From a virus: a DNA stretch of 44,371 bases. The stretch covers positions 1 through 44,371 of the IMG/VR virus record IMGVR_UViG_3300044614_000605; one strand, 5' to 3'. The position numbers were made by a program, and so were the translations under genes. The notes beneath the pieces are model-generated. The model did not search any database. It saw only the letters and a program-made list of their open reading frames with translations, and was not told the origin of the DNA. Shown one piece after another: positions 1-44,371 of this stretch. The stretch's first letter is position 1, and each line of letters starts with the position of its first letter.

Positions 1-127
1 CATCCTCAGCAGGCTTAGGCAGAAGGTCCAACGGAGACGGGACCTGATCTGCAATAGCTCCGGGGATGTTAAGAAGAGTGCCTGCAGCCTCCCGAAGACC
101 AGGCACCGAATCCAACACGTCTTGGAA
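1..127. repeat. Terminal direct repeat (assembly circularisation overlap), left copy
   Basis: Bases 1-127 are identical to bases 44245-44371. The repeat lies inside the coding frame of the internal core gene, and joining the two ends keeps that frame open. It is therefore best read as the overlap left by assembling a circular or terminally redundant molecule. A biological direct terminal repeat would more likely sit in the non-coding block near 31 kb. An overlap of exactly 127 is a common assembler k-mer length (inference). Confidence 0.95.
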
Positions 128-262
128 GTCACGTTGATTCTGTTGTTGAGGAGGCTTAGGTGCTTGAGCCTTAGGCTTAGGGGCAGCAGCAGGCTTCTTA
201 GTGGGTTCTTCGGGTTGATACTCGTCCGGGATAGGATTATTCGGATCGAATGTAATAGGCAT
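1..262 (-). CDS. Internal virion (core) protein, T7 gp16-like: 5' part, continues at 44244-40052
   Basis: This is the true beginning of the large core protein whose remainder lies at the other end of the window. The ATG at 262-260 follows the stop of the upstream core protein by 5 bases. The N-terminus (MPITFDPNNP...) is proline-, lysine- and glutamine-rich and reads in frame into the sequence duplicated at the right end. Joined across the junction, the gene is 4455 nt and encodes 1484 residues. The last 127 bases here are the same as 44245-44371 and must not be counted twice. A weak purine-rich site (AGAAGA) precedes the start. Confidence 0.9.
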   Translation of the reverse strand, partial: MPITFDPNNPIPDEYQPEEPTKKPAAAPKPKAQAPKPPQQQNQRDFQDVLDSVPGLREAAGTLLNIPGAIADQVPSPLDLLPKPAED

Positions 263-267
263 TTCTT

Positions 268-2928
268 CTAACGGAGATTAGCCTCTAGAGATGACCGCCG
301 TTGACCATAGACCCGAGGATTAAACCCAAGGTATTCAACAGTCGCTCTCCAGAGTTGGTTATTAGTTGGGTTACGAGAAGACAGAACACTCCACACAGAA
401 GGGTAGAAGTTCTTCATCTCGTAGATAGCGTAATTAAGTTGAACACCTGGATCAGTTACAGGCTTGCCGCGTTGAGCAGCGAATTGTTGAAGACGACGAA
501 CACGATCAGGGCTTGCAGCACGATTCCACTGCATCAGACCCATAGCGTCTCCACCGTCACCAGGAACGATTGGGTCACCACCAGACTCGTCTTGAACCAT
601 CGTTGCGAAGGCGATAGCTCCTCGCTGACTCAGACCAGAGGCTTTACCAAAGTTCTGAACAGCATCAAAGGAAACCTTTCCAGAGCCAGACGGAGAAGGT
701 GGAAGTTGAAATTTGCCGGGGTCAGTGATCACTCCCCTACCTCCGTAGACACGGGCCTGGGCCTGTACCATGCTCTTTACAGAATGACCTGTACGGGATG
801 CAATATCAACCATGAGTTGAGGCCAAGTACCATTCTTCTCATAGTTAGTAACAGCATCCGATACTTGGTTCTGAGTAAAGACGATATCGGTATTGAACTG
901 GATAGCTTTACCGCTGATACTCCCATTGGCAAGACCTGCCTGAACTTGAGGTGCTCGGTAGTCCTCACGCATACGTCCACCAAAAGTGACGCGGCGTACC
1001 ATCGGATTACCAGTAAACTCAGTACCACCACCCAAGGACTGCATACCGCGAGGCATAGCAGACTTGGGATCGACGACAAATTGCTTTGGATCTGTGTAGT
1101 CTTTCTCCTGCCGTTTGAGCCAGTCCTCAAAGTCTTTGACGTTTGATCCTGGGTTCTGAGCGAGCCACTCTCGGGCGTATTGCGTGAGCTTGTCTTGTTG
1201 GAGTTTGGTATAGTCATTCAGTGCTTGGCGTTCGTGGGGAGGTAGGGTTCCCCGCTGAATCTCATTAGCCTCTCCAGCAGCAACCTTCATCCGAATTAGG
1301 ACTTGGTTCAATGCCTGTTGATACGCAGGCTCCTTAAGCTTGCTGGTCTGCTCAGCTCTCTTCGCATACCGTTCAAAGGTGCTGTTTGTCATCCGATCAC
1401 GGTTCTCCCGAAGGAAGCGATCCAGATAACCTCCATCCTCAGCCCTACGGAGTTGTTCCTGGATCATCGGAGACTCTCCAGGGTTCGTAGAAGCAATAGA
1501 ACGAGCCTTGGCCATAGCCTCAGGTGTCCCGAGCTGCATAAGACGAGATACGGCTGTATCCTGAGCTTCACGGATGGCAGTAACATCACCAGTAGTGAAG
1601 ACACGGTTGAAATCTGCTTCAATACCTTCTAGCTGATCACCTTGAAGCTTCTCTAGCTGGGCAGCCTGCTTAGTAACGAAGAGACCACGAGCTTTGTCAT
1701 AGACCTCCTGAATACCAGGCGTAGCTCCATAAGGCTGACCATCACCACGGTCAGACTGGACAAAAGCATCAACTAGGCTGAAGTCATTGGATTGATCTGC
1801 GGCCTTAATGAGCTGCTGCAACATGGACTTATGGCCCTCTATGGGGTTCATTCCATTGGCAGCCGTAGATGCAGCGGCTAGACGTTGAAGCTCTGCAGTC
1901 CACTGCTCACGAGGCATAGCCGAAATAGCTGCCGCAGAGTTATAGACCTGTGCTTCTGCTACAGCCTTCTGAGCAGCCTTGGTCTCCTTGTAGCCTTCGT
2001 TGGTGAAGTCTTGAAGAAGCTGAGCCTCTACTTGAGCTTTGGTATAGCCGAAATACTTAGCAAGAACGCCAGGATTGACACCAATCAGACCTTGCTCCTT
2101 CAGGTATTCATTAGAGGCAATGCTGAAGAGTTGAGTAAGCTTGGCTCGGTAGTCAGGGGAGAGCTTATTAAGTTCTCCGCTGTCAATAGCATCTCGATAC
2201 TTACCTGTGAGGTAGGTCTGGTAACCGAGGCTGCTCTTGATGGCTCGGCCTTCCTCAATACCCCTCAGGGCAAAGGGATTACCAGCACGGACTTGAGCAG
2301 CAGCTCCCTTGAGACCCTGACTTTCAAGCCAGAGAGCAGAGGTCTCAGCATTAAGAAGACCTTGAGTACGGAGGATCTCAGCCCGTTCAACGTTGGCAAC
2401 GTCTGGCTCAAATCGCTCTGGGTTTGAAAGATAAGAGTTGAGGAGGGTAACCTTAAGCTCTTCATTCTCTTTATTGATCTGCTCTGCCTTCTTCTGCCAC
2501 AGAGTCTCAGAGAACTTGATAAAGGAATTACCAAGATCTGTCAGCTGCTGATTCTGGACTCCCTGCTGAGCAAGGGCAATTTGAGAGGCTTGTGAAGTTT
2601 GCTGCTGGGCAAGCTGAAGGTTGTTAAGAGCTGCTCTGCCTTGGAACTCATCATTCTTCCAGGCGATCTCTTGGTTCTTCAGGGTTTGGCTGAGAGCCAG
2701 TTGAGCATTGCCCTCCTGTGCCCGCTGTGCCCGTGCAAGAGCTGTCTGTTGGAATTGTGTATTACGATTGAATTGGTCTTGAGCAGACGCTAGATAGCGT
2801 TGTGACTGCCGACCTGATTCTTCAATCTGTGCAAAAGAGTTAGGGGCTTGAATGAAGCCAGGATCACCGGACCGCTGTGACTCTCGCAGAGCTACGGACG
2901 GTCCTTGGGATTTGTAGATACGAGGCAT
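268..2928 (-). CDS. Internal virion protein with C-terminal lysozyme-like domain (T7 gp15-like position)
   Basis: This is an 886-residue structural protein between the gp14-like and gp16-like core genes, so by position it is the gp15-type internal core protein that enters the cell with the genome. Most of the chain is Gln/Ala-rich and probably helical. The last 135 or so residues (about 751-886) look like the phage tail lysozyme fold: an ESG motif with a candidate catalytic Glu near residue 781, followed by GLMQW, as in lysozymes that open peptidoglycan during entry. T7 carries its transglycosylase on gp16, so the activity appears to sit on a different core protein here (inference). The ATG at 2928 lies just after the preceding gene's stop at 2935. 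Confidence 0.85.
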   Translation of the reverse strand: MPRIYKSQGPSVALRESQRSGDPGFIQAPNSFAQIEESGRQSQRYLASAQDQFNRNTQFQQTALARAQRAQEGNAQLALSQTLKNQEIAWKNDEFQGRAALNNLQLAQQQTSQASQIALAQQGVQNQQLTDLGNSFIKFSETLWQKKAEQINKENEELKVTLLNSYLSNPERFEPDVANVERAEILRTQGLLNAETSALWLESQGLKGAAAQVRAGNPFALRGIEEGRAIKSSLGYQTYLTGKYRDAIDSGELNKLSPDYRAKLTQLFSIASNEYLKEQGLIGVNPGVLAKYFGYTKAQVEAQLLQDFTNEGYKETKAAQKAVAEAQVYNSAAAISAMPREQWTAELQRLAAASTAANGMNPIEGHKSMLQQLIKAADQSNDFSLVDAFVQSDRGDGQPYGATPGIQEVYDKARGLFVTKQAAQLEKLQGDQLEGIEADFNRVFTTGDVTAIREAQDTAVSRLMQLGTPEAMAKARSIASTNPGESPMIQEQLRRAEDGGYLDRFLRENRDRMTNSTFERYAKRAEQTSKLKEPAYQQALNQVLIRMKVAAGEANEIQRGTLPPHERQALNDYTKLQQDKLTQYAREWLAQNPGSNVKDFEDWLKRQEKDYTDPKQFVVDPKSAMPRGMQSLGGGTEFTGNPMVRRVTFGGRMREDYRAPQVQAGLANGSISGKAIQFNTDIVFTQNQVSDAVTNYEKNGTWPQLMVDIASRTGHSVKSMVQAQARVYGGRGVITDPGKFQLPPSPSGSGKVSFDAVQNFGKASGLSQRGAIAFATMVQDESGGDPIVPGDGGDAMGLMQWNRAASPDRVRRLQQFAAQRGKPVTDPGVQLNYAIYEMKNFYPSVWSVLSSRNPTNNQLWRATVEYLGFNPRVYGQRRSSLEANLR

Positions 2929-2934
2929 TAGCGT

Positions 2935-3852
2935 TTATCCGATTGATTTCTTAAGGGCCTCAAACTGATAGCCCGCAGTTACACCGCCAACAGCAGCACC
3001 TCCAATACCAGCAATCAGACCAATAGGACTAGGACCTGAAGCAAAGACAGGAGAAGCCATAGGTCCGGGAGTGCTGAGGTAATCGGCAGACGGGCCATAC
3101 TCAGGCATTTGAGCGAAGATCGGCTCCGCTATAGCTGGCAGGGATAGAGGCTTAATAGGTTCAGGTAGGAGACGACTAGTGGCATCAGCATCAGCACTCA
3201 ACTGTCGTAAGACAGCCATAGCAGAGTTGTTCTGGTAGTCACCGTAAGCCGTCTCTATGTTCCGGTTCTGAATGGCTGCATCTTGTCCGTATCGACGTTC
3301 AGCGTCATTAACAATTAGACCAATCGACTGACCAGTTCGACCTGAGCTGAGGACTGAACCTTGTGTTTGAAGGTTAGTCGCCAAGAGCCGCTGTCCTTCA
3401 AAGGCTGCTTGAGCTTGAGCGTCGTTGAGCTTCTGTTGTTCAACCATCATCGCTCTGGATGTAGCCTGTTGATTAAGCTCTAGCTGGGTGTTGACGAACT
3501 GCTGGGAAGCAATGGATTTATTAAGATCAACCTGATAAGAGAGTTGATCTTGGAGAGATTGGTAGCTCCGCTGTTGAACAGCAGTCTGGAAATCAATCTG
3601 AGTCTGAGCGTTCTGGTTAGCAACGGACTGACGTTGGTTAAACGTCTGAAACATCTGTTGCTGATTAGCCAGACTGACCTGCTTATTCTGCTGAGCAGCT
3701 TGGAAGAGGTTTACTTGATTCTGGTAACTAGCTTGAGCTGCAGCTTGAGCATTGGCGTATTCAACTTGCTGTTGCTGTTGAACATAGGAACCAACGGATG
3801 TGACAGCACCAACAACGAAAGTACCAATACCGATACTTACTGGATCACACAT
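2935..3852 (-). CDS. Internal virion protein B-like (T7 gp14 position)
   Basis: A 305-residue protein. Residues 10-30 are hydrophobic and glycine-rich, a long Gln/Ala/Asn-rich probable coiled coil spans about 22-190, and the C-terminus is Gly/Ala-rich and hydrophobic. This composition, and the place just before the two large core proteins, match the gp14-type inner-core protein of T7-like phages, which forms a channel across the outer membrane. The start (MCDPVS...) overlaps the end of the preceding gene by 16 bases. No enzymatic motif is seen. The assignment rests on position and composition. Confidence 0.75.
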   Translation of the reverse strand: MCDPVSIGIGTFVVGAVTSVGSYVQQQQQVEYANAQAAAQASYQNQVNLFQAAQQNKQVSLANQQQMFQTFNQRQSVANQNAQTQIDFQTAVQQRSYQSLQDQLSYQVDLNKSIASQQFVNTQLELNQQATSRAMMVEQQKLNDAQAQAAFEGQRLLATNLQTQGSVLSSGRTGQSIGLIVNDAERRYGQDAAIQNRNIETAYGDYQNNSAMAVLRQLSADADATSRLLPEPIKPLSLPAIAEPIFAQMPEYGPSADYLSTPGPMASPVFASGPSPIGLIAGIGGAAVGGVTAGYQFEALKKSIG

Positions 3853-4304
3853 GGTTGTATTCTGGCAAATTCTACAAAGGTAGTTTGCTTGGGTCCTACT
3901 GGCTGATACCCCAGACGCTTAAACCCAAGATGTTTAAGGAGTTTCATATGAAGAGTATTTCTAGGGTCAGCTACGTTGTGGAGGATCTGAAAAGTCGTCT
4001 GCCTATCCAACCAAGCTCTCGCCTCCTTGCAGAAGAGAATGGGAATCTTCTCTACAGCCTTAGTGCAAAGCATCCACACCACACCGGATAGTTCATCCTC
4101 CCTCCTGATCCCCGCAAAGCCAGCCACCTCACCCTTAGGGGTATAGAAAGCAATAGGGTCTTCGCTTGAGGCGACACTTAGGGGAAGACAGAAGAGAGGA
4201 TGAAACCCACTGGCTTCGATCTCACGATTGTCCTGCCAACGAAGATAAGGGCTCTGTTGAAAGGCGAGATCAGCTGTGGCTGGCCTAATTAGGCTATGTG
4301 TCAC
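3837..4304 (-). CDS. gp13-like internal protein with acetyltransferase-like (DUF2833-type) fold
   Basis: A protein of about 155 residues in the T7 gene 13 position, between tail tubular protein B and the gp14-like protein. The pattern (a strand with FYTPKGEVAGFAGIRRED, then a helix, then a C-terminal HMKLLKHLGFKRLGY segment) resembles the GNAT-like fold of DUF2833 internal virion proteins, which have a virion rather than a metabolic role. No ATG is available near the 5' end. The most likely start is the GTG at 4304, which overlaps the upstream gene's stop; another GTG lies at 4313. Family assignment is from memory of the pattern. Confidence 0.65.
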   Translation of the reverse strand: MTHSLIRPATADLAFQQSPYLRWQDNREIEASGFHPLFCLPLSVASSEDPIAFYTPKGEVAGFAGIRREDELSGVVWMLCTKAVEKIPILFCKEARAWLDRQTTFQILHNVADPRNTLHMKLLKHLGFKRLGYQPVGPKQTTFVEFARIQPCVIQ

Positions 4305-6690
4305 GGATACCACGATTATGATATGTACCCTGCCAAGTCATAGAGACAAAGCTGAGGGGGAATGGTGTTTGGCTGTAGATGGTGACAAACGTATCCGTAC
4401 CCTTACCCATGATCGGGATCGTGCTCTTAATGACGGATGGAAGGGGAGCTGTGTTAGCGAGATAACTGTTGGCGATGACTTGAGGAAGCTCAAAGGTCAC
4501 GTCAGAGCGACCCAACACCTCAGCTTTCACAAAGAAAGGCCCAGAGTCTGAACTCTCAAGGATCAGCCGGTGGATACGGGGGATATTGACCGAATCAGCC
4601 CTAACCGAACCATCAGACAGGGCCTGCTTGACGTAGAAGCGAGGCAGCTTGATAGTCATCTCATAGGCATAGCCAAGCGTTATTGTGGTTCCGGTCTGAT
4701 TACCAGGAATCGGCACATAGTGGCCTGTACCGTCTGTAGCGGCTGTTGGAAGGAAGACTTGACCTTTATCCGTTGCTGATGTGTCAACGACAACCACAGG
4801 GGTCAAGAGGGGCTCATAGGTCCCGTCCTTAAAGTAGACCTTGGTTATGTCATTAACCGAATCGTAGGCTGTAGTGGGCGTGCTGGTGAAGAGATCAAGG
4901 CGGTATTCATAGGAGATACCACTAGCGTTGACTGCAGTACCGTCAACGTCACTCAGAACCGTACAAGTAGACAGAACGTAGGAGCTGCCTTGTTTGGTTA
5001 CGAAGTAAAGCTTGTCGTGGTCTGCAGCTTGGTAGAAACCAACACCAGGTAGTTTCCACTTCATCCACGCAGCCAGAACCCTTGAGGTGCCGTTGTTGAA
5101 GAACTTGAAAAGATAAATCTCCCGGCTGTTCGTGGCTGGCATGAAAGACAGCAAGGAAGCAGAAGGAGAGGCAATCAGGGATAGGACCTGAGCTGGGATG
5201 AAGTTGGGTGTTGTCCGAGAAATATCACTGACCTGAGGGCGGTTATCCACAGAGGTAACCAACATCTCAGTCACAGCACAGAACCCCTGGTTATTATCGG
5301 TAAAGACAATAGAAGTACCAGTCTCTACAGGCTTAATGGACGGGTCAGTGTTGAAGTTGGAGAGGAGGTTAATAGTTGCTGTACTTGGGCCAAATACATC
5401 CGCATCAGAAGTCAGAAGGAACTGAGCAAACTCTGAGAACAGCAAGAGTCCGTTCGTCGTCGGGATTGCATAGCGGAGAGCAACTGGACGCAGAGAGCCA
5501 CAGGAAATATCAATCGCATCACCATCAGTGACCGTAATGGCTGAGACGGCAAAGAGATTGAAGAAACTGCCTGGCTGAGAAGCAATGACATTCTCTCCAG
5601 AGAGTAAGACGAGACGATTCCTGTAGAAAGAAATACCTGTAATGGTATTCCCTACAAGACTCGGGTATGGGTTGGTGTCTTCATCTCCAACCTGACGTTC
5701 CTTCCAATAGAGATCAGAACCACCAGCAGCTGCTTGATTAAGTGAACGGAAGGTGAATGTACCGTTGCTCTCACGGATAATGACGTGAGGCATCGTATCT
5801 GGATCAATGTAGAGCTGAGTGCTAGGGGCAACAGTCTCTTCCCAAATACCAGAACCAGTAGCCCCAGTACCGCTGACAGTGAACTTCACATAGTAGTCAT
5901 CTGCTGCTGCTTCATCAAGATTGGAGACCTTAAAGACAAAGCCATCCTCGCAACTAACAGGAAGGTCAGCAACAGTATTGACGGACCCCTTGAAGGCAAC
6001 GATAGCTTGACCACTAAGACCACCAGTTGCACTAATACGGAAGTCAGCGTTATCGTTCCGGCGGATGGAGAAACCATTACCGACCTGCACAAATGTAAAG
6101 GTGGCAGAAGGGATGGCTGCTGCAAGACCATCAGCAACCGTCTTAACTCCTAGGGTTCCTGATGTAGGGGTAGTGTAAGAATAGTCAGTACCATCAAGGG
6201 TAATGACATATTGAACCCCATATCCAACTTGATTGATGTTGACCCATGCCTTAAAAGGTTGAGAAGGGGATGTGGTGGCAAGTTTCCCGACAACCTTGGC
6301 ACGGTTCAAGACAAAGTTATAGTCTCCAACCTGAAGCATCTCAAAGTTGTCTTGAGTGACTCCAGAGATATAGGCAGTAGCAGCAGCAGAGATTGCGTTG
6401 ACAGTCTGAGCAACACCTGTCTGAGCATCCCAGACTTTTAAATCGCCAGCTGCTGTGAACTGACCAATGTACTTCTCATTGGCATCTCGGAAGATGGAGA
6501 ACCAGCGTCCATTATCAACAGCGTTATTGAGCTTAGAGACAAGCTTCAGCCCAGGCCTCTTGAGAAGGCCATAAGTAGGGTCGGGGACGGCATTAACACA
6601 TTCCCGTAGCTGACCTGGAAGCTTCAGAGAATCTGGCTGCTGAGAGACCCCTCCCAATAGGTTAGGGATCTTTTGATTGATAATAGCCAT
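4294..6690 (-). CDS. Tail tubular protein B (T7 gp12-like nozzle)
   Basis: A 798-residue virion protein; T7 gp12 has 794. The N-terminus (MAIINQKIPNLLGGVSQQPD) is the hallmark of podovirus tail tubular protein B, and NxxGGVSQQPDSLKLPGQ matches the family strongly. The middle is beta-rich. Hexamers form the nozzle below the gp11-type ring and hold the tail fibres. It follows tail tubular protein A by 5 bases and overlaps the gp13-like gene at its 3' end. Confidence 0.95.
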   Translation of the reverse strand: MAIINQKIPNLLGGVSQQPDSLKLPGQLRECVNAVPDPTYGLLKRPGLKLVSKLNNAVDNGRWFSIFRDANEKYIGQFTAAGDLKVWDAQTGVAQTVNAISAAATAYISGVTQDNFEMLQVGDYNFVLNRAKVVGKLATTSPSQPFKAWVNINQVGYGVQYVITLDGTDYSYTTPTSGTLGVKTVADGLAAAIPSATFTFVQVGNGFSIRRNDNADFRISATGGLSGQAIVAFKGSVNTVADLPVSCEDGFVFKVSNLDEAAADDYYVKFTVSGTGATGSGIWEETVAPSTQLYIDPDTMPHVIIRESNGTFTFRSLNQAAAGGSDLYWKERQVGDEDTNPYPSLVGNTITGISFYRNRLVLLSGENVIASQPGSFFNLFAVSAITVTDGDAIDISCGSLRPVALRYAIPTTNGLLLFSEFAQFLLTSDADVFGPSTATINLLSNFNTDPSIKPVETGTSIVFTDNNQGFCAVTEMLVTSVDNRPQVSDISRTTPNFIPAQVLSLIASPSASLLSFMPATNSREIYLFKFFNNGTSRVLAAWMKWKLPGVGFYQAADHDKLYFVTKQGSSYVLSTCTVLSDVDGTAVNASGISYEYRLDLFTSTPTTAYDSVNDITKVYFKDGTYEPLLTPVVVVDTSATDKGQVFLPTAATDGTGHYVPIPGNQTGTTITLGYAYEMTIKLPRFYVKQALSDGSVRADSVNIPRIHRLILESSDSGPFFVKAEVLGRSDVTFELPQVIANSYLANTAPLPSVIKSTIPIMGKGTDTFVTIYSQTPFPLSFVSMTWQGTYHNRGIRDT

Positions 6691-6695
6691 CAGAA

Positions 6696-7298
6696 TTATC
6701 GAGCAATCACAGAGAATGGTACATACGAGATATAGTTATTCTGACCATTCTTCAAGCCGAAGATATTTGGCTCGGCTGTGTCGGTATCGTAGGTAATGCA
6801 GTTAGAACGAAGCACAGCCTCATCCTGCATGATCAGCTTGACTTGTTCTTCACTTCCAACGACACGAGAAGCAAAGACACGAGCAGCTCGGGTGGTGATG
6901 TAGTCCTTAAATGGTTGCGGGAGATCAGTGAACTCAAAAGCCCACACCACATCACAATAGATAGTTCCGGTGAAGGTGAAGGTATGTTCTAGCTTGTCGT
7001 AAAGCTTGCCATTACGAACAGTGGTCAGGTACTTACCTAGACTCTTGATCTTATTGTCTGCAATGGAGAGGAGGTTAGAGGGAATAATGATTTGCCCATT
7101 GCCATCAGGAGTAAAGGGATACTCATACTCCGTATTGAAGTTCCAACCCTCAGCCTGAACAGAACGGCTGATCTCATCAAGGGTGGACTCTGCAATGGCA
7201 ATTTCAGGGTTGTCAGTGTCAAGAGATACAGCCGGTGCTTCACCAATGCTAGAGAGCATCTGGTTGACAGCATCCAGCTTGGTTGTTGCGAGGGTCAT
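6696..7298 (-). CDS. Tail tubular protein A (T7 gp11-like)
   Basis: A 200-residue protein (T7 gp11: 196). The start MTLATTKLDAVNQMLSSIGE and the segment AVNQML..IGE..V are typical of the tail tubular A/adaptor family. Twelve copies form the ring that joins the portal to the nozzle. It is the first gene after the capsid terminator and is followed within 5 bases by tail tubular protein B. Confidence 0.93.
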   Translation of the reverse strand: MTLATTKLDAVNQMLSSIGEAPAVSLDTDNPEIAIAESTLDEISRSVQAEGWNFNTEYEYPFTPDGNGQIIIPSNLLSIADNKIKSLGKYLTTVRNGKLYDKLEHTFTFTGTIYCDVVWAFEFTDLPQPFKDYITTRAARVFASRVVGSEEQVKLIMQDEAVLRSNCITYDTDTAEPNIFGLKNGQNNYISYVPFSVIAR

Positions 7299-7337
7299 TG
7301 TTCAGATAGCAATGAAGGCCCCGGTCTGGGGGCCAAT

Positions 7338-7365
7338 AAAAAAGGGGAGCCCCGAAGGACTCCCC
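7338..7365 (-). terminator. Rho-independent terminator downstream of the capsid gene
   Basis: On the minus strand a 9-bp stem (GGGGAGTCC with GGGCTCCCC, one G-T pair) closes on a TTCG tetraloop and is followed by six T residues. It lies 8 bases after the capsid stop, the position of T-phi after gene 10 in T7. A second G/C-rich hairpin without a T run (about 7317-7334) follows. Partial termination here would favour capsid over tail transcripts (inference). Confidence 0.9.
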
Positions 7366-7372
7366 AAAGAAA

Positions 7373-8383
7373 TCAGTTGATGTTGCGGAAAGCGCCTGCA
7401 ACGGACACGCGGACAGGACCGGCGCCCATAGCAAGACGACCCACCATCAGGTCACCCTGGTACATGATCGACACGTCACCACTGGTTACCTGCACTTCGG
7501 GGCCGATGGCCTCCACGCAGGCAGCAGCATCACGGTGGAAGATCAGACCACAGCTATTAGCGAAGTCAGCTGCATCGCCGTAGTTGTTCTTCTCGTTGGT
7601 GGTGTCCTTGTTCTCGATGGTAGTACCAGTACCAACGCCATACTTACCCAGGAAGGGGATGTTGTTGGACTTGTAGATCTTGATACCAGCGATCTCGTAG
7701 AGACCCTCACCAGTATTCAGGTTACCTTGGCCGTTGCCGTAGTCACGGTTCAGGATGTTGGTATCCACATTCGACAGCAAAGAATAATACTGTCGGGGGC
7801 TAAGTACAGCCACACGGCCATCCTTAGGAGCGGAACGCTCATCCAACACAGCAGCGGCGGCAAAGAAGCCATCCACCAGAGCCTGAGCGTCATACTCCTT
7901 AGAAGCACCAAGCTTCACCTGGAAACCACCAGGCTGGCCGGTCACAGGAGCAGTCAGACCCGAGGCACGGTCCAGAACGCGGAAGATGCGACGGTCGTAG
8001 TGCTCAGCCAGAGCTTGACCGATCTGACGGGAGATAGGACCACGCAGGTCGTACTGGCTCAGAACTTCATCCAGCTCATTCACAAAGGCGCTGCTGATCA
8101 GCAGGTTATCCATTGCGATGGTGGTCTCTGCAGCCAGAGGGTTACCAGCAGCATTACCAAGGATCGGGTTACCAACGGTGTGGTAGCCAGCGGTCATGGT
8201 CCCGGTGTGGATGAACTGGGCTTCCTTTCCACCAGTCAGGGTGCGACGCTGCACAAGGTCGCGGGCAATCGTCGAATTACGGAAGGCCTCATAGACCTCA
8301 CCCGTAAAGAGCTTGAGCATCAAAGCTCGCTTATCCGCACCGCCATTAGAGGCGCCGGGATAAGTAACATTCATGTTAGCCAT
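7373..8383 (-). CDS. Major capsid protein (T7 gp10-like)
   Basis: A 336-residue HK97-fold capsid protein of the T7 type (T7 gp10A: 345). The N-terminus MANMNVTYPGASNGGADKRA, the FTGEVYEAF segment and the ISSAFVNELDEVLSQYDLRGP segment are characteristic. The order scaffold, capsid, terminator, tail tubular A is that of T7. A 212-base leader separates it from the upstream small gene; the leader carries a candidate phage promoter (8493-8514) but no obvious Shine-Dalgarno just before the ATG. Confidence 0.96.
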   Translation of the reverse strand: MANMNVTYPGASNGGADKRALMLKLFTGEVYEAFRNSTIARDLVQRRTLTGGKEAQFIHTGTMTAGYHTVGNPILGNAAGNPLAAETTIAMDNLLISSAFVNELDEVLSQYDLRGPISRQIGQALAEHYDRRIFRVLDRASGLTAPVTGQPGGFQVKLGASKEYDAQALVDGFFAAAAVLDERSAPKDGRVAVLSPRQYYSLLSNVDTNILNRDYGNGQGNLNTGEGLYEIAGIKIYKSNNIPFLGKYGVGTGTTIENKDTTNEKNNYGDAADFANSCGLIFHRDAAACVEAIGPEVQVTSGDVSIMYQGDLMVGRLAMGAGPVRVSVAGAFRNIN

Positions 8384-8492
8384 TGTCTTTGTTATTTAAG
8401 GAAAAGGGTTGAATCTTTAATAGCGCCTTGTCCTATTTAAGAAGCTTCTATTTGAAAGTAGTCTTTGGTTGTCTAGAAAACCGATGTTCCTA

Positions 8493-8514
8493 TGGGGTAT
8501 CCTTACGGGCCCAA
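8493..8514 (-). promoter_or_regulatory. Candidate phage RNA polymerase promoter upstream of capsid
   Basis: The minus strand reads TTGGGCCCGTAAGGATACC and then CCA. The first 12 bases match the Syn5 RNA polymerase promoter as I recall it (ATTGGGCACCCGTAA) apart from a 2-base gap. A related element with the same order of blocks (GGG, CGTAA, TACCCCA) occurs at 31079-31098. Both lie in the longer non-coding leaders and face the genes that T7-like phages drive from phage promoters. Block spacing differs between the two copies, which weakens the case. Confidence 0.45.
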
Positions 8515-8558
8515 GATCTCGGGCTGGTTTTTAACGTGGTCCGAAGCTTCCACAAGTA

Positions 8559-8589
8559 GAGCAGGGTCCGACTCTGAGGTGCCCTGCTC
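8559..8589 (-). other. Stem-loop in capsid leader
   Basis: GAGCAGGG at 8559-8566 pairs fully with CCCTGCTC at 8582-8589 across a 15-base loop. There is no T run on either side, so it is not a standard terminator. It could be an RNA processing or stability element between the scaffold and capsid messages. Confidence 0.5.
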
Positions 8590-8595
8590 CAAGGC

Positions 8596-8649
8596 TCAAT
8601 AGCCCTTCTTCACGCCACCCTTACCGCCTTTGGTTCCTTTCTTTTTCAT
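8596..8649 (-). CDS. 17-residue Lys/Gly-rich miniprotein
   Basis: A very short frame encodes MKKKGTKGGKGGVKKGY and stops with TGA. Its ATG begins two bases after the scaffold stop codon (TGATCATG), the tight spacing typical of translational coupling here. Seven of 17 residues are Lys and six are Gly. It sits between scaffold and capsid, so a nucleic-acid-binding or head-assembly role is conceivable, but nothing proves it is translated. It could also be a chance frame. Confidence 0.5.
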   Translation of the reverse strand: MKKKGTKGGKGGVKKGY

Positions 8650-8651
8650 GA

Positions 8652-9515
8652 TCAGAGGAGATCTCCACTCCTAGAAAGTTTGTCTTCTACATCCCGGCGA
8701 TAGGCCGGATCATCCTTGTAGCGAGGATCTCGAATAGCCCGAGCAAGCTCTGAATGACTACGGAAACCAGGCTCCATCGAAGACGGACGTTTCCCACTGA
8801 CCTGTTTACCTTCATAGCCAACGGAGTCGGTGTACTTAGCCTTGAGACCCATAGCAGCCCAATAGACAGCATCAGCATCTCCGTTATTCACCACGTTGTC
8901 GTAGGCGGAGACTTCAGCAGGGGTGAGGTTCTCAGAAGCCCAAGCGATCATGGCTTGGTACTCAGCCTCTCCACCAACGGCCTTCATCACACGGTCTGCC
9001 TCCTGTTGGGTGATAGCAGCTTGAACTGCCTGCTGTTCCTGTTGGGCGATGTAGTTAGCCCACGTCTCCACAAGGGTTCGACTGTCAAGCTGCGAGAGCT
9101 TCTCAATCGTTTCATCAGAGAGCTTGGAACTATTCTCAGAGAACTCCTTAGAGGCTTCTGTGAGGAGCTGTGCTACCTCTGAAACCTCTTCGGAGACCTC
9201 TTCTACTTGCTCCTCTTCATCACCTTCCTCAGGCTCTTCTGAGGGACTCTCAGAGTCCTCCTCGGGTTGCTCTTGCTTAGGTTCACCCAGCTTCTTTTGA
9301 AGTTCTAGGTAAGCCTTCTCAAGCTCCTCAGCAGACTTGTATTTGCCTGCATACCGGGCTTGTGCTTCGTCTTGAAGACGAGCCTGTTCGTAGGTCAGCT
9401 CTTGAGCTTTCTGTTGTTGCTCAATAAGACGCTCACCTTCTTGTAGTGCTTTAGCCTCCGCTGCCTGTTGAGCCTCAGCAGCAGAGGTATCTGTGGAATC
9501 AAACGTAAATTCCAT
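8652..9515 (-). CDS. Scaffold (capsid assembly) protein, T7 gp9-like
   Basis: A 287-residue, strongly acidic and probably coiled-coil protein, with a Glu-rich stretch around residues 80-110 and many Gln/Ala/Glu heptads. The C-terminus turns basic (RAIRDPRYKDDPAYRRDVEDKL), the usual capsid-binding end of gp9-type scaffolds. It lies between portal and capsid, as in T7. Confidence 0.9.
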   Translation of the reverse strand: MEFTFDSTDTSAAEAQQAAEAKALQEGERLIEQQQKAQELTYEQARLQDEAQARYAGKYKSAEELEKAYLELQKKLGEPKQEQPEEDSESPSEEPEEGDEEEQVEEVSEEVSEVAQLLTEASKEFSENSSKLSDETIEKLSQLDSRTLVETWANYIAQQEQQAVQAAITQQEADRVMKAVGGEAEYQAMIAWASENLTPAEVSAYDNVVNNGDADAVYWAAMGLKAKYTDSVGYEGKQVSGKRPSSMEPGFRSHSELARAIRDPRYKDDPAYRRDVEDKLSRSGDLL

Positions 9516-9516
9516 A

Positions 9517-9747
9517 TTAGTTGGTAATGATATTCACTGACATAAAATCAGGTGCAGTCACCCTCTCAGTAGCGCCGATCTTGGGCTTACTACCGTTTGG
9601 TGTGATCTTCTGCTTGACGGGATGATTCTTGAGGGGAAGACTGGTAGGCTCCCATGCCTCATTCACTTCAGGGGTTTCAGGGTTGCCCTTGAATGTCCCC
9701 TCCGGGTTCCGTGCCCTCTGGCGGGAAGTCTGATTGTCCTGTGGCAT
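9517..9747 (-). CDS. Small protein between portal and scaffold, unknown function
   Basis: Starting at the ATG at 9747 it has 76 residues (MPQDNQTSRQRARNPEGTF...). It is polar, with many Pro, Asn and Lys, and has no recognised domain. It overlaps the last 71 bases of the portal gene in another frame and ends just before the scaffold start. T7 has gp8.5-type small proteins near here, but no similarity is claimed. Other starts are possible, since the frame stays open upstream inside the portal gene. Confidence 0.6.
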   Translation of the reverse strand: MPQDNQTSRQRARNPEGTFKGNPETPEVNEAWEPTSLPLKNHPVKQKITPNGSKPKIGATERVTAPDFMSVNIITN

Positions 9748-11350
9748 TTGCGAATTGTTCTGCGATAGCTGGGTTCTTAGTTGGATCAGCCAATGGGGTA
9801 GAAGCAAGCTGACCAAGTTGACCCATGATGTTCTGATTCATAGCCTGTTGCTGTGCAGCTTCAGACTCGGCTTGACGTTCCTCAGAAGTCTTGATCAGAC
9901 CAAGGTAATCAATACCAAAGGAAGCACTGAGGCGTTTAATCGCTTCATCGGGATTGATATAGGTCTGGATCATCTCAGGACCCATCGTTTGAGCAAGGGT
10001 CTGGATGAACATAGTTAGAGCCTCTCGGTCCTGACCACGGCCAATCCCCTCTAGACCTGCAACCACTGTCGGGAAGACAATATTCTTAGGAAGAGGAGGA
10101 AGCTCTCTAGTCTTCTGAAGCACAAGGATTTTACGGTTGATGTAAGGTCCCAGTAGATCAACAGTCAGAGATCCAAATATCCCGGAGAGTTGTTCGTTGA
10201 CCTCCTGTTGGACGGCTCTGATCTCTTCGGCTGTAACACGTTCTGCGGAGCGAGGATTGAGGATCAGGAAGGCTTCCGAAAGACGTTGAGTGAGCGTATT
10301 ACTCATCTCATAGGCAGTACGGAAATCAGCTGTCTTACCAACCTGAATAACACCTACATCATCAGGACGGCCTTGGATGATCGCCCCATTCCCTGCTTGA
10401 GCAAGCTGAGAGGGCTTGGTCGTAGCAGAAGGAGATACGGTGAAGACAACCTTCGCTGCTGCAGCAGAACCTTCAACAAGGGCCTGCATCAGAGCTTCAA
10501 GGCTCTTCAGATCACCGAGATACTCCTCAATACGGGAACGTCCATAGTCTTCACCATCCACCACATTGAAGCGGAGGGCGATCCAAGGGGAAGCATTCTT
10601 AGGAGCCTTCGACTCAGACCCTTCAATGATCTTATTCTCAGCTTCCTGATGCCAATACCACTGTCCATCCTTAAGCTTTGCCCAGGTGTAGACAGCAACA
10701 TCATTGGTGTTGAGGTCGATCTTGAGATCAGGAACCGAGGCAGCACCTTCCTCACCGGGATGGTTGTCAGGCTTGATACCGTTAGAGGAGGTTGGCTTCT
10801 GGAAGTCCTCAGGGAGGAACTGACGATCAACAGCCTCTACAGTGACGATCTCGGTAGGTTGCCCTTCACCATCCCTAACGACAACGTAACGGTCAAGTGG
10901 ATAGAGCTTGAGATGTTTCTTGCCCATATAGACAAGCACATTCCCAGTCACTACCAAATGCTTCATGGCTTGGTGTAGGACCATTCGATCCTGTGACTCA
11001 GCCACGTTCTGCATCACAATCCTCTCAATCTTGGAGAGGGTCAAGTCAATCTCAGATCTAGCTTGCTTATCAATGTTCGGGTCAAGCGAAAGCTTACCGT
11101 CGTTGATCTGAAGCTTAAAGAACTTTTGATTGATAGGGAAAAGAGACAGCATCAACTTGGATGCCATCACATTCACGCCTTTTGCGCCGACTGACTGCCA
11201 AGGGGTTGTGAGCTTATTCCCAGAAGCATGACCGCTAGGGGTCAAAAGATAGGGAAGACTCAGCTTGGCACATTCACGGGCTGCATCAAGAAGCTGTGTT
11301 CTGCTGCTAGAAAGGCGGGCGTAACGCTGAGAAGCAGTAGTTTCCATCAC
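9677..11350 (-). CDS. Portal (head-tail connector) protein, T7 gp8-like
   Basis: A 557-residue protein (T7 gp8: 536). The N-terminal METTASQRYARLSSSRTQLLD, the KGVNVMASKLMLSLFPINQKFFKL segment and the segment ending in EEIRAVQQEVNEQLSGIFGSL are typical of T7-type portals. Twelve copies form the DNA entry channel and dock terminase and tail. Its start overlaps the preceding gene's stop (11347). Confidence 0.95.
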   Translation of the reverse strand: MMETTASQRYARLSSSRTQLLDAARECAKLSLPYLLTPSGHASGNKLTTPWQSVGAKGVNVMASKLMLSLFPINQKFFKLQINDGKLSLDPNIDKQARSEIDLTLSKIERIVMQNVAESQDRMVLHQAMKHLVVTGNVLVYMGKKHLKLYPLDRYVVVRDGEGQPTEIVTVEAVDRQFLPEDFQKPTSSNGIKPDNHPGEEGAASVPDLKIDLNTNDVAVYTWAKLKDGQWYWHQEAENKIIEGSESKAPKNASPWIALRFNVVDGEDYGRSRIEEYLGDLKSLEALMQALVEGSAAAAKVVFTVSPSATTKPSQLAQAGNGAIIQGRPDDVGVIQVGKTADFRTAYEMSNTLTQRLSEAFLILNPRSAERVTAEEIRAVQQEVNEQLSGIFGSLTVDLLGPYINRKILVLQKTRELPPLPKNIVFPTVVAGLEGIGRGQDREALTMFIQTLAQTMGPEMIQTYINPDEAIKRLSASFGIDYLGLIKTSEERQAESEAAQQQAMNQNIMGQLGQLASTPLADPTKNPAIAEQFANATGQSDFPPEGTEPGGDIQGQP

Positions 11351-11892
11351 GAACCGATATTAAGTTTAACAGGGCTAGAAGAACCACTGTTAATCGACAG
11401 AGGAATCCTCAACTGACTAGCTCCACGAGCTGCCTGTTGAGCCAGTTTCCTACCCGAGGTCTTCGCCTTCACACGACGGGAGTTAGAGCTATTGGTGGTG
11501 AACTGAGGAACTTGAGAACGAAGGCTTGATTCCTCAGCCCGTTGCTGAAGGCGGTCTTGAGAATCCAGCTGCATCTGAAGAGCTTGGTTCTGAGCTGCCA
11601 TGCTCTGCTCAAACTGTTGTTGTTGCATACGGGTCATCTCATCGAACTGAGCTTGAGCCCGAGCAATATCATCAGCACGATTGGTAGCGTTGGTTTGCTC
11701 CATCTGATCAAGGGTGGCTTTGTACTCGGCCTCCTTATTCTTGGCAATGACCTTCTCTACCCTGTAGAGTTCACGGGGGTTATCAAGCTTTTTAATACCA
11801 AGGTCCTTAGCGATGGCCTTGTACTCTTTATCCTTCAGACGAGGATCCTTAAACTTCGGCGGGTCTGGAGCCTTGGGGGCACTGGTACACAT
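11347..11892 (-). CDS. Coiled-coil protein upstream of portal, unknown function
   Basis: A 181-residue hydrophilic protein. The N-terminus (MCTSAPKAPDPPKFKDPRLK) is proline/lysine-rich, residues about 45-130 are Gln/Glu/Ala-rich and likely a long coiled coil, and the C-terminus is Ser/Arg-rich. It sits directly before the portal with overlapping ends, so a virion role is likely. The MC- plus Pro start resembles that of the gp14-like protein here (MCDPVS). I do not recognise a named family. Confidence 0.75.
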   Translation of the reverse strand: MCTSAPKAPDPPKFKDPRLKDKEYKAIAKDLGIKKLDNPRELYRVEKVIAKNKEAEYKATLDQMEQTNATNRADDIARAQAQFDEMTRMQQQQFEQSMAAQNQALQMQLDSQDRLQQRAEESSLRSQVPQFTTNSSNSRRVKAKTSGRKLAQQAARGASQLRIPLSINSGSSSPVKLNIGS

Positions 11893-12095
11893 TAGTCTGA
11901 TTGCAGTTTAGATTTGAGATACCTAACAACAGAGACCTGCCCTGCTCTATAGGCAATTTCGTGGTGCTGCAATGAGTAATCTGGAAAGATGTCGGGATAG
12001 ACCTGATCTAGCTCCTCAATCAGAAGCTGTAGGGTCGCATCACTAATAAAGCCTAATTCCAGATTCTCCTTAATAAGAACAGAAGGATCAGCCAT
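11892..12095 (-). CDS. Small conserved-looking protein between nrdB and the head genes
   Basis: A 67-residue protein (MADPSVLIKENLELGFISD...) with no recognised motif, predicted helical. It overlaps the end of nrdB by 8 bases and abuts the next gene, so it is translated in the same operon. Function unknown. Confidence 0.7.
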   Translation of the reverse strand: MADPSVLIKENLELGFISDATLQLLIEELDQVYPDIFPDYSLQHHEIAYRAGQVSVVRYLKSKLQSD

Positions 12096-12810
12096 ACATC
12101 GGGAGGTTCACATTGCTTGCCTCAAAGAAGGCAGGCATCCGGGCACGTTGGGTATCGGCAAGACCATCTGCCTTGCCACGGCTATAGAGACTGTCGGACT
12201 GGGAGATCCAGAAGTCTTTATTGAGCCACTTAGAAGAGCCCTCAAGACCATCCATCACCCAAGCAACGGTTGCTCGGCGGAGACGATCAAGGTTCGGTGT
12301 GGACTGAAGACCAAGCTCCTTACACACCATGTGATGAATAGCAACGTGGGTCTGTTCATCACGGCTAATATCTGCAGCCGTGGTTCTCATCCCGATGTCC
12401 CCAACATTGCGGTAGAAGGGGAGAAGGACAAAGAAGACACTCCGCTCAAGGATGGCTGCCTTGAGGATGGGGTGTTCAGGAGCCTCTAGCCAACTCTTAA
12501 GGATATGCTTTGCTTCACGCTCAGCTTTAGGGTCAAACCCGTGGGCTTGAACGATGTATTCAAAAGCCTGATCGTGACGGTCTTCATCCTGTTGGTTGGA
12601 TTGAAGAGCCTCCACAACACCAGGAGTAGAAGGCAGTTCCTTCTCAAGACCCTGTTGGAGGAACTCCTTAACAGGAAGCTCCAGACAACGGAGTGCAAGA
12701 GCCCTGAAGATCGAGTCTTCAGAGCCCTTGGTTACCTGACCCTTGTCAACGGCTACAGGGGTCCACTTGCGTTTGCGGGAAACGACGGAGAGGTAGGGCG
12801 AGTTCATCAT
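12088..12810 (-). CDS. nrdB: Ribonucleotide reductase class I beta subunit (ferritin-like), atypical radical site
   Basis: A 240-residue diiron/dimetal ferritin-like protein immediately after nrdA, with an ATGA-type overlap. Candidate metal ligands are E44, E76 and H79 (ExxH), E122, and E152 and H155 (ExxH), with spacing like E. coli NrdB. The residue four places after H79, where E. coli carries the radical Tyr122, is Phe83. A Tyr-lacking NrdB has been reported in cyanopodovirus RNRs, where it led to their reclassification from class II to class I. The subunit is short (about 375 residues in E. coli). It should supply the radical or oxidant for NrdA to make dNTPs during infection. Confidence 0.88.
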   Translation of the reverse strand: MMNSPYLSVVSRKRKWTPVAVDKGQVTKGSEDSIFRALALRCLELPVKEFLQQGLEKELPSTPGVVEALQSNQQDEDRHDQAFEYIVQAHGFDPKAEREAKHILKSWLEAPEHPILKAAILERSVFFVLLPFYRNVGDIGMRTTAADISRDEQTHVAIHHMVCKELGLQSTPNLDRLRRATVAWVMDGLEGSSKWLNKDFWISQSDSLYSRGKADGLADTQRARMPAFFEASNVNLPMYG

Positions 12811-14198
12811 TCAGCGCAAGAAACACAAAAGTCGTCAGCTGGTGCAGAGGCTTCATCGAAGCCGAATAGGTCGCGGAAGTCTTCATCCAAAGCAGCCAAG
12901 GCATCATCCTTACGCTGGGTATCAGGCATCACCTGAAGGGCGTAATACATGCTGGTCTGCGGGGAAGACAACCATTCCTGAAGGAACTTACGGTCGTAGG
13001 TCACTACGTCGGACCAAGTGTTATAGGAGTAGGAGTGCCAGAGGCCTGTCTTCTCATACATCCGTACAAGCTCATTAGCCACAAGGTTGTAGGCATCCCA
13101 ACCAACCTCACAAGCAATCTCCACATCGCCATAGTCGTAACTAGCTACGCCAAAAGTGCCGCTATCACGATCAACGGTACGAGCAATGGGAGGAGCAATC
13201 TCTGGAGTCGTTGTGAAGCCACGGAGATCCTTGTAGCGATAGGAGCAGGTAGCAGTAGGGGCAATGGTGAAAGCCCTCTCCATCCCATGAGCACGGGCTA
13301 CATGGGCAGCAGACTCAATACCCCGTTGGATAGCACGAGCAAGGATCAGAGCGGGAGTGTGTTCATCACGTTCCCCATTGTTCAAGGTACGGAGTGCTTC
13401 ACCAAACTCTTTGTAGCTGACACCGTGAATAGACAGGAAGTTGGCAAGGCCAAGCAGGCCAAGACCAACCTGACGATCCTTCTCAGGAGGGAGATACTCA
13501 CCAGAGTCGCCTACACCTGTCTTGGCATGAAGAGCACAAAGCTCAGACATACCCATGACGAAGGCTTGCTCTACATCCTCTACGGTGCAGGCCCCAAGGT
13601 TCAGGTGCTGGAGAAGGCAAGTACCACGGCTCTTGAGGAGGATCTCAAGGCAGACATTGGCACGGATGCGTTCTCCGTTCTTGTCATACCGCATCTTGGT
13701 AAGCCAGAGGTCACCCTTACGGATGCTGTCAAGACAAGCTTCGATCAGCTCAGGGGAAGATTTAGAGAGGAAGTCGTGGTCTACGTTCAGACAACGCTTC
13801 ACCCACGGAAGGTCTTGACGGCTAGCAGTGACAAACTCGAGTGCATCAGGATGCGAGTAATCAAGATGCAACACACAAGCGCCGTTTTTGTACAAACCAC
13901 CCCGCCTCAGGATTTCGTTGAGAGTGGAGTAGATCTTTCCAAACGACACAGGCCCAGAAGCAACCAAGCCTTTGCCATTCTCAACTCCTCTGGGTCGAAG
14001 CTTGGATAGGTGGACTGCAACTCCTGCTCCATATCGGAGAGCGTGGCTAACAAAGCGCCAAGACGCTTCGATTCCATTGTCTCCCTCCATTTCATCTTCA
14101 ACCACGAAAATGGTGCAGCTGACCGGCAAGCGTCCATCCGGTTGATCCATCCAGCTCTGGACACGACCAGTTCGGGCAATCTTGTCAGTGGTATTCAT
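12807..14198 (-). CDS. nrdA: Ribonucleotide reductase class I alpha subunit, short form
   Basis: A 463-residue catalytic subunit (E. coli NrdA: 761) with no N-terminal ATP cone. Visible active-site residues are C28 (SCTIF), N181, C183 and E185 (NVCLEIL), C194 as the redox partner of C28, the YY pair at 418-419 that relays the radical, and a C-terminal CVSC (458-461) for thioredoxin reduction. The YY pair and the adjacent nrdB argue for class I. Short cyanophage alphas like this were once called class II. It reduces ribonucleotides for phage DNA synthesis. Its ATG overlaps the methyltransferase stop and its own stop overlaps nrdB. Confidence 0.92.
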   Translation of the reverse strand: MNTTDKIARTGRVQSWMDQPDGRLPVSCTIFVVEDEMEGDNGIEASWRFVSHALRYGAGVAVHLSKLRPRGVENGKGLVASGPVSFGKIYSTLNEILRRGGLYKNGACVLHLDYSHPDALEFVTASRQDLPWVKRCLNVDHDFLSKSSPELIEACLDSIRKGDLWLTKMRYDKNGERIRANVCLEILLKSRGTCLLQHLNLGACTVEDVEQAFVMGMSELCALHAKTGVGDSGEYLPPEKDRQVGLGLLGLANFLSIHGVSYKEFGEALRTLNNGERDEHTPALILARAIQRGIESAAHVARAHGMERAFTIAPTATCSYRYKDLRGFTTTPEIAPPIARTVDRDSGTFGVASYDYGDVEIACEVGWDAYNLVANELVRMYEKTGLWHSYSYNTWSDVVTYDRKFLQEWLSSPQTSMYYALQVMPDTQRKDDALAALDEDFRDLFGFDEASAPADDFCVSCAE

Positions 14199-14782
14199 AC
14201 GAGATCAATAAAAGAAAGTTGTGCTGTAACTGGGGCAGACCATTGATCTCCCATAGCAGTAGCAATGCCTTGATAGGTAAGGCTTCTAAGCTTCCAACGA
14301 TGCTCAGAAGGTGGCATCCTATGAATAGTATTGGCTCTACCAGAAACAATTTGGGTAGGCTGTAAAGGCGGAAGGTTCTTCAACCAAAGGCAAGTGCTTT
14401 TGGTTTCGCCATGACCAAACATCCAAGGCTGAATGATCTGGTCTGGCTTGCGTATCTTTGACGAGATCACACTTATTGGATTCTCGATTGCAATTTGATT
14501 GATCGGAGCCGCCATGAGACGCCGAACAAAATCAAGAGCTTCTTCCTGCTCTTGTTGTTTCTTGTGAAACCACCTAGCGCCAGACACTGCTAAGTGAGTG
14601 CAAGGAGGATGAGCAACCATTAAATCCCAACCGTCATTGATAATGTCAAAGACATCACCTTGGTAATGAGGTCCTGGCTGATCAGTTGGCAGGAGATCAC
14701 AAGATATAGCTTCGCAACCGTTTCTAATAAAGGCGTCTCGCACTCTGCCTGAGAACTCACAGGCAACGAGTACCTTTTTCAT
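14195..14782 (-). CDS. Cytosine-C5 DNA-methyltransferase-like protein
   Basis: A 195-residue Rossmann protein. The N-terminal VLVACEFSGRVRDAF is an SAM-binding motif I, AHPPCTHLAVSG near residues 57-68 carries the catalytic PPC (motif IV) of C5 methyltransferases, and IENP (about 99-102) stands for the ENV motif. It is much shorter than a full restriction-type methylase and lacks an evident target-recognition domain. It probably modifies phage DNA or a nucleotide (inference). Short direct repeats (about 14199-14209 and 14787-14797) lie at its two ends, so it looks like an inserted cassette between mazG and nrdA. Confidence 0.78.
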   Translation of the reverse strand: MKKVLVACEFSGRVRDAFIRNGCEAISCDLLPTDQPGPHYQGDVFDIINDGWDLMVAHPPCTHLAVSGARWFHKKQQEQEEALDFVRRLMAAPINQIAIENPISVISSKIRKPDQIIQPWMFGHGETKSTCLWLKNLPPLQPTQIVSGRANTIHRMPPSEHRWKLRSLTYQGIATAMGDQWSAPVTAQLSFIDLV

Positions 14783-15166
14783 CTAGACAAGATCAATCAA
14801 TACAGGGGGTTGATAATTAGGTCCTTTGAGAACTTTGCCGTCCTCTCTCTTCAACGGTTTACCATCCACGAGCTTGCTCATGTTGCTATCCATGACTCGG
14901 TTATAGGCAGAGTCAAGATCCCAACCGAAAGCCTCTGCCATCTGGAAGCAGACCACTACAAGGTCAGTCAACTCCTTAAGAGCCTCTTCCTTAGCTCGCT
15001 TATTGTTGGGTTGAGAGATGCACTCATAGAGAGAGTTCTTCAACTCAAGCCACTCTTCAGTCACCAGATGGAGCTGCAGCTTTGCAATGCTGGGCGTGAA
15101 GCAATCCATCGGTTGATCCATTGCCTCTCGAAAGGCCCTGGCTCGATTGCGGAAGTTACTTGTCAT
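14783..15166 (-). CDS. MazG-like nucleotide pyrophosphohydrolase
   Basis: Starting at the ATG at 15166 it has 127 residues. The all-alpha NTP pyrophosphatase motif is present: EEWLE followed about 25 residues later by ELTD (EExxE...ExxD), then MAEAFGWDLDSAYNRVMDSNMSKL. MazG proteins hydrolyse NTPs or dNTPs and are frequent in cyanophages, where a role in (p)ppGpp or dNTP pools has been discussed. A TTG at 15211 would give a longer form overlapping the previous gene. The C-terminus ends IDLV, as does the methyltransferase downstream. Confidence 0.85.
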   Translation of the reverse strand: MTSNFRNRARAFREAMDQPMDCFTPSIAKLQLHLVTEEWLELKNSLYECISQPNNKRAKEEALKELTDLVVVCFQMAEAFGWDLDSAYNRVMDSNMSKLVDGKPLKREDGKVLKGPNYQPPVLIDLV

Positions 15167-15170
15167 GTCG

Positions 15171-15434
15171 TCAAATAGAGGCTGCACTGGTGGTGTGGTA
15201 AAGGGAATCAATGGAAGAGATGGCCTTATCGAGATAGGCCCTAGCTTTTAGGAGATCGTCAAGCTCAGACTCATGCGGCTTTGAACCAGCACGGCAGACA
15301 TATTTGATGATGCAACCCTTCAGATAATCAAGCTTCTGATCTGCGATGAAATCCCAAACCTGAATGCTTCCCTTCTGATAGTGAGTAGGGTTGTACTTAG
15401 ACCCCTTTGGGCCAGTGCTTGAGAAGGTTTCCAA
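15171..15434 (-). CDS. DUF3310 (SaV-like) protein
   Basis: An 87-residue protein with NPTHYQKGSIQVWDFIADQ, LDYLKGCIIKYVCRAG and LLKARAYLDKAI, the pattern of the DUF3310 family found beside nucleotide metabolism genes in many phages. Function unknown. No ATG is available; the frame appears to start at a TTG (15434), overlapping the NblA-like gene by 38 bases. Confidence 0.8.
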   Translation of the reverse strand: METFSSTGPKGSKYNPTHYQKGSIQVWDFIADQKLDYLKGCIIKYVCRAGSKPHESELDDLLKARAYLDKAISSIDSLYHTTSAASI

Positions 15435-15597
15435 CGGTGTTTACAAGTGCGAAGTTCTGGTGTTGAAGCGAATCAATAAGAGTGATCAGGTCTTCCTTGC
15501 TGGCCTTAGGCAGTAGGTCCTGCATCCGTCTCCATTTGAATTGCTGCTCAATAGTCGGATCAACTATTGGGGGTGGGGGTCCAAAGGATTGGCTCAT
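15397..15597 (-). CDS. NblA-like phycobilisome degradation adaptor
   Basis: A 66-residue protein with the layout of the NblA family (about 60 residues, helical hairpin): a short Pro-rich lead, then IEQQFKWRR, a SKEDLITLIDSLQHQN helix and a C-terminal VGNLLKHW. NblA proteins bind phycobiliproteins and hand them to the Clp protease, and they occur in several cyanophages that infect phycobilisome-containing hosts. Such a gene would free amino acids or stop light harvesting during infection. The assignment rests on motif pattern only. The ATG lies 38 bases inside the end of the exonuclease gene. Confidence 0.6.
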   Translation of the reverse strand: MSQSFGPPPPIVDPTIEQQFKWRRMQDLLPKASKEDLITLIDSLQHQNFALVNTVGNLLKHWPKGV

Positions 15598-16297
15598 TGT
15601 TCTCAAAGTCAAATTCACCGGGACGAAGGATGCGGGCAAGACGGGCATTACGGAGTGCATCTTCCTCTGTTAGACCAGCCTTCTCATAGGCTTGAACAAT
15701 CAGAGTCCAAGGCTCTCCCTCTTGGGAAAGGATCTTGTCCGCAGACTTTGGGCCAATGCCAGGAATACCCTTATAACCATCAACCACATCACCAGTCAGA
15801 CACTGAAGATGGAATTGACGGTCAGCAGCTTCGGGGGTGACTTCAATCTCCTCTTCTCCATTGAAGAGGCGACAAGCGATACTCTTCATATCTTTGTCGG
15901 GACTGACAACAACGAAGTTCTCGCTGCTCATATGACAGTCCAAACCCAGAAGGTCGTCTGCCTCTAAGCAGTCAATCCGTTTGCAGGTGAAGGTATCGAA
16001 GGCGTAGTTCAGGAGACGCTTGTAACCTGCAGGCTTCCGCTTGACACGGTTACCCTTGTATTCAGGATCAACTTTCTTTCGGAAGTTACTGGTGCCAGTG
16101 AAGTAGAGAACAACGTCCTCTGTCTCATAACGTTCCTTGAGGTCTTGTATCTGCCTCTCGAACATCCGTACAACAAGAGGGAAGTTAGAAGCAACGATGA
16201 TGACCTCATCGCCGAAGTCAAGATCTTCCTCTCCCATCTGACAGGAGCGATAGGCATAGAAGTCAGCGTCTATACGAAGCTGAGGTGGTGCGTACAT
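15560..16297 (-). CDS. 5'-3' exonuclease (T7 gp6-like, FEN family)
   Basis: A 245-residue protein. Acidic metal-binding motifs are visible: RIDADFYAYRS at the N-terminus, CLEADDLLG near residue 112 and VVSPDKDM near 131. A helix-3-turn-helix DNA-binding segment follows (GDVVDGYKGIPGIGPKSADKIL). It degrades host DNA to recycle nucleotides and removes RNA primers in T7-type replication. Its ATG overlaps the HNH gene's stop as TAATG. Confidence 0.92.
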   Translation of the reverse strand: MYAPPQLRIDADFYAYRSCQMGEEDLDFGDEVIIVASNFPLVVRMFERQIQDLKERYETEDVVLYFTGTSNFRKKVDPEYKGNRVKRKPAGYKRLLNYAFDTFTCKRIDCLEADDLLGLDCHMSSENFVVVSPDKDMKSIACRLFNGEEEIEVTPEAADRQFHLQCLTGDVVDGYKGIPGIGPKSADKILSQEGEPWTLIVQAYEKAGLTEEDALRNARLARILRPGEFDFENNEPILWTPTPNS

Positions 16298-16764
16298 TAG
16301 TTAATAAGATAATAGAGAGCCTGCATTAGATACCTAGGGTCATCGTTGAACCGTCCCAATCCAAGGTTGCAGGAGTTGCAGATGTAGCCCCTGAACGTTG
16401 AGTTGAAATGGCAGTGGTCTAAGACCCAAGTATCTGTGTGCTGTTTGCAGATAGGACAGTGACCAGGAGGGGGAGGAGGATTCCTCTCTCTCAGGTAGCT
16501 TCTGACTTCTGCTAAGGCTTTGGTGCAGGACTTACAAGTGTTCTTCCTTCCAGCCTTTGAAGTGGAGAAGTGAGGGAAGGACTCAATAGGTAAGTGCTGA
16601 TTGCAAGCACGACATTGCTTAGTGGACTTCTCTCCAACTTGGTCCTGACTTAGGCTCAGCTGCCATTGGGACTCGGAGGTTATAGAACTCTCCGGCTTCA
16701 ACGATGCTGAGAGAAAGGAGAGACTCAACTGTTGCGACGTGCTCGGGCTTGACGGACAAGCCAT
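16297..16764 (-). CDS. HNH / recombination endonuclease VII-type endonuclease overlapping the DNA polymerase end
   Basis: The protein has two CxxC pairs (CRACNQHLP...CKSC and CPIC...CNSC) and the endonuclease VII-like core VLDHCHFNSTFRGYICNSCNLGLGRFNDD. The zinc/HNH domain begins at the DNA polymerase stop codon (16619), but the frame has no ATG after that point. The nearest ATG starts are at 16764 or 16800, inside the part of the polymerase gene coding for motif C and the C-terminus. Translation may instead begin at a non-ATG codon such as the TTG near 16700. It is related to the HNH protein at 35395-35802. A homing-type role is inferred. Confidence 0.72.
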   Translation of the reverse strand: MACPSSPSTSQQLSLSFLSASLKPESSITSESQWQLSLSQDQVGEKSTKQCRACNQHLPIESFPHFSTSKAGRKNTCKSCTKALAEVRSYLRERNPPPPPGHCPICKQHTDTWVLDHCHFNSTFRGYICNSCNLGLGRFNDDPRYLMQALYYLIN

Positions 16765-18406
16765 AGCTATCGTGGATGTATGCGAGGAATGTAAAGTCAA
16801 CCCCGTATTGGAGTTGGTGGTCGTTTAGAAGGTGATTGGCAAGGATGACTCCCCACCGCTTAGTAAGGATTGCTCCTCCTGATTGGAGGAGATAGTTCAA
16901 GGCAACGTGGGTCTTACCTTGCAGGCAGATAGGCCTGCCGTCCAGAGCTTTGATCTTGTTTGTCTTGGCTCTGATCTTGAGAGCATCAGTCAATTCCTGA
17001 AGACCAGGGATTGCTTCCATGAAGGCAGCTCTCAACTCTTTCCCTTTCTTCTGAGCTTTCTCAGGAGACAAAGTAGAGTCATAGGTAAGACCTAGTTTCT
17101 TATCCGATCCACCGTAGATGAAACAGTAGGTTAGACTTTTCACCTGGGATCTTGTCACCCCCACCCGGTCTGCGTTCTGTTGGTGAATATCACCATTAAC
17201 GACAACCTCAGCAAAGGAGCCCCCGTCATACTTAGCCAACCAGTGCCCAAGCATCCGAAGCTCCAGGCCCGAAGCATCAGCATCAACCCACGTCATGCCT
17301 TCATGCGGCAGGAACAAAGCCCTACAGCGAGGGTCAGAACTTACCTGGGAGACATTGGGGTTCCTGTGAGCATTACGTCCTGTGTTGGTGGCAAGCTGAC
17401 AGGAGTGGTGGATAAGACCTTCTGAGGTGACTTGCTTCAACCAAGCCCCAGTCCCATCACTCAGTTGACCTAAGGCCTTCTGTAGTTCAAGGATCCGGGC
17501 AAAGGTCAACGCCTCCTCAGTGCCAATGGTCTTGAGAACCGATTCATCAATCTTGGGGGTCCCGGTCTCAGTGAACTCTGTAGGAGTCCAATTTCTCCAG
17601 GTCTGAAAGGCCCAAGCGATATGGAAGCGGGAGGTTGGGTTGAACTCTTTGAGCTTCGTGAACTCACAGCCTTTGACATAACCCTTCGTCTTGTTATCCC
17701 TAGCTGGGATAAAGGGACCAGCATCAACGTAAGGGAAGTGTTCCCTCATCTGATCTGACAACTGTTCCAGTTCTGTTCGGAGAATTGATTCCAGTTGCTG
17801 TGCCTGAGGAATGTCGAAGCGGATGCCTGACTCCTCCTGCAGGGCCATGATCTTGGCGTGGGAATGCTCTAGCTCAATACAAGAGTCATACTGCTCAAGA
17901 CGTGGGCTGAAGAGATCTCTGAGTTTGAGACTAACCTCCGTGTCCTGGATGCAATAGTCCTCTAGCTCTTGAGACCAGTCCTTCCAATCCGTTGTCTTTC
18001 CGAACTCGCTCTTGTATTCACCAAGGCGGTAGCCCCAAGACTCAAGGCTATGTCTGCCATAAAGCTTCTGAGGCATCTGGGCTGGCTTACTCTTAAAGTC
18101 ACGATCCAGAATGTCTGAGAAGAACATCCGGCTCATGATCAACGTGTCGTAGCACCGAGCCTTCGGATTGAAGAACGGGTAGATCTGCCTTATGGCTGGT
18201 ATGTCATAGCAGCAAATGTTGTGACCCCATAGTTCTGTAGCTTCCTCCAGAAGAGTGATTGCTTGCGAAATGGGTGGCTTAGTACCCTGATCGTTAAAGA
18301 CCAAAGTTTGCCCGGAATCGAGATCCCGAACAACAACACAGTGGATGGTGCTAAGAGAGCGCAGGAGACCATCGGTTTCGATGTCAAATAAAAGGCGTAG
18401 AGTCAC
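16619..18406 (-). CDS. DNA polymerase, family A (T7 gp5-like)
   Basis: The 595-residue replicative polymerase (T7 gp5: 704). The N-terminus has the 3'-5' exonuclease motif FDIETDGLL (T7 SDIEADALL). The polymerase has motif A WVDADASGLELRMLGHW, motif B KSLTYCFIYGG with the dNTP-selecting Tyr, and motif C YIHDSYG (HDS where T7 has HDE). It ends SGPSWREVH, like T7. The thumb insert that binds thioredoxin in T7 (about 70 residues) is reduced to about 29. No ATG is near the 5' end: the GTG at 18406 aligns best with T7, and a TTG at 18415 is the alternative. The phage thioredoxin-like gene lies 60 bases upstream. Confidence 0.95.
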   Translation of the reverse strand: MTLRLLFDIETDGLLRSLSTIHCVVVRDLDSGQTLVFNDQGTKPPISQAITLLEEATELWGHNICCYDIPAIRQIYPFFNPKARCYDTLIMSRMFFSDILDRDFKSKPAQMPQKLYGRHSLESWGYRLGEYKSEFGKTTDWKDWSQELEDYCIQDTEVSLKLRDLFSPRLEQYDSCIELEHSHAKIMALQEESGIRFDIPQAQQLESILRTELEQLSDQMREHFPYVDAGPFIPARDNKTKGYVKGCEFTKLKEFNPTSRFHIAWAFQTWRNWTPTEFTETGTPKIDESVLKTIGTEEALTFARILELQKALGQLSDGTGAWLKQVTSEGLIHHSCQLATNTGRNAHRNPNVSQVSSDPRCRALFLPHEGMTWVDADASGLELRMLGHWLAKYDGGSFAEVVVNGDIHQQNADRVGVTRSQVKSLTYCFIYGGSDKKLGLTYDSTLSPEKAQKKGKELRAAFMEAIPGLQELTDALKIRAKTNKIKALDGRPICLQGKTHVALNYLLQSGGAILTKRWGVILANHLLNDHQLQYGVDFTFLAYIHDSYGLSVKPEHVATVESLLSLSIVEAGEFYNLRVPMAAEPKSGPSWREVH

Positions 18407-18466
18407 TGGTTCCAATGGCGGATTACACCCGCGATAATGAATAAGTTAGTCACGATGTAGAAGGAC

Positions 18467-18781
18467 TCAAGCAGAATCCTCTCCCTTTTGTTCATCGTTA
18501 GCGTTATTCAAGAACCGTGCCAACTTGCTGAAGAACGCAGGTGGCATCTGAGAAGACCCTTTGAACCTGCCTAGCTCAGAACCACTAGGACGAACAACAA
18601 CAACAGTCGGAGTGACGGTGACTTCGTAGTCTTCCGCTTCCTTTGTTTTACTACCATCAGGACCTTTGTAGGCAGTGACTTCAATGTAGGAAGACTGTTC
18701 AAAAGCATTGGTTAAAGCAGAAAGGGTGCGGTGGCAGGGTTCACACTTGTCTTGGACAAAGAGAAGAGCCTTAAAACTCAT
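18467..18781 (-). CDS. Thioredoxin/glutaredoxin-like protein
   Basis: A 104-residue thioredoxin-fold protein with a CEPC active site (C13, C16) after the first beta strand (ALLFVQDKCEPCHRT) and a cis-Pro loop VTVTPTVVVV (P58). The C-terminus is acidic. It overlaps the primase/helicase stop and immediately precedes DNA polymerase. In T7, host thioredoxin is the processivity factor of the polymerase; thioredoxin also reduces ribonucleotide reductase, whose genes lie 4 kb downstream. Either could be the partner (inference). Confidence 0.82.
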   Translation of the reverse strand: MSFKALLFVQDKCEPCHRTLSALTNAFEQSSYIEVTAYKGPDGSKTKEAEDYEVTVTPTVVVVRPSGSELGRFKGSSQMPPAFFSKLARFLNNANDEQKGEDSA

Positions 18782-20384
18782 AGTCCTCCTCAGATGATGT
18801 AGAAGTTGTTTGATTGGCTTCGGTCATCCGACCTGTAATATCTGTATAGACAATCTCTCCCGCCTCTCCTGTACGACCACTAAATCGGTTCTTCAGTACA
18901 ACCAGCTTTGCGTGATTCTCTCCAGCGGAGACGCTGCGTTGTATAGAGATAACCAAATCAGATAGCTGCGGTATGCTATGGGAGCCCCTGAGGTGGCTGA
19001 GGGAGATTTGTGCTCCGTCTTCAAATCCTTTGTCATTCTGTGATCGTCGTAGATGGGAAACAAGGATCATCCCGATGCCAGTCTCCGCTACAAAAGAACG
19101 AAGCTTGGTCATCACAATATCTATCGTCTTGCGCTCATCGCCCATTGCATCAGCATTACCACTGAGCAAAATTGATAGGTGATCGAGAATGATCCAGGAG
19201 ACACCCTTCGCCTTACACATAAAGCGAATGTCATTCAGGATCACATCAGGATCAACAGAGCCAAAGCCATCCCGTAGGAAGACTGAGCCACTACCAACAC
19301 TCTCATCAAAGGCGTTTAGGAATTGATCCTCTGGAATGTCGTTGCTGATATGCAGAGGAGCATTGGCCTTGACTGTCATCAGCCGAAGAGCAGTGCGTTG
19401 AACACTCTCTTCAAGGGCGATGTAACCGACCTTGAAACCCTGATCGACTAGGCATTGGGCCGTCTCACCACAGAAGGTTGACTTCCCCACGCCAGAACCT
19501 GCAGTCACGCAGACCAGCTCGCCCAGACGAAGACCCCCCGTGACTTCATTGAGCCTGGTAAAAGGCCAATCAGCATCCTTACCCTTAATAGGTTTAGACA
19601 CGAGATCAAAGATGTCCCGTCCATCAATGATGCTCTGAGGGGTATAAGGCTTCTTATTCCAGATCGCCTGACGTATAGCCTCAGGGTTCCGGTCAACTAG
19701 AGCCTCATTGGCGTCTTTGTACGGAGAGATCCTCGCAATGAAGACCCGATCAGGCGGGAACAAGCTTGCACAGTCTTGTGCCGCTTTGATTCCTGCCTCA
19801 TCCGTGTCATACATCAGGATGATCTCACTGAAGCCAAGACACCAGTTGAGTTGATGCTCAATCGCCTTCTTAGCCCCTGCTGCTCCATTTGGAACAGAGA
19901 CACAGGGCCAGTTCGGGCGGGCTTGCCAAACACTCAGACAGTCGATCTCTCCCTCTGTGATGACAAGGGATTTCCCTGTACCAAAGAGCTGTTGACCGAA
20001 TAGCTGTTTTTCTTGGTTCTTTCCTACCCAAGAGAACTCCTTATCCTCCGTTCTCTCCTTAAAAGCAACCAAGCTGCCAGAAGAAGAGTAGTAGGGAAAG
20101 CGCAGTACATAACCAGCAGTAGTCTTATCGACTCGGACATTAAATTTCCTGCAGGTTTCCTCTGTGATAGAACGATTGTTTAGGCGAACAATGTCACCTG
20201 TATAGTTCATTGGAATAAAGCGAGTCAGATTGAGGCTTGTGATTGGTGGTGCATCCTCATCACCTGGCTCCCACGCTTGGCAACTAAAACAAAAGCCATG
20301 CCCATCGGTGTAACGGGACATGGCATCTGAGCTACCGCAGTGAGAGCACGGCTCATGCCGTACAAATTCGCTGCTTGATTGCAT
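18771..20384 (-). CDS. DNA primase/helicase (T7 gp4-like)
   Basis: A 537-residue bifunctional protein (T7 gp4A: 566). The N-terminal zinc ribbon has C13, C16, C32 and C35, and the TOPRIM primase has VITEGEIDCLSVWQ and ILMYDTDEAGIKAAQD. The RecA-like DnaB helicase has Walker A GSGVGKST near residue 300, Walker B WIILDHLS and LVSHLRRS. The C-terminus is acidic (SSEEDYEF), as in T7 gp4, where it contacts the polymerase. It starts 3 bases after the preceding small gene. Confidence 0.95.
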   Translation of the reverse strand: MQSSSEFVRHEPCSHCGSSDAMSRYTDGHGFCFSCQAWEPGDEDAPPITSLNLTRFIPMNYTGDIVRLNNRSITEETCRKFNVRVDKTTAGYVLRFPYYSSSGSLVAFKERTEDKEFSWVGKNQEKQLFGQQLFGTGKSLVITEGEIDCLSVWQARPNWPCVSVPNGAAGAKKAIEHQLNWCLGFSEIILMYDTDEAGIKAAQDCASLFPPDRVFIARISPYKDANEALVDRNPEAIRQAIWNKKPYTPQSIIDGRDIFDLVSKPIKGKDADWPFTRLNEVTGGLRLGELVCVTAGSGVGKSTFCGETAQCLVDQGFKVGYIALEESVQRTALRLMTVKANAPLHISNDIPEDQFLNAFDESVGSGSVFLRDGFGSVDPDVILNDIRFMCKAKGVSWIILDHLSILLSGNADAMGDERKTIDIVMTKLRSFVAETGIGMILVSHLRRSQNDKGFEDGAQISLSHLRGSHSIPQLSDLVISIQRSVSAGENHAKLVVLKNRFSGRTGEAGEIVYTDITGRMTEANQTTSTSSEEDYEF

Positions 20385-20387
20385 GAC

Positions 20388-20534
20388 TCATGGATTAAAG
20401 TTGGCGAAGGTTTCGTCAAATTGATCAATAGCCTCATCCATCCCCTCAACAATGTCATTGGGGATGTAGCCAAGATCCATCAGCATGTTGATGAAGCTGG
20501 CAGTGGCCTCTTGGACTCGTTCAGCTGGTTTCAT
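20388..20534 (-). CDS. Small protein between endonuclease I and primase
   Basis: A 48-residue acidic protein if it starts at the ATG overlapping the endonuclease stop as ATGA (20534); an in-frame ATG three codons earlier (20543) is also possible. The sequence (MKPAERVQEATASFINMLMDLGYIPNDIVEGMDEAI...) looks helical and has no recognised domain. Tight coupling on both sides supports it being real. Confidence 0.65.
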   Translation of the reverse strand: MKPAERVQEATASFINMLMDLGYIPNDIVEGMDEAIDQFDETFANFNP

Positions 20535-20881
20535 TGGAGCCATTCCATAGGGATGTTGTTGGCATGACACCAAAGGAACCCATGCTTCTCAGCCCAGGCC
20601 GAGTAGGTAGTGGTGCTGCCTTTATTCAGTCGGTTATTTGGTGCCTGGAAGACAAAGCGAATGTCTGTGTCTGGGTTGCAATCCCGAACACAAAGCATCT
20701 TTCTTCGATCTCCAGGCTTGAGGTATCCCTTGGCCTCTAGATGGACGCCATTCGGGAGGATAAAATCAGGTTTATAGACGGCTGATATTTGGTAGTTGAG
20801 TTTCGCTGTCTCGTACTCAAACGGAATCTCGTTTAGCTCAAACCATTTAGCAAGCCGCTCTTCAAGGCGACTGCGATACAT
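20531..20881 (-). CDS. Endonuclease I / Holliday junction resolvase (T7 gp3-like)
   Basis: A 116-residue protein (T7 gp3: 149). Catalytic PD-(D/E)xK elements are visible: an N-terminal Glu in RSRLEERLAKWF, then KPDFILPNG with the Asp, and HLEAKGYL with Glu-x-Lys. It cuts branched DNA and helps degrade the host chromosome. Its start overlaps the SSB stop as TGATG. Confidence 0.92.
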   Translation of the reverse strand: MYRSRLEERLAKWFELNEIPFEYETAKLNYQISAVYKPDFILPNGVHLEAKGYLKPGDRRKMLCVRDCNPDTDIRFVFQAPNNRLNKGSTTTYSAWAEKHGFLWCHANNIPMEWLQ

Positions 20882-21441
20882 CAGAACTCGTATGCGTCTT
20901 CCTGTTCTTCAGGGCGACCATCCTTGACGTTTGGCTCTGACTGTTTGAAGCCATCACCAGTACCTAGGAGAGCAGCCACTTCATCAGCAGTAAGGTCACC
21001 AGAGTCAACTGCACCATTGCCCGTAACGAGCTGCAGCACTCGGGCTCCTTTGACTTTGAGTGAGACACCAACTTTATTGCCAAAGAGATAAGGCTTCAGA
21101 TCAACGATCAGACGGACTTTAGTACCCTTACGAATGTCGGTGTCGATGTCAAGTTCCTTTCCTTCGGAATCAACCCAAGCAAACATCGGAGGGCCTTGCT
21201 CACCGCCATAGCCGTATTGAACAAAGCCTTGTTCATCCCACTTAGGCAGCTCACGAGAGACTCGCTTGCCAGCAGCCTTGTTCTCAGCCCACTTAAGGCC
21301 AGACTCAAAGCTCTCATTCATCTCCTGCAGATCCTTCTCAGGAATGCGGAAGCTGATCGTACACTTATTGAACTTTCCTCCCGGCTTCAAGGCATTGATA
21401 TAGCCCTCAAGCTCGGTGGTGACGAGGAAACGATTTGCCAT
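20881..21441 (-). CDS. Single-stranded DNA-binding protein (T7 gp2.5-like)
   Basis: A 186-residue protein in the gene 2.5 position between RNA polymerase and endonuclease I. The N-terminus is basic and beta-rich (an OB fold is expected), and the tail is acidic and ends in Phe (EEQEDAYEF), as gp2.5 does to bind polymerase and helicase. T7 gp2.5 has 232 residues. Assignment rests on position, acidic Phe tail and overall pattern. Confidence 0.85.
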   Translation of the reverse strand: MANRFLVTTELEGYINALKPGGKFNKCTISFRIPEKDLQEMNESFESGLKWAENKAAGKRVSRELPKWDEQGFVQYGYGGEQGPPMFAWVDSEGKELDIDTDIRKGTKVRLIVDLKPYLFGNKVGVSLKVKGARVLQLVTGNGAVDSGDLTADEVAALLGTGDGFKQSEPNVKDGRPEEQEDAYEF

Positions 21442-21453
21442 AGGTAGTTGTGG

Positions 21454-23790
21454 TTAGCAGAAGAAATACTTGGAGTCTTTGACCGACTCCAGATCTAGGG
21501 TGTTTTTAATCAAGCCTGCAGGGACCTCAACTCCCCTATCCGCTGCCCAGTTGGACAGGATGGGTTGGGAGTAGATCTCTACAAACTTCTCTCTAATTAG
21601 TGATCCAAGCTCATCAAGGTCACAAGACCGAGCTAATACACAGTCGTGAATGACTGCGATGGGGTTGGCCCATTCATTACCAACCTTATGGATCAGGGTT
21701 GAATCGAGCGCATGGACCAGATTTGGCGCACTTGCTGAGATGTGATGCTTATGGTCTGGCTCCCCAAAGCCATCGGCAACAACCGTCTTGATTGTTGAAC
21801 CCATAAGTTGTGTTTTAATCCTCTTCGTCAGGGAAACCCGTAGGTCCTGAATGAAGGGGAATCCTGATGGAGTGATGTAGGTCAACTCCGTCGCCCCATT
21901 GGCTAGGGCGTGTTTAACGGCTGATTGGATGAACTCCATACAGCCAGCCGGTCCAGGAAAGACAGCCGGAACTGCTTTGTTGTAGACGGCATTAGTGATC
22001 TCACTAAGGACGCCTTGTTCGCTGAGGTCCCTGCCCTGATCCAACAGAGCATCACGGATGTAACCCCGTGCCGAGTGACGTGACAGCCCGTAGCTGTAGC
22101 ACATACATACTCGTTTGGTGACCTTGCGGTTCAGCCAATCCCTCAGTTCAGGACGGATGTGCTGTTTGGCTTCCTCCGCAACGATGGCGTACCCATCCAC
22201 CGGCTTATCGGTAGGGGTGACGTTGACCATCGAAGCTGCCTTCCCATCCAGCGTTAGTGCTGAAAGGTGTTGGATGCCACTACATGTAGCGTCAATCCCA
22301 CAGGGGAGGCCTGAGGTTGTCTTGGTTTTCCGTAGGCAGCAAGCGTCATATTCGATTGCAGCCGCTAAGAAGGACCAAGGCTCGTCGGCTTTTTCCCAAA
22401 GGGAACGGAACTCAAGGGGATCAGACGCAACAGCCTGGATCAAATCGGTGTTGGATCTAGTCCAAGCAATCCGATCTTCCATGCTTGCCTTATCCAGACC
22501 CATCGTTGTGGCGCATGTAAATGCTAACCACCATTCATTGATGGGACCTTCCTCATCAAACAGGAAAAGACTCTTATCGAAGTCAGTCCCTTGAGGACAG
22601 AGGCTTGTGACTACATAATAAATTCTTCCCCGATAGTCAAAACTTGCGGGATAGTAGAAGGCATCATCCTTGTACTTGTTAGCAACAAAGAGCGTCTCCG
22701 CTGTCCTGTAGTTCTTCTGTTCCAGAGAAGCGTTGTAGTCGTAGATCTGAGTGGCTTGGACCTTCCACTCCTTGATCTCCTCTGGGCTCAGCTCCCCCTG
22801 AGGCATTGGGGGAACTGGCACAGGGTCTTCAGCACGAAACTTACCAATGCTGATGCGATGCTCAAAGCAATGGTTGGCAACCTCAAGGATCTTGGGGTTA
22901 ATCCGAAAGGCCACCTTCTGCAAGCGGTTAAGCATGTCGAGGGCTTCTGTGCCCTTCAAACATGGTCCTGATTTCAGATCCCGCCTAGCTCTGACAAGCG
23001 TTGTCGTGCGGCGGAGTTCAGAGGTGAGGTATCCCCCGCCTCGTTCTGACTCCCCATCCCAGTCGTTCGGCTCACAGAGCATTGGCCACTGACAAGCAGC
23101 GAAATGCTCAGCCCTCTCCAGCAGCTGCTGTTTAAGAGCTAGGAACTCCTCGCTAAAGACAATGACCTTCTCTCGCTTGCGAGCACTGCGTTGAATCAGC
23201 TTGGGGGCTAACCAATGTGTTGCTTGGGCAAGACAATCGACAAGGTACGCACCAACCTTGAACTTTTCAACACGAGACCAGTTATCCCACTTGATACCCT
23301 TGCGCTTCATGTAGAAGCTGAAGTTGTAAGCCTTCTGCCGGGTGCCAGTGGTGTGTTTGAAATGTTGGGCGATGCTGTCGTAAAGGTTTGGGGCCTGGAT
23401 CCGAAGATGTGTGATCTTCAGTTCGTCATGCACCGCATCACCAACACGGTCACAGAGCTGTCCATAGGCAGGTGAAACCTCTTTACCAAATAGGTCAAGG
23501 CAACACTTAGCCGTGATAACTGCAAGCACTTCAGGATCAGCATCTCTCATCTTATAGGCAATGACAGCATTAACGCCGCACTGACCATTCAAGGCTCGAT
23601 GTACCGTATCCCGAATCTTTTGAGCAGTTAGCTCTATCGAAGCCTCAACCATCGGTTTACCGTAGACGGTAGATGATGCGTAAGACTTATCCTCAGCCGC
23701 ACGAGTTCGGGCGATCAAACGCGCCTTGGCTTCAGCCTTTGACTCCAGTTCGCGTTGATATTGCCGCTCAATAAGGGCAGTTGTTGGCAT
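21454..23790 (-). CDS. DNA-directed RNA polymerase, single subunit (T7 gp1-like)
   Basis: The 778-residue phage RNA polymerase (T7: 883). Catalytic residues are D500 (GIDATCSGIQHLSAL), K559 and Y567 (KRVCMCYSYG), and H715-D716 (IAVIHDC). It transcribes middle and late genes from phage promoters. The ATG at 23790 follows a 300-base leader with a minus-strand terminator (23860-23885) and one early-region palindrome (23834-23845), so its expression probably depends on readthrough or a promoter close by. Confidence 0.97.
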   Translation of the reverse strand: MPTTALIERQYQRELESKAEAKARLIARTRAAEDKSYASSTVYGKPMVEASIELTAQKIRDTVHRALNGQCGVNAVIAYKMRDADPEVLAVITAKCCLDLFGKEVSPAYGQLCDRVGDAVHDELKITHLRIQAPNLYDSIAQHFKHTTGTRQKAYNFSFYMKRKGIKWDNWSRVEKFKVGAYLVDCLAQATHWLAPKLIQRSARKREKVIVFSEEFLALKQQLLERAEHFAACQWPMLCEPNDWDGESERGGGYLTSELRRTTTLVRARRDLKSGPCLKGTEALDMLNRLQKVAFRINPKILEVANHCFEHRISIGKFRAEDPVPVPPMPQGELSPEEIKEWKVQATQIYDYNASLEQKNYRTAETLFVANKYKDDAFYYPASFDYRGRIYYVVTSLCPQGTDFDKSLFLFDEEGPINEWWLAFTCATTMGLDKASMEDRIAWTRSNTDLIQAVASDPLEFRSLWEKADEPWSFLAAAIEYDACCLRKTKTTSGLPCGIDATCSGIQHLSALTLDGKAASMVNVTPTDKPVDGYAIVAEEAKQHIRPELRDWLNRKVTKRVCMCYSYGLSRHSARGYIRDALLDQGRDLSEQGVLSEITNAVYNKAVPAVFPGPAGCMEFIQSAVKHALANGATELTYITPSGFPFIQDLRVSLTKRIKTQLMGSTIKTVVADGFGEPDHKHHISASAPNLVHALDSTLIHKVGNEWANPIAVIHDCVLARSCDLDELGSLIREKFVEIYSQPILSNWAADRGVEVPAGLIKNTLDLESVKDSKYFFC

Positions 23791-24106
23791 GGGGGTGCTG
23801 GTAGAAGTCGTTTATACAAACTCCTCCAATGGTTGCCCATAGGCAGGAGAAGAAACCAGTAAAAAGCCGGGTCGTTAGCCCGGCTGAAAGATTTGCTTGT
23901 CTCAAGACAGAGACTAAATGGCAGAACCTGAATCTACTGGCCAAGGGAAAACCCTGTCATAGCAAGGGTTCTCGGGATGTAAGACGATGTGAGACAGGAG
24001 CCTGTCAGTACCCCTGTACCATCCGGTACGACCGTTAGTCGCCGGTAGAACCCTGTCTGGGGTCCCGTGGTGTAGGTTTGGCCAGTCGCCGCAAGGGGAC
24101 AGCCAC
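23791..24106. other. Leader between RNA polymerase and tRNA-Leu, non-coding
   Basis: About 316 bases without a supported gene. It contains the terminator at 23860-23885, a palindrome copy at 23834-23845 and a small hairpin (GTACC/GGTAC, near 24015-24030). Because it flanks the tRNA and lies beside the integrase gene, part of it may be attP arm sequence (inference). Confidence 0.5.
23860..23885 (-). terminator. Rho-independent terminator upstream of RNA polymerase
   Basis: On the minus strand AGCCGGG and CCCGGCT form a 7-bp stem around a 7-base loop and are followed by TTTTTACTGG. It would end leftward transcripts from the integrase and early genes before the RNA polymerase gene, acting as an early terminator or attenuator (inference). 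Confidence 0.8.
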
Positions 24107-24188
24107 GCGGTTGTGGCGGAATTGGTAGACGCGCATGTTTCAGGTACATGTGTCTTCGGACGTGGGAGTTCAAGTCTCCCCAACCGCA
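24107..24188 (+). tRNA. tRNA-Leu (anticodon CAG)
   Basis: A complete 82-base tRNA, the only plus-strand gene. The acceptor stem GCGGTTG/CAACCGC is fully paired and the D arm is GCGGAATTGGTAGACGC. The anticodon stem CATGT/ACATG has loop TTCAGGT, with CAG at 24141-24143. The long variable arm is GTC-TTCG-GAC and the T arm is GGGAG-TTCAAGT-CTCCC. CCA is not encoded. It lies 23 bases from the integrase 3' end and converges with it. Marine cyanopodoviruses carry a tRNA-Leu fragment here as the likely attachment site; this one is intact and may be both attP and a functional tRNA. Confidence 0.95.
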
Positions 24189-24211
24189 TCAGTAACAACT
24201 CTTCACTAACC

Positions 24212-25093
24212 TCAGACAGCGGAGAGACCGTCGATAGCAGCCCTAAGAGACTTGTCAGTAGCATGGCAGTACCTCATGGTTGTAGAAATGTCCTTGTGCC
24301 CGCATAGGGCTTGAACGGCTTTTGGCGAGGCGTGTTCACCTAGCCAGGTCGCAAAACTGTGACGCAGGCAGTGGAAGACATACTTCTCGTCAAAGCCTGA
24401 GTAATCCCTTACTCGCTTGTACCAATAATTAACGGAGTCATAGCTCCCCCAGTCCTGGCCAAAGACCTTTTCCTCCCTAGCCCGTCCTGCAACGCGCTTC
24501 ATGAGCATGGACTCAATTCGCTCATTGATGGGGATGTGCCGGACCTCGTTACCTTTGGTCTCCCTACCCTTCATCCCACCAACCCAGATCAGGTTGCTTC
24601 CGAAGTCCACATCCATAACCCGAAGCTTGAGGATTTCAGTGATACGACAGCCTGAGTAGGCCGCGAAAGCAATGACATCAGCAAGATCAGGCTTATCGAA
24701 GGGATCAACTGAGTTGTAGATCAGTCTCTCTACCTCATCGCGTGTGAAGTAAAGGTAACGACTTTTACCCTCCTTGAACTTGAAGATCTTGGGGAAGCGG
24801 CCAGTGATGGTGGTTTTGTCATCATCAATAACCGTCCTCAAGACAGTGCTACCGGCGCTTGTGACGCGATTGCAGGTCGTGTCAGTCCAGAGAGGGTGGC
24901 TATCAAGCAACTCATAGGCAAGCTGCTTCCAGAAGCCGTGAGTCATCATGTCCTTCAGGGGGAAGCCCTTGCCAAGGTGCTCCAAGACATGACCTGAGTT
25001 GATCAGGTTGGTGCTCATGGACTTCCCCTTCTTCCACCGAAAGTCGATGGTGTATTGGAGAGCGTCACCGAACGTGGTGATGTACTTAGGCAT
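24212..25093 (-). CDS. int: Tyrosine recombinase / integrase
   Basis: A 293-residue site-specific recombinase with the full catalytic set: Arg in YSGCRITEILKL, a Lys in the following beta turn (KGRETKGN), HCLRHSFATWL (HxxR), the His in CGHKDIS and the nucleophilic Tyr in TTMRYCHATD. The first 130 or so residues form the arm-type or core-binding domain. It is adjacent to tRNA-Leu and to a MarR-like protein, the layout seen in P-SSP7-type cyanophages. Integration into a host tRNA-Leu gene is inferred, and lysogeny has rarely been shown for such phages. Confidence 0.93.
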   Translation of the reverse strand: MPKYITTFGDALQYTIDFRWKKGKSMSTNLINSGHVLEHLGKGFPLKDMMTHGFWKQLAYELLDSHPLWTDTTCNRVTSAGSTVLRTVIDDDKTTITGRFPKIFKFKEGKSRYLYFTRDEVERLIYNSVDPFDKPDLADVIAFAAYSGCRITEILKLRVMDVDFGSNLIWVGGMKGRETKGNEVRHIPINERIESMLMKRVAGRAREEKVFGQDWGSYDSVNYWYKRVRDYSGFDEKYVFHCLRHSFATWLGEHASPKAVQALCGHKDISTTMRYCHATDKSLRAAIDGLSAV

Positions 25094-25165
25094 TAGAACC
25101 TCTCCTGGCTATAGGCAAGTGAGAAGATCTAAAAGAGAACCCACGACTAAACAATGGGGTCATCA

Positions 25166-25522
25166 TTAAACCTCTGGGTAGAGTTGTGCTTTCAGGTTTG
25201 CAACTACGGCTTGGCCAAGACGAGTCAATAAGACGTTCTTGGCCCTGTGATCTACTACATCCTGGCGCTTAATGACCCACCCCAGAGGCTTGTGATTCTT
25301 GTACTGTCCGTCCGATAGCCAGTTCACCATATGGGTGACAGCAGCGGAGGTCATACCAAGACCCTTACCTATGTCGTCCAGCCTGCAGCCGTTGTGTGCA
25401 GCAATGAACAAGAAGACTTTTAGAAGCTGGGGTGTGAAGTCCGCACACTCAGATGCAAAAAAGGTAACCGCCCGGAAGAGCGGCTCCATCTCTGGATCTG
25501 TGAGCGTGGGACCCTTAGGCAC
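25166..25522 (-). CDS. MarR-like winged-helix transcriptional regulator
   Basis: A 118-residue protein with a helix-turn-helix (CRLDDIGKGLGMTSAAVTHMVNWL) and a wing (GWVIKRQDVVDHRAKNVLLTRLGQAVV), the MarR arrangement. Cyanopodoviruses often carry a MarR-like gene near integrase and RNA polymerase. It is a candidate to bind the palindromes scattered through the early region, two of which flank its own gene (25106 and 25569). The binding is inference. Confidence 0.75.
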   Translation of the reverse strand: MPKGPTLTDPEMEPLFRAVTFFASECADFTPQLLKVFLFIAAHNGCRLDDIGKGLGMTSAAVTHMVNWLSDGQYKNHKPLGWVIKRQDVVDHRAKNVLLTRLGQAVVANLKAQLYPEV

Positions 25523-25602
25523 AGAGGGCGCGTATCTGTAGTTGCATCCTAAGGCTAGTCCCGTTTCCTGCCTTTGGGCAGACTGGGGCTAGGGATCGCT
25601 GC

Positions 25603-25881
25603 TTATTGGCGGGCCTTACGCAGCACGATGAGGCTTCCGAGGATATTGATGAGATCCCTTGTAACTTCAGCCTCTTCTTCCGCCCCGTCTAGATCAACCT
25701 GGGCAGCAAGGAGATCAGCAGCAGTGGGTTCCCCCTCTGGCCACTCATACTCCTCACTGTTAATGATGTCGTCGTGATAATGAAGCTTAGCCCCAATATC
25801 TGTTAGACGGTTGGTTGATAGGTCGAAGGCATGTTGAAGAGCCTTGTCGTATTCGGAAGCTTTAACTCGCTTAAACGTCAT
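25603..25881 (-). CDS. Small protein, unknown function
   Basis: The ATG at 25881 has a good Shine-Dalgarno (GGAG) and overlaps the preceding stop by 11 bases. The 92-residue product (MTFKRVKASEYDKALQHAF...) has an acidic middle (NSEEYEWPEGEP) and a helical C-terminus (LINILGSLIVLRKARQ). I recognise no domain. Confidence 0.75.
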   Translation of the reverse strand: MTFKRVKASEYDKALQHAFDLSTNRLTDIGAKLHYHDDIINSEEYEWPEGEPTAADLLAAQVDLDGAEEEAEVTRDLINILGSLIVLRKARQ

Positions 25882-26086
25882 ACTCCTTTCCCCTTTCATG
25901 GAACCAATCAAATGGCTCACCAATGGGCATAGGTTCTGACGGAGCAAGTTGATCATCCTCATACTCCTCACCATCGAAAGAGTCTTCCTCTGGATCAGAC
26001 TGAAGGAACGCAAGGGAATCATCTAGATCCCATAGATCCTCATTCATAAGATCCTCTATAGAAAAGTCGTTATATGAAGGGTGCAT
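25871..26086 (-). CDS. Small, very acidic protein
   Basis: A 71-residue protein (MHPSYNDFSIEDLMNEDLWDLDD...) in which more than a third of residues are Asp or Glu and basic residues are rare. It could be a DNA-mimic-type inhibitor of a host DNA-binding protein, as with several small acidic early proteins of T7-like phages, but no specific similarity is seen. It starts 6 bases after the basic 47-residue protein. Confidence 0.72.
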   Translation of the reverse strand: MHPSYNDFSIEDLMNEDLWDLDDSLAFLQSDPEEDSFDGEEYEDDQLAPSEPMPIGEPFDWFHERGKEYDV

Positions 26087-26092
26087 AACCCC

Positions 26093-26236
26093 CTACCCCC
26101 GTCCCTGACCGCGATAGGCTTTGCGTCCTTTCTTGGGACGAGACCGAAGCCCCGCCCCTTGAGTGGTCCGCTTACCAATGAGATTTCGCTTAACAGGGAT
26201 CTTGGAGCTGTTGGACTTAGATCCTGGTTTAGCCAT
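26093..26236 (-). CDS. Small, very basic protein
   Basis: A 47-residue protein (MAKPGSKSNSSKIPVKRNLI...) rich in Arg, Lys and Gly and ending YRGQGRG. It is probably nucleic-acid binding. It is followed at once by the very acidic 71-residue protein; such opposite charge in adjacent genes suggests the two could bind each other (inference). Confidence 0.65.
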   Translation of the reverse strand: MAKPGSKSNSSKIPVKRNLIGKRTTQGAGLRSRPKKGRKAYRGQGRG

Positions 26237-26260
26237 TAAGAATAGAGAAGGAAATAATAA

Positions 26261-26410
26261 TCAGTTTGGAGACAAAGCAAAAGCCCTCAACATCGCGCAA
26301 AGAGCCTCGCTTTCTTTCAAAAGCAATGGCTCCTTAGCGGACTGACGGGCTTGCTCGATCTCTTGTTCAAGTAGTAGAAGCTTCTGCTCTACAACCTCAA
26401 GAGTCGTCAT
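26261..26410 (-). CDS. Small coiled-coil protein, unknown function
   Basis: Starting at the ATG at 26410, inside the end of the preceding gene, it has 49 residues. MTTLEVVEQKLLLLEQEIEQARQSAKE forms clear leucine heptads, so it is likely a coiled coil. No domain is recognised. Confidence 0.6.
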   Translation of the reverse strand: MTTLEVVEQKLLLLEQEIEQARQSAKEPLLLKESEALCAMLRAFALSPN

Positions 26411-26576
26411 CAATAGAGTTGTTGTGTAAGAGGTGGTACGCATCCTGTATCAAGGGATCCCAATACGGATGACGTGTCTTAGTCATCTCAATAACCCAAC
26501 CCTGTTCGTGATCCAATAACCGAGAGAAACCCTTATTGGCAAGACGACAGACAATCGAATTACCATCAGGTTCCAT
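26397..26576 (-). CDS. Small protein, unknown function
   Basis: A 59-residue protein (MEPDGNSIVCRLANKGFSRLLDHEQG...) with a Shine-Dalgarno (TGAGG) before the ATG at 26576, placed 4 bases after the preceding stop. It has an aromatic and acidic C-terminus. No domain recognised. Confidence 0.68.
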   Translation of the reverse strand: MEPDGNSIVCRLANKGFSRLLDHEQGWVIEMTKTRHPYWDPLIQDAYHLLHNNSIDDDS

Positions 26577-26580
26577 AGCC

Positions 26581-26772
26581 TCAGTAGTTGAAATCGAATC
26601 CGGTTTGGGTGAGTGAGAGTTGATAGGCTGATGCCTTCTTAAGCAATCGTGTGGCTTCGGCCAGCTCTTGCCGCGTGGCTGTGCTGTCCTCGCGCAACTC
26701 GTGTCGCGCTTGTGCCATGACTCCGATTGCATCCAAATGAGTGAGCTGCTCAAGGCCGTTGCAATGCGTCAT
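26581..26772 (-). CDS. Small protein, unknown function
   Basis: A 63-residue helical protein (MTHCNGLEQLTHLDAIGVMAQARHELRED...). The spacing to the next gene (4 bases) supports it. No strong ribosome binding site and no recognised domain. Confidence 0.6.
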   Translation of the reverse strand: MTHCNGLEQLTHLDAIGVMAQARHELREDSTATRQELAEATRLLKKASAYQLSLTQTGFDFNY

Positions 26773-27089
26773 TGGCAGAGTAGTACGGGTGTACCGGCAG
26801 GAAAGCCCTGCCCGTAGGCAGGTGGCGGATTATGCAAAAGACGCATAGACCGCTTGTAGATGTTGTGTGGCGGTTGTTACTTCACGCGCCACAGACACCG
26901 CTAGGCGAGGCCAGGCTCCCAAAGGCTCACGGCTACTGGCTGCCGGGGTCGAAACCCGCTCTTCAATTACCCGGTCCGGGCGATGCCGCAATTCTGCCGG
27001 GTATCTGCCCATAGGCAAGTGTCTGCAACGACAATCTCAGGGACTTTTCTGAGACCAGTCCTAAGACCTCGCGCATCCCACATCGCGTA
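26773..27089. other. Largely non-coding early segment
   Basis: About 317 bases. Two palindrome copies are here (26809-26820 and 27006-27017). A 60-residue frame from an ATG at 27012 (MGRYPAELRHRPDRV...) to 26830 is open but has no ribosome site, and its start lies in the palindrome, so I do not call it a gene. Otherwise I see nothing definite. Confidence 0.5.
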
Positions 27090-27332
27090 TCAGCGGCTGT
27101 AGCAGTTGAACCCATACGTCATCTGTACACACGTTGTCTGCTTGGGCTGTGTGTCCAAGACAGAAGGCGCGGTAGGCAAGGCGTAGATCTGTGGAACAGG
27201 CAGAGCCGGTGTGCTGAGGTCCTGCCAGTCGCTATCTACTGGAGACACAGAGACAGGAGTTATCACCTCATAAGCTCGCGCAACCGGAGCCGCACAAACA
27301 GCAAGGGAGACAAGGGCTAGGAGTGTCTTCAT
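27090..27332 (-). CDS. Small secreted or periplasmic protein with signal peptide
   Basis: An 80-residue protein. The start MKTLLALVSLAVCAAPVARA is a typical signal peptide with an AxA-type cleavage site, leaving a mature chain of about 60 residues (YEVITPVSVSPVDSDW...) with two Cys near the C-terminus that could form a disulphide. An alternative ATG lies four codons earlier (27344). It follows a strong terminator, so it may have its own promoter. Secreted early proteins are unusual in T7-like phages. Function unknown. Confidence 0.68.
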   Translation of the reverse strand: MKTLLALVSLAVCAAPVARAYEVITPVSVSPVDSDWQDLSTPALPVPQIYALPTAPSVLDTQPKQTTCVQMTYGFNCYSR

Positions 27333-27423
27333 ATGGTTAGACATAGCAAGGCCTAATCCCGCGCAAAGCACGTCGCAGCAGATCAGCACCGTATGTGCGG
27401 CTTGTGAAAATATATCCACGCAT

Positions 27424-27456
27424 TAAAAGACCCCCAGACCAATGAAGACCTGGGGG
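27424..27456 (-). terminator. Rho-independent terminator in the early region
   Basis: On the minus strand CCCCCAG pairs with CTGGGGG, extended by three inner pairs (two are G-T), and is followed by TCTTTTAATG. It sits between the gene ending at 27479 and the secreted-protein gene and divides the early region into two transcription units. Confidence 0.8.
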
Positions 27457-27478
27457 CCGGCGGTGGTTGACTCACTCT

Positions 27479-27634
27479 CTATTGCCTATGGGCAGCTGTA
27501 GCCTCGCGCAAAGCGGAGGGCTGATTGATCGTGGAGGGATCGACGCCTAAAGCGCCGTAGACAGTGAGGCAGGAGATCAGGGCAGTGAAAAAGACCAGGA
27601 GGAATCCTTCACAAAGGGTTGAGAGGCGGTTCAT
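27479..27634 (-). CDS. Small membrane protein
   Basis: A 51-residue protein (MNRLSTLCEGFLLVFFTALIS...) with one transmembrane helix (about residues 10-30), starting at the ATG 13 bases after the preceding stop. A longer form from 27697 is possible. The palindrome copy at 27483 covers its 3' end. Function unknown. Confidence 0.62.
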   Translation of the reverse strand: MNRLSTLCEGFLLVFFTALISCLTVYGALGVDPSTINQPSALREATAAHRQ

Positions 27635-27647
27635 TGTTAGAGAAGAA

Positions 27648-27968
27648 TCAGAAACAGGAGATGAGGCAATCGACCACATCGCAAGCAAGAACCCCATAGG
27701 AGCTAGCGTCGTGGTACTTGCTGAAATAGGACTCTTCAGCAGGACTGACTACCGCACCAGCTGGAATCTCTTCCTGGCAGAAGGCCTGGTAGGCCGCGTA
27801 GTCCTCTTCGTCTTCGTAGTAGTCAAAGGAAGATTCGTCGCCGTTGACGATGGCTGAGAGCCAATGGGACGGAATCTGGAGGGTGAAGCTTGGGTCGTGG
27901 TTGGCCTGAGCTTCAATCCCTTCAAGCTGCCTAGCCTCAACGTAGACAAGGTGTTGGTCAGTGATCAT
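27648..27968 (-). CDS. Early protein, unknown function
   Basis: A 106-residue acidic protein (MITDQHLVYVEARQLEGIEAQ...) with an Asp/Glu/Tyr-rich middle (ESSFDYYEDEEDYAAYQAF) and two Cys near the C-terminus. The only feature nearby is the upstream palindrome (28065). I recognise no family. Confidence 0.72.
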   Translation of the reverse strand: MITDQHLVYVEARQLEGIEAQANHDPSFTLQIPSHWLSAIVNGDESSFDYYEDEEDYAAYQAFCQEEIPAGAVVSPAEESYFSKYHDASSYGVLACDVVDCLISCF

Positions 27969-28080
27969 GGCTGTGGTTGGTGGTGATGATGGCCGCGGCT
28001 TGTGACAAGCGTTAGGCCAATGAACAGGGAGAGGGATCCGATCCCCCGCATCACGCTTGTTCCCTGTCTATGGGCAGTTG

Positions 28081-28269
28081 TCAGAGCAAGCCCCGCTTGT
28101 ACTCAAGGGCAGACTCAAGGACGTAGCAGCAAAGGTTGGAGAGGGAGCGCCCCTCCTGATCTGCCTTGTCCTGAAGGTTCCGCCATAGCCCGTATGGAAT
28201 CGTGATCGTGATTCGCTGGGGCTTGCGGGAGTGGTGAGGTGTGTTGTCTATGGGCAGGTGACTAATCAT
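28081..28269 (-). CDS. Ribbon-helix-helix (CopG/Arc-like) protein
   Basis: A 62-residue protein with the strand RITITIPYGLWRNLQDKADQEG followed by RSLSNLCCYVLESALE, the beta-helix-helix arrangement of small DNA-binding repressors. It starts at the ATG overlapping the preceding stop; the palindrome copy at 28245 lies within its first codons and another follows its stop at 28065. It is therefore a second candidate for the palindrome-binding protein (inference). Confidence 0.72.
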   Translation of the reverse strand: MISHLPIDNTPHHSRKPQRITITIPYGLWRNLQDKADQEGRSLSNLCCYVLESALEYKRGLL

Positions 28270-28663
28270 GGCTAATTGCCTCATGGGCGATTGCCTCGAC
28301 ATAAACCCAGACAATCTGATTGATCAAGGTTTGAATACCGGCAACCTTTGTAGGATCGGAGCTGATCTGTTGAAGCCAGTCTTCACCTATTGAGATTGCT
28401 AGATAATCCTCGATTTCATCTTCGTGCCTCTTGAAGAAGGCTTCAGTTTGGCTGTAGTAAATGTGTTCACTGGCACAGCCTGACTCACAGCCGCAGCTGG
28501 CTATGTCCCGCAAAGTGCTTTTGTCGTAGGCAGACAGAATCTCGTCGCGGGCTGTCTTGGATGCAGTCATCACGTTGGTCATGATGGGTTCGGTTGTGGA
28601 AAGGATGCCCTTCTGATGGAGGGCAATGCAGAGGCGAGGCGTCGAACCTCGCGCGTGAGCCAT
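28262..28663 (-). CDS. Conserved phage protein (DUF7222-like pattern), unknown function
   Basis: A 133-residue protein if it starts at 28663 (TAATG overlap with the previous gene); an internal ATG at 28582 (MTNVMTASKTARDEIL) fits the conserved core better. The core has CGCESGCASEHIYYSQTEAFF and an acidic helical segment, a pattern seen in small early proteins of other phages. Function unknown. Confidence 0.7.
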   Translation of the reverse strand: MAHARGSTPRLCIALHQKGILSTTEPIMTNVMTASKTARDEILSAYDKSTLRDIASCGCESGCASEHIYYSQTEAFFKRHEDEIEDYLAISIGEDWLQQISSDPTKVAGIQTLINQIVWVYVEAIAHEAISHD

Positions 28664-28842
28664 TACTCAATCCCTGCTGTGTGTTCGAGATCAGCTAGAC
28701 AATCAAGGAGCGGTGAGAGAAGAGGGTGATCGTTGAATTGATCCCACTCCTCGTCTGTGCTTGCCTCGCGCATCTTGGAGAAGGCCAGGAGCACAGCCTC
28801 AACATCCTCAGAGAACTGACTGATCGCTTCGAGCGTGGTCAT
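28663..28842 (-). CDS. Small acidic protein, unknown function
   Basis: A 59-residue protein (MTTLEAISQFSEDVEAVLLAF...) with overlapping stop and next start (TAATG). A palindrome copy lies 13 bases upstream of its ATG (28855-28866). No domain recognised. Confidence 0.65.
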   Translation of the reverse strand: MTTLEAISQFSEDVEAVLLAFSKMREASTDEEWDQFNDHPLLSPLLDCLADLEHTAGIE

Positions 28843-28977
28843 GGTGTCTTTGGTTGTCTGTGGGCAGGTGAGACAGCAGCACAGGGCCGCGTCTCATGCA
28901 CCTAAGGTAGCCCTCTCGCTTGCCCTTGGGCAGGGATGCAGCAAGATCGTCACAACTCGTAACAGAGAACAGACATA

Positions 28978-29178
28978 CTACTCATCTACCACCCACTCGG
29001 AGCGTATGGCGGCGATGGCCTGGTCGCGGCCCGTGGACTGTCTCTCCTGCTTCAGGGCGTCGATTCGCTCCCCCATGCTCTGTGCTGCCTTAGCAAATAA
29101 GACGAAGCGCATCTGCTCAATCTGTTTAGGCGTCATGTAGCGGATGTGAGCGGCTTGTGATCCTTTGTCTTTACTCAT
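28978..29178 (-). CDS. Small protein, unknown function
   Basis: A 66-residue helical protein (MSKDKGSQAAHIRYMTPKQIEQ...). It overlaps the end of the preceding gene by 8 bases. Two palindrome copies (28921, 28855) lie downstream of it. No recognised family. Confidence 0.68.
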   Translation of the reverse strand: MSKDKGSQAAHIRYMTPKQIEQMRFVLFAKAAQSMGERIDALKQERQSTGRDQAIAAIRSEWVVDE

Positions 29179-29506
29179 CGTCGAATCCTTTGTGTTGATA
29201 AGGGGCGCTTATGGTTAGTGTTGGTAGCTGATGTGAACTGCTGGGGTTCTCGGTGACAGTAACTATCGCGTCTTGTTGCCAGTGCGGTGCATCGTCTTTG
29301 GCTGCCTGTTCGTGATAGTCCTTAATCGCATTTGTCAGCGTTGTGTCTATCTTGTAGCTGATGTAGCGTTCTTCGAGCCAGTAGAGAAGGCCTAGTATCA
29401 GATAGCGAAGAATGGAAGGTAGGTGTTTTGTCTGCTTGTAGATTGCTCTGAACTCAGCGAGTCGCAGCTTCTGTGGTTGATAAGGATTAGTAGTGTCATG
29501 ATACAT
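29171..29506 (-). CDS. Early protein with a membrane segment, unknown function
   Basis: A 111-residue protein (MYHDTTNPYQPQKLRLAEF...) with a probable membrane helix at about residues 30-45 (LPSILRYLILGLLYWLEE). It is the first gene downstream of the Fur-box-like promoter (29545-29573), about 32 bases from the predicted transcript start. Function unknown. Confidence 0.68.
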   Translation of the reverse strand: MYHDTTNPYQPQKLRLAEFRAIYKQTKHLPSILRYLILGLLYWLEERYISYKIDTTLTNAIKDYHEQAAKDDAPHWQQDAIVTVTENPSSSHQLPTLTISAPYQHKGFDDE

Positions 29507-29757
29507 GATACGAATCCGTATTAGGGCGGACAGATCCTCTGATGTATATATCAGGAATGAGAATCATTCTCAGTACGAAGAAGGCATTGAGTTGGGATAA
29601 ACAACTCCCCCATTAGATCCTTGAACTACTGAAGAGCCTTGCAGCGCAATGGTTCCCAGGGTTTGAGTCTGCTAGGGCCTGCAAAAAGCAAGACCCCCCA
29701 CCCCCCAGGACCCCCCATACGGGGGAAGCAGAGCGTCAGCCCCCAGCGTTAAAGGGT
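29507..29757. other. Non-coding segment between the Zn-ribbon protein and the next early gene
   Basis: About 251 bases. Apart from the promoter/operator, the minus strand has three nearby G6 runs (29694-29716) and a CCCCC-GTAT-GGGGG hairpin (29711-29725), possibly a G-quadruplex or a terminator-like structure for the 67-residue gene. I see no gene. Confidence 0.5.
29545..29573 (-). promoter_or_regulatory. Candidate host-type promoter with a Fur-box-like operator
   Basis: On the minus strand a -35-like CTGAGA (29573-29568), a 17-base spacer and an extended -10, TGA-TATATA (29550-29545), point at the gene starting at 29506. Within and across the spacer lies the perfect 7-1-7 palindrome TGAGAATCATTCTCA (29558-29572), which matches the bacterial Fur-box form. 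Repressor binding there would block the promoter. Both hexamers match the consensus at only four of six bases. Confidence 0.6.
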
Positions 29758-29961
29758 TCAGAAATTTCTCCCAAAATCTCGGGACCCAAACCGCTCATAG
29801 CAAGCAGGACACATCAACTTCCCCGTCTGTAAGCCCCCACAAGAGGCTCTAACGAAGTGATACACCCCACACGACCCACACACACCCCAATCGACCTTAG
29901 AGGGGCTTCTAGGGGCCTCTGAGAGGCTTATAGGTTCATCCCTGTCATAGCTGTTGTTCAT
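29758..29961 (-). CDS. Small zinc-ribbon protein
   Basis: A 67-residue protein with two CxxC pairs (WGVCGSCG and LMCPACYERFG) about 20 residues apart, enough for one zinc ribbon. It overlaps the end of thyX. A DNA- or RNA-binding role is likely but not shown. Confidence 0.68.
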   Translation of the reverse strand: MNNSYDRDEPISLSEAPRSPSKVDWGVCGSCGVYHFVRASCGGLQTGKLMCPACYERFGSRDFGRNF

Positions 29962-30589
29962 GGAGCAAGTTCTTAATAGCTGGTAGTTGTTGAGAAAGGA
30001 TCTGTCTCACCTCTTCCGCAATCACCCGATGTTCAAGCTGGGTAGACGGATCACAACGGACCTGGCAGTAATGGATGTATGACCTGATAGAGCCGGATAA
30101 GTAGAGACGGCTCGGAGAGGCCAAAGGCAGGACACTCCTTGCACACTCCTTAGCAACCCCATTGGAGACCATCTCTCGATAGAGGTCATCAGACTCAGCG
30201 AATAGGGAGGCAATACGACGGAGGTAGATAGCCCTCTTCTCCCCATCAAGATCATCAATGGAGTTCTGTCTGTTCTTGAGGTCTTGCCGTCTCAATGCAG
30301 GAATTACGGGACTTCCAATGCAGGTAACATCGGCATAACGCTGAGAGAACTCCTGTATCGCAAAGCTCCTATGACGAATGATCTGAGCAGCTATAGCCCT
30401 AGTGGTATTGATCTCGATGACCATATGAGCCATCTCAAAGGGAGACCAATGTTTGTGGGTAATCAGATACCGTAGCAACTTCTCCTCAGTATCCAAGTTC
30501 TGTTGGTTACTGGGATTAGATACTCTGGCACAGTAAGCGATAAGGTGTTGAGCATCAGGGGTAATAGAGACGAGGGATACAGCAGACAT
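29945..30589 (-). CDS. thyX: Flavin-dependent thymidylate synthase
   Basis: A 214-residue enzyme from the ATG at 30589. The ThyX signature RHRX7S is present (R72 H73 R74 ... S82), followed by QRY. The extended motif differs from the usual form: RHRSFAIQEFSQRY has Ala and Gln where RHRxxSxNExSxRY has Ser and Asn. It makes dTMP from dUMP with FAD and methylene-tetrahydrofolate and is common in cyanophages. It is the first gene of the genome in transcription order. Confidence 0.92.
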   Translation of the reverse strand: MSAVSLVSITPDAQHLIAYCARVSNPSNQQNLDTEEKLLRYLITHKHWSPFEMAHMVIEINTTRAIAAQIIRHRSFAIQEFSQRYADVTCIGSPVIPALRRQDLKNRQNSIDDLDGEKRAIYLRRIASLFAESDDLYREMVSNGVAKECARSVLPLASPSRLYLSGSIRSYIHYCQVRCDPSTQLEHRVIAEEVRQILSQQLPAIKNLLHEQQL

Positions 30590-30786
30590 AACTCGATGCG
30601 GTGATAGACCTAAAGAACTCTTACCCAATAGCACTAATAACAAACATATCAATACCAATAGAGAAGAGAATACCTAGGACCAATAGCAGATCAGGCATAC
30701 GGTGATACGACGATAGGTCTTAGTACATAACCCCCATAGCAGCTATAGCATGATTGAAGGAGGTAGATAGGTAGGTTATTATGATG

Positions 30787-30864
30787 GATATATACTAGAT
30801 ATATATTGCTATAATGCCGTCCTAACGGACGGATGATTATAGAGTGATATATACTAGATATATA
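30787..30864. promoter_or_regulatory. AT-rich dyad with two face-to-face TATAAT boxes
   Basis: The 19-base element GATATATACTAGATATATA occurs twice (30787-30805 and 30846-30864). Between them lie TATAAT on the plus strand (30810-30815, with TGC before it), a 6-bp-stem hairpin CCGTCC-TAAC-GGACGG (30817-30832) and TATAAT on the minus strand (30841-30836). Each repeat is separated from its TATAAT by 4 bases. The minus-strand box would drive thyX and the early genes. An origin or bidirectional regulatory site is the alternative. Confidence 0.55.
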
Positions 30865-31078
30865 GGCATAAAGAGCAAGCTAGTATTGATGCTTATGATT
30901 ATGTTATTTGTCATTGTCATTCCAAATAAGCATAACCATGCCGTCATACGGATCGACTACGAAGACTCACTATCGTTCGTCTTCTTGTCTCTCCTGGACG
31001 GCCCTCGGCCCTCCGCTCTTGGTCTTAACCAAAAGGAGACTTGTCTTTCCAACGACCGGCCCTCTAAGCCGTTGGCGG

Positions 31079-31098
31079 TGGGGTAGTTACGTCCCACT
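31079..31098 (-). promoter_or_regulatory. Candidate phage promoter near the genome terminus
   Basis: The minus strand reads AGTGGGACGTAACTACCCCA, sharing the blocks GGG, CGTAA and TACCCCA in the same order with the element upstream of capsid (8493-8514). It faces thyX and the early genes. Block spacing differs by one to two bases, so the match may be coincidental. Confidence 0.38.
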
Positions 31099-31374
31099 GT
31101 CGATCAATTTTTAAGGAGGTAGGAAGGGGGAGACAAAGGAGCAGAGCGTTAGCTGTCCTTCCGTTCCCGCGGATGTTGAGCCGTCAGGGCTTAAGCCACT
31201 GAGCGTTTGTCTTTTGTTTGATGGTTGATGATGGTGCGATAACCTTTGTCATCCCTTCCCTTGTGGAGTTGGGGACCCCTCCCGGAGGGGGAGAGGTCTT
31301 TGATCCGCTGTTCCACAATGTCGTAAGGGCACCACTCCTTACTAACTCAGTACAAAGCCCTGAGCTGCGGCTTC

Positions 31375-31566
31375 TTAGTTGGTAACCGTAGTCGCCTGAC
31401 CGATGGTGTCCACATCAACAGCCTTATAGGTGTCGAAGGCGGAAGCCATCAGGTCCAGGAGTTCATTTACGGTCTTATTGACGGTGTTGACACCATCAGT
31501 CACACCAATAGACACACTGCCAAAGGAGGTATCCATCGGTTGGAACTTGGGGTAAGTCCGAGCCAT
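31375..31566 (-). CDS. Small protein after large terminase, unknown function
   Basis: A 63-residue protein (MARTYPKFQPMDTSFGSVSIG...), the last gene before the non-coding terminus block, in the position of T7 gp19.5. No recognised motif. It starts 70 bases after the terminase stop. Confidence 0.68.
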   Translation of the reverse strand: MARTYPKFQPMDTSFGSVSIGVTDGVNTVNKTVNELLDLMASAFDTYKAVDVDTIGQATTVTN

Positions 31567-31636
31567 TGGTATTCAAGGTATGGAGAGGGTCGGAGGCGGA
31601 TGCCTACCGAGCCCTTCAAACATGGGTCTATGGTCG

Positions 31637-33376
31637 TCAGATCCAAGACTGGATACGGGGTTTAGCCCCTTTAGCCATCTGGTCTGGGGTAGCTCCTAGG
31701 ACGAGGAGGTTGGTGGCCTGTTGGGGGTCATTGAGGAAGGCAGAGACGACTTGCTTCCACTCCTCCCGCTTACGTTCAACCATCTCCTGCTGCGCCGACA
31801 GGGCTACAGCATCCAGGAAGTACTTACACCCCAGAGCCAGACCATCCAATCTGTCATCGTGCTTGAGGGCTCCCTTCTCACGGCAGATACGGGAGAACTG
31901 GTAGGCCAGCATGTATTGGAGTCTTAGCTCCGGTGGGTCTTCGGGGTTAGATCTGTAGTCCCAATCAATCACCTTTGGGTCTATGACGAGACGGTGTTGA
32001 TTCAGGAGAGGTTCAAGGGTATCAATGATCCTCTCTTCCTTACGGGTAGTAGACCTTACCTCTTCAAAGTCAATAGCAACCTTCATCTCGATTGCATGTC
32101 TCTTCATCAGCTCTGAGATCATGCCATCACCGAAGTTGGTCTCCACCAGGATTTTGGTTGCCTTATGGGACCGACAGCCGGAAAGGATCTGACGAAGGGT
32201 ATTGTCTGAATAGCCATCCTTAAAGGCCTTGATCTCTCGGACGTAGATCAGACCATTGAGCTGAGAGAGGTAGACCGCGACCGTTTCATCAAGACCCCTA
32301 CCGGATGGGTCTACAGCGCAGATGGTCTCTGAGTAGGGCCTGTAGTCCCCTTGAAGGGCCATTGGGGCGTAATACCTATCTCCGGGTAGACCAACCGCCG
32401 GAAGCTCCTTGTAGACGTTCCTAGGGTCACTAGACCAAACGATGTTCTCGGGGCCTTGGTCTGGGTTGACGGGGGTAACGATGAGGTCTTGGAACTTGAG
32501 GGGGAACTTCTCCGCATCAGACAGAGAGGTATCCAGCATGAACTGGAGCATGAAGTTGCTCCGGCCCATTGCTGCCTCACGTTCAATGAGGTCAAAGTCT
32601 GAGAAGCGGGTATCGGTCGGAGTCCAACTAAGGCTCTCTAACCCCTTGTCATCTATGTCTTGCTCAAGCTCAGGGGCTAGAAAGCCCTCATACCCGGAGA
32701 CCTTCCTTGGGTATCGAGCAGGCCAGACAAAAGGTTTGTAGGACCTCTCAGCCAGCTTCCGATAGATGGAGAAGACGCTCTGGGGAGTCCCTAGGAACAT
32801 GATTCGGGAGTTCCCTTCAGGGATGAGGATGGCTTCTGCCTCCGTCACCAGTTGAAGGAGCTTCTCCCGTTGCATGTCTGTGGCGGAGTTACCAGGCACC
32901 TCCACGTCATCGAAAATCAGGAGGTTGGCTCGGGAGCCTGTCATCTGACCAGTGATACCAACGCTTTTGACGCTTGGAGCTTGGTGGGGTTTAGCCGGTC
33001 CAACATCAAAGGAGATCCGAGACCAACGTTGATCGTCTGACCTCGGCTGTAGGTGACCTAGCCAAGCGATATCAAGGATCAGCTTCTGACAGAAGATGGA
33101 GAAGTTATCAGCACGTTCTTTCGATGCTGAGATAACCATGATCTTCTGGTCTGGGTCTTTGAATAGGGTCCAAAGCACAAAGGCTGCTGTGATCCAGCTT
33201 TTACCCACACCCCGGAAGGCGGAGATCTGTAATCGCTTAGGTCCGTGCTGGAGATACTTGGCAATAGCAAGCTGAGCACGGGTAGGCTGAGGGAGACCTA
33301 GTTCATTCCATACAGCAGCAAGGAAGAATCTAAAGTCCCCCTCTAAACGGTCTAGAACCGCCTTATTCTTACTCAT
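31637..33376 (-). CDS. Terminase large subunit (T7 gp19-like)
   Basis: A 579-residue packaging motor from the ATG at 33376 (T7 gp19: 586). Walker A is ISAFRGVGKSW, Walker B is LLIFDDVEVPGNSAT, and the nuclease domain starts with CAVDPSGRGLDET and has VETNFGDGM. A TTG at 33394 would add six residues. It packages DNA and cuts concatemers. An HNH gene lies directly upstream. Confidence 0.95.
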   Translation of the reverse strand: MSKNKAVLDRLEGDFRFFLAAVWNELGLPQPTRAQLAIAKYLQHGPKRLQISAFRGVGKSWITAAFVLWTLFKDPDQKIMVISASKERADNFSIFCQKLILDIAWLGHLQPRSDDQRWSRISFDVGPAKPHQAPSVKSVGITGQMTGSRANLLIFDDVEVPGNSATDMQREKLLQLVTEAEAILIPEGNSRIMFLGTPQSVFSIYRKLAERSYKPFVWPARYPRKVSGYEGFLAPELEQDIDDKGLESLSWTPTDTRFSDFDLIEREAAMGRSNFMLQFMLDTSLSDAEKFPLKFQDLIVTPVNPDQGPENIVWSSDPRNVYKELPAVGLPGDRYYAPMALQGDYRPYSETICAVDPSGRGLDETVAVYLSQLNGLIYVREIKAFKDGYSDNTLRQILSGCRSHKATKILVETNFGDGMISELMKRHAIEMKVAIDFEEVRSTTRKEERIIDTLEPLLNQHRLVIDPKVIDWDYRSNPEDPPELRLQYMLAYQFSRICREKGALKHDDRLDGLALGCKYFLDAVALSAQQEMVERKREEWKQVVSAFLNDPQQATNLLVLGATPDQMAKGAKPRIQSWI

Positions 33377-33434
33377 AGGTATAGAGACACCCAAAGGAGG
33401 GCATAGAGACCTTGCAGAGCCTTCTAAAGGCCTC

Positions 33435-33755
33435 TCACGCTGCTTCCAGCCAAGAGGAGATTTGCCACTCCTTTAGGTAATCGTGAAATGGTTGATTGCG
33501 ATACCAAGAGAGGTAATGAGCAGAGCCTTTCTCCTGGTTACAGCGGCGGCAGGCACAGACAACATTGCGAGACGTGTCATCTCCGCCTCTTGACTTTGGC
33601 TTAACGTGATCCAGAGTTAGATCTGATGTTGAACCACAATAGACACATTGATTTTGAAACACCTCCTTAATTGCTCGTCTCCACATACGCTTTGCTTCTG
33701 AGGAAGTCATGGCGAGTAAGTGAGCAAGGTAGAAATCAGGGGTGAGAGGGGCCAT
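33435..33755 (-). CDS. HNH endonuclease next to terminase
   Basis: A 106-residue HNH protein: CVYCGSTSDLTLDHVKPKSRGGDDTSRNVVCACRRCNQEKG contains the His-Asn-His core and two CxxC zinc pairs. HNH proteins beside terminase can be needed for packaging in HK97-like phages, or be homing enzymes; T7 has none here. The role is undecided. Confidence 0.85.
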   Translation of the reverse strand: MAPLTPDFYLAHLLAMTSSEAKRMWRRAIKEVFQNQCVYCGSTSDLTLDHVKPKSRGGDDTSRNVVCACRRCNQEKGSAHYLSWYRNQPFHDYLKEWQISSWLEAA

Positions 33756-33760
33756 ACCTC

Positions 33761-34027
33761 TTACTTAAGGGTGGATTTGCCGTTAGCTCCATTGCGGGCA
33801 CGATTCTTGGACTTGTTCTCAAGAACCATCTTTCCGCTCTTGGTATGGGATAGGTCAGGACCGCCTTTACCAGCAATCCCGCGTTTCCGGCGTTCAGTCC
33901 ACCGTTCTTCTGACTTATTCTTGACAGAGGGTTTTTGGTTTAGCTTACGTTGGTAAGCATTCTTCTTGGCTCGTGCCTCAGGGTTAGAGGCGTAATACCG
34001 AGCTGATTTACTTTTGCCTTGGGCCAT
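33761..34027 (-). CDS. Small basic protein, unknown function
   Basis: An 88-residue protein (MAQGKSKSARYYASNPEARAK...) very rich in Lys, Arg and Asn; probably nucleic-acid binding. It overlaps the preceding gene by 20 bases. The pattern SKSARYYASNPEARAKKNAYQ recurs in small cyanophage proteins. Function unknown. Confidence 0.7.
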   Translation of the reverse strand: MAQGKSKSARYYASNPEARAKKNAYQRKLNQKPSVKNKSEERWTERRKRGIAGKGGPDLSHTKSGKMVLENKSKNRARNGANGKSTLK

Positions 34028-34199
34028 TGTTATCGTTGAAATAGACGAAGTTCTCAAGGCGTTCAATCCGCATATTGCTCTGTCCAACCTGCTGGACAAG
34101 TACATCAACGGATTTAGAAATATTGTGTAGAGTGACTAGGTGCCAGCTAAAAAGACCTAAGGCCGCGGCTGCCAAGGTATTCCGAATGGTCTGATCCAT
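34008..34199 (-). CDS. Small membrane protein near lysis and packaging genes
   Basis: A 63-residue protein with one N-terminal membrane helix (about residues 8-25, LAAAALGLFSWHLVTLH) and a helical polar tail, in the place of T7 gp18.5 (a spanin subunit). It might be a spanin or holin partner, which remains inference. It abuts the small terminase. Confidence 0.68.
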   Translation of the reverse strand: MDQTIRNTLAAAALGLFSWHLVTLHNISKSVDVLVQQVGQSNMRIERLENFVYFNDNNGPRQK

Positions 34200-34438
34200 T
34201 ACCTGACAACCGATTGAATTGAGTCAAGATCGAACTCAGGGATGCTCTTCAGGAGGTTCTCAAGGGGAGAGCCTTCCACAGCAACACCTGTGACGTTGTT
34301 CTTATGGAGCCAGTCCGTAGCAACCTTTAGGTCAGCAGGACCAGCCTCACCAGAGCGGATTTTGGCAATAAGGGTCTCAGTGACAATGCGGTGAAGCTCA
34401 TCAAACTGATCCTCTGATGCGCGTTGAGATTTATTCAT
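34199..34438 (-). CDS. Terminase small subunit (T7 gp18-like)
   Basis: A 79-residue protein (T7 gp18: 89) with the pattern ADLKVATDWLHKNNVTGV seen in T7-type small terminases and an N-terminal helical part. It recognises phage DNA for packaging. It overlaps the endolysin end by 8 bases; the large subunit follows after two inserted small genes and an HNH gene. Confidence 0.8.
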   Translation of the reverse strand: MNKSQRASEDQFDELHRIVTETLIAKIRSGEAGPADLKVATDWLHKNNVTGVAVEGSPLENLLKSIPEFDLDSIQSVVR

Positions 34439-35408
34439 GTTCAGTAAAGAGACGAATTAACTTGGCGGCATATTCGGGATCAGTGGCGTACTTCTCAACA
34501 ACCAATAGTCGGGCACACTCTTCAGGGGACGAAGCTCTGTTGACACCTTTATAGCCTTTGTAATCCTTGTACCACTTGGTGACGAGATCCTCTACGCAGG
34601 CATAGAGACTGTCGTAGTTCTTGAACCAGGCGTCGGTTTTGATCTCCATGCCCCCGACGAACTCAGTGGTACGAACGAGGGTCCCTTCACCGTCCTTGCC
34701 TTTAAGACCAAAGTAGTTGTTCCTACCAGAGGTGTGTTTACCCCAGCCGCTCTCCAATGCCCATTGAGCAGCAACGACTTGTGGGAACTTAGCTCCAGCA
34801 CGTTCAGCGCAAGCTTTCACTCCCTTCCAGGTGTTCTCTACGGGAGCTTCTGGTTGCGGTGTAGTGGTGGGGCGGAAGCTCATGAACCATCCAGTCCCCC
34901 GACCTTCTACTTCCCAACGTGGTAGCCAGTTCTTCCAAGAGTAGCGAACGTCTTTACCACCACGTCCGATGGTGACATAACCACCGTTGACGTTATCCAT
35001 CTCACCATATGGATCGTGGAAGACACCATGCTCTCCAGTGTCACCGATGAGTAGCATCCAATGTCCGCCACCAACGGGTTTGGAGACGTGACCTTTGTGG
35101 AGGATGCCTGTTGCTACGGGGTAGCCTGCCTTAAGTTCGTTGATGAGTGTCTGCCTAGTACCTTTTGTGTAAAAGGAAGCAAACACTCCGTACTGCTGAC
35201 AGGCTTTGATTTGACTGGTAGATGAGGTTGTGTCACCGTATTTGAGAACAGTTCTCAAGTAATCATCATCAGCATTACTACCCTTCAGCGCATCAGGACG
35301 GAGATATTTAACCGCCATCGCGCAGGTGGAACTCCAGCACATCCTGTCGCCATGTCGCGTAGCAGAGTCCGTCTGAAGATAGTATTGAGCGACTCTAAGT
35401 ATTGTCAT
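34431..35408 (-). CDS. Endolysin with C39-like peptidase and glucosaminidase domains
   Basis: A 325-residue lysis enzyme from the ATG at 35408. Residues 1-180 look like a C39-type papain-like peptidase, with Cys24 (RMCWSSTCAMA), His116 (GGGHWMLLIG) and Asp132 (HDPYGE). Residues 195-325 look like an FlgJ-type glucosaminidase/muramidase with Glu219 (WALESGWGKH) and NYFGLKGK. It would cut both peptide and glycan parts of peptidoglycan. T7's own amidase (gp3.5) has a different fold and place. It overlaps the HNH gene by 14 bases. Confidence 0.88.
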   Translation of the reverse strand: MTILRVAQYYLQTDSATRHGDRMCWSSTCAMAVKYLRPDALKGSNADDDYLRTVLKYGDTTSSTSQIKACQQYGVFASFYTKGTRQTLINELKAGYPVATGILHKGHVSKPVGGGHWMLLIGDTGEHGVFHDPYGEMDNVNGGYVTIGRGGKDVRYSWKNWLPRWEVEGRGTGWFMSFRPTTTPQPEAPVENTWKGVKACAERAGAKFPQVVAAQWALESGWGKHTSGRNNYFGLKGKDGEGTLVRTTEFVGGMEIKTDAWFKNYDSLYACVEDLVTKWYKDYKGYKGVNRASSPEECARLLVVEKYATDPEYAAKLIRLFTEHE

Positions 35409-35802
35409 AGTGCCTGCGAAGATAGTCAACAGCCTGCATGAGGCCGATTATGGAATCACCAAGCTGTCCAATTCCAATATTGCAGCTATGGCAAAGCAAG
35501 CCTCGTACTTGACCAGTTGAATGATCATGGTCAATGACGAAGCCTGCCTTACGTTTAGGATTGCTAGAACCGCAGCAAGCACACTTGTGTAGCTGTTCTT
35601 CAAGCATCTCTGTGTATTCTTCTGGTGTAATGCCGTATCGCTGAGTGCGGTGGTAGACATTACCCTTCGTTTGACGCCAAGCTTTTCCGTAGGTGCTTGT
35701 GCAAGATTTGCATCTTGCTGTAACGCCATCAGAACTGCGTCGTTCTTTATGGAAATTGTCAAGTGGTTTTTCTTCGCCGCACTTAGTGCAGCGTTTGCTC
35801 AT
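35395..35802 (-). CDS. HNH / recombination endonuclease VII-like protein
   Basis: A 135-residue protein with two zinc pairs (CTKCGEEKP...CKSC; CACCG...CHSC) and the core VIDHDHSTGQVRGLLCHSCNIGIGQLGDS. It is a relative of the endonuclease at 16297-16764 and so may be a copy of the same mobile family. It starts in a TAATG overlap with the holin-like gene. Confidence 0.88.
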   Translation of the reverse strand: MSKRCTKCGEEKPLDNFHKERRSSDGVTARCKSCTSTYGKAWRQTKGNVYHRTQRYGITPEEYTEMLEEQLHKCACCGSSNPKRKAGFVIDHDHSTGQVRGLLCHSCNIGIGQLGDSIIGLMQAVDYLRRHYDNT

Positions 35803-35999
35803 TACTTAAACGTATCTTTTACACGTTGAATCTTGTCATCCTCAGTGCGATGAGGTTTGATTGCCTCAATACCACGCAGGATGATTTGAACGATGCTGTT
35901 CTCTTTGAGCTTAGAAGCACCGATAATCTCGGAGCCAATAAACAGTGCAAAGAAAGCAAGTGCCTCATAGGACACTTTGATGCCAAGGATGGTGATCAT
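35802..35999 (-). CDS. Holin-like small membrane protein
   Basis: A 65-residue protein with one membrane helix (about residues 8-28, YEALAFFALFIGSEIIGA) and a charged C-terminal tail ending KDTFK. It sits before the endolysin, where a holin is expected. Proteins of this pattern occur in cyanophages. Holin function is inference. Confidence 0.6.
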   Translation of the reverse strand: MITILGIKVSYEALAFFALFIGSEIIGASKLKENSIVQIILRGIEAIKPHRTEDDKIQRVKDTFK

Positions 36000-36004
36000 T
36001 GTTT

Positions 36005-36238
36005 TTAGAAGAATACACGGACAGGTTGTTCGGGTGTAACGATGTAATCAGCCCACGCCTCAGGCAGGTCGCCGATGTAGTTGACGTGCCAGCCGTCAAT
36101 GTCTGGGATCTCACCAATGACATCCAATGCGTGGTTGTGGGAGGCGGTGATGAACTCACCGTCTTCGTTGAGTAGACCAGCAGCATCTAAGGCAGCAGTG
36201 CCGGTGGCTTCGTCGGGGAAGCGGATGTAGTGCGTCAT
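36005..36238 (-). CDS. Small protein common downstream of tail genes in cyanophages
   Basis: A 77-residue protein (MTHYIRFPDEATGTAALDAAGLL...GWHVNYIGDLPEAW). The pattern YIRFPDEATG...DGWHVN...LPEAW occurs in many cyanophages just after the tail fibre genes. Function unknown. It overlaps the preceding gene by 4 bases. Confidence 0.75.
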   Translation of the reverse strand: MTHYIRFPDEATGTAALDAAGLLNEDGEFITASHNHALDVIGEIPDIDGWHVNYIGDLPEAWADYIVTPEQPVRVFF

Positions 36239-37527
36239 TGGGTGACCTGCTGGAGGGTGGTATTGCTGAGGCGGGTGGGCCAGTAGGTGAGGCGGCGGAT
36301 GGTGCCGGTCATGGTGTTGCTACCCAATACCTCTCCGGTGCCAATTCCAAGTTGAGTTACCGCCGATGGAACTGTTCCCGTATTTTGCGTTACAGCAGTT
36401 AAACCATTAACGCTTCCAGCAAAATCGCTGGCTTTATAGACTGCAGCTACTCTATTGGATGTGCCAGCAGCTAGTGCAGTTGCAAATATAAGCGCGGAAA
36501 CTTGAACTGTTGTATTCGTAACTGTCATATTGATGTTGCCGCCAGACCCAGAACCACGGGATAGGAATATTCGGTTAGTGGTTGTGTTATCAGAAATTGC
36601 AGCTATACGTGTGTTGTTGGTGGCAGCAACAGTAGAGTCCGCAAAAACCGTCCCCTCATCCTGCCGATACCAAGAAGAGAAGTTGCTCCCACTAATACTG
36701 GCCACGTCAGCACTGCGGGTGACTGTTGCTGTGGTGGTGGGGATGTAGCTGGTGGGGAAGGCGCCCTCCTCAACTTGAGCGCCCCAGATGCGAGCGGTTG
36801 CGCCAACATTGCTAAAGAACACCCTGAGGCGAATTGATGTCCCAGTGCTGGTTGTAGTGGTAACTGTCAGCCGATACCAATTATCTGCATAAGCGGTTAT
36901 TGTACCGCTGGTGTTTGTAAAGGTACCGTCGTTCAATGTGTTAGTAAGTGTTCCATTGCTTGGGTTGAATACAACTCTTCCTCGATTGGCAGTAGTTCCA
37001 CCATCAATAGAAAGTGTAAAAGTAGTGACATTGCTTTTAACCCATAAAGATCCAGTATATGTTCGAACTGTTGCATCTTTTGTGAGGTTATTTTGCACGA
37101 CTCCAGGGGTTCCAGTATTTGTCCAAAGATCAGCCGTCAGTGTGCCGTCTGGAGCCGTAGATTCATTAGAAGTAATTGTGCAATCTGTTTTTGCCCAGTA
37201 GACATCTGCAAAATTGTCGCTCTGTTGACTAAGATTCGTCCTACTTTCCTCCACCAGCAACCCCAAGCTCTCGCCCGTGGTGGGGTTGTGGTCGAAGCGT
37301 GCCTCGTTCGTCGTCGCCGTTTGAATCACACCCTCGCTATCGACGTAGGTGCCGCTGCTGGCGCGGGTGAAGGTGACGAGGTTCTGGCCGGTGGTGGCGT
37401 CAACGAGGCTCTTACTGTTTGCGAAGTTAAGGTCAAGAGATGGTCTCTGACCTGAGAGATCATAAAGCTGGTCACCAAACCCTCGATATTGATGATTTGC
37501 CGCCAGCTTGGTTCCAGCTAGTCTCAT
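36235..37527 (-). CDS. Tail or adhesion protein with jelly-roll (concanavalin/LamG-like) domain
   Basis: A 430-residue protein. SGQRPSLDLNFANSKSLVDATTGQNLVTFTRASSGTYVDSEGV and the ESRTNL segment form the sequence block common to phage structural proteins with concanavalin-like lectin domains, and the rest is Thr/Ser-rich beta structure. It likely contributes to host attachment or virion decoration. It follows other adhesion-module genes. Confidence 0.75.
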   Translation of the reverse strand: MRLAGTKLAANHQYRGFGDQLYDLSGQRPSLDLNFANSKSLVDATTGQNLVTFTRASSGTYVDSEGVIQTATTNEARFDHNPTTGESLGLLVEESRTNLSQQSDNFADVYWAKTDCTITSNESTAPDGTLTADLWTNTGTPGVVQNNLTKDATVRTYTGSLWVKSNVTTFTLSIDGGTTANRGRVVFNPSNGTLTNTLNDGTFTNTSGTITAYADNWYRLTVTTTTSTGTSIRLRVFFSNVGATARIWGAQVEEGAFPTSYIPTTTATVTRSADVASISGSNFSSWYRQDEGTVFADSTVAATNNTRIAAISDNTTTNRIFLSRGSGSGGNINMTVTNTTVQVSALIFATALAAGTSNRVAAVYKASDFAGSVNGLTAVTQNTGTVPSAVTQLGIGTGEVLGSNTMTGTIRRLTYWPTRLSNTTLQQVTQ

Positions 37528-37528
37528 C

Positions 37529-37864
37529 TTAGGTAAGCTCAGTTACAGCCAATGAGCCATTTACGGTAGCTCCAGTTTCTCGGATAACTGCAATGTTGGC
37601 GTTTGGTGGTACAGCGATATCAAGACGCTCACCGTTGGCAATGAAGTGACTCGTGGAAGCATTAGCAGTTTGTGCTCCGACGCCAACAACATAACGAATG
37701 TCACAGCCCCTGGCGCGGATGCTGATACGGGAGATGTTATCAGAAAGAGCTGTATTAGCTGAAGTTGTAGTCGCACTTAGCTGACGAGCAACAGTAGGAA
37801 TACCGAGAGGCTCTACATGGTCAGCCGAATACCGACCGTTGTCAATAGTGAAGGTAGTAGACAT
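37529..37864 (-). CDS. Virion-associated small protein, unknown function
   Basis: A 111-residue beta-rich protein (MSTTFTIDNGRYSADHVEPLG...). It abuts the lectin-like gene with a 1-base gap. Similar proteins occur in the tail-fibre regions of cyanophages, but no function is known. Confidence 0.68.
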   Translation of the reverse strand: MSTTFTIDNGRYSADHVEPLGIPTVARQLSATTTSANTALSDNISRISIRARGCDIRYVVGVGAQTANASTSHFIANGERLDIAVPPNANIAVIRETGATVNGSLAVTELT

Positions 37865-37872
37865 GGTTATTA

Positions 37873-38289
37873 TTAGGGTTTAGTTGGCCAAACAAGATTG
37901 AACGGATCCGGTTGCTGCGTAATGTCCCGCAGCTCCTGCCGATAAACAGCCCAAGCGGCAGCATCGACTGGTGCATCAGGCAGTTGTGTCCAGTCGGAAT
38001 CAGCTAGGCGCTGGTTGCGTTGAACGCGGACTGCTGCCCACTGCTGGTCAAGGACGACCTGACGCTCCTCGGTGGTCATGGGACGGACTGAAAACTCAGT
38101 GCCCGACCACTCCAGAACTTCGCTGTACTGATCAAACGATGGGCGTGTGAAAGGCCCGGTGTAACCCCAGGCTGTTAGCTCTTCAGCAGTGAAGGTGCTG
38201 GGGTCAGTGCGGGTAGAGCCATCAGCGAGCTTGATCCGAAAGGGAAGCTCCTGTGGCCACTGCTGGTTGTGTGAATAGAGGTTGGTCAT
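37873..38289 (-). CDS. Tail assembly chaperone-like protein
   Basis: A 138-residue protein. The C-terminal half (VRVQRNQRLADSDWTQLPDAPVDAAAWAVYRQELRDITQQPDPF) matches the pattern of phage tail fibre assembly chaperones (Phage_tail_APC type). It ends FNLVWPTKP, as such proteins often do. It probably helps fold the neighbouring adhesion proteins. Confidence 0.78.
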   Translation of the reverse strand: MTNLYSHNQQWPQELPFRIKLADGSTRTDPSTFTAEELTAWGYTGPFTRPSFDQYSEVLEWSGTEFSVRPMTTEERQVVLDQQWAAVRVQRNQRLADSDWTQLPDAPVDAAAWAVYRQELRDITQQPDPFNLVWPTKP

Positions 38290-38295
38290 GGTTGA

Positions 38296-39039
38296 TTAGG
38301 GCGGCAGGAGCCACATGGAGACTGGGCGACCGGATTGGCTGTACTCCACATAGGAAGTATTTCCGTTATTCCAGATGTACTGGTTTGAAGTGGCTTGACT
38401 AAAAGGCCAGCGACTGGAAGAAGGTCCGCCAACGGTAGTTATCACGTAAGCCCACCAGTTGCTGCTTGAATAAATCAGGTTGTAGTCAACGCCTGATATA
38501 TCGCATCCCGATAGCTCGTCCCACCAGAACAGCTGGTAATCAAGCCCTGCCCCAGGGTTGATAGCAACTGAAGCGGCAAACGAGTTTTGGTTGTTGCAGC
38601 TATTGCCAGCGGCAATGCGCTTGACATTACCGGCTTGGATTGTCTTGCCAAACACGTTGCTGCCAGTTGGCTCGTCCCAATACCGCAGGTCAAATCTCCA
38701 GTTCAAGCTATTTGTGACCGCTTGCGTATATAAATAAGAAAATCTGGAATCATCCAGACATAATCCCGCGTCTGGGTAGGTCTTCGCTGGCTTGACGTAC
38801 CCAGTTGTTTTAGGCGTTGGATAACCAACAACTGTGGCTGGTCCAGGATTGTAAGTGCCAACAAGTATCTCCCCATTTGCATTTGTTGCATATGGAGCAA
38901 GATCTGGATAAAGAGGCGTCGCCCACACCCCATCAACGCGACGCTCAAACACTTCCTGCTGCTTCCACACCCCAGTACGGAAGGATGCACCGGTAGGGCG
39001 TGGCCCAATGATTCCTCCTACAGGCGTGATGACTGTCAT
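38296..39039 (-). CDS. Putative host-recognition protein
   Basis: A 247-residue protein (MTVITPVGGIIGPRPTGASFRTG...) rich in Tyr, Trp, Asn and Ser, with repeated Asn/Trp motifs toward the C-terminus (SSNWWAYVITTVGG...NNGNTSYVEYSQ). It has no named domain. The place beside the short fibre gene and the chaperone suggests a receptor-binding role. Confidence 0.65.
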   Translation of the reverse strand: MTVITPVGGIIGPRPTGASFRTGVWKQQEVFERRVDGVWATPLYPDLAPYATNANGEILVGTYNPGPATVVGYPTPKTTGYVKPAKTYPDAGLCLDDSRFSYLYTQAVTNSLNWRFDLRYWDEPTGSNVFGKTIQAGNVKRIAAGNSCNNQNSFAASVAINPGAGLDYQLFWWDELSGCDISGVDYNLIYSSSNWWAYVITTVGGPSSSRWPFSQATSNQYIWNNGNTSYVEYSQSGRPVSMWLLPP

Positions 39040-39377
39040 CAGGTGATCTCCAACGCTGAGACCGTTACCTCAAGATCACTAGCAGCACTGGCTGTTGCTC
39101 GGATTTTCTCTCCTCGCTTGAGGATTAACTTATTGGGGATCGCTTCCAGCGTGCTGTCAGCAGGCACCTGAATCGTGTTAGCGATCTTGGCGATGGCAGC
39201 ATCAGTGGAATCGGTGATCGTCAACGTAATGTCTGCACCATTGGTGCCATCCACATTGGCCACAAGGCAGCTCAACACAACAGCTCGATCCGTGTTTGCC
39301 ACGTTGGGCGCTTGATACACATCAGTGATGGTGGTTGTAGAAAGGGCAACGGAGGCCCGGTTAAAAGTTTCAGCCAT
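39039..39377 (-). CDS. Small virion-module protein
   Basis: A 112-residue beta-rich protein (MAETFNRASVALSTTTITDVYQ...); the remainder reads as one compact sandwich (VVLSCLVANVDGTNGADITLTITD...). It has similar small relatives in the fibre region of cyanophages. Function unknown. Confidence 0.68.
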   Translation of the reverse strand: MAETFNRASVALSTTTITDVYQAPNVANTDRAVVLSCLVANVDGTNGADITLTITDSTDAAIAKIANTIQVPADSTLEAIPNKLILKRGEKIRATASAASDLEVTVSALEIT

Positions 39378-39382
39378 AATAA

Positions 39383-40048
39383 TTAACCAAGAGCAATAGC
39401 GAGAGCAAGTGCTGCACCTTTGGTTGAGTAAGTGGCTGCAGCATTAGATTGGGTTAGGTATGTAGAGGCAGCAGAAGACTGCGTAAGATATGTAGACGCA
39501 GCAGTAGCTACTGTGAGATAAGTGCCACTGATGTTATTAACAGTCCACGTAGTTCCATTGCCCGAAACAGTAATATCACCTTTATTACCGTCGCCAATAC
39601 CAGTAGCACTAAAGGCCAACGAGTCAACGTATAGCTTTGTAGCAAGGTGGTTGTTATTGACTGGGGTAACACCAACAACGGGGTTTATAAAGGTGTATGT
39701 TCCACTTAAGGTAACGCTGCCAGAGTCTTGAACAGAGTAATTGGTGACTTCTTGTGTCTTATAAAGTGTCTGCGTGAAGTTCTCGTTCAGGTCAGAAGAC
39801 CGAATTGCAGAGCCAGGATAGAACTGAGCAGCCAGATTAGCGTCATCTGTCTGGCGGTAGATACGAATAGCGGCCCCATTAGCAGGAGCCGCGTTGAACT
39901 GAACAGTGGTAGCGTTGGCTAGGGTATATGCAGTTGTATTTGACCCGTTGACACTAACTTTAATGTCAGTGGTCTCTAGATATGGAAAGGTGAAGGAGTA
40001 GAGAACAGTAGAACCATTCCCCGTGTAGGTATTTTGCGTGATAGCCAT
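39383..40048 (-). CDS. Short tail fibre protein (T7 gp17 N-terminal-like)
   Basis: A 221-residue protein (T7 gp17: 553). The N-terminus, YTGNGSTVLYSFTFPYLETTDIKVSVNG...IRIYRQTDD...AIRSSDLNENFTQTLY, is the T7 fibre attachment domain that binds the tail nozzle. After it only about 80 residues follow, ending in four ten-residue repeats. The distal part of a normal fibre is missing and may be supplied by the next genes. Confidence 0.9.
   Translation of the reverse strand: MAITQNTYTGNGSTVLYSFTFPYLETTDIKVSVNGSNTTAYTLANATTVQFNAAPANGAAIRIYRQTDDANLAAQFYPGSAIRSSDLNENFTQTLYKTQEVTNYSVQDSGSVTLSGTYTFINPVVGVTPVNNNHLATKLYVDSLAFSATGIGDGNKGDITVSGNGTTWTVNNISGTYLTVATAASTYLTQSSAASTYLTQSNAAATYSTKGAALALAIALG
39404..39523 (-). 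repeat. Four tandem decapeptide-coding repeats in the fibre gene
   Basis: Residues 176-215 read TYLTVATAAS, TYLTQSSAAS, TYLTQSNAAA and TYSTKGAALA: 30-base coding units with Tyr every ten residues. They probably form a trimeric coiled or beta stalk. Repeat number could vary by slippage. Confidence 0.85.
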
Positions 40049-40051
40049 TGC

Positions 40052-43000
40052 TTACTGGAAGGGATACTCCCGCAGTTGTTGGATTTGGCGCTGTTGACGG
40101 TCGTAAGCCTCTTGACGGGCTTGACCTAACTGTTGAGAACGGCGGCTATTGAAGCCAGCAGAAACAGGAGTCAGACCTTTACCCATTTCATACATGGCAA
40201 GCATGGTGAAATTAGAAATGATCTTATTAACTTCTTGGTAAGCGACGGTTTCAGATGGCTTGTAGCCTTGCTGAAGTTGACGAGCAGACTCGTCCTTATC
40301 GAACTTGTAGGCATCACTCTTAAAGTAACCCAGAAGCGCCTTCTCAAATTCACCACCCTTAGTCATGTAACGAGTGAACTCAGTACGCTCCTCATTCGTG
40401 AGGGGAGTGCCAAGGATCTTGTCACGGGAATCAGCAACATCAATACCAACCTCAGTTAGGAACTTATGGACTGGCTTGAAACGGTTCTTAGAGACGTTGA
40501 CACCGAGGGGCCGGAATGAATTAAAGGCCTGGAGAAGAGATGACTTCAAATCGCCATCGACACCATTCTTATAGAGCGGCTTACCAGTTACATCATCGAG
40601 ATCCTCAGGAGCAAAGCGGGAAAGACCAAGGCCACCACGCTTCTCAATGAAGTAGCTAAAGCTGTTGAGCAGCTCACTGCGGAGTTCACGATAAAGCGGG
40701 TCTACAACACTACCGAGCTGACTACGCAGACCAGCCAAGGGGACGAGGCCAGAGGCGATGTTCTCACCAAGCTTCTTATAGGAAGAAACACGAGTGAGAT
40801 CCGTCAGCTGGCTGATAGTTGCAAGCTGGGTGAAGTACGACTTATTGATAATGTTGGAACCTGCAGAAGGAAGAACCCGAGTCAGTGCATAGACAACACC
40901 ACGAGCGAAGTTATCTTCAACTCCCTGCTCAGCACCGTAGCGGGTGTAATACCCAAGGTCTGCAAAGAAACCCATTGGGCTGGAGAGAGGCTCTAACCAC
41001 TGGTACTTGATAGCAGCATCACCAGGGAGACGAATCTCGAATGGCTGGTTGCTTTCAGTCCAAGAATCACGTTCCTGTCCACGGAGAGGACCAGCACCAG
41101 TCTGAACACCGAGGTAGCCATTGATGTAGGAGCTGATACCAAGGAACCAAGCAAGGGAGTTCGCACCCTCAATAAAGGCCTTCTGATACGGTGTTCCTTC
41201 CTTATAGGTCTTCTCATAAGCCATCAGGAAGTTGCTAAGACCAGGGGTGAACCGGGTCATAGCTTTCATCATTGCGGCTGGTGAGCGCACAAAGGTCAGA
41301 CCCAACATCTTCATGCCAGGGATCTCCGCCATAGAGATCATCGACTTGGTGAACTTATCGAGATTGTCAACGTCTGTACGGAAGGCGAAAGCGTCAGAAA
41401 GCTGCTTGGCTTCATCGTCGATCAGAGTAATCCCGTCGTCATCAAAGATAGTCTTGAGATACTGCTTACGTTGCTGCTCAACAATGCGAGCAAACTTTTC
41501 CTTATAGGCAGGTGTTACAGGGGCATCTCCCATGATGGAGATAGCATCTAGATATGCCTTCCTATAGGCAGTTTGACGGCCAGCAATAACGTCAGAAAGG
41601 TTGTCAAAGGTTCCAATGGTCCTACGAACAGTGCCAGTGATCCAAGGAGACTGGATGAGATCGTGGAGCTTAATGGCTAGGTTATAGAAAGAAGCCTGTG
41701 CATCAGTCAGTTCTCCTGCTTCCATCTTTACTTTAATCTGCTCAACGCGACGGGAGGTTGGAGCATCAAGACCAACAAACTCACGCCCAAGCATCTCGGA
41801 GGTGGTAGGTTGATTAGACCAGAGCTTAGGGATAAGGTTATTGAGTTCTCTGACCGTATCCATCGTTGCACTCATAGCAGCGACGGCTTCCTCACGAACT
41901 GCTTTGTTCTCAGGACCAGGCATTACCTTGGCAAGGTAGGTAAGAGCCGGATGTCCAAAGGCATTGAACAAAACACTCTGGAAGTTAATTGACTGAGTGC
42001 TATGACCGCTCAGCAGGCTTCCAGTAAAGGCGGCATCACCCGTCTTCAGCACAGACGCAGTAAGAGTCTTCCAGACGTTCAGCTGTTCCTTAGGTTTAGC
42101 ACCAACCATCTGCAATGCACGGAGTGCTCCAGGGAGCTTCTCAAGCCAAGCTTCATCACCACGGATGATTGCATCCCGAGCTTCCTTCATCAGGGAGAGA
42201 CGGGTATCCCGCATCGCCTGAGCTTCTTTATTAGCGTTGATCTGGTCTTGTGCTGCCTGAGTCAGAACCATGTCTTCGTTGCGGAGGGCTCCACGACGGG
42301 AGAGGTTCCAAGAGTCGGCGTTATTAGCAACCTTCTCAAGCTGCATCATCGCCATACCACGGTCAATAGCCCGCAAATACAGCAGCTGGGGGTTCTGACC
42401 ATTGATCTCTGCGTTCTCAGCTGCCTTAGCTAGGTCTGAGGTTTGAGAGGCGAGTTCGTTGAGTTTATAGGTAAGAGCAAAGATACCCTCGTCAGTGACG
42501 GTAGTACGGCCTTGCTTATCCGTGGTTGTGATCTGTCCAACGAAGTTCCCGAAATCCTCATCAGACATATCGAGAATATCCTTGAACTGGGTTCGGACGT
42601 TCTCACGGATGGCTTCAATGTCAATATCACCAGTACCAGAGAGTGCTTTGACCTTCTCATAGTCAACTGTCTCAGCCAAGCTGTTAGCCCACTTCAGGGC
42701 CTCCTCGCTGCTACCACCGATAGCGCGAATCTCATTATCAGTCAGAGAGAACTTAGCCGGTCGAGCGGTGTTCTCAACGGATATGTCAGGACCCCGCTTA
42801 ATCATCTCTGCAGCAACCTCATTAACATCGTTGCGAGGAGCTACAGGGATCAGCTCAGACACCTCATAGCCAGCGTCCAGAGCTTCCTTACGGGTAAGAG
42901 CATCGAGCTGTTCCGAAGCCTGTTGGATGACCTCATCAGCCTGTCCAGTCGGTACTGCAGCAGCCACATCAGACATGACCTGTTGGGCTTGACCTGGGGT

Positions 43001-44371
43001 GATGCCTCCCTTACCGATCTGCTCAGCCAGTTCCCTACGCAGTTCATTGAACCGCTTGTAGGGCTTCATGCTCTTGGACTCCTTAGCTGCAGGAGCTAGA
43101 AAGTCAACAGAGGCAATGGTTCCATCAGAAGAGATGACACGGCCTGTACCGCCTTGCGTACCAAGCTCCATGCCGGGAACCACCTGATCCCCTTCCTTGA
43201 CCTTGATACCACCATCAGCTAGGTGAGCGTAGAGAACGTCTACCTTCTCTCCTGTCTTGGGATCAGTAGATTCAACGACGATGTAGTTCCCGTATCCACG
43301 GCCTCGGCTGCCTTGCTTTCCAACCTTCTTGACAGTACCTGGGAGGAGAGCAGGGAAACGCTTATCAGCAAACCAGAGATCAAAGCCAGGCTGTCCATTG
43401 GCATTTTCAAAGTTGATTGACTGGATGTTCTTAGAACTCATGTCAACCGGCTGGAAATTGACAGGAGCAGTAGCCTGAGGTGTTACAGCCTGCTCAGGAC
43501 GGAGAGATGGTGCTGTGAAAGGGACGGTGGGAAGACCAACAGGACGTGTAGCAGCCTTCAGACCATCAACGACAAGCTCATTGGGGTTGCCCCCGTACTT
43601 CATCGTCGGCCCGACACTGTTGACGAGCGCTAGATCAGCTTGTGCTTGGGCTGCTCCTGATGCTGGTCGCCCTGCTTTCCACCACTTTGCCAGACGTTGA
43701 ACTGCTTCTCCACCAGCACCAAAGCCAGCATTAAAAAGAGCTTCCTCAAGACCGACTAAGGCTCTGTTGGCTAAAGGTGTGTATGCAGCATTGGTCTGAA
43801 GGCCTTGAAGTCCAGGAATATTTCCAATGAAGTTGCCATCGTCGGCATCCCCGGATGCACCAGCAAAACCCTGTACGAAGCCTTCAGCAGCTCTCTGACC
43901 AATAGCCCTAGCCCCTAGACCAGTGGCTCCAGAGAGACCAGGGACGGGGATAGCAGAGGCAAAGGCATAACGAGCAAGAGTCCTTAAGCCCTGACCTGCT
44001 GTGGTGTCATTCTCTGGGATAAGACCAGTGTTGATCGGCTTATACCAAGGCTTACCAGTGATGCCTTGAACGATTTGAGTAGGAAGGTTGAGGACACCCT
44101 CAGCAAGATCAACAGGAGCACCCGCAATCGCCTTAGCAGCTTCATTGGCGTTCTTACCTTTGACGGCTGTATCCGCCATAAAACGTGCAATGCCTGCAGC
44201 AGGGTTTGCAGCAGCTCCTAGACCCTGGATAGCAGATTTGATTGCATCCTCAGCAGGCTTAGGCAGAAGGTCCAACGGAGACGGGACCTGATCTGCAATA
44301 GCTCCGGGGATGTTAAGAAGAGTGCCTGCAGCCTCCCGAAGACCAGGCACCGAATCCAACACGTCTTGGAA
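40052..44371 (-). CDS. Internal virion (core) protein, T7 gp16-like: main part, 5' end at 1-262
   Basis: The largest gene, 1484 residues in all (T7 gp16: 1318). Together with the gp14- and gp15-like proteins it would be ejected into the cell and form the channel for DNA entry. Residues about 363-473 resemble an M23 metallopeptidase (GFDLWF, LYAHLADG, GTQGGTGR), but the first ligand His is not evident and the last HxH is replaced by SVD, so it is probably not an active zinc enzyme. T7 gp16's transglycosylase domain is not seen. Much of the remainder is helical and Ala/Leu-rich. The sequence beyond 44244 duplicates positions 1-127. Confidence 0.9.
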   Translation of the reverse strand, partial: FQDVLDSVPGLREAAGTLLNIPGAIADQVPSPLDLLPKPAEDAIKSAIQGLGAAANPAAGIARFMADTAVKGKNANEAAKAIAGAPVDLAEGVLNLPTQIVQGITGKPWYKPINTGLIPENDTTAGQGLRTLARYAFASAIPVPGLSGATGLGARAIGQRAAEGFVQGFAGASGDADDGNFIGNIPGLQGLQTNAAYTPLANRALVGLEEALFNAGFGAGGEAVQRLAKWWKAGRPASGAAQAQADLALVNSVGPTMKYGGNPNELVVDGLKAATRPVGLPTVPFTAPSLRPEQAVTPQATAPVNFQPVDMSSKNIQSINFENANGQPGFDLWFADKRFPALLPGTVKKVGKQGSRGRGYGNYIVVESTDPKTGEKVDVLYAHLADGGIKVKEGDQVVPGMELGTQGGTGRVISSDGTIASVDFLAPAAKESKSMKPYKRFNELRRELAEQIGKGGITPGQAQQVMSDVAAAVPTGQADEVIQQASEQLDALTRKEALDAGYEVSELIPVAPRNDVNEVAAEMIKRGPDISVENTARPAKFSLTDNEIRAIGGSSEEALKWANSLAETVDYEKVKALSGTGDIDIEAIRENVRTQFKDILDMSDEDFGNFVGQITTTDKQGRTTVTDEGIFALTYKLNELASQTSDLAKAAENAEINGQNPQLLYLRAIDRGMAMMQLEKVANNADSWNLSRRGALRNEDMVLTQAAQDQINANKEAQAMRDTRLSLMKEARDAIIRGDEAWLEKLPGALRALQMVGAKPKEQLNVWKTLTASVLKTGDAAFTGSLLSGHSTQSINFQSVLFNAFGHPALTYLAKVMPGPENKAVREEAVAAMSATMDTVRELNNLIPKLWSNQPTTSEMLGREFVGLDAPTSRRVEQIKVKMEAGELTDAQASFYNLAIKLHDLIQSPWITGTVRRTIGTFDNLSDVIAGRQTAYRKAYLDAISIMGDAPVTPAYKEKFARIVEQQRKQYLKTIFDDDGITLIDDEAKQLSDAFAFRTDVDNLDKFTKSMISMAEIPGMKMLGLTFVRSPAAMMKAMTRFTPGLSNFLMAYEKTYKEGTPYQKAFIEGANSLAWFLGISSYINGYLGVQTGAGPLRGQERDSWTESNQPFEIRLPGDAAIKYQWLEPLSSPMGFFADLGYYTRYGAEQGVEDNFARGVVYALTRVLPSAGSNIINKSYFTQLATISQLTDLTRVSSYKKLGENIASGLVPLAGLRSQLGSVVDPLYRELRSELLNSFSYFIEKRGGLGLSRFAPEDLDDVTGKPLYKNGVDGDLKSSLLQAFNSFRPLGVNVSKNRFKPVHKFLTEVGIDVADSRDKILGTPLTNEERTEFTRYMTKGGEFEKALLGYFKSDAYKFDKDESARQLQQGYKPSETVAYQEVNKIISNFTMLAMYEMGKGLTPVSAGFNSRRSQQLGQARQEAYDRQQRQIQQLREYPFQ
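44245..44371. repeat. Terminal direct repeat, right copy
   Basis: Exact copy of 1-127. Removing one copy gives a circular map of about 44,244 bp. See the left copy for interpretation. Confidence 0.95.

Follow-up and report, generated by a model that had tools for sequence, protein, structure and literature searches.

Host regulators at phage promoters

In phages of Alphaproteobacteria, sites for the host cell-cycle regulator CtrA stand in clusters at genome ends and promoters in several lineages, where they are often gained or lost and have been connected with 'lytic deferment' (PMC9437464). In the tectivirus GIL01, a host repressor, LexA, likewise acts on the phage's lysogenic promoter, in response to the SOS signal and together with the phage co-repressor gp7 (PMC4551915, PMC6182141). 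T7-like cyanophages integrate into host tRNA-Leu, yet no repressor has been recognised in them, and those that were tested did not form stable lysogens (PMC8776855); a MarR-integrase module has been described in LUZ100 and P-SSP7 (PMC10134795, PMC9692554). The canonical Zur regulon consists of COG0523 and znuABC (PMC6103462), and in marine Synechococcus WH8102 the SynZur regulon comprises eight genes, with zinc-gene targets, boxes that overlap promoters and no phage target. Repression by Zn-Zur through overlap with promoter elements is established there for znuA, and bmtA is one known case of Zur activation (PMC9337993).

The locus analysed here lies in a viral stretch of 44,371 bases (IMG/VR record IMGVR_UViG_3300044614_000605; hereafter the window), in which a box of the same type as those of the WH8102 regulon, likewise overlapping a predicted promoter, stands at a phage early promoter. 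Compared with the CtrA sites, which answer to a cell-cycle regulator and form clusters, the box here has a metal sensor as its presumed reader and is present once or twice, and binding is predicted; compared with GIL01, the signal would be zinc, with no known co-repressor. The module of LUZ100 and P-SSP7 is present in the window phage as well, but the box occurs independently of the presence of a MarR gene. The open-access literature yielded no paper linking Zur or zinc to cyanophage promoters, and although CtrA and LexA offer precedents for sites of host regulators in phage promoters, the extension to zinc and Zur appears to be new.

Zinc in the open ocean is scarce and strongly variable. A Zur site in phage early promoters would tie this trace metal to virus replication in very abundant primary producers, would let the virus make the onset of its programme depend on the zinc state of the host, and would offer a candidate for the control of lysis and integration that is missing in T7-like cyanophages.

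The virus and its predicted early promoter

All genes of the window lie on the minus strand and include, in T7 order, those for an RNA polymerase (RNAP), primase/helicase, polymerase and terminase large subunit (TerL), as expected of a T7-like cyanophage (Autographiviridae), together with ThyX, an integrase and a MarR-like protein; no Fur-family protein is encoded in the window. The phage is placed among the cyanopodoviruses, since the named polymerases nearest to its own come from cyanophages SS120-1, S-CBP42 and Syn5 (46-49%). A near-match search with 5 kb of the phage DNA gave no match. The T7-like RNAP (21454-23790) closes the early region, and between it and the tyrosine integrase (24212-25093) lies a complete tRNA-Leu(CAG) on the plus strand, opposite to the genes (24107-24188), which is likely to be attP. 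The virus is regarded as a T7-like Synechococcus phage with an integrase and a putative tRNA-Leu attachment site.

The sequence TGAGAATCATTCTCA at 29558-29572 forms a perfect 7-1-7 inverted repeat (TGAGAATSATTCTCA on the minus strand), exactly where the original prediction had placed it. Such palindromes are not rare as such, seven being observed in the window against 3.05 expected per random window. The repeat also has the form of the classical Fur (iron) box of E. coli, TGATAATNATTATCA, which it matches at 13 of 15 positions; about 0.1 sites with at most two mismatches to this form are expected per window of the same composition, and a palindrome that also met the match was found in none of 100 random windows. 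When read as a 23-mer, in the register of the cyanobacterial Zur consensus (NTNANAATGATNATCATTNTNAN, published and quoted in PMC9337993), the minus-strand site at 29551-29573 agrees at 13 of 16 positions, the best score in the window, and is the only site there within three mismatches of this consensus.

On the minus strand, the -35-like hexamer CTGAGA (29573-29568, 4/6) overlaps the box and is followed, after a 17-base spacer, by the extended -10 element TGA-TATATA (29553-29545), with a predicted start near 29538, so that the box lies across the predicted -35 element and the spacer. This architecture is as originally described, and the central claim of a Fur-family-type box overlapping a phage promoter is borne out. 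The promoter itself is plausible but of moderate quality, its -35 element being weak, and it was not listed by a sigma-70 scan, which missed it owing to the A at the sixth position of the -10 element. An imperfect inverted repeat, TGATGTATATATCA, spans the -10 element (29540-29553) and may represent a second half-site. Immediately upstream of the control region lies thyX (29945-30658), and terL (31637-33394) stands on its late side; the first ORF downstream (29506-29171) codes for a small protein (phrog_16742). The assignment of this ORF as an early gene is less certain than proposed, its homologue lying on the late side in some relatives, adjoining terL or thyX. With this reservation, there is good support for a Fur-family box within an early promoter of the phage.

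A look-alike perfect palindrome, TGAGAACAGTTCTCA, at 35243-35257 within the endolysin gene was rejected as an operator; it is regarded as coding sequence because the endolysins of relatives keep the same residues, LRTVLK. Between genes of the early region, a short motif resembling a hairpin, CTGCCCATAGGCA / CTGCCCATAGACA, occurs in about ten copies, at approximate positions 28870, 28280-28260, 28075, 27497-27480, 27018, 26820, 25585, 25115 and 23845.

Recurrence of the box among T7-like cyanophages

Searches of IMG/VR with TerL and RNAP yielded 217 non-redundant contigs. All but one of them (216) could be oriented and were divided into an early region, from the end of terL to the start of the RNAP gene (493 kb in all), and the remainder, three times longer (1.51 Mb). 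Sites within one mismatch of TGAGAATCATTCTCA numbered ten in the early regions and none elsewhere, compared with means of 0.2 and 0.36, respectively, for 25 palindromes with permuted arms; within two mismatches, the counts were 24 and 7. The published Zur consensus behaved in the same manner, with 12 early sites and none elsewhere at up to two mismatches, and 34 against 7 at up to three, where permuted versions of the consensus gave 5.3 and 10.1. The chance that all ten sites would fall in the early quarter at random is near 1e-6, a figure weakened by the relatedness of the contigs. This positional skew towards control regions across relatives, the recurrence that the original prediction had named as a check, resembles that of the CtrA-type sites, and the palindrome is no private accident of the window phage.

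Perfect 16/16 matches to the Zur consensus occur in contigs L541, L459 and L455, and two boxes are present in L459 and L487. The box is found at the same place as in the window in contigs L487, L492, L497 and L541, in the order terL, thyX, box, early genes, and in the cultured isolate S-RIP1 (host Synechococcus WH8101), whose box, TTGAGAATGGTTATCATTATTAT, agrees with the Zur consensus at 15 of 16 positions and directly follows TATATT, a predicted promoter element, ahead of the first early gene. A weaker variant stands at the same place in S-CBP2. Contigs L492, L497, L541 and L572 have AAAACATCTGT in common downstream of the box, whereas their wider flanks and half-sites differ. The centre base, a position not fixed by the search, is C or G in 88% of the early-region phage boxes and in all 12 host boxes described below. 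Some of the contig boxes overlap predicted ORFs.

Despite this recurrence, the box is a minority trait, scattered among relatives and often gained or lost, because only 20 of the 151 contigs with an early region above 1 kb carry it with at most two mismatches. About 87% of the relatives and most cultured isolates are without it: among 17 named phages checked, the first early promoter has a clear box in one (S-RIP1), a weak variant in one (S-CBP2) and none in 15, several of which are close by polymerase. This scarcity is what would be predicted if the palindrome were due to chance, and its position in the gap between terL and the early genes, where T7-like genomes have their ends, would suit a structural element for packaging or replication that no regulator reads. 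Against both stand the 10/0 and 12/0 distributions relative to the controls, the perfect Zur-consensus sites, the identical boxes in host promoters and the boxes beside marR-int, away from this gap; either origin is considered highly improbable.

The boxes beside marR-int, TGATAATCATTCTCA in the T7-like phage contigs L525 (L525:548) and L526 (L526:142), lie directly upstream of the marR-integrase operon. They raise the question of whether the box is the operator of the phage's own MarR-like protein (25166-25522, minus strand), a homologue of P-SSP7 gp0.7, and thus part of a phage lysogeny switch, in keeping with the position of the MarR-integrase operon next to the RNAP gene and with the proposal of MarR switches in T7-like phages (PMC10134795). 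However, the box does not track the presence or absence of a MarR gene: P-SSP7, S-CBP1 and S-CBP3 have the gene and lack the box, and in an integrated element of host genome G132 the box is present but a MarR gene was not detected. The MarR protein of P-SSP7 bound DNA at several sites, with no palindromic operator reported (PMC9692554), and the same box stands at zinc genes of the host, which makes a MarR operator quite unlikely.

The box in the host lineage

The tRNA-Leu of the window is matched at 81 of 82 positions in only 4 of 201 Synechococcaceae genomes in a similarity search, the others reaching 92% or less; on this basis, the host lineage is taken to be G045, G086, G110, G132 or their kin. 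The exact 82-base tRNA had no match in the genome contigs. The four matched genomes contain 12 boxes within one mismatch of the palindrome, which precede genes for cobW/COG0523 GTPases, znuA and its ABC-3 permease, and hupE-like genes; a few lie beside uncharacterised genes, and one is within a prophage-like element. In 1.6 of the 2.27 Mb of G045, the best site for the Zur consensus is the znuA promoter. The box is missing from the ZnuA paralogues with the highest scores and therefore belongs to a subset of paralogues. In other picocyanobacteria, TGAGAAYSRTTCTCA-type sites are found at znuA, cobW and a nearby WD40 gene. The likeness of the window box to the zinc-gene boxes of the matching hosts is, like its place and its recurrence there in relatives, a direct observation.

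Each host encodes three Fur-family proteins, and the designs of Fur and Zur boxes overlap, such that the match of 13 of 15 positions to the E. coli Fur box could point to reading by Fur (iron) or by PerR (peroxide). The host boxes within one mismatch stand at zinc genes, however, and the promoters of idiA, whose control by Fur in these hosts is assumed, carry no box in G045 and five other genomes (5-6 mismatches at best); IdiA was located in G045 by tblastn, a PF13343 match in the four hosts having been rejected as a different binding protein. Flavodoxin promoters showed no consistent box, few iron genes being examined in all. Zur is favoured over Fur because the zinc genes carry the box, idiA does not and the Zur consensus fits, perfectly so in some relatives. 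Reading by Fur or PerR is accordingly regarded as improbable, the original proposal of iron and Fur as the signal is not supported and probably wrong, and the metal sensed is probably zinc. Of the Fur-family proteins of the host, Zur is the likeliest reader of the box, a view that we hold with somewhat better than even confidence.

The identity of the phage box with the znuA/cobW box would also be expected of a decoy, by which replicating phage DNA would draw Zur off the host promoters and free znuABC and COG0523 for zinc supply, and the two boxes of L459 and L487 fit such titration. Regulation better explains why a genome usually has one or two sites and why these are placed on promoter elements, and titration seems a rather remote alternative.

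Proposed role of Zur

The explanation that we consider fairly probable is that of a predicted Zur site in the first promoter served by host sigma factor, at which Zn-Zur would repress when zinc is plentiful. In zinc-sufficient cells, Zn-Zur would cover the -35 element and the spacer and lower early transcription; under zinc scarcity, Zur would be released and the early genes expressed, that of the phage RNA polymerase last. Such an arrangement might serve to delay or gate lytic growth, or to control an integrated phage. Binding by Zur, its repressing sign and its biological purpose are what we infer from the site, repression being favoured because the box lies across the -35 element and the spacer. 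For a purely lytic phage, self-repression of the early genes in zinc-replete cells would be costly, which counts against the explanation, as do the lack of stable lysogeny in the T7-like cyanophages tested (PMC8776855), the three mismatches of the window site to the Zur consensus, the many relatives without a box and the overlap of some boxes with predicted ORFs. Zur might also act here as an activator, as it does at bmtA in WH8102.

A more speculative extension, which we regard as possible but doubtful, is that, in a subset of T7-like cyanophages, host Zur takes the part of the lytic repressor that is missing, so that the phage could stay integrated at tRNA-Leu while the cell is zinc-replete and would enter lysis upon zinc starvation.

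T7-like elements in host genomes

A T7-like element integrated in the marine Synechococcus genome G132 (L372, G132:C1:530000-549900) bears the exact palindrome TGAGAATCATTCTCA in its early region, in a gap followed downstream by a series of small genes and then by an integrase and a T7-like RNAP, although intact T7-like prophages are said not to occur. Besides this RNAP (25-28% to that of the window), the element has two tyrosine recombinases and numerous small genes, and it is probably a remnant or a satellite, because the region fetched around it shows no structural genes. If Zur did hold integrated phages in check, this element would be either a relic of such zinc-held integration or a resident case of it.

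T7-like RNAP sequences occur in 37 of 400 Synechococcaceae genomes, and several adjoin a tyrosine recombinase; these genes may belong to mobile islands or satellites. Most of the T7-like RNAP elements examined in Synechococcus genomes are without the box. In one contig (L410, G365:C8), dnaA and a pyrC-like gene are joined directly to a T7-like RNAP, ssb, an endonuclease and a primase, as would be found in either an integrated phage or a chimera; a site in it, TGAGAATAATTCTCT, was rejected as a phage promoter box, as it lies inside a bacterial coding gene. The exact sequence TGAGAATCATTCTCA also stands upstream of a gene for an AbrB-like regulator in Synechococcus UW140 (L221, G005:C26:20387).
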